Positions 1 to 24,133 of a stretch of DNA of 24,133 bases are shown piece by piece. The stretch is taken from IMG/VR virus record IMGVR_UViG_3300028388_002906, positions 1 through 24,133 of that record, one strand, 5' to 3'. A program made the position numbers and the translations under genes. The DNA is from a virus. The stretch's first letter is position 1, and each line of letters begins with the position of its first letter. The notes beneath the pieces were generated by a model. It was not told the origin of the DNA and made no database searches. It saw only the letters and a list, made by a program, of their open reading frames with translations.

Positions 1-2826
1 CTGGAGAACATTATAGAGCTCTTGGAATGAGGTGTTTGCTCTATTGATAATATCGGTCTCACCTTCAAACAGACCTTCAACACGAGATTGCATGTACTCG
101 TTAGCACCTAGAGTTTCTTCGAGCTGTTCACCTGGAACAATGTAAGAAATAGGTGAACGATAAGTAATACCAGCTAAACGTCCCCAGTAGTTCGAGTCAA
201 GCGCAATGTCATATCCAAGACCATCAAGGATGATCTTAGAATCTCGCTCACACTTGTCAGCATCATATCCTTTGTAACCAAGCCCGCCATCAGCTGTATT
301 TGCTGTGAGATACTCGACCATGTCATCGATAATAAGTTCTTGACTCGCTTCAAGAGTATCGCCAAAGACCGTGTTACCTATAATAGTGGCTGAAGTTGCT
401 TTAGGAGCGAAGAACTCAGTAGTACCTTTTGCTCTCATCGAGATGTCACCGAACTGAGTACCTGAGTTGTTCAGTGTCATTTGTCCGCCATTCAATGCGT
501 AGAATGCGATACGAACGAAGATTGATAGAGAACCGATACCGTTAACACCAGCACCATCCCGTGCTACGTAACCGATACCGTTTTGAGTACGTGGTGTGAA
601 ACCGAAGCAAAGTACATATGTGTAAAGCGAGTCGGGATCGAGTACGCGTCGGTCTGCGAGTACGCACCCGCCTCCACGACCTACTAATCTATTCGGGAAG
701 TCATCAACACCGATGCTTTCAATTACACCAACACCACCAGATTCCGATGTTACTGTATCACCAACCGCGAAACCTTTGTTATTTTTCAGGTTACGAACTC
801 GAATAATACGATTGTTTGTGATGTCTCCAGGCTGTCCTTGCAGAGCGTCTTGAGAATCATCCCAAGATAGATAACCTACAGCACCAGAGCTAAATACGAT
901 CTCGTCGTCAAGTTCCCATGCTCCAGTAAAGCCAGCTTCAAGAGTGAATGTTCTACCTAAATCGGCCAGTGTACCTTTGCTGTTATATGGATTGAGCGGT
1001 GGTTCAATATCAGCACGAACGAAGTTAGAAAGCTGAGTACTGTCTCTTAGATATGGAGAACGGAGTAACTTAGCACCTGGGCGATAAGCAATCGCGAATC
1101 CACCTTCTGGATAATCGAAGTTGTCGATCTTCCAGTTCATATAAGAGAAACCTTGAACATAACAACCGGAACCTACGAGAACCGCGTTGTTGTTTTCATA
1201 TCCAGGAAGGGCTTCAATAACTGTTGCATACTGGCCTGATGTTGACGTTAATGAACAGTCGTCAGGAAGAGCAAGATTACCTTTAGTATAATACGTACCG
1301 GGTCCTACAGAAATATGAACAGCGTTATTAAGTGCGTTACGATCAAAAGATCCTCCGGCCTTTTCTAAGCAAAGCTCAAAAGCTCGCTCAAGTGTTTGTA
1401 CAGGTTGTAGCATAGTACCGGGGTTGTCATCGTTGCCGGATGCTGCGTCAACGTGAACTTTTAATGCCTGTGCAGTGCTCCTTGACACTTCATCAAAGAG
1501 TTGCTTATATGAAATCTGTTCTGTTTCGCCGGTCTTCTCGTTCTTAATTGCGAAGTAACTTTCTTCATCAAGTGGTGGATCGAACTTCTTAGTAAGATCC
1601 ATATCAAAGTCAACAAGATCAGAGTTTCTTACAATACCATTATCAAATGTAGACTTAGTAACATCACCACTGTCGAAAGAAGATCTCGTCTGGCTTAATC
1701 CGTCAGCACTCGAACTTGTAATTGACATATTCTGAGCAACTACATTGTCCATTGTGCCTGTGAACGATGTGTTTGAGATCTCAGAGTTCGTGATTGTGCT
1801 TTGATCAACAGTTGTGTTGGTAAAGATGTTGTTGTTACCAGTACCATCATTGAATTCGGACTGAGTAATTACAATATTGTTTGCAGTACTATCATTGAGT
1901 TCAGAATCTGTAATAACAATATTGTTTGCAGTCCCATCATTGAACTGAGATTGAGTAATTACGACATTATTCGCTGTGCTGTCATTAAGCTCAGAATCTG
2001 TGATAACAACGTTGTTTGCTGTACTATCAGTAATAGAACCGTCAGTGAATGTTGATTCTCGAATATCTAAATCTGTGCCTGTAGAGCTCTCAAGCTGTCC
2101 ATTCTGGAACAGCGAGGATGTCATCGTTACGTTATTTGCAGTCGAATCAAATATCTCTCCGTCAGTAAACGTAGACTGAGTGATGGCTACATTGTTAGCG
2201 GTGCTGTCTACAATGTCAGAATTTGAAATGAGTGACTGATCAATGGTAGAGTTCGTAAGAACGACGTTGTTACCGGTACCATCGTTAAATTCTGAATTAG
2301 TGATTACGACGTTGTTAGCAGTACTGTCGTTGAGCTCAGAGTTTGTAAGAACGACGTTGTTACCGGTAGAGTCGAGAATCTCTCCATCAATAAACTGAGA
2401 ATTTGTAATTACAATATTGTTTGCTGTACCATCATCGAAAGACGAATCAGTGATGGTCATCGTGTTAGCTACAGTAGCGAAGATGTTACCTAGCTGGAAA
2501 GAAGAGTACGAAATGACGATGTTATTAGCATCAGAATTTGTGATTACAGTGTCGTCGATGCTTCCTCGAACGAAGTTTGTATCTTCAATGTTCGAGTTGT
2601 CAATGATAACGTTCTCAAGTCGAGAGTCCGACATGATAACGCCAGAGATTGTTCCCCCGGTGATCGTGATACGATCGAAGATTTCGTACTGGATAGCCTG
2701 TACAAGTTCTTTACGAGTAATGCTACTCGTACCATCGTCACCTTGCACCAGGTTAACTATAACGAATAAGTCTTCCGTTCTAGTATTAGCACCGGTAATC
2801 GGAGGTAATTCTGAAATCTTTGACAT
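1..2826 (-). CDS. Repeat-rich tail fibre/spike protein with pectate-lyase-like module (3' end beyond window)
   Basis: The reading frame opens at ATG 2826 and stays open for 942 codons to the left edge, so the C-terminus is missing. Residues 1-40 look like the virion-attachment segment of a fibre (MSKISELPPI, then a stretch ending ITRKELVQAIQYE). From about residue 105 to 345 it is built of degenerate 15- or 20-residue units of the form [SG]T[AG]NN-[VI]VIT-x-S-x-[FL]-ND, resembling a pentapeptide-type quadrilateral beta-helix. Around residue 455 the segment VHVDAASGNDDNPGT begins what resembles the opening of phage pectate-lyase-fold (right-handed beta-helix) domains. The rest is beta-rich and contains a glycine-rich GDTVTSESGGVGVIESIG loop. 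A consensus late-promoter box and AAGGA ribosome site precede the start. Probable role: peripheral baseplate or side-fibre adhesin, possibly glycan-binding or glycan-degrading. No catalytic residues can be assigned. Confidence 0.85.
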   Translation of the reverse strand, partial: MSKISELPPITGANTRTEDLFVIVNLVQGDDGTSSITRKELVQAIQYEIFDRITITGGTISGVIMSDSRLENVIIDNSNIEDTNFVRGSIDDTVITNSDANNIVISYSSFQLGNIFATVANTMTITDSSFDDGTANNIVITNSQFIDGEILDSTGNNVVLTNSELNDSTANNVVITNSEFNDGTGNNVVLTNSTIDQSLISNSDIVDSTANNVAITQSTFTDGEIFDSTANNVTMTSSLFQNGQLESSTGTDLDIRESTFTDGSITDSTANNVVITDSELNDSTANNVVITQSQFNDGTANNIVITDSELNDSTANNIVITQSEFNDGTGNNNIFTNTTVDQSTITNSEISNTSFTGTMDNVVAQNMSITSSSADGLSQTRSSFDSGDVTKSTFDNGIVRNSDLVDFDMDLTKKFDPPLDEESYFAIKNEKTGETEQISYKQLFDEVSRSTAQALKVHVDAASGNDDNPGTMLQPVQTLERAFELCLEKAGGSFDRNALNNAVHISVGPGTYYTKGNLALPDDCSLTSTSGQYATVIEALPGYENNNAVLVGSGCYVQGFSYMNWKIDNFDYPEGGFAIAYRPGAKLLRSPYLRDSTQLSNFVRADIEPPLNPYNSKGTLADLGRTFTLEAGFTGAWELDDEIVFSSGAVGYLSWDDSQDALQGQPGDITNNRIIRVRNLKNNKGFAVGDTVTSESGGVGVIESIGVDDFPNRLVGRGGGCVLADRRVLDPDSLYTYVLCFGFTPRTQNGIGYVARDGAGVNGIGSLSIFVRIAFYALNGGQMTLNNSGTQFGDISMRAKGTTEFFAPKATSATIIGNTVFGDTLEASQELIIDDMVEYLTANTADGGLGYKGYDADKCERDSKIILDGLGYDIALDSNYWGRLAGITYRSPISYIVPGEQLEETLGANEYMQSRVEGLFEGETDIINRANTSFQELYNVLQ
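1800..2460 (-). repeat. Coding tandem repeats, 45/60-nt period
   Basis: About a dozen degenerate copies of a 15-residue unit, some extended to 20 residues, lie within the fibre gene at roughly residues 122-342. Examples are STANNVVITDSELND and GTANNIVITDSELND. All unit lengths are multiples of five residues, and a hydrophobic or small residue (I, F/L, A) recurs every fifth position, as expected of a pentapeptide-repeat beta-helix. Synonymous codons differ between copies, which suggests old duplication under protein-level selection rather than recent slippage. Confidence 0.8.
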
Positions 2827-2849
2827 TTAGTCTTTTCCTTTTTTCTTTA

Positions 2850-2857
2850 TATTTATA
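2850..2857 (-). promoter_or_regulatory. T4-type late promoter box, exact TATAAATA
   Basis: On the minus strand the sequence reads TATAAATA, identical to the T4 late-promoter -10 consensus recognised by the gp55-type sigma factor with the gp45 clamp. It lies in the 45-nt gap between the S74 fibre and the repeat-rich fibre, about 23 nt before ATG 2826. An AAGGA ribosome-binding site follows with a 9-nt spacer. This would give the left-edge fibre its own late transcript. Assignment is by motif and position only. Confidence 0.6.
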
Positions 2858-2871
2858 AGACCAATATGAGA

Positions 2872-4062
2872 CTATGTACCGCTGCTGTCTAAACGGCTTT
2901 CTAATTCATCCACTTTATCCTTCAATTCTTTAATAGCTTCAATAAGAAGAGGAACAATACCCTCGTATCTTACGGCTTTATAAGTTCCATTATTACGTTG
3001 ATGGTCATAAACAACTTCAGGTAAAACAGCTTCTATTTCTTGTGCGACAACACCGGACACTCGATCCGTACCATCAATATAGTTGAATGTGTATCCATTC
3101 ACTTGCATTACTTTGTTTAACGGATCATCAATAACTGTAAGATTTTCTTTTAATGCTCTATCTGAAGCACTAAATGCAGTAATGACGTTACCGGTAGCTT
3201 GAATATTTCCAGTAATAGTTATGGCACTACCGAATGTCGCTCCTCCGCTAACACCTAAATCGCCTGAAATAGAAAGTCCTGAAGGATTCCAGTTTCCTAC
3301 TTCATAACTCGATCCACCAAAAGTTACGTTCATGCGACCGCGTGGTTGACCACCTACTACAGTACCATCTAGGTATGCGGCTGTCGTAGCGCCGGCAGCT
3401 CCATTTACTCGAAACTGATTACAATCAAGTACATTTTCTACTGATATTTCACCAATAGAAGATATGTCGATATTATTTCCGGCTGAAAGGGCTGCTCGAG
3501 CTCTTGCTTCAGTAAAGTAAAGATTGTTAGATCCTTCAGGCACGTCATCAGTGTCTTCGAATTGAGATGCACCTGTGAAGTTGTTTGCGGTAATATTGCC
3601 AGCTACAACTAAGTTTGGAACTCGAAGTGTGCCAGCCGGGGAAAGCTCAAACTTGACTGGAGCTACACCGGTGTCAATTATAAAGTTCGCTTCGTCTTGT
3701 GTATCATCGATACCAACGTCCCAAGAGAACGAACCGTCTGTAAACCTTACTTGACCACCTGAAGCTGCATAAGTGAATGTTGCAGTAGTAGCACTAGTAC
3801 CCGTGATTTCTACAGGAGACTGGAAATTAATTGTTCCGCTTGGGCTTCGAGCTGCGATGTCATCCGATGATAGTAATGTATTAGCGATAACGTTAGTAGC
3901 AGTAAAATCACCTACGAGAGTGGCATCACCGTTCGTGGTATCACCAGAACCAGACGCAGTAATAGCATCTGTCTTGAAGATGTTTACCATATCATTGGTT
4001 CTTGTTAACCAATCCTGAAACGTTTGTGTCGTATCAATGGTATTTAATAGTGGTTTTGCCAT
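2872..4062 (-). CDS. Tail fibre with C-terminal S74 intramolecular chaperone
   Basis: A 396-aa fibre protein. Residues 1-40 may anchor it to the virion. The middle is a beta-rich shaft that includes NLYFTEARARAALS, a segment typical of phage tail-fibre repeats. The last ~100 residues are a Peptidase_S74/endosialidase chaperone: S300-D301-R302-A303-L304-K305 gives the Ser/Lys dyad with the five-residue spacing seen in endosialidase autocleavage (S911/K916). It is followed by VSGVVAQEIEAVLPEVV, YEGIVPLLIEAIKELKDKV and a terminal coiled coil. By family knowledge the domain trimerises the fibre and then cuts itself off before Ser300. The mature fibre would therefore be about 299 residues. It starts 1 nt after the stop of the small coiled-coil gene, suggesting translational coupling. 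Receptor specificity cannot be read from the sequence. Confidence 0.88.
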   Translation of the reverse strand: MAKPLLNTIDTTQTFQDWLTRTNDMVNIFKTDAITASGSGDTTNGDATLVGDFTATNVIANTLLSSDDIAARSPSGTINFQSPVEITGTSATTATFTYAASGGQVRFTDGSFSWDVGIDDTQDEANFIIDTGVAPVKFELSPAGTLRVPNLVVAGNITANNFTGASQFEDTDDVPEGSNNLYFTEARARAALSAGNNIDISSIGEISVENVLDCNQFRVNGAAGATTAAYLDGTVVGGQPRGRMNVTFGGSSYEVGNWNPSGLSISGDLGVSGGATFGSAITITGNIQATGNVITAFSASDRALKENLTVIDDPLNKVMQVNGYTFNYIDGTDRVSGVVAQEIEAVLPEVVYDHQRNNGTYKAVRYEGIVPLLIEAIKELKDKVDELESRLDSSGT

Positions 4063-4063
4063 T

Positions 4064-4252
4064 TTATTTACTTTCCAACTTTTCTATTCGTTCGTAAATG
4101 GTGAGGATGCTCTTCTTGATTTCTACTATATCATCATGAAGGCGATCTACCTTTCGATAATACTTACGCTCTATCTTATATTTATTCAGCGCGGCCGCAT
4201 CTGTGTTAAGAATAGCGTTAGACTTAGCATCTCTATCCATATCTTTTATCAA
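4064..4252 (-). CDS. Small coiled-coil protein of unknown function (62 aa)
   Basis: A short, highly charged protein rich in Lys, Asp, Glu and Ile, with predicted helical heptads in the second half (RKVDRLHDDIVEIKKSILTI, then YERIEKLESK). It has no signal peptide, membrane segment or cysteine. It fits exactly between the stop of the giant gene (4 nt upstream) and the start of the S74 fibre (1 nt downstream), which supports it as real and co-translated. Its position suggests a fibre assembly helper or a small coiled-coil connector between the large virion protein and the fibre, but I recognise no family. An opposite-strand frame over the same region has no phage-like features and was discarded. 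Confidence 0.7.
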   Translation of the reverse strand: MIKDMDRDAKSNAILNTDAAALNKYKIERKYYRKVDRLHDDIVEIKKSILTIYERIEKLESK

Positions 4253-4256
4253 CCTA

Positions 4257-7200
4257 TTATGTTAAAGCAATTGCTCGATAGTCTCGAAGAGTTGGAGCAT
4301 TATAAACATTAGGTGAAATCATTTCAATCTTAATTGCGAATCTTCGATAAGAAGAAAAATCACCTGCAGTGCTGGTGTAAGTTAAGACTCCATCACCATC
4401 TTTATTAGCATCTGCTACTCTGTATCTAAACTCTCTATAGTCGTATATATTCGTAGTTGAAGAGAAAGATCCGACACCCTCGAACAACTCAAGCTCAATC
4501 CAATCTAGCGAGTCGAAGTTGTCGCTGTCGAAAGCGTGTTGAGGCTTGACATAAACTTTAATATCAGTGCCAAGAGGTCTATATGCAGTCGTAATTACAT
4601 GTAAATCTTCAGCATCGAGATTATCTGCTAATTCAATTGTCTGAGAAATATATCTAGCCGTCGTAGTAGGATCATCAGTGATCTTATACTTGTAAGCAAT
4701 AAGTTTCGAAACTTCGATATCTAAGAAAGGAGTTGAAGTCACGTTAGCACCGTTGTCGAGATCAACGATGACGTTGAATGGCTTCGTGTCTCCAGGATCA
4801 TTACTCTTAGAATAAAGTATCACGCCGTTTCGACTAAAGTGGTTGTTGTCATTAAACTTTAGTGCTTCAGTGTAAGTACTATTTACATCAGCCGGTGGAA
4901 CAAAGGTTCCACTTAGCAGAGTGGTACTAACCGAATCGTTTGCTTTCATAATCATAGGTTGGAAGTAACTCATGTTGATGTTGTCTACCGAGTCAAGTCT
5001 TGCTGTTACTCCACTGTCTAGTCCTATGATGTTGAGTGGTGATGCTGGATCAACAGTGGCATCGAACACTCGACCGGCTTTTGCAGAACTTCTATCTAGA
5101 TACATTTCAAATGGATTGCGAGTGTTGTAGTAAGATAAGTATCCAACTACGATCGAAGCACATGTACCGCCTGAGCCATCGAACGAACAAGGCTTGTCTA
5201 AAGTAAGCTGAGATGCAGAATCAACATTCAGAACTTTAAACACGTCTCTACGACCGCCTGAGCTTGTAATTAAAATGAAGTCGTCTTCTGAGAAAGTGTC
5301 ATCTAGAGCAGATCCAGTAAGAACAGCCGAACCATTAGCGATACTTATAGCTGCCAGCGTTCCGCCATCAAATTCTTTCACTTGATAAACAAGCTCACCC
5401 GGTGTAAACCTACCAGTAACGTTACTTACAGTTAAGAATTCGTGATCGTTGTTTGTTAGCGTAACCGTTCCAGTGCTTTCATTAAAGTTGTGACGACGAA
5501 GAACGAACTTGAGATCTTCATCCTGATATGACTTCCAAGCACTATTATTGGTCGAGCTGAATAGTACACCATCACCCCAGTCTTGTACAATAGCGGCCCC
5601 TTGAGTGTCTCCAGGAGTGAGGTCTGTTCCACCTACCTTCGAGATATAAACCAAGTAATTAGGATCAGAAGCATCGGGCTGAATTGCAACAGCATATTCT
5701 TTTTCAACATCAAGTCTTACAGGAGCTTCAAACGAGAACGTCGTAGCAGCAGAAGCATCGTCTGAAACATTAACACTGCCTGGAAGCAGGTGAACTGTTG
5801 AGAAAGGCACAATTTGATTTGAAGGGAACCCATTTATAACTTCGCGCAATTGCAGCGTAACACCGTTAGTATCACTCTTACGCTTGAAGTAAATATCGAC
5901 CTCTGATAAGAAGATTGAGTTACTACCCGCGCCCATACCTTTCTTAATGAAGAATGTTTGTGCGATAGGATCTCGGCCAGGTGGTCTGCGAACAACATTT
6001 CGAGTAGTAGTCGAAGCACTGACGTCGAAAGTCGGTGCTCGAGTTGATGTTGTAAGTGCAGTCTTTTCAACCGAGAAGTTGTATGCTCTGTATGTTACGA
6101 AACCAGTAGAAATAGCTGCTGATTCGATTTGATCATAAGTATCAACATCTGCTATCTCTAAAACACGGTCACCTACGAAGAAAGTTTCTGCAGGAAGCGA
6201 GAAGACCGCTCGTAAAACACCGTTTGTGTCAGTTGTAACTGCATCACCAGCCTGCCCGTTTCGTTGAACTTCATCAGCACTATCAACGAGTGTTCCAGGA
6301 ATTATATTATCATCTACTTTCACACCGTCAAAGAAGAAGTAGTGGCGAGTATCAGGTCTTAATCCTGACATGTAGATAGTAATATCTCTAGCAGCCATAT
6401 AAGGCTGGAACTGGAAGTTTGAAACAAACTCTCCGACCGCAAGGCTCTGCGCCATGTTGTCAGTGTTTAGTTCAAAGTTTCGAGTAGTAGTTGTGATCGT
6501 ATCGATCATAGTACCAGCCCGAGGTACTACTCGCCCGTTTCCTCTAAGTCTGCCGTTACGGAAAGTCCAACCTCCAAACTCTCTTATGTCTTCTGGCTCT
6601 GGGAATGCTGGAGTTGTTGTGGTTGTTGTCGTAGTAACATCAGTAAGAGGAACAAACTCTTGCAAATTATCGACAAAGTCTTGGAATGGTGTTGTTAAAT
6701 CGATGTCAATGGTTGCAGGGTTAACTGTTGTATCGTAAGTAGCGTCATAAGGTGGAGAGATTTGTCCTGATCCTACGTACTTGTAGAAGTTACTTACACA
6801 GTTACGGAAACCAGATGCGTAAGGTTGGTTAAGTATCTGAACATTACTGTCTCTTCCCAGAGTAGCGACTTTAGCATTTGTAGCAGATGGGAATATAGTA
6901 GCACCTGAGCTTGCTTTATATTTCAAATCCAACGGGAATGTTTGAACCGAAGGTGTTAGAATTCTTTGATTAAACGGCACAGCCGCGTTGAACTGCGGAT
7001 TACTGATGTCAGCTAGAGATAGATCATTAAATGGATCAACTACAAAACCATTCTTAAATCTGTTCAATCCGTTCTCGTCAAGAATTGTAAGATTTTCGGT
7101 TTCTTGCTCAAGCTGGTTTAGCGAAATATAATACGCCATTCTGTCGATCTTCTTCTCGAGAGAATGCATATCTTTCATGGTGTATGCTTTAACACCAGTG

Positions 7201-9722
7201 GACTTAGCTTTGACTGCGTATTCGCGTTTGCGTTGAGCGTCTGCTGCTTTAGATGAAAGAGCAGGGAAACCAGGAATTTTAACCTGAGCGATCGCTAATT
7301 GATCTTGATTTACTCGAGGCGGAATTGCGAACTTTGCTTCCTTACCTTTGATAAGAGAAATCTCGCCATAAGAATCACATACAATTGTATCAATTCTGCT
7401 TAGATAATATTCAATATCTGTAGTACCTGACTGATTCACGGCAGGACGAAGAGGAGGTGTCGCAAACACCGGCGCAATTGAATTGACCGTTGCAGTAATC
7501 GTAGGCGCTGTCGCTTTGTTAGTGTTGTTAATGTCAGCAGCCGGATCAGCATTGACGTAAGGCCTAAAATCGAAACACTCACGAAGATTGTAACGAATAC
7601 CTGCAGCTGAAGTGTAAACCGGAATATCGTATCTTTCAAGTGTATTAGGATAGCTGTTGATCGTAAAGAAGTATTCGCCACTACCTGCACTAATCTGAAA
7701 AACTTTTAGTTGTACATTTAATAGACCTGTAGGCTTTGGTCTACCTTCAATATATTCCATATAAGAAATATCATAGTATGCATCTTTTTGATTAGAGTTG
7801 AGTCTGAAGCTGTCGGTGAAATCGTTTCCGCTTGAATCTTCAACACGCTGAATAGCAAACACATCAGGGAAGCCAAGACTATATCTAGTTACTGATGAAT
7901 TATAATTTACTTTTATCCAAGGCTCTCTTACTACTTTATTATATGGATCGATTCCAGGAGGTGAAGATCCAACTAATCTTTTGTTGTAGTAAATCGTAGC
8001 TGGATTGTCTTGGTTGACACCAGAATCGAGGTCAATAGTTAGAACACTGCTATTCAAAGATGTTGCAACATTTGTAACCGGAATGTAAGTGCTTGTGTTG
8101 TCAATAACCAGAATGTCTGCGTTGTCGCAAACAAAGTCTTCGCCTGGGTTTGCGGTCAATACAATTTGGTCACCGGAAGGAGTGACGGACTCTTGAACAC
8201 GTATTGGAACAAGCGTGTCACTCGTGGCAAATAGGCTATTCATTCCTGTTGGGAATATCATAGGTGCTAGAGCAGCATCGTTGATTGTAGCAGTAACAGT
8301 GCTGTTAGCTACTGTGATTGTTCCATTTCCGTCTGAAAGAGTTACTATGTCAGAAGGTTTCTTACCAGAATTTAACCGAACAGCTCTGACATACACCTTG
8401 TCTGGTGTAAGGTTTGTTACGACCGCTGTACCGATATTAGCACTTCCGCTGTCTTGCAAGTTTACAGAAGTGTAATCAATATCCAGTCGACCGTTTATTC
8501 CAATAATGTCGATGTAGTTTCCGTAGTCAAAAGTAACTGCTTGATTCGAAGCAATTTCAGTTGAACTAATTTGATCGATGACGAATGATCTCTCACCAGA
8601 ATTTTCTACACGATAACCTTTTACATAAGCAGTCCCTGTACCTACAAGAACATTAACTTCTGATTGGCCACCACCAGCAGGAACTCGATCATCTGTACTA
8701 AGTGGAAAATCTTTGAGAATGTAGTTTCCTGATTCTTCGTAGGTGCGGCGCGCGAGTTCTTCACCTAGGACGTTGTATTGAGAAACGTCTCTGATCGTAA
8801 CTGCATTTCCGTTTTGATAACGAATGAGAGCGAAAAACTCAGAATCAGCTCGAGCTTCGGTAGTGTCAAGAACAACGAGCTGCGGAGTGAGTTTTAATCT
8901 GTCAGCACCTGGTGCGTTTTCGTTAGCGCTACCATTTGCGTTATCATACAACGAATTGTCTTGTAGCGCGTTTACAGTCGACTCACCAATCTTATAACCT
9001 ACTGAAACACCATCTGGACTTTCGCTGTACTTCGAAACTACAAGTGTCTGAGCATCAGCAAAAACAAAATGTCCTTTTTGAAAAATAACACCTGGCGCTG
9101 ATTGAATACCAAATGATCTACCAACCGCATCATCAGAAAGAAGCGAGATTACAGACAAACCAGTAGGTGTTACATCTACGGGATTGAGTGCTTGCTCAGT
9201 AGTTCCTCTCTTGAATTTGCGAAGAGTGATAGTTAAGCTATCACCTCTGTTATACTGAGTTTGACCCGGAATAGAATTTAGATATTGTATAAAGAATGTT
9301 TTCTTATTAACTGGATCTGCTATAAAACCTTGGGCAGCCTGAACAATCTGTGCTTTTAATCCAAGAGAGTTACTTAGTTCGTAAACATAGTCTAGTTCTA
9401 CTTCGATACCGTTGAGAGTTTCAACTTGTACTTTAGGAACGTATGATAGAGGATTAATCTGTGCAGAACCGGCAGGGCCATCGTTAATTTTAACGAATTG
9501 TAGATCGTCTAAGTTTGTAAAGTTGCAGCCTTTAACAATACTACCTTCCTTGAAGATATTATCACCAAACTGTTCAACTTGGTTTTGAAGCATTGACTGG
9601 AGCTGAATAAGCTCTCGAGCCTGCACCGCAAACCCCGGCTTAAACAAGACACGATAATATTGATTTTCGACGTCGAAATCGTCAAAATACGGTGATTTAT
9701 TAAGGTCTGTGTTAATAGGCAT
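4257..9722 (-). CDS. Giant DUF4815-type virion structural protein (1821 aa)
   Basis: The N-terminus (SPYFDDFDVENQYYRVLFKP, then QARELIQLQSMLQNQVEQFG and a nearby IFKEGSIV) matches the DUF4815 family of large virion proteins in marine T4-like phages. The first ~600 residues are probably that domain. A helical stretch near residues 820-880 contains MKDMHSLEKKIDRMAYYIS. A linker with eight consecutive Thr (1030-1037) and Pro/Glu residues precedes an Arg/Gly patch. A second conserved-looking beta domain starts near D1251 (DPIAQTFFIKKG, then NGFPSNQIVPFS), a segment I associate with the same marine phage proteins. The gene lies where T4 places gp9/gp10, just after gp8, so a peripheral baseplate or fibre-anchoring role is inferred. 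An AAGGAAC ribosome site overlaps the stop of the preceding frame. No enzymatic motif seen. Confidence 0.88.
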   Translation of the reverse strand: MPINTDLNKSPYFDDFDVENQYYRVLFKPGFAVQARELIQLQSMLQNQVEQFGDNIFKEGSIVKGCNFTNLDDLQFVKINDGPAGSAQINPLSYVPKVQVETLNGIEVELDYVYELSNSLGLKAQIVQAAQGFIADPVNKKTFFIQYLNSIPGQTQYNRGDSLTITLRKFKRGTTEQALNPVDVTPTGLSVISLLSDDAVGRSFGIQSAPGVIFQKGHFVFADAQTLVVSKYSESPDGVSVGYKIGESTVNALQDNSLYDNANGSANENAPGADRLKLTPQLVVLDTTEARADSEFFALIRYQNGNAVTIRDVSQYNVLGEELARRTYEESGNYILKDFPLSTDDRVPAGGGQSEVNVLVGTGTAYVKGYRVENSGERSFVIDQISSTEIASNQAVTFDYGNYIDIIGINGRLDIDYTSVNLQDSGSANIGTAVVTNLTPDKVYVRAVRLNSGKKPSDIVTLSDGNGTITVANSTVTATINDAALAPMIFPTGMNSLFATSDTLVPIRVQESVTPSGDQIVLTANPGEDFVCDNADILVIDNTSTYIPVTNVATSLNSSVLTIDLDSGVNQDNPATIYYNKRLVGSSPPGIDPYNKVVREPWIKVNYNSSVTRYSLGFPDVFAIQRVEDSSGNDFTDSFRLNSNQKDAYYDISYMEYIEGRPKPTGLLNVQLKVFQISAGSGEYFFTINSYPNTLERYDIPVYTSAAGIRYNLRECFDFRPYVNADPAADINNTNKATAPTITATVNSIAPVFATPPLRPAVNQSGTTDIEYYLSRIDTIVCDSYGEISLIKGKEAKFAIPPRVNQDQLAIAQVKIPGFPALSSKAADAQRKREYAVKAKSTGVKAYTMKDMHSLEKKIDRMAYYISLNQLEQETENLTILDENGLNRFKNGFVVDPFNDLSLADISNPQFNAAVPFNQRILTPSVQTFPLDLKYKASSGATIFPSATNAKVATLGRDSNVQILNQPYASGFRNCVSNFYKYVGSGQISPPYDATYDTTVNPATIDIDLTTPFQDFVDNLQEFVPLTDVTTTTTTTTPAFPEPEDIREFGGWTFRNGRLRGNGRVVPRAGTMIDTITTTTRNFELNTDNMAQSLAVGEFVSNFQFQPYMAARDITIYMSGLRPDTRHYFFFDGVKVDDNIIPGTLVDSADEVQRNGQAGDAVTTDTNGVLRAVFSLPAETFFVGDRVLEIADVDTYDQIESAAISTGFVTYRAYNFSVEKTALTTSTRAPTFDVSASTTTRNVVRRPPGRDPIAQTFFIKKGMGAGSNSIFLSEVDIYFKRKSDTNGVTLQLREVINGFPSNQIVPFSTVHLLPGSVNVSDDASAATTFSFEAPVRLDVEKEYAVAIQPDASDPNYLVYISKVGGTDLTPGDTQGAAIVQDWGDGVLFSSTNNSAWKSYQDEDLKFVLRRHNFNESTGTVTLTNNDHEFLTVSNVTGRFTPGELVYQVKEFDGGTLAAISIANGSAVLTGSALDDTFSEDDFILITSSGGRRDVFKVLNVDSASQLTLDKPCSFDGSGGTCASIVVGYLSYYNTRNPFEMYLDRSSAKAGRVFDATVDPASPLNIIGLDSGVTARLDSVDNINMSYFQPMIMKANDSVSTTLLSGTFVPPADVNSTYTEALKFNDNNHFSRNGVILYSKSNDPGDTKPFNVIVDLDNGANVTSTPFLDIEVSKLIAYKYKITDDPTTTARYISQTIELADNLDAEDLHVITTAYRPLGTDIKVYVKPQHAFDSDNFDSLDWIELELFEGVGSFSSTTNIYDYREFRYRVADANKDGDGVLTYTSTAGDFSSYRRFAIKIEMISPNVYNAPTLRDYRAIALT

Positions 9723-9737
9723 ATCTAATTAAGTTCC

Positions 9738-10289
9738 TTAAAGTTCCAGTACAAACTTGAATTCTTCTCTAGAGAGGTCTGTTCTCGCTAATGGGAAGAA
9801 GTTTTCCATAAAGTACACTTCTCCACTTCTTTGAGTATACGGTGACATTACTACGTTGTCTGCTGCTGGACTATTTATAGTGATTGTTTGGCCGGTCGCA
9901 TTTCTAAATGGTAAAGTAAGATCTAGCGGAGTATCACCATCTCCTGTTGAAGGATTGTTTGGATAAGGACCCAAATACTCAGCAAGATAGAAAGTGTTAG
10001 CACTTAAATCAACTTCGTGCACTACACCAGAAAATATTGTTTCGTTGTTACTGTCTAGCTGTATTAAAACAGTGTTAGCAGATACTCTATCTATATCATC
10101 TGTTGTTACTGCTAAACGGTTATCAAAGACATCAGGAGTGGATCCTGAGAAAGAAGGACCTTTTACAATACCTACACCAGTGTAAGTGTTGGTATCTCCA
10201 ATCTTGGTGTTGTCGTCAGCAGTAATGTATGCATAGAATGCAAAGTGTTTGCATCTATGTTCGATCATCATCCTCGGGATTGAAGTCAA
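9738..10289 (-). pseudogene. 8: C-terminal fragment of split baseplate wedge gp8
   Basis: This frame overlaps the end of the upstream gp8 frame by 35 nt in another phase. Its maximum extent opens at TTG 10289; ATGs at 10271 and 10268 are possible real starts, but only GAGG lies next to them, at poor spacing. From about residue 12 (RCKHFAFYAYITADDNTKIG, then YTGVGIVKGPSF) it reads as the continuation of gp8, and its end (SGEVYFMENFFPLARTDLSR, then EEFKFVLEL) is the classic gp8 C-terminus in T4-like phages. The gp8 family has a Gly-Gly-His-Gly segment just before this region; it is absent here in every frame I checked. That suggests a small out-of-frame deletion rather than a simple one-base slip. 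It could be translated separately as a second chain, or be a sequencing/assembly fault. Confidence 0.7.
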
Positions 10290-11298
10290 ATGCGGGATCT
10301 ATAACCTGTGCTACTGCGTTGCGATAGCCACTTCCTTTTTGAAGAACTGTAATACTAGTAATCCGGCTTTCAGAATTTATAGTCGGTATAGCAACCGCAC
10401 CAGTCCCATCTCCGATAATTTTAACTTCTGGAAAAATCTTAAACTCAGCTGTAGATGTTACTCCAGCGGCTACAGGGTTAGCAGCGCCAGTAATAAGTTC
10501 ACCACCGACACGAATAACAGCGTTACCTGTCCCGGGATTGAACTGATAGAAAGTGATCTTAAATAATCGAGATGTGATACCATCTGGGTTTGTAGTGTAT
10601 ATGTATTGCCCGGTGTAGTAATTAGTAGTAGCACTTAGAGTGGTCGAAGGATCTATAATCATAGTTCCGTTTGTCGAAGGACTACCTACCAAGCTTCCCT
10701 CTTCTTGTACATAACCGAAGTTATCAAGAGGATTTTCTACAACAATATCTGATAACTCGCCACCTTGAACTGGTGTAGGATTTGCAACAAAATCGTCTAC
10801 TAGAGGAATATAACCGATCGCATTATAAGCTTCAAACTCAAGGTCTGAAATTTTGTACATGTGCTTCCAAATGTATCCATCGGCTGTTTCGTAAATTTGA
10901 TTAGGTGTAGTAGCATTAAAATTTGGAGGGCTAGTAACCTTTGCGCCATCGTTGTTGCTCAGGCACTTGTACACTCGGTAGTCGCCGGTGTCGTTGTCAT
11001 TCGGGCCCACGACAGCATAGAAGCGCTTGTCAGTTAAATCAATTTTGTCATCGTATTCTTCGTACACTTGATCTTTCTGCCAAGGATAATACTTGATCAT
11101 GTAATGAATATCGTCTGGAAGAATTCGCTTACCAAAAAGTGTTTTTTCTAAGAATTCATTTTTAGAAAATTGTGAATCTTCTGGATCGAAAGTATCTATC
11201 GCAGAAACAAACAGATAATAGTTCTCGTTCGTCAAAGCATCTTCGACAAACAGTCTATTAAGATCACTTTTAAAGCTGTTACTTAGTATCTCTGCCAT
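10255..11298 (-). CDS. 8: Baseplate wedge subunit gp8, N-terminal part
   Basis: A 347-aa frame with gp8 hallmarks: ILPDDIHYMIKYYPWQKDQV, YRVYKCLSNNDGA, and ETADGYIWKHMYKIS, the conserved heart of T4 gp8. In T4, gp8 is a dimer in each baseplate wedge, bound to gp7 and gp10. Here the frame stops early (VIDPAFDFNPEDDDRT, then stop), and the family's C-terminal region is found in an overlapping frame just downstream. Together the two pieces would make about 510 residues, in keeping with the longer gp8 of marine T4-like phages and well above T4's 334. A near-consensus late box lies about 33 nt before the start. Whether a functional gp8 forms from two chains is unknown. Confidence 0.85.
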   Translation of the reverse strand: MAEILSNSFKSDLNRLFVEDALTNENYYLFVSAIDTFDPEDSQFSKNEFLEKTLFGKRILPDDIHYMIKYYPWQKDQVYEEYDDKIDLTDKRFYAVVGPNDNDTGDYRVYKCLSNNDGAKVTSPPNFNATTPNQIYETADGYIWKHMYKISDLEFEAYNAIGYIPLVDDFVANPTPVQGGELSDIVVENPLDNFGYVQEEGSLVGSPSTNGTMIIDPSTTLSATTNYYTGQYIYTTNPDGITSRLFKITFYQFNPGTGNAVIRVGGELITGAANPVAAGVTSTAEFKIFPEVKIIGDGTGAVAIPTINSESRITSITVLQKGSGYRNAVAQVIDPAFDFNPEDDDRT

Positions 11299-11330
11299 AT
11301 TTTACTCATTTGTATTGTGATAGTTTATCT

Positions 11331-11338
11331 TATTTATC
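11331..11338 (-). promoter_or_regulatory. Near-consensus late promoter box, GATAAATA
   Basis: GATAAATA on the minus strand is one mismatch from the T4 late consensus. It lies in the 48-nt gap between the subtilase gene and gp8, one of the widest gaps in the window, about 33 nt before the gp8 ATG. The position supports a late promoter for gp8 and downstream genes. Motif evidence only. Confidence 0.4.
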
Positions 11339-11346
11339 CCCATCGC

Positions 11347-13215
11347 TTAGGCTGCTACTACTATCTTTCTTCGAGGATAAGCTTGTCCTGAAGATGGCCT
11401 ACGGCCTTGTGCAGGACCTCTAACCGAATTAATGTATTTACCAGTGCCTAGTCGAATAGAGTATGGCAAATATATTCTGTCTGTTGGTGTACCGAAAAGA
11501 TCACTTAAATCGCTTCCACCGTTTTGCGAATCACCTTCACTGATGCGAAACACATTAAAAGAGCTATACAATCTTGTAGAAGCTTTATTTCCGGGAGAGC
11601 TTATACTTGAAAAATCTTCAAGACCTTCACTTTCAAGCACCTGCTTTGAGTTGTTTGTAATGATTTCTTTTAATTGCGCGATGGTAGGATAAACACCTCT
11701 TTTTACAAAGAAATCACATATCATTATACTCGCTGTCCCTGCTGCAACAGGCCCGGCACAAGAGGTTCCACTAAAGTATCCCCACGTTCCATCTAGTTTA
11801 GATGTTGTAGGATAAGAAGTCCACGTGTATGCGCCTGTTGCCGCAACATCAACCATAGGACCTCTATTACTATAATCATCTAATAAAGGATTAATAGTAC
11901 TATGTTGACAAGCAGCTATTGTTATTTGGTTTGCGCCACCACCCTTGAAAAGACGGCAGGGCCTTGCGAATACTGACGTAGGAGATGAGGGAGTAGTGTA
12001 AGTATTGAATACATATCTTCCATCTCCATCAAGAGATATATTCACGGCACTTACAGAGTTGTCTATGTAAACTTTGTTCTCTTTTCGAGGATCATTTTCG
12101 CCAACACCAACGGCAGAGTTATTTCCTGCACTATCAAAATGATATATTCCGCCGGTATTATTGTAACTATTCATGATTGTATCTAATGTTGTATAGCGAC
12201 TTCCTAAATTCCAGGCAATCATCCACTTGTCAGTGCTATCTGCAGGATCATTAATGACACGCGGAACCATTAAGTTATCAGTGAATGGCGTAAAGTCTGT
12301 ACCCCAGCCGCCGCCTGGTCTATTGATTGTAGTTAGATTTCCTGCAGTATCGTATACTTCCAGTTTATTAATATATTCAACCGGGGCGGCACCAGTCAAG
12401 TCAACTCCAGTAAAACCCCAAGCTCCAGTTACAATTGTGGCATTTCGAACTCCTGTTGCTGGATTTACCGGTTTATTTTGGTGAAAATTAAGAACACCAT
12501 TATAAGCTTCCGGGACGCCGTCCGCAAGATAAACCACTCTTAAGCTAGAGACTTTACTCCATCCACAATATGTACCACCGGCAGCACTCAATACTCCAAT
12601 AGCATGAGCACTAAAAAAAGTTGTATTAGCAGTCGCTTGATTTTGGCTAGCAAGACCAGACTCATAAGTCGTCCAATCAGTCTTAACAAATCTAGGATTA
12701 TTGTTAGCATCTAAAAAATCCGGATGTGTGTACGCATAAGAATCATATGTTGATAATGGTGTTCCGGCTTCTATCGCAACTATATCAACATATTCGCCGG
12801 CATAGTTTTGGTTTATAGTTGCAGAAACCTCAGCATCTTCCCCATCACCAGTAAAAAAACCAACGGGTCCAGAATTTGCTGTAATGTTTACTCCGCCATG
12901 AAACCAAAAATTAGTACCGGAATAATCAGCTCCGTTTGCTCCACTAGGTGCACTTCTTGTTTCGAGTGTAGTATTTCGTGTATACTCTGGTGTAACGGGA
13001 TAAGTAGTTTCAACTACAGGTAATTCTAATTCACAATCAATCACTAAATCACTTGACAATAGTACTGATACTTCTTCATCTGTAAGACGCATTGATATAA
13101 TACTGTCTAGCAAATTAAGGTTGCTAGCTACTTCCATCCCTGCAGCTTCATTTGCTAAGAACGCAGGTTCATCTGTTCCTGGTTGAAGAACAACTGTGTA
13201 TTTACGCTTTTCCAT
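11347..13215 (-). CDS. Virion-associated subtilisin-like (S8) serine protease
   Basis: A 622-aa protein. Residues ~5-62 (KYTVVLQPGT, then LTDEEVSVLLSSDLVIDCEL) resemble an inhibitor-I9 propeptide. The S8 domain follows: the Asp-box is VAIEAG, placing Glu149 where the catalytic Asp is normally found, with HPDF 164-167 in the usual spot after it. His204 lies in FSAHAIGVLS (the HGTHVAG position). The oxyanion Asn365 lies in SAGN, and nucleophile Ser485 in GTSCAGPVAAG. A segment around 446-460 (DDYSNRGPMVDVAATG) matches the usual FSN-x-GP-xVD-AAPG motif. There is no secretion signal, fitting a virion protein. The C-terminal tail is Arg/Gly/Pro-rich and basic (QGRRPSSGQAYPRRK). The gene sits between the cupredoxin fibre (3-nt gap) and gp8, so a baseplate or fibre location is inferred, perhaps cleaving host surface proteins or maturing virion proteins. 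The acid substitution leaves activity uncertain. Confidence 0.87.
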   Translation of the reverse strand: MEKRKYTVVLQPGTDEPAFLANEAAGMEVASNLNLLDSIISMRLTDEEVSVLLSSDLVIDCELELPVVETTYPVTPEYTRNTTLETRSAPSGANGADYSGTNFWFHGGVNITANSGPVGFFTGDGEDAEVSATINQNYAGEYVDIVAIEAGTPLSTYDSYAYTHPDFLDANNNPRFVKTDWTTYESGLASQNQATANTTFFSAHAIGVLSAAGGTYCGWSKVSSLRVVYLADGVPEAYNGVLNFHQNKPVNPATGVRNATIVTGAWGFTGVDLTGAAPVEYINKLEVYDTAGNLTTINRPGGGWGTDFTPFTDNLMVPRVINDPADSTDKWMIAWNLGSRYTTLDTIMNSYNNTGGIYHFDSAGNNSAVGVGENDPRKENKVYIDNSVSAVNISLDGDGRYVFNTYTTPSSPTSVFARPCRLFKGGGANQITIAACQHSTINPLLDDYSNRGPMVDVAATGAYTWTSYPTTSKLDGTWGYFSGTSCAGPVAAGTASIMICDFFVKRGVYPTIAQLKEIITNNSKQVLESEGLEDFSSISSPGNKASTRLYSSFNVFRISEGDSQNGGSDLSDLFGTPTDRIYLPYSIRLGTGKYINSVRGPAQGRRPSSGQAYPRRKIVVAA

Positions 13216-13218
13216 ATA

Positions 13219-14874
13219 TTATGTCTCTAAAGTAAGAGCGGTAAGAGTAACTGTAACTGTTCCGGTCGATCCTGAATTATTCTTTACTGCTGCTGGAATA
13301 GTAGTTTCACTATTATCAACGTATCCGTAAACAGCAGGTGTAACTTTAAATGTCGTGTTGGCTGAGGTAGCAATAAACTCTGCAATGATTCCTGCACCTT
13401 CTGGAGGATCATCACCCTGATTTCGACTAGCATCTGCTGTTCTTGATGCTGTATCAGAATATATTCTTACCCAGGATTCTTTATCAACAGTTACTGAGTA
13501 AAGTGCATAAGATTTTCCTAGATCAGCATATGCAACGTTTCCTGATGCGCCATTTGCTAAACTCGCTGTTGTTTCGGATTCAGTATTTCTAGAAAGAGAA
13601 CCTCCACTGCTGCCGGCCGCAGCTTCTAAAACTATGTTACCATTCATAGCTCCGTGAGATGTGCATTGATATTTGTAAGTTCCTGAAATGGCAGCTGGAA
13701 CTTTCCAATAAAGAACGCCTGATGTTTTACTTTGTGCATTAGAGCCTGTCGACACTGTTCCATTTGGAGCTACGTGTACAAGGCCTGTATTATAATTAGA
13801 CCCTTCAGGTTGTTGTATTGCAAATGGATGGCTTCCAAGAGCTGTTAGGTCGAAAGCAATAGTCATACCAGCTTTAGCATAAACAGTTGGATTATCTGTT
13901 GTTCCATACTGGTCGAAACGAAAAGCTGATGTTCCATTAGGTGTTGCTACTAAGGTTGTTGAAGCTTGTACAGCTATATCATGAACATCGATATCTGCTG
14001 CATTGATTTCGGTAAGTGCAGCAAAAGTAGACGATCCCCCACCGGCGGTAACCCAGTCATAGTCAGAGCCAGTCCAACTTAGTACTTCACCTGCAGAAGC
14101 TGATCCAGTATTTAAATGTGTATTGACATCACTGTCAGAATAACCTGCGCTTACAGTAGCAAATTCAATTCCGTCACCACCACTATTAATTCTTAAAATT
14201 TGCCCGGCGGATCCAAATGATGCAGGTGTATCAGATAAGCTTATGAACGTACCAGTACCAGCAGTAGCATCTGCAGCATTAACCCAAGCGGAACCGTTCC
14301 ACTTTAATACTTCACCGTTACTTGGACTTGAAACCGTAACGTCACTAAGATCATCTATAGCAGAAGCACCTCCGCCGCTCGCAGCAATAGTGATAGAGTC
14401 GTTTGTACTATTAGTTGTAAGAGTAATATTTGAACCGGCTACAAAAGTAAGCGTATCAGTCGTGCCATCTGCCACAATGTTGTTTTGGCCAGAAACTGCT
14501 ATTGTACCAAATGTGTTAGCAGACGAACCTCCACCTCCACCTATATCAGTAAACTTAGCAATCTTAATCCAATCATTGGAATCTGAGTAATAAAGCGATC
14601 CTGTGTCTTGAGCGAATCCAATACAACCTTTATACGTAGATTCGTTCAAAGCAAGTAAAGCAGCTTCTGATGGATAAAAGAAAGATACTTTGTGGGCTTT
14701 GCCGGTGAGATCAAACTCGCCAGAACCGTTGAAAAGGTTCGTTGCGTTACTAGAATTTCCTAGCGCAAAATACAACTCATTGAAGTTGTCGTTTGTTTTA
14801 TCGAAAGCATTACGGAGAGGATCACCATTTCCGTCATTAGCGGATGCTCCGATGTTGATTATCTGCTTGGCCAT
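13219..14874 (-). CDS. Baseplate/fibre protein with a type-1 copper (cupredoxin) domain
   Basis: A 551-aa modular virion protein. Residues 1-40 (IINIGASANDGNGDPLRNAF, then DKTNDNFNELYFALG) are a recurrent N-terminal module of marine T4-like structural proteins, probably a virion anchor. Residues ~60-110 form a small beta module with a Trp. About 170-280 hold fibre-type segments (LSDVTVSSPSNGEVLKWNGS and related repeats). Residues ~285-415 form a cupredoxin fold: His349 in GSHPFAIQ, then Cys404, His407 and Met410 in YQCTSHGAMNG. The C-x2-H-x2-M spacing is that of amicyanin, so a full type-1 copper ligand set is present. The C-terminal ~125 residues are a beta domain (SRTADASRNQGDDPPEGAGI) of a kind I recall from marine phage tail proteins. 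It follows gp7 and precedes the subtilase. Electron transfer, copper binding or a purely structural role are all possible. Confidence 0.85.
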   Translation of the reverse strand: MAKQIINIGASANDGNGDPLRNAFDKTNDNFNELYFALGNSSNATNLFNGSGEFDLTGKAHKVSFFYPSEAALLALNESTYKGCIGFAQDTGSLYYSDSNDWIKIAKFTDIGGGGGSSANTFGTIAVSGQNNIVADGTTDTLTFVAGSNITLTTNSTNDSITIAASGGGASAIDDLSDVTVSSPSNGEVLKWNGSAWVNAADATAGTGTFISLSDTPASFGSAGQILRINSGGDGIEFATVSAGYSDSDVNTHLNTGSASAGEVLSWTGSDYDWVTAGGGSSTFAALTEINAADIDVHDIAVQASTTLVATPNGTSAFRFDQYGTTDNPTVYAKAGMTIAFDLTALGSHPFAIQQPEGSNYNTGLVHVAPNGTVSTGSNAQSKTSGVLYWKVPAAISGTYKYQCTSHGAMNGNIVLEAAAGSSGGSLSRNTESETTASLANGASGNVAYADLGKSYALYSVTVDKESWVRIYSDTASRTADASRNQGDDPPEGAGIIAEFIATSANTTFKVTPAVYGYVDNSETTIPAAVKNNSGSTGTVTVTLTALTLET

Positions 14875-14903
14875 AGCATGTTTTTCCTCAGAATTTGATT
14901 AAA

Positions 14904-14911
14904 TATTTATT
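14904..14911 (-). promoter_or_regulatory. Near-consensus late promoter box, AATAAATA
   Basis: AATAAATA on the minus strand, one mismatch from TATAAATA, overlaps the last bases of the gp7-like gene and lies about 30 nt before the cupredoxin gene ATG. A GAGGA ribosome site follows, about 10 nt before ATG 14874. An out-of-frame ATG at 14879 lies between them. Could start a transcript for the cupredoxin-subtilase pair; motif evidence only. Confidence 0.4.
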
Positions 14912-17459
14912 ATATTGGTTCATGATCTGCTGTGACAAACGTAGAGTCGGCAGTGAAGTTTGTTACAGAAGCTTCTAGTAAATCCGTGTTTGCGATATCT
15001 AATGGAGAACCCTTGCCTTGATCATTGAATAGTCTTAAGAACCTAGGGCGTATGGATCCCGGAACCTCGACTTTATAGACAAAGTCTCCGAATAACTTTG
15101 TACCAGCTAAGTGAACATTCTCCTTTAGGCTATCTTCGTACAACGACAATGGTAGTGTTGATTTAATTTGGTATGAATAGTCTTGGTAAAAGTCACTGTC
15201 TTGAATACGCATTGAAGAATTGAAGTAGTCGAAAGTAGGAAGGTACTCGTAAAGACTACTATTGTCTAAGTACCAGAACTGTGCTTTCAAACTTGGGACG
15301 ACTATATTGTTCCATCGATTGAGTTGATCTTCTGTGACGTCAGTCGACCCAACAGCAATTTTTAAGAAGATAAGCGAATCTGACGAAGTCACATTACCAT
15401 CTTCGTTCATATCAAGATAAGCAAATCCGTCTGAGGCTATTGTTTCACCCCATGCTGCAAACTCGGTTGGATTAGTAGTCGCGCCTACAGCTACTGTTGA
15501 AACTTGTGTGGCAAACGCTCGAGTTGGTAATATAGGTGTTGTTTCCGGATCAATTTGCTTTTGAATATGCCCGTTCAAGTGAGAAGTAAAGTCTGCCCAA
15601 TAACCTTCAGTAAATCCTTGCGTGTTTTGAATGATTGTACCTTCGGCTTGAACGTCTCCATCTTCGTCAATAAGCTCGCCTACTGTGTTTGCTAGATATC
15701 CGAAACCTGAATTAATGATCCTTACTTTGCTGATTTGCCCGGTAGCAAACTCGGTCTCAGCATCAACTACAGCATTGTCTCCCCAAACGTTGCTGCTGGA
15801 GTCAAGCTCAACGCCATTCACTACAAAAGCATCGCCGTTACTTCTTATAACATCATCTTGGCCGTTGAATCCTTCATAACTGAACGCATTAATTGTAACA
15901 AGACCTTTTACTGTATCTGTAGAAAGAACTTCTGCTTGTGTTCCTGTATTATCTTCTGTTATAATTTCGCCTTTGTTAAAAATACCTGCGTTGCCGGGAA
16001 CATCTAATCTCAGTATCTGACTCCGACGTTGTAGTTTATTTACGACATTGTCTTGCGCTCGAGCAAACACTTGTGTTTTATAATTTGAGCCGGGCCCAAC
16101 ATTTCTAAATAGACTAATTTTACCTATCGTAAGCGTTGATATATCAAAAGCTTCATCTAACGGTGTATTAATTGTTACAGGACTAGCACTACCTGACATC
16201 GGTGCAGCGGCTTCATAATCAGCTGCGTTTAGATTTACGCCGGCAAATGGTTGAATCACATCAAAGATTACTTCGATGTCGGCGGTATTAGTAATGTCAG
16301 CGATTACACTGGTGTCTAGCCCATCGTCTGGAAACAACGTCCCCGGTGATGAATTGTTAATTTCAGAAACGAACTCGACTTGTAATGCAATTCCCGGCGC
16401 TCGGTCAACTGCAAAGATATTTCTTGATATATTGAATTCGTTGCCAGAATTCATTCTGACACCAACGGCATTATTAGTTTGTCCGATAACAATACCTTCG
16501 TTACCGGCGGTGTCTCTCAGTGTTTCATAGATAACAAAATCTAAATTTTCGTTGTTAAGAAGAATTGTTTGATTTGAAACTAAAAGTCTCGTATTCTCTA
16601 CTGTATATCCGTATCCGCCATCAATGAGTTCATAATCAATTTGCCCGGAAATCTGATCTGATACTTCAGTAACAACAACCTTACCGCCGAATCCGTTTTC
16701 AGATCTAACGTTGTAGATATCACCGACGTTGTTGTATGTCGTCCTAACTGCTTCTGGAGAAGTATCGACGATGAAGTCACTGAGAGATCCATTCACTACA
16801 CCAAAGTTAACAAGTTCTCCGTTGATGACTGTCGTAATGTCGTCAAACTGAGTAAAGTTTCCCTGTACTTCATCGATGTATATGATAGGTGTTTTAGTAC
16901 CATCAATAAGAATAAAATTAATTCTGCTAACAGCACCTTTAGCTCCTGACACTGAGCCAGTAATGTTTTGGGAAATTAAATCAGCATACGTATAAGCTTT
17001 ATCTGACTTTGATAGGAAATAATTGTTGTTTGGAAATAACTGCAGGTAAACACCCTGTCTCCATTTCGAGTTCGAAACTTTAAGCATCTTCTCGGCAGGA
17101 TAGAATATTTCAATATCATATTCGTTAAAGAATATCGAGAAAAACACTTCGATACCGGCAGGTGTACCTTTTCGTCTATAAAGATCTAAAATATTCTTAG
17201 TGAGAAAGGGAACAATGTTTTCTTTGAGCGGCAAATCTGCTAGAAACTTTTTATGAAAGAAAATTAAAAGTTCTTTGACCGTAGTATCTACATCTTTGTA
17301 CTCGAAGAGTCTACGGTTAACGTGCAGAGTTTGATTTGTAGTATCCTCAAGAAACTTATAGTAATATCTCGCGAGTTCAACAAGCTCTGGACCATTCTCT
17401 CTATAGATGGCCGGAAATTGTTGATCAACAAAAAATGATATATTCTTTTCTATTTCCAT
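14910..17459 (-). CDS. 7: Baseplate wedge protein gp7-like, with an EF-hand/dockerin-type loop
   Basis: An 849-aa protein directly after gp6, where T4 has gp7. Two segments recall the C-terminal half of T4 gp7: DLYRRKGTPAGIEVFFSIFF followed by NEYDIEIFYPAE (T4: FYSTKGIEASYKFLFKVLYN), and the late region with RIQDSDFYQDYSYQIKSTLP (T4: SRSYYVMKIKSNLP). It is shorter than T4 gp7 (1032 aa) and appears to lack the T4 N-terminal domains. The N-terminus (FFVDQQFPAIYRENGPELVE) is helical. The middle is a set of beta modules. At residues 683-694, D-M-N-E-D-G-N-V-T-S-S-D is a canonical 12-residue calcium loop, followed by a helix (SLIFLKIAVG), as in half a dockerin. In T4 gp7 forms the wedge with gp10 and gp8 and recruits gp6/gp53. 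Stop and next start are 35 nt apart. Confidence 0.8.
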   Translation of the reverse strand: MEIEKNISFFVDQQFPAIYRENGPELVELARYYYKFLEDTTNQTLHVNRRLFEYKDVDTTVKELLIFFHKKFLADLPLKENIVPFLTKNILDLYRRKGTPAGIEVFFSIFFNEYDIEIFYPAEKMLKVSNSKWRQGVYLQLFPNNNYFLSKSDKAYTYADLISQNITGSVSGAKGAVSRINFILIDGTKTPIIYIDEVQGNFTQFDDITTVINGELVNFGVVNGSLSDFIVDTSPEAVRTTYNNVGDIYNVRSENGFGGKVVVTEVSDQISGQIDYELIDGGYGYTVENTRLLVSNQTILLNNENLDFVIYETLRDTAGNEGIVIGQTNNAVGVRMNSGNEFNISRNIFAVDRAPGIALQVEFVSEINNSSPGTLFPDDGLDTSVIADITNTADIEVIFDVIQPFAGVNLNAADYEAAAPMSGSASPVTINTPLDEAFDISTLTIGKISLFRNVGPGSNYKTQVFARAQDNVVNKLQRRSQILRLDVPGNAGIFNKGEIITEDNTGTQAEVLSTDTVKGLVTINAFSYEGFNGQDDVIRSNGDAFVVNGVELDSSSNVWGDNAVVDAETEFATGQISKVRIINSGFGYLANTVGELIDEDGDVQAEGTIIQNTQGFTEGYWADFTSHLNGHIQKQIDPETTPILPTRAFATQVSTVAVGATTNPTEFAAWGETIASDGFAYLDMNEDGNVTSSDSLIFLKIAVGSTDVTEDQLNRWNNIVVPSLKAQFWYLDNSSLYEYLPTFDYFNSSMRIQDSDFYQDYSYQIKSTLPLSLYEDSLKENVHLAGTKLFGDFVYKVEVPGSIRPRFLRLFNDQGKGSPLDIANTDLLEASVTNFTADSTFVTADHEPI

Positions 17460-17474
17460 GAGGAAAAATCTCTC

Positions 17475-19334
17475 TTATAACGTTCCGATAGTTGACGATG
17501 AAGTTGAAGTACCGACTTTAGTTGTTGACTCTCTTACATCAACAAACACATCATCATCTCGAATAATAAACACACGACCCTGTGGCGCTTTTACATTACT
17601 TCCTTTGAGACGCGCCTTAATCTTAATAGCGCTTCCGTTATATTCTTCAACGATAAAGTTTGATAACTTGATCTCGCCTGTAGCGTAGTTAACTGTCCCT
17701 GCAGAAGGGTTTACTACCTGAGGATTCGTAGCGTCATCAGTAACAGTCATCATATTACCGATGCCGTCGTCCTGAAGATAAACACATACACCATCAACAT
17801 CAAAAGGAGTACTGGTAACTGCTGGCTTGTAATCAGAAAAGCCGTTAGTCGCTCTGAAAGGATATGGCTTCACCAACTCAGATTCGAATCTAAATGAAGG
17901 GGCTGCTCGAACATTTAAAACAGGAGAGTACTCAATATAAGGCGTGAGTTCGATTGAACTACTCTCAATAGCGGTGTCTAGATTATCGAGTGCGCTAGTT
18001 AGTTTCGATCTATAAAGCGTAGTGTTGAAATCTTCTAGATTATTGTTTGAGTATGTTTGTACTGCTGCTCGAATTAATGATTCAAGTTCGGCTACTGTTT
18101 TCTCGGTGTACTTATTAGTATACAGAGAGCTGATATCGAGTTCGCTATAAATGAATTTTGTTTGTACAAACACAGGCTCGATACCAAGAGGACTCTTTTC
18201 TGAAAGATAAGTGATAAATGCGTTTGAAAGTGTTGAGCTAATCAACTGGGTGTTATCATCTAAGAAAACACTAATAGCGACTTTACCAAACTGAGGTGGA
18301 TCAAGATCCTCACCTCCATAAGCAGATACTGCCTTAATCTCTGGAAATCTTTGCTTCAGTAGAATCTCGTAGTCGCTGGTTGTTACAGCTCGCTCTTGAA
18401 TTTGTAAAGCTTTTGGAGCGAAATAACGAATACTTTCGATTGATTCTCTTTCCTGACCGCCAGATGCTGCTGAGATCGTTTGTACATCAATGGTTGCATT
18501 CTCTACGAAGCTAGCTGAAAAACTGTTAGCCCCATTTGCTTCCGCGCCTGACGTGACGCGGTACCTCACGCGGACGTCTTCAAATTCTTCTGGCTGTAAA
18601 CCAAATTCGTTCTTACCGAAGTAGATCGAATATCGATCATCGAAGTATGGCTCAATGTAGAACACTTTATCAGTAGGCTTAACACCAAAGATTGTGTTAG
18701 CTCGAGCAAAAATGTTCTGATCTTCTGTTGCTTCCGCATCTACGAACACGACAATTGAATCAGTGTCTACTTCGTTGTTAGTAAGATAGACTCTTAGAAT
18801 ACCGTCTGCATCGACGATAAATCCTTCACGTTGGAAGCTAGATAGCATTTGTCCTTCGTAAATAACAACATTATCAGCGACAAACTCAATGTCTCCTGTT
18901 ACGGCATTCAGTGTTTTTCTCGCTACATACACTTCGTCTGTTACGAAGTTGAATGTCTCACCCTGATAGTTCGAGCTGAAGTTGCTGTAACGAGGAATCG
19001 TAATCGTTGAGCCTTGAAAATCGGGAGAGTCAATAACTAATCTTACAGTTGCTCGAGCTGACTTACGAGATCTTGGTAGATAGTTTAATTCTTTAGCATG
19101 GGAAACGACAGAGTTCTTGATGACGGCCGAGTCAAGGAACATCTCGTTGATTGCCATATTTGTGTAGAAGTTGTTTTGAAACGTGTTGAATGCAAGAACA
19201 TCGAGCAACGCACTTAAGTTACTTCCTTCAAAATTGTAATCTTTAAACTGAGCTTGCGTTTGCAAGTATTGTCTTAGCTGAGTTTTGATCGAATCAAAAT
19301 CAAGCTCAGTGATTGGTGTCTTAGGATTGGCCAT
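17475..19334 (-). CDS. 6: Baseplate wedge subunit gp6
   Basis: A 619-aa gp6 homologue (T4: 660 aa). The N-terminus is diagnostic: SALLDVLAFNTFQNNFYTNM, NEMFLDSAVIKNSVVSHAKE and LNYLPRSRKSARATVRL, the family core of baseplate J/gp6 proteins. Further in, ESIRYFAPKALQIQERAVTT followed by SDYEILLKQRFPEI is the conserved dimerisation-region motif shared with baseplate J proteins of P2-like tails. In T4 two gp6 chains per wedge form the iris-like ring around the hub that opens during sheath contraction, with gp25 and gp53. The gene begins 1 nt after the gp25 stop and ends 15 nt before the gp7-like gene, so the three wedge-core genes are almost certainly co-translated. No anomaly seen. Confidence 0.95.
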   Translation of the reverse strand: MANPKTPITELDFDSIKTQLRQYLQTQAQFKDYNFEGSNLSALLDVLAFNTFQNNFYTNMAINEMFLDSAVIKNSVVSHAKELNYLPRSRKSARATVRLVIDSPDFQGSTITIPRYSNFSSNYQGETFNFVTDEVYVARKTLNAVTGDIEFVADNVVIYEGQMLSSFQREGFIVDADGILRVYLTNNEVDTDSIVVFVDAEATEDQNIFARANTIFGVKPTDKVFYIEPYFDDRYSIYFGKNEFGLQPEEFEDVRVRYRVTSGAEANGANSFSASFVENATIDVQTISAASGGQERESIESIRYFAPKALQIQERAVTTSDYEILLKQRFPEIKAVSAYGGEDLDPPQFGKVAISVFLDDNTQLISSTLSNAFITYLSEKSPLGIEPVFVQTKFIYSELDISSLYTNKYTEKTVAELESLIRAAVQTYSNNNLEDFNTTLYRSKLTSALDNLDTAIESSSIELTPYIEYSPVLNVRAAPSFRFESELVKPYPFRATNGFSDYKPAVTSTPFDVDGVCVYLQDDGIGNMMTVTDDATNPQVVNPSAGTVNYATGEIKLSNFIVEEYNGSAIKIKARLKGSNVKAPQGRVFIIRDDDVFVDVRESTTKVGTSTSSSTIGTL

Positions 19335-19335
19335 C

Positions 19336-19752
19336 TTATCTTATCCTTTCTAGTATGACATCTAGTTCGATTGGTTGATTAGCGTTCTTAATGTAAAAAG
19401 TTACTCTGATGCTTACTGCATTATCATCAATTGTAGATGAAGCTAAAACGTCGATCAACTCAGCTCGTGGTTCGTAGTTGTTTATCGTAGTTTTAACTTT
19501 TTGTTCTATTAGCTTAAGAGTACCAGGCGTAATGTTTTCAAACAGCAGAGCTCGAATGCCAGCGCCTAGAAAAGGTTGCATCGGTCTCTCGCCCGGATCG
19601 GTTAACAACAGATTTTTGATTGAGTCCTTAACAGCGTCTTCATCTTTCAATATAGTAATATCTTGAGAAATAGGAGACAAGCGCAGATCTTTCTTAAAGT
19701 CTGTATAAAGAGTCGGCCTTTTCGTTAATGGCGTTTTTAGTGTTATCGTCAT
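19336..19752 (-). CDS. 25: Baseplate wedge subunit gp25
   Basis: A 138-aa protein close to T4 gp25 (132 aa) in length and motifs. LLLTDPGERPMQPFLGAGIR is the family signature, and EPR at residues 94-96 (NNYEPRAELIDV) is the conserved triad that builds the core layer contacting gp6. In contractile systems gp25-type proteins join the wedge to the first sheath ring and help initiate sheath polymerisation; the old name 'gp25-like lysozyme' is a misnomer. Its ATG overlaps the stop of the M15-domain gene by four bases (ATGA, 19749-19752), indicating translational coupling to the upstream hub gene. gp6 follows after 1 nt. Confidence 0.96.
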   Translation of the reverse strand: MTITLKTPLTKRPTLYTDFKKDLRLSPISQDITILKDEDAVKDSIKNLLLTDPGERPMQPFLGAGIRALLFENITPGTLKLIEQKVKTTINNYEPRAELIDVLASSTIDDNAVSIRVTFYIKNANQPIELDVILERIR

Positions 19753-21293
19753 CTCGGTATTTCTCGTATGTCTAGATGAATTTCGTCGCCTTTCACGACG
19801 ACATATTTAAATCCATTCTTTAAAGCAGACTCTACAAAATCGTCTGTGTCGAACTCGAGTGGATCGACTTTTATATCTATAACTAGTCCACTTAAGTGGC
19901 TGTTCTCGGGATCGCCTTCGACTGAATCGTTGTAATCTTTACTATACCATCCCCGTGTGATAGTATACTTTCCGCCTATCTCTGCTTGGACTCTCATTAA
20001 GTATACTTTAACGTCGAGATCAATACGAGTATAACCAGTAATACCTAAGTCTTTAACCCAATCACCTTCAACCGCAACTCGATTATCTTCGCCTTTAAAC
20101 ACCTTTCCACAAACAGGAAGTTCCTGATATTCTTCAGCAGTAATAGGTTTTACAGCTTTCAGTTCCTCACCTGTTGGTGTAATGGGCGTACCCGATTCCC
20201 CGTTCCACAGAGCTCTTAATCTATTTATGGATTCTTGTCGTCTTTCAGGAGAATATCTTATAGCACTATTTCGAATAGCAGTCGAGGTATTAATATTCGA
20301 GATAGCAGCCATACGCTTTACTATGCGTTGGTATCTAAATCCATAATCATCAAGAGGCTTCTTAATATCTCTAATAAGCAATTCAATATTAGTCGCAAGA
20401 GCACAGAATCTAAACACCATGTAGCGTATCTGATCTAAGCTCGGTCTTTCGAAAAGACTCATCGCATAGTTGATCAGGCCTCTTACACGATCTTTAATTG
20501 TTTTCTTGTTATCTTCTGTAAAGAAAGCACACATTTGTTCTTTAGTAGTCATGATAGCTTTCACACTGGCCAAAGTACCACCTTTCAGCTCACCAATAAT
20601 ACCATTAATGTTGAAGTTCGCAATCGCATCTTCGACTTCTTGCATAACCTGACCAACAATTTCAGTGATAGCTTCTTCAATTTCAGTTTTTAAGTACTCA
20701 ATCAGCGTTTGATCTTTGAGCTCCTCAAATCCATCGAAGTTTTGAATCTTGTTGACTAGACTAAGTACGTCTCCAATAATACCTTCGACTACACCAATCA
20801 AATCATAGAAAGCTTCGATCTGTTGAAATATGTTTTGAAGAGTTTTACAGAAGCCTCCGAGCAAGCTGTCAGCGAATGAATCGACGTAATAGCTATCGAT
20901 CTCTCTCAGAAGCTTCAGATAGTCCGTCTGGTCAATAATACCCTGAGGAGTATAGTTATATTGGTCTATGAAGTCGGCCACTTCTAGTACAGTTATATTC
21001 CCTCTGCTCCACCGACGCTCGGCTTCAGGAAAATCACTCAGCCTATCACTAATTAAATCTCGAAATAAACTGTTCAAATAGTTAGTTGATTCGTCTAAAG
21101 TGTCTCCAAAACGATTTCGAGCTCTCACTAAAGGGTTAGTCTCAGCGTTTTCTCTTATGTTTTCTGCTAGCTCATCAGTGAATACAGCTATTTGGTTTAG
21201 TGTGTATTCGCCTTGAAAGTTAATATTAGGACCGGGTGTAATCGCTCTTGTGTTTTGAGATACTTGATCTCTGTAGTCTATACAAGTAGCCAT
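19749..21293 (-). CDS. Hub-associated helical protein with C-terminal M15 zinc peptidase domain
   Basis: A 514-aa protein. About residues 1-390 are mostly helical, with long hydrophobic heptads (for example LIGVVEGIIGDVLSLVNKIQ and later EIVGQVMQEVEDAIANF), and match no family I can name. Residues ~425-514 look like Peptidase_M15: Zn ligands His466 and Asp473 in SHLSGLVID (H-x6-D) and His506 in DEIHLDIR, with Asp503 three residues before His506 in the catalytic-acid position used by phage L-alanyl-D-glutamate peptidases. The usual SGYR segment is changed to RGWYS, so the customary Arg is a Tyr. By family this would cut D-Ala-D-Ala or L-Ala-D-Glu bonds in peptidoglycan. It starts 3 nt after gp5 and overlaps gp25 by 4 nt, implying a tail-tip or baseplate location. 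It may supply the wall-degrading activity missing from gp5. Confidence 0.82.
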   Translation of the reverse strand: MATCIDYRDQVSQNTRAITPGPNINFQGEYTLNQIAVFTDELAENIRENAETNPLVRARNRFGDTLDESTNYLNSLFRDLISDRLSDFPEAERRWSRGNITVLEVADFIDQYNYTPQGIIDQTDYLKLLREIDSYYVDSFADSLLGGFCKTLQNIFQQIEAFYDLIGVVEGIIGDVLSLVNKIQNFDGFEELKDQTLIEYLKTEIEEAITEIVGQVMQEVEDAIANFNINGIIGELKGGTLASVKAIMTTKEQMCAFFTEDNKKTIKDRVRGLINYAMSLFERPSLDQIRYMVFRFCALATNIELLIRDIKKPLDDYGFRYQRIVKRMAAISNINTSTAIRNSAIRYSPERRQESINRLRALWNGESGTPITPTGEELKAVKPITAEEYQELPVCGKVFKGEDNRVAVEGDWVKDLGITGYTRIDLDVKVYLMRVQAEIGGKYTITRGWYSKDYNDSVEGDPENSHLSGLVIDIKVDPLEFDTDDFVESALKNGFKYVVVKGDEIHLDIREIPR

Positions 21294-21296
21294 TTC

Positions 21297-23006
21297 TTAA
21301 TCCTCCAATGACGTGTTAAATATACCAACAGAATATCCACGAGGATAGTATGATTGGTTGAAGCACATCATACTCTTTGAAGGTGGTTCTGGCATTTGAG
21401 CTCGTGTGATTCCATACCCACCGAAATCTAATGCAGGTATTATGCTACCAATAAAGCTAAATGGTGAAGTTAATATACTTGTATAGAACTCCGGACCGTT
21501 ACCTACTGGGTAAGCCCAACCAGAAGCTTTACCGAATATAGGTGGAGTTGGGTCACTAATAGCAGCAACAGTTAAATCCGGTATTGTAGGAATAGAACCA
21601 GCCGTAAGTGGTAGTCTATACGTACCACTCTCATTGTAGCTTACAGGTCCTTTCGGTAAAGGAGCTCCCAGTGTAGTAAAGTCACCCGTTGCAGCTAATA
21701 CATCAGTAGCAAGAACAAGAGGAGAGTTAACAACAGAACTAGCAGTAATTGCACCTGCATTAAGTGCGACTGCATTCCATATACCGTTAAAGCTACCACT
21801 AACTGCATTTACGTTCATTCCACCTTGAGGACTGACTGTTAAATTGAAGCCAGCTTGGAGAGGTGTACCTATTGTTCCAGTAACAAACTGAGTAATGCCT
21901 GGTGCTGGTGGAACCAAACATGTAGCCGTCATCACGATATTGCTTGCAGTTAAATGGAAATCTAAAGGAGTACTAAACTTAAATCCTTTTGTCGAATAAA
22001 CCGCGTAATCAAGTAGAGCATTGTGCTTAATGTTCTGAGATACGACATTAATCTGCTTCTCGGCTTCCATTTGAATTTGTTCTTTACCGAATAGAGTGAG
22101 GGCGTCAATTGAGGACTCGATTCTTGTTGTTGAACCTCTTGCCATCAAGCTATCGCCAGCATTCAAGAACAAGTTACCGCCAGCTCCGATCTCGGTTGTA
22201 CCGTGAACTAACAGTTTATAATCGCCTTCGATCTCTTCTGTTTTATTTCCTCTAACATAAACATGAGCGTTACCGTTGATTGTAACAACAGAAGCTTCTG
22301 AAGATTCGTGTTTGGTTCCGATATTAATTTCATAACGATCCCCTTCCGCTCGCTCAGTAACAGTACCCATAGCGTCAATCTGAATGAATGCACCAGACTT
22401 GTGGTGAATCATAATACGCTCAGCGTTTGGTGTGTCGTCAAGCTCAATAGTATGTCGAGCAGTTTCAATTACTCGATTGTAAGGATACCTGGCTGAATAA
22501 GCAGAAGGAGGCTGAGACCAAGTCTCTTCCATATTTGCGATCTTTTGATCTTGAACAGCATTGATGCTAACATCTGCGTGGTATGTTTCGTCAATGCGCT
22601 CGCCTCTCACTAGCTTCGAAAGTGGAGGCTCTCCAAAATCTTCTGGTGTGTATCCTTTAGCGAGAATATCTCCGTCTTGAAGAGGAACACAAGAATAACC
22701 ATCACTGTTTGGATCGACTTCATCCACAAACTGGCTTGGGATTACACCTAATATAAGAGGATGTTGCGCTTCATCTCCATCAATAAACATACCGAACACG
22801 AAAGAACCCATCCGAGGAAGCGGAGCATTTGGATCGTACCCACCTTGAACACAAAGCGCCCAAGGAAGATCGGTTGTAGGTACTTCGCCATGAGTCCCGT
22901 GAATACCAAAGGCACGGACTTTGACTCGCCCCTGAAGTTGTTTGTCGTCAATATCTTCTACGATTCCGATGAAGAACATCGGTTGATTAATTCCTAAACC
23001 TCTCAT
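21297..23006 (-). CDS. 5: Central spike/hub protein gp5-like, without lysozyme domain
   Basis: A 569-aa spike protein. Residues ~10-130 form the gp5/VgrG-type OB-fold (FFIGIVEDIDDKQLQGRVKV, then RAFGIHGTH, DLPWALCVQGGY and PLPRMGSFVFGMFIDGDEAQ, then PLILGVIP). Where T4 gp5 has a ~165-residue lysozyme domain, this protein has only a short linker (YTPEDFGEPPLSKLVRGERI). A repetitive beta-helix follows (~190-330: IELDDTPNAERIMIHHKSGA, then FIQIDAMGTVTE, and later INGNAHVYVRGNKTEEIEGD), as in the gp5C/VgrG needle. The ~220 residues after it are glycine/proline/threonine-rich and beta-like. By family it trimerises to form the membrane-piercing needle under the gp27 hub. It lies 2 nt after the gp27-like gene and 3 nt before the M15 gene. 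Confidence 0.9.
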   Translation of the reverse strand: MRGLGINQPMFFIGIVEDIDDKQLQGRVKVRAFGIHGTHGEVPTTDLPWALCVQGGYDPNAPLPRMGSFVFGMFIDGDEAQHPLILGVIPSQFVDEVDPNSDGYSCVPLQDGDILAKGYTPEDFGEPPLSKLVRGERIDETYHADVSINAVQDQKIANMEETWSQPPSAYSARYPYNRVIETARHTIELDDTPNAERIMIHHKSGAFIQIDAMGTVTERAEGDRYEINIGTKHESSEASVVTINGNAHVYVRGNKTEEIEGDYKLLVHGTTEIGAGGNLFLNAGDSLMARGSTTRIESSIDALTLFGKEQIQMEAEKQINVVSQNIKHNALLDYAVYSTKGFKFSTPLDFHLTASNIVMTATCLVPPAPGITQFVTGTIGTPLQAGFNLTVSPQGGMNVNAVSGSFNGIWNAVALNAGAITASSVVNSPLVLATDVLAATGDFTTLGAPLPKGPVSYNESGTYRLPLTAGSIPTIPDLTVAAISDPTPPIFGKASGWAYPVGNGPEFYTSILTSPFSFIGSIIPALDFGGYGITRAQMPEPPSKSMMCFNQSYYPRGYSVGIFNTSLED

Positions 23007-23008
23007 TA

Positions 23009-24133
23009 CTAGCTTACCTCACTCGTGTCACTTGCTGCATCACTCCAGTCGTACTTCGAAACTTGACAGATTGTTTCGAGCACATTACCTTCTACATTGT
23101 TAACAACGGTTCTTATTAGATAACGACCGCTTAGTTGTCTGTTTGGCTTTGATTCTCCGCCAGCGTCGAGCTCACGTACATTAATACTTACGACTTCGCC
23201 TGGTTCTAAGTCAAGTCTTCCTTTTAATGTTATGGTAACTTGTGTGGCATTCAGGTGATTACTGTACATTGTTTTGAAAGCTGCTGACTGCCTATAGAAT
23301 GTTTCGTCTTTACTAGGACCACTTCCTGACTCTTTCTCAGTGTAATCACGAATGATCATGAATCTTTTCGCGTTGTTCTCGTTGAACGTCTGTTTGATAA
23401 ACTCTTCTGAGTGAATGTCAGAAGAAAGAGTAGCTGTACCGGCATTTGACGTTTTAAATTTCTGCTTAACTTTTTTGACTTTACTTAGATTCACGTTGTC
23501 TTGATTGCTCTCAATAAACTGAGCATCAGATTCGAGATAATTGTAATCGTATCTTTTAACAACGTGGCGGAGAAGGTCGATTTCAATGACGCTGTTTCGA
23601 TAAGCACCGTTTATCATTTCTTCAGCGACATTAGCTCGTCTTGGATTTCGAAACGATTGAATAGTACTTACTTGAGCAGCTGCATCTTCAGGATCTCTAC
23701 TGCTGAATTGAAAATAGTTGAGTATTTTTGTGTTGCCCTTGATTCTCGCCTTGTCGTGTAACCATTCGTCCGTAACAAAATAAAAACCATCGAAAGTCTC
23801 GAAAAAACGATACGTGCAAGAAGGATTTAAATCAGAAAAACTTTTTCGACAAATAAACTTGATTGCTTCTGAAGGAGTGTACCGAGGAATTGTTAATTTC
23901 ATGTTTCCTCGTGTTTCTTGTCTGTAAAAATATCTTCCTTTCTCAGAGAGAAGTTCGAATCTTTTTGTTCTTTCGGGTTGTCCTATCTTTTCTCCGGCTT
24001 TATTCGTCTCGGGCTTTTCTGTTAATCCTGCTGGGCTATAGTTTTTCTCAAAGATCTTACGAACTGCTTCGTGGCCTTTAACACCATTGAACGATGTGAT
24101 AAGATAGTTTATGTTTGCTTCGTAAGATCGCTT
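23009..24133 (-). CDS. Baseplate hub protein gp27-like (5' end beyond window)
   Basis: The frame is open from the right edge to the stop at 23009, giving 374 visible residues. ATG 23902 is internal, not the start: the 77 codons above it are open in the same frame and read as protein (for example INYLITSFNGVKGHEAVRKI). KRFMIIRDYTE, then LKGRLDLEPGEVVSINVREL, and LSGRYLIRTVVNNVEGN near the end follow the pattern of the gp27/late-control-D hub family, whose last domain ends in such a beta strand pair. Position immediately upstream of the gp5-like spike (2-nt gap) supports this, because gp27 and gp5 form the hub complex in T4; T4 itself keeps the two genes apart. The gene symbol is withheld because similarity is by pattern only. 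Confidence 0.78.
   Translation of the reverse strand, partial: KRSYEANINYLITSFNGVKGHEAVRKIFEKNYSPAGLTEKPETNKAGEKIGQPERTKRFELLSEKGRYFYRQETRGNMKLTIPRYTPSEAIKFICRKSFSDLNPSCTYRFFETFDGFYFVTDEWLHDKARIKGNTKILNYFQFSSRDPEDAAAQVSTIQSFRNPRRANVAEEMINGAYRNSVIEIDLLRHVVKRYDYNYLESDAQFIESNQDNVNLSKVKKVKQKFKTSNAGTATLSSDIHSEEFIKQTFNENNAKRFMIIRDYTEKESGSGPSKDETFYRQSAAFKTMYSNHLNATQVTITLKGRLDLEPGEVVSINVRELDAGGESKPNRQLSGRYLIRTVVNNVEGNVLETICQVSKYDWSDAASDTSEVS

Follow-up and report, generated by a model that had tools for sequence, protein, structure and literature searches.

A subtilase-like protein in the baseplate gene cluster of a marine T4-like phage, with glutamate at the position of the catalytic aspartate

The window analysed here is the whole stretch of 24,133 nucleotides at positions 1 to 24,133 of the IMG/VR virus record IMGVR_UViG_3300028388_002906. 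Its minus strand carries a cluster of baseplate and tail genes, which runs from a gp5-like hub (21297-23006) through a gp6-like wedge gene (17475-19334) and more wedge genes to a tail pin, a subtilase, a wedge subunit and tail-fibre genes. The subtilase gene and its two direct neighbours are as follows.

13219..14874, minus strand: gp9/gp10-like tail-pin protein, directly upstream of the subtilase (Pfam T4_gp9_10_N, E 1.2e-5, and PHROG)
11347..13215, minus strand: subtilase-like protein P0001, 622 aa (ORF translation, Pfam, predicted structure)
10255..11298, minus strand: baseplate wedge subunit, directly downstream of the subtilase (phrog_438, E 4.7e-37)

The baseplate-operon setting proposed in the initial annotation is borne out by Pfam and PHROG matches of the neighbouring genes, both in the window and in homologous loci. 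The homologues described below have either Glu or Asp at the catalytic acid position and are referred to as Glu type and Asp type. With at least 900 bases of flank required, fragments included and the window's own copy excluded, the nearest upstream ORF resembling one of the window is the tail-pin-like gene in 44/52 Glu-type and 50/54 Asp-type rows, and the nearest such downstream ORF is the wedge gene in 40/62 and 34/47 rows, respectively. A tail-pin gene also lies just ahead of the subtilase in the named phages S-H38 and S-CREM1. An indirect pointer to a virion role comes from S-SCSM1, whose record labels the Asp-type, S8-bearing gp228 as 'virion protein'; 45 proteins were detected by mass spectrometry of purified S-SCSM1 virions, according to an excerpt of the report on this phage (PMC9602691).

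Several other features of the cluster deserve mention in their own right. The C-terminal part of the 19749-21293 product (minus strand) has a weak Peptidase_M15_3 match (E 0.015, below the cut-off) and displays SxHxxG and HxD-like motifs, and the adjoining gp5-like hub is without a called lysozyme domain; this product may be what attacks the cell wall in this phage's tail. The product of the ORF at 1-2826 (minus strand) resembles a tail fibre and contains an extended array of pentapeptide-like repeats (Pfam Pentapeptide_4, E 1.8e-12). Downstream of the subtilase, the wedge gene 10255-11298 resembles phrog_438 over the N-terminal part alone (1-258 of 478). It is overlapped in another frame by a TTG-started ORF, 9738-10289 (minus strand), the C-terminal end of which gives a weak PF25691 match (E 0.013, below the cut-off). 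These two ORFs may stem from a single wedge gene that has been split, or from a frameshift in the assembled sequence.

The main features of the subtilase-like protein are listed below.

13027..13215, minus strand: putative I9-like propeptide domain, residues 1-63 (fold of the model and alignment with pro-Tk-subtilisin; Pfam silent)
12982..13011, minus strand: low-confidence linker, residues 69-78 (pLDDT <50)
12784..12786, minus strand: Asp144, conserved in 61/61 Glu-type and 50/50 Asp-type rows
12769..12771, minus strand: Glu149, codon GAA, at the catalytic Asp position (motif and profile alignments)
12715..12726, minus strand: HPDF box, residues 164-167 (H164 in 61/61 Glu-type rows)
12604..12606, minus strand: His204, predicted catalytic base, within HAIGVLS (conservation; first turn of helix 203-213 in the model)
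12121..12123, minus strand: Asn365, predicted oxyanion-hole residue, within SAGNN (conservation)
11761..11763, minus strand: Ser485, predicted nucleophile, within GTSCAGP (conservation; first turn of helix 484-506 in the model)
11350..11439, minus strand: C-terminal tail, residues 593-622, consensus RPxSGxxYPRRKI (conserved, mostly disordered)

The plus-strand translation of 11347..13215 is riddled with stops, and the 622-aa ORF lies on the minus strand. The strand was absent from the initial annotation, the residue numbers of which (E149, H204, N365 and S485) are exact in this translation, and the HPDF box is indeed found after the Asp box, as it had stated. The context of E149 is VDIVAIEAG. 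Pfam Peptidase_S8 (PF00082) is matched by residues 339-523 alone, with an E-value of 1e-7 and a score of 32 bits, above the cut-off of 21.8. The protein thus passes the curated sequence cut-off of family S8, and it has the subtilisin fold and the His, Asn and Ser residues of this family. Since Glu149 occupies the place of the catalytic Asp, it is filed here as an S8 variant, that is, an S8-fold homologue and not a canonical Asp-His-Ser subtilase. The C-terminal tail has pLDDT values mostly below 50, yet P614 and R615 are present in 61/61 Glu-type rows. The RPxSGxxYPRRKI-type motif is confined to the subtilase family, with 35 matches among 374 distinct ORF tails of phage loci, which makes this conserved disordered tail a candidate docking peptide.

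An AlphaFold2 model built from 60 sequences has a mean pLDDT of 87.1 and a pTM of 0.87, with block means of 92-95 at the four catalytic sites. Its best fold matches in the PDB are subtilases, with Z around 30 and rmsd of 2.4-2.7 over about 266 residues. Foldseek ranks unprocessed pro-subtilisin E first, followed by C. difficile CspC/CspA. The best matches among viral models are the 'proximal tail fiber' of S-CAM1 and the S8 proteins of ACG-2014e, ACG-2014h and S-SCSM1. A PDB search with the single sequence returned no match, and the family profile matched 188 distinct PDB sequences. N-terminal residues 4-63 fold as beta-alpha-beta-beta-alpha-beta, and pro-Tk-subtilisin aligns with model residues 2..591 (Z 27.9, 352-355 residues). 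Because this alignment starts at residue 2, the N-terminal domain is predicted by its fold to be a propeptide. The I9-like propeptide noticed earlier is thus a candidate I9 domain, with the modelled fold and the alignment to pro-Tk-subtilisin in its favour and no match to the Pfam I9 family. The processing site probably lies near linker residues 69-78.

The correspondence of Glu149 to the catalytic Asp was examined through profile alignments. Direct comparison of the Glu-type phage proteins with cellular subtilases covered the C-terminal half only, and the acid box was thus linked to cellular subtilases via the Asp-type phage proteins. The Glu-type profile (24 rows) aligns with the Asp-type phage profile (18 rows) over 526 columns (probability 100%, E 8.4e-49), and E149 is paired there with the Asp of VDVVIVD. 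An alignment of the Asp-type phage profile to that of 23 cellular subtilases (probability 99.9%, E 1.2e-36) in turn places the phage Asp opposite the cellular catalytic Asp. E149 is the last residue of strand 143-149 in the model. The same placement is known in subtilisin, where the acid lies at a strand end and His and Ser at helix starts. This two-step alignment, the strand-end position and the closely related L048/L062 pair described below together support E149 as the catalytic-Asp equivalent.

The distribution of this residue has been followed in a family set drawn from IMG/VR and from annotated phages (15 regions), where the family HMM matched 167 ORFs, 134 of them distinct. The P-HM2 region (L163) did not pass this HMM, and AG-345-L05, an annotated-phage match, stayed outside the set. 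All but one of the distinct homologues (133 of 134) were aligned with MAFFT; the exception, L165 from S-TIM54, was omitted for its length (2145 aa) and is of the Asp type, with VDIVVVDNG, HGTPVAS and GTSAASP boxes. The cellular-subtilase HMM failed to align 75/133 phage rows at the acid position, the others giving 57 Asp and 1 Glu, and the family tallies are therefore drawn from the MAFFT alignment. Its 133 rows comprise 61 with E-H-N-S, 50 with D-H-N-S and 22 with a residue missing, the latter being 20 ORFs that end at a contig or locus edge and the two halves of the frame-broken L074. In L074 (about 341-1994), the frame of a Glu-type subtilase is interrupted close to the acid box, which leaves two ORFs and reflects either decay or a sequencing error.

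Alignment of the homologues at the acid position, a check suggested with the initial annotation, thus gives 61 Glu and 50 Asp among 111 complete phage members. His, Asn and Ser are retained in every one of these, and no residue besides Glu and Asp occurs at the acid position. Part of this invariance comes from selection, since rows with all four residues were taken; the excluded ones are edge-cut or L074 halves. Variability of Ser485 among homologues, which had been named as an argument against activity, was not observed, Ser being present in 111/111 complete members. The 61 Glu rows do not count as independent cases: they form 37 clusters at 90% identity and 14 at 50%, with a median pairwise identity of 35% and a lowest value of 23%. 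At the sequence level, the presence of Glu at position 149 in 61/61 complete Glu-type members with this median identity is beyond chance. In 16/17 pairs dN is lower than dS; dS is saturated in the 17th pair, in which pS exceeds pN.

For comparison, a cellular control set was collected through the canonical serine-motif pattern, which yielded 118 loci and 124 ORFs, 10 of them too short and 114 kept. A first genome scan for cellular relatives had matched 187 stretches, none of which was confirmed. A regex-only control on the 124 ORFs (Asp box in 80, no His motif in 25, no box in 17, only other matches in 2) was replaced by an HMM control. In the latter, the acid column could be read in 111/114 cellular subtilases and was Asp in each of them, Glu being absent, and the other 3 failed to align; this control leans towards canonical enzymes, because the HMM seeds carry Asp and the proteins were picked by their canonical Ser motif, so that the background rate of Glu is bounded and not settled. 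The count of 0/111 points to a rare and possibly costly exchange, which weighs against a working Ser-His-Glu triad.

The phylogeny of the phage family indicates that the acid has changed more than once. On a quick tree of 111 rows, from which alignment positions 149-151 had been removed, the Glu/Asp distribution needs two changes, and two are needed again on a more careful tree of 39 of these rows. In the latter, L068 (Asp), L048 (Asp) and L062 (Glu) group together (support 98/91) as the sister of all other Glu rows, and a single clade of the 22 Glu rows is rejected by the AU test (p 7.6e-7). These trees are unrooted; with Asp as the ancestral state, as in cellular subtilases, the most economical history has Glu arising twice. 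The L048 (Asp) and L062 (Glu) proteins are 83% identical over 807 residues (dN 0.107, dS 0.273); the acid is swapped and His, Asn and Ser are the same. Neither state comes from a single contig, since L048-L051 are four contigs with the acid codon GAC and L062/L063 two contigs with GAA. Such a repeated conservative exchange is what a function-preserving replacement would predict.

The surroundings of the other catalytic residues also differ between the two types. Position 3 after the catalytic His is His in 46/50 Asp-type and Gly in 59/61 Glu-type rows, and position 6 is Gly in 46/50 and Ser in 61/61, respectively. The residue following Ser is Met in 46/50 Asp-type rows, whereas Cys (51), Asn (7) or Ala (3) is found in the 61 Glu-type rows. 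The Asp-type L048 and L068 already have Glu-like states at these flanking sites. Our conjecture is that changes near the catalytic His and Ser made room for Glu. Ser-His-Glu subtilases might then have arisen at least twice in marine T4-like phages from Ser-His-Asp ancestors, enabled by earlier active-site changes (His to Gly/Ala/Ser at +3 of the catalytic His and Met to Cys/Asn/Ala/Ser after Ser, as present in the Asp-type L048 and L068). They would represent a working third catalytic arrangement on the subtilisin fold, in an enzyme built into a tail. We advance this scenario tentatively, as one that could well turn out either way.

For the window protein itself, the reading that we consider probable, with some reserve, is that of a baseplate or tail subtilase of a marine T4-like phage working through a Ser485-His204-Glu149 triad; its activity, the Glu149-His204 contact, its virion location and its substrate are inferred. 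Glu149 would orient and charge His204, as Asp32 does in subtilisin, and Asn365 would be the oxyanion residue. The protein would be synthesised as a zymogen and probably undergo self-cleavage within the linker that follows the propeptide, and the mature enzyme would ride in the virion and act on host-surface or tail proteins. The initial annotation had left three options: the use of Glu, its substitution by Asp144, or a dead protease kept as a binding module. The first is now the best supported, with 61 complete members in which His, Asn and Ser are intact and an Asp/Glu interchange within the 83%-identical pair. That a whole lineage of related viruses shares the swap and retains all other catalytic residues suggests an atypical active site that still works, more than an enzyme that has lost its activity.

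The strongest rival retains a Ser-His-Glu site for a single turnover, by which the protein would cut its own propeptide once and then have a structural or binding role in the baseplate. PCSK9 is known to behave in this way in another setting. The residues at the substrate-binding strand are relevant here. At the position aligned with subtilisin Ser125, Ala is found in 41/61 and Glu in 15/61 Glu-type rows, and Gln occurs in 14/61 at the position aligned with Gly127 (subtilisin numbering). This strand has thus drifted in Glu-type members, which counts against full activity. The drift, together with the retention of the catalytic residues and the propeptide fold and with the location of the gene in a structural cluster, is what a single-turnover protein might display. 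The occurrence of PCSK9 among the fold matches reflects the shared fold only, and we regard this possibility as unlikely, if still a serious one.

It is less probable still that the protein is a dead protease kept as a binding scaffold, its His, Asn and Ser persisting for structural or historical reasons. The canonical acid is indeed gone, the substrate strand is altered, and CspC/CspA are among the best Foldseek matches, CspC being titled a pseudoprotease in the PDB. However, His, Asn and Ser are lost in 0/111 complete members, even at 23% identity among Glu-type rows, the acid turns to Glu alone and never to Asn, Gly or Ala, and the Asp/Glu swap has recurred on the tree; this disfavours the dead binding module of the initial annotation. 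Lastly, a different acid standing in for Asp32 is highly improbable: Asp144, the candidate put forward initially, is present in 61/61 Glu-type rows but equally in 50/50 Asp-type rows, so that it does not compensate for E149, and lies five residues before it on the same strand, where it should face the opposite way, roughly 16 Å off. The D446 position is acidic in 61/61 Glu-type rows (Asp 58, Glu 3) and rarely so in the Asp type (Glu 2/51, the 51 including one gapped L074 half), which would speak for such an acid; it belongs to a DDYSNRGP segment that aligns with the cellular AxFSN/SxG segment and is not adjacent to the acid box in sequence.

A separate finding concerns the tail-pin gene, which contains the following domain.

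13618-14028, minus strand: cupredoxin-like domain, residues 283-419 of the tail pin (domain model, fold matches, motif)

The domain model has a pLDDT of 89.8 and a Z of 12.6 to a copper nitrite reductase domain, and its first Foldseek matches are rusticyanin and amicyanin. It displays His, Cys, His and Met at type-1 copper spacing, in alignment rows chosen by that motif; we take this pattern to be that of type-1 copper ligands. The copper-site motif is found in 45 distinct segments of phage loci, 12 of which were flagged within S8 ORFs by a simple test. Among the Glu-type subtilases it lies between His and Asn in 12/61 and after Ser in 2 more; among the Asp-type ones it lies after Ser in 5/50 and is found nowhere in 45/50. 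Insertion sites vary: the domain is located between His and Asn in L001, L014, L019, L034, L041 and L103, after Ser in L048, L062, L090 and L110, and between the acid and His in L007 (S-CAM1). Read by eye, the S-CAM1 domain has its Cys-His-Met half ahead of the one with the first His, an order that resembles a circular permutation. One would not expect a copper domain at the tip of a phage tail, and a literature search with few subscription journals in its scope brought up no paper describing cupredoxin domains there.

T4-like cyanophages were already known to carry S8 domains: the P-SSM2 gene is annotated with PF00082, and an S8 peptidase is mentioned for P-HM1 and P-HM2 in the portion of the source available (PMC3037559). 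The acid of the subtilisin triad is regarded as fixed in a 2024 article, as its accessible part has it (PMC11593635). Our literature search, in which subscription journals were thinly covered, found no report of a Glu-type subtilase, and the novelty is thus provisional. If the proposed triad is real, a natural and repeated Asp-to-Glu swap, including one within an 83%-identical pair, would offer a direct test of the role of this acid and of the neighbours that permit its replacement. It would also point to a tail-tip protease in ocean phages, which could bear on the passage of such phages through the cell surface. S-CAM1, the sole named Glu-type isolate found, infects Synechococcus.

With canonical members of family S8 such as proteinase K, aqualysin I and pro-Tk-subtilisin, the phage protein shares the fold, the acid-His-Asn-Ser order and the GTS serine motif, along with a putative I9-like propeptide domain. 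It differs from them by its location in a baseplate gene cluster and its large insertions and, like the Glu type in general, by Glu in place of Asp and by the replacement of the His at +3 of the catalytic His and of the Met after Ser. The S8 proteins of cyanophages (S-CAM1 'proximal tail fiber', S-H38, S-WAM2, P-SSM2 T4-GC 292 and S-SCSM1) are homologous, with the conserved C-terminal YPR tail and, in those inspected, the same tail-gene context; S-CAM1 is of the Glu type and the other named phages inspected are of the Asp type. An S8 pseudoprotease is defined by the loss of its catalytic His or Ser. The CspC/CspA pseudoproteases and PCSK9 have the S8 fold in common with the phage family, which keeps His, Asn and Ser throughout; a CspC-like loss of the catalytic His or Ser was seen in 0/111 complete members. 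Acetylcholinesterase and aspartyl dipeptidase have folds unrelated to that of subtilisin. A Glu likewise acts as the acid of the Ser-His-acid triad in acetylcholinesterase, according to an excerpt (PMC9853848), and a Ser-His-Glu triad is given for aspartyl dipeptidase in the title of a paper. In the text fragments where 'Ser-His-Glu' was met beside subtilisin, it designates a peptide stretch, this aspartyl dipeptidase title, or acetylcholinesterase (PMC9853848) and an esterase. Closer in fold are the sedolisins (S53, Ser-Glu-Asp), which belong to the subtilisin-fold superfamily and also have an active-site Glu, as described in the part of the article at hand (PMC11593635). The sedolisin Glu replaces His as the base, whereas the window protein keeps His204 and has its Glu at the Asp position, and it therefore falls outside S53.

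Follow-up and report, generated by a model that had tools for sequence, protein, structure and literature searches.

The DNA of an aquatic tailed phage analyzed here, a window of 24,133 nucleotides spanning positions 1 to 24,133 of IMG/VR record IMGVR_UViG_3300028388_002906, encodes on its minus strand a 551-residue gp9/gp10-like fiber protein (13219..14874), assigned as baseplate-attached from its ORF and from Pfam and PHROG matches. Residues 283-418 of this protein (13621..14028, minus strand) are a genuine cupredoxin domain with a predicted intact type-1 copper site of amicyanin spacing, as judged from three independent lines that agree with one another: profile matches to PDB sequences, AlphaFold (AF2) modeling with Foldseek searches, and conservation of the ligands. 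The predicted ligands, all encoded on the minus strand, are His349 (13828..13830), the first ligand, in an HPF motif; Cys404 (13663..13665), the thiolate ligand; His407 (13654..13656), the second His ligand; and Met410 (13645..13647), the axial ligand. Cupredoxins and iron in phage fibers are already known, and automatic scans place some relatives of this domain above the cut-off of Pfam family PF00127. What is new is a near-invariant type-1 copper site, predicted from sequence, that we strongly infer for phage tails. In the open-licence literature that we searched, no paper turned up that describes a phage virion protein with a cupredoxin or a type-1 copper site; it is very probable that phage tails carry copper, and for a purpose not yet described there.

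Fiber protein architecture and cupredoxin fold

The fiber ORF starts with an ATG at 14872-14874 on the minus strand, and the protein begins straight with a baseplate-anchor module (residues 3-45; 14740..14868, minus strand); no export signal was apparent on inspection of the sequence. The anchor matches Pfam T4_gp9_10_N at E 1.2e-5, a narrow pass (25.9 bits; cut-off 25), and the N-terminus also matches the baseplate wedge subunit phrog_958 at 5e-8. Fiber repeats come after the anchor. Residues 258-417 match phrog_677, the "baseplate wedge tail fiber protein connector" that corresponds to the cyanomyovirus gp9 connector, at 2e-47, and the protein closes with a beta-rich module (residues 424-551; 13222..13605, minus strand) recognized by a phrog_15343 match to residues 419-550 at 1.7e-18. 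The phrog_15343 module is also common to other fibers. A Pfam scan of the whole protein returned T4_gp9_10_N, while cupredoxin scores, all below threshold, appeared in the cut-out domain alone. On the basis of sequence matches the gene belongs to a cluster of T4-like baseplate genes; the product of 17475-19334 resembles T4-superfamily baseplate wedge proteins, with the best matches in Sinorhizobium phages phiN3 and phiM12 (39%). The tail region also holds a pentapeptide-repeat protein (1-2826, minus strand), which is cut by the window end after 942 residues and bears a recurring NNVVITxSxFxDGT pattern.

As a single sequence, the window domain scores 14.9 bits against PF00127, below the cut-off of 21.2, and 19.4 bits against the TIGR02657 amicyanin equivalog, below the NCBIfam cut-off of 110.2. 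Relatives that do exceed the PF00127 cut-off include the domain of locus L243 (34.2 bits), the S8 protein of L021 (23.8) and the P-SSM2 proximal tail fiber, which passes by 0.3 bits (21.5). Within its own record the domain is matched at 13627-14025. Profile A3, built from 22 diverse phage copies, matched plastocyanin (1.2e-5), copper nitrite reductase (3e-5), amicyanin (1e-4) and rusticyanin (2e-4) in the PDB, and the 60 A3 matches listed were exclusively cupredoxin-fold copper proteins. A profile of 64 copies (A4) gave the same overall picture, with nitrite reductase at 5e-6 and, among the matches listed, again every one a cupredoxin-fold copper protein. Rusticyanin could be aligned with the phage domain over its full length, with a weak E value of 0.025, and the four ligands fall on its H, C, H and M. 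Supporting only is a comparison with an amicyanin sequence whose ends agree with PDB fragments: this one comparison gave E 5e-7 and aligned the first His two residues off.

AF2 folded the domain with a pLDDT of 93.7 and a pTM of 0.86 when given 64 homologs, and with a pLDDT of 52 when given the single sequence without an alignment. In the model (strands in domain numbering), His349 lies immediately ahead of strand 69-72, Cys404 at the end of strand 116-122, and His407 and Met410 in the loop ahead of strand 129-135; this modeled placement is the canonical cupredoxin order. The best 50 Foldseek matches in the PDB were all copper proteins, with probability 1.00 and E values from 5e-6, and included amicyanin, rusticyanin, plastocyanin, AcoP, nitrous oxide reductase, nitrite reductase and laccase. 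TM-scores were moderate, at 0.37-0.51 by query and up to 0.64 by target.

The phage domain thus resembles the plastocyanin/azurin-family cupredoxins of PF00127 in fold, strand order and the H...C-x2-H-x2-M set, with amicyanin the nearest in loop spacing. It differs from these proteins in the HPF motif at its first His and in the small and variable residues (Ala/Gly/Ser) near the second His, where amicyanin has Pro/Phe, and it scores below the amicyanin equivalog cut-off. While PF00127 cupredoxins are exported soluble electron carriers, this domain would be part of a large virion fiber made in the cytoplasm. The original prediction had named the same four residues, their amicyanin-type C-x2-H-x2-M spacing and the anchor and fiber modules on either side. 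Its residue numbering proved exact in an alignment of 11 full-length relatives, the spacing is that of the PDB amicyanin loop, T4_gp9_10_N, phrog_677 and phrog_15343 bear out the flanking modules, and structure prediction and structural search returned a cupredoxin fold with the ligands at their canonical topological places.

Conservation of the predicted copper ligands

The 11 full-length relatives that were aligned keep all four ligands without exception. A broader collection of 377 loci yielded 305 unique domain copies aligned over 114 columns, and the exact H/C/H/M set was present in 290 of the 305. In order of conservation the ligand columns take places 1, 2, 3 and 5, with His349 kept in 98% of 302 unique copies, Cys404 and His407 each in 99% of 296, and Met410 in 99.7% of 294. 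The 15 remaining copies are mostly truncated or degenerate second domains, plus one HCHQ copy and one ligand-less copy (L041). Some of the search patterns held ligand residues themselves, and a recount was therefore limited to sets gathered with patterns lying outside the ligand positions. Among unique copies found with ligand-free peptide patterns, 140/144 have HCHM, the four exceptions being a degenerate second domain in a neighboring protein, and the set is complete in 18/18 copies from annotated phage records. The probability that four arbitrary columns would all fall within the top five of 114 is about 7e-7, by arithmetic alone and ignoring the bias of Cys and His, columns of which are conserved more often than average. 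A chance motif was rejected on the strength of this conservation and of the profile searches.

A structural cysteine was also considered as a reason for keeping Cys404. The window protein has two cysteines only, Cys84 and Cys404, of which the former is not kept among relatives. A disulfide bond therefore fails to account for Cys404, and this candidate was rejected. Near-invariant ligand columns that are not accounted for by a disulfide suggest that metal binding, most likely of copper, is the property under selection, although the occupant of the site could in nature be another soft metal.

Cupredoxin-fold domains without metal exist, and the phage domain might be a plain beta-sandwich, a co-opted cupredoxin fold whose ligand residues are kept for folding and bind no metal. 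This would be in keeping with L041 (844-2031), a natural apo variant that has lost three of the four ligands (N/N/Q/M) and retained the fold signature, and with the degenerate relative in the gp9-neighboring protein. In apo-type derivatives, however, the ligands drift, while here they fill four of the top five places in column conservation, down to about 25% identity. We consider a metal-free sandwich highly improbable. L041, as one clear ligand loss, indicates that the fold tolerates such loss; since loss is tolerated yet rare, its rarity may point to a copper-specific activity.

Carrier proteins and distribution of the domain

The domain is matched by 238 phage records at E 1e-5, nearly all of them from Synechococcus and Prochlorococcus phages and mostly annotated as gp9. 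Among marine cyanomyoviruses it is a widespread part of gp9, and other fibers carry it too. Cyanomyovirus gp9 (PHROG 677; S-SSM5, S-RIM8, P-SSM4) shares with the window protein both the gp9/10-like N-terminus and the HCHM domain, but the domain is C-terminal in gp9 and is followed by a further module (phrog_15343) in the window protein. The same domain stands at the N-terminus of a protein of podovirus P-GSP1, twice in the P-SSM2 proximal tail fiber (Q58M57), at the C-terminus of subtilisin-like proteases in ACG-2014j-type phages, and more generally in S8/S53 peptidases of cyanophages ACG-2014e/h/j. The P-SSM2 fiber and the peptidases differ from the window protein as carriers and in domain order, and their annotations make no mention of copper in the records examined. 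An actinobacterial phage record also carries the module. At the outset, related domains in further virion proteins of marine phages had been thought possible; they proved to be many. From these architectures, which range from the gp9 C-terminus and the interior of the window fiber to the P-GSP1 N-terminus, S8 proteins with C-terminal or inserted copies, and Flavobacteriales proteins, the cupredoxin is, by sequence comparison, a movable module that in the window is built into a gp9/gp10-like fiber predicted to hang from the baseplate wedge.

Four marine Flavobacteriales MAG loci (L379, L380, L381 and L382) were found by a scan with the L237 domain, and a bacterial-genome scan with the query A2 found no relative. 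The Flavobacteriales loci encode secreted-looking modular proteins with an HPF...C-x2-H-x2-M domain 42-50% identical to a phage copy.

One relative has been found in virions. S-SZBM1_206 (498 residues) combines a gp9-like start with an intact C-terminal cupredoxin domain, and LC-MS of CsCl-purified S-SZBM1 virions detected it with nine peptides at 24.9% coverage (PMC9146016). By homology with such gp9-type relatives, the window protein is probably a virion component as well. The annotation of proteins now recorded as "hypothetical" or as "baseplate wedge tail fiber connector" could be corrected, since they contain a predicted type-1 copper site that is near-invariant.

In L169, L198 and L210, the gene downstream of cyanomyovirus gp9 holds further degenerate cupredoxin-like domains together with Pfam YHYH. 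These domains have the form HPL/HPM...YYxCxxH, one of them with an axial Gln, and the L210 copy is matched by 226 phage records.

Possible roles of copper in the tail

It is likely that each copy of the domain binds one copper ion in the virion. Free copper is kept very low in the host cytoplasm, where the fiber protein would fold, and loading would therefore probably take place outside it, once the virion has been released or when it is at a cell envelope. Taken as a whole, a reading in which residues 283-418 are an intact type-1 cupredoxin serving as a movable fiber module with a copper-stabilized structural or docking role is, in our view, somewhat better than an even bet. Its least certain step, with chances about evenly balanced, is that copper would lock the loop and barrel of a compact beta-module with a structural or docking role in the fiber; a specific electron-transfer partner would not be required. 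One counterpoint is that copper acting purely to stabilize the fold would be expected to permit more ligand losses than are seen.

In the window family, mean identity is 72% in the domain, 68% in the N-terminal 60 residues, 48% in the middle and 57% at the C-terminus, values somewhat biased by the ranking of loci on their cupredoxin domain; in gp9 the domain (77%) and the anchor (79%) are about equally conserved. No other region of the window family is as well conserved as the domain, which argues against a hypervariable receptor-binding tip. Copper-dependent receptor engagement, in which a host outer-membrane protein recognizes the loaded domain or swaps copper with it, would be to copper what the proposed "Trojan horse" entry is to iron. 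Ligand conservation that makes copper binding appear selected as such, the predicted attachment of the protein to the baseplate, and the metal-in-tail-fiber hypothesis for iron in marine phages (PMC11705849) are all consistent with it. Yet typical host-range determinants do not behave like a domain conserved at 72% beside regions at 48% and 57%, or like one whose conservation in gp9 is close to that of the anchor; it is also found at non-distal positions, and no host partner is known. We regard receptor engagement as unlikely.

Electron exchange with the host envelope was part of the original prediction. It could take the form of transfer to or from proteins of the host envelope or of photosynthesis, or of a redox change that triggers the baseplate. 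The complete and nearly invariant redox-type ligand set, axial Met included, agrees with such a function, and the cyanobacterial hosts of many relatives are rich in cupredoxin redox chemistry. No second redox center was noticed in the window, however, the unrelated architectures (flavobacterial secreted-looking proteins, proteases) have no common partner, and residues near the second His vary. Recurrence in many architectures and this variability argue against a fixed electron-transfer partner, and we hold electron transfer to be very unlikely. Electron exchange with the host envelope is possible, though nothing that we found directly supports it; of the original prediction, the fold, a complete ligand set under strong selection with Cys404, His407 and Met410 kept among homologs, the baseplate/fiber location and the marine relatives all stood. 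Because the domain does not look tip-like and seems tied to no fixed partner, the copper-stabilized structural or docking module is favored.

A broader possibility, which we hold to be doubtful, is a tail switch: fibers and proteases made in apo form would be metallated outside the cell, and copper or its redox state would then enable attachment, protease action or baseplate triggering. Such a switch, if real, would span a large part of the aquatic T4-like phages. Cyanomyoviruses count among the phages that abound in the sunlit ocean. If a conserved copper site in their tails is confirmed, infection would have a metal requirement so far unrecognized, the tails would make up a small pool of biological copper in seawater, and a link between copper speciation and phage infectivity could be tested directly.

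By analogy, a copper-stabilized module would parallel the iron of T4 gp37. T4 gp37 and the fibers of alterophage R22Y hold metal in a phage tail fiber, as is proposed here, and their iron-binding sites are formed by paired histidines of HxH motifs (PMC11705849). In contrast to these HxH fibers, a single chain would supply a mononuclear type-1 H/C/H/M site in the window protein, in which no HxH motif was found.

Association of the domain with tail proteases differs among families. The gene adjacent and downstream in the window encodes an S8 subtilase-like tail protein of 622 residues (11347..13215, minus strand; Peptidase_S8, 1e-7). Alignment of its orthologs places a cupredoxin insertion at a single site, between INR and GGWGTD (residues about 299-302; 12310..12321, minus strand): L003, L011 and L021 carry the domain there, and the window copy, L001 and L015 are cleanly without it. 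The domain may work with a tail-associated subtilisin-like protease, for example in tail retention or copper gating. This clean presence or absence at one site is consistent with such a partnership, as are S8 ORFs in 70/124 window-family loci, with the cupredoxin fused in the same ORF in 12, and fusions in 66/68 ACG-2014j-type loci, a set gathered using a fused query. Against it, S8 ORFs were found in 0/80 gp9-type and 0/80 P-GSP1-type loci in the fetched DNA, a weak absence since many of these loci are short; the domain therefore does not appear to need the protease, and we consider a joint function decidedly unlikely. In the six aligned S8 orthologs, the usual catalytic Asp position appears to be Glu (VDIVAIE, E149), with His204 and Ser485 kept.
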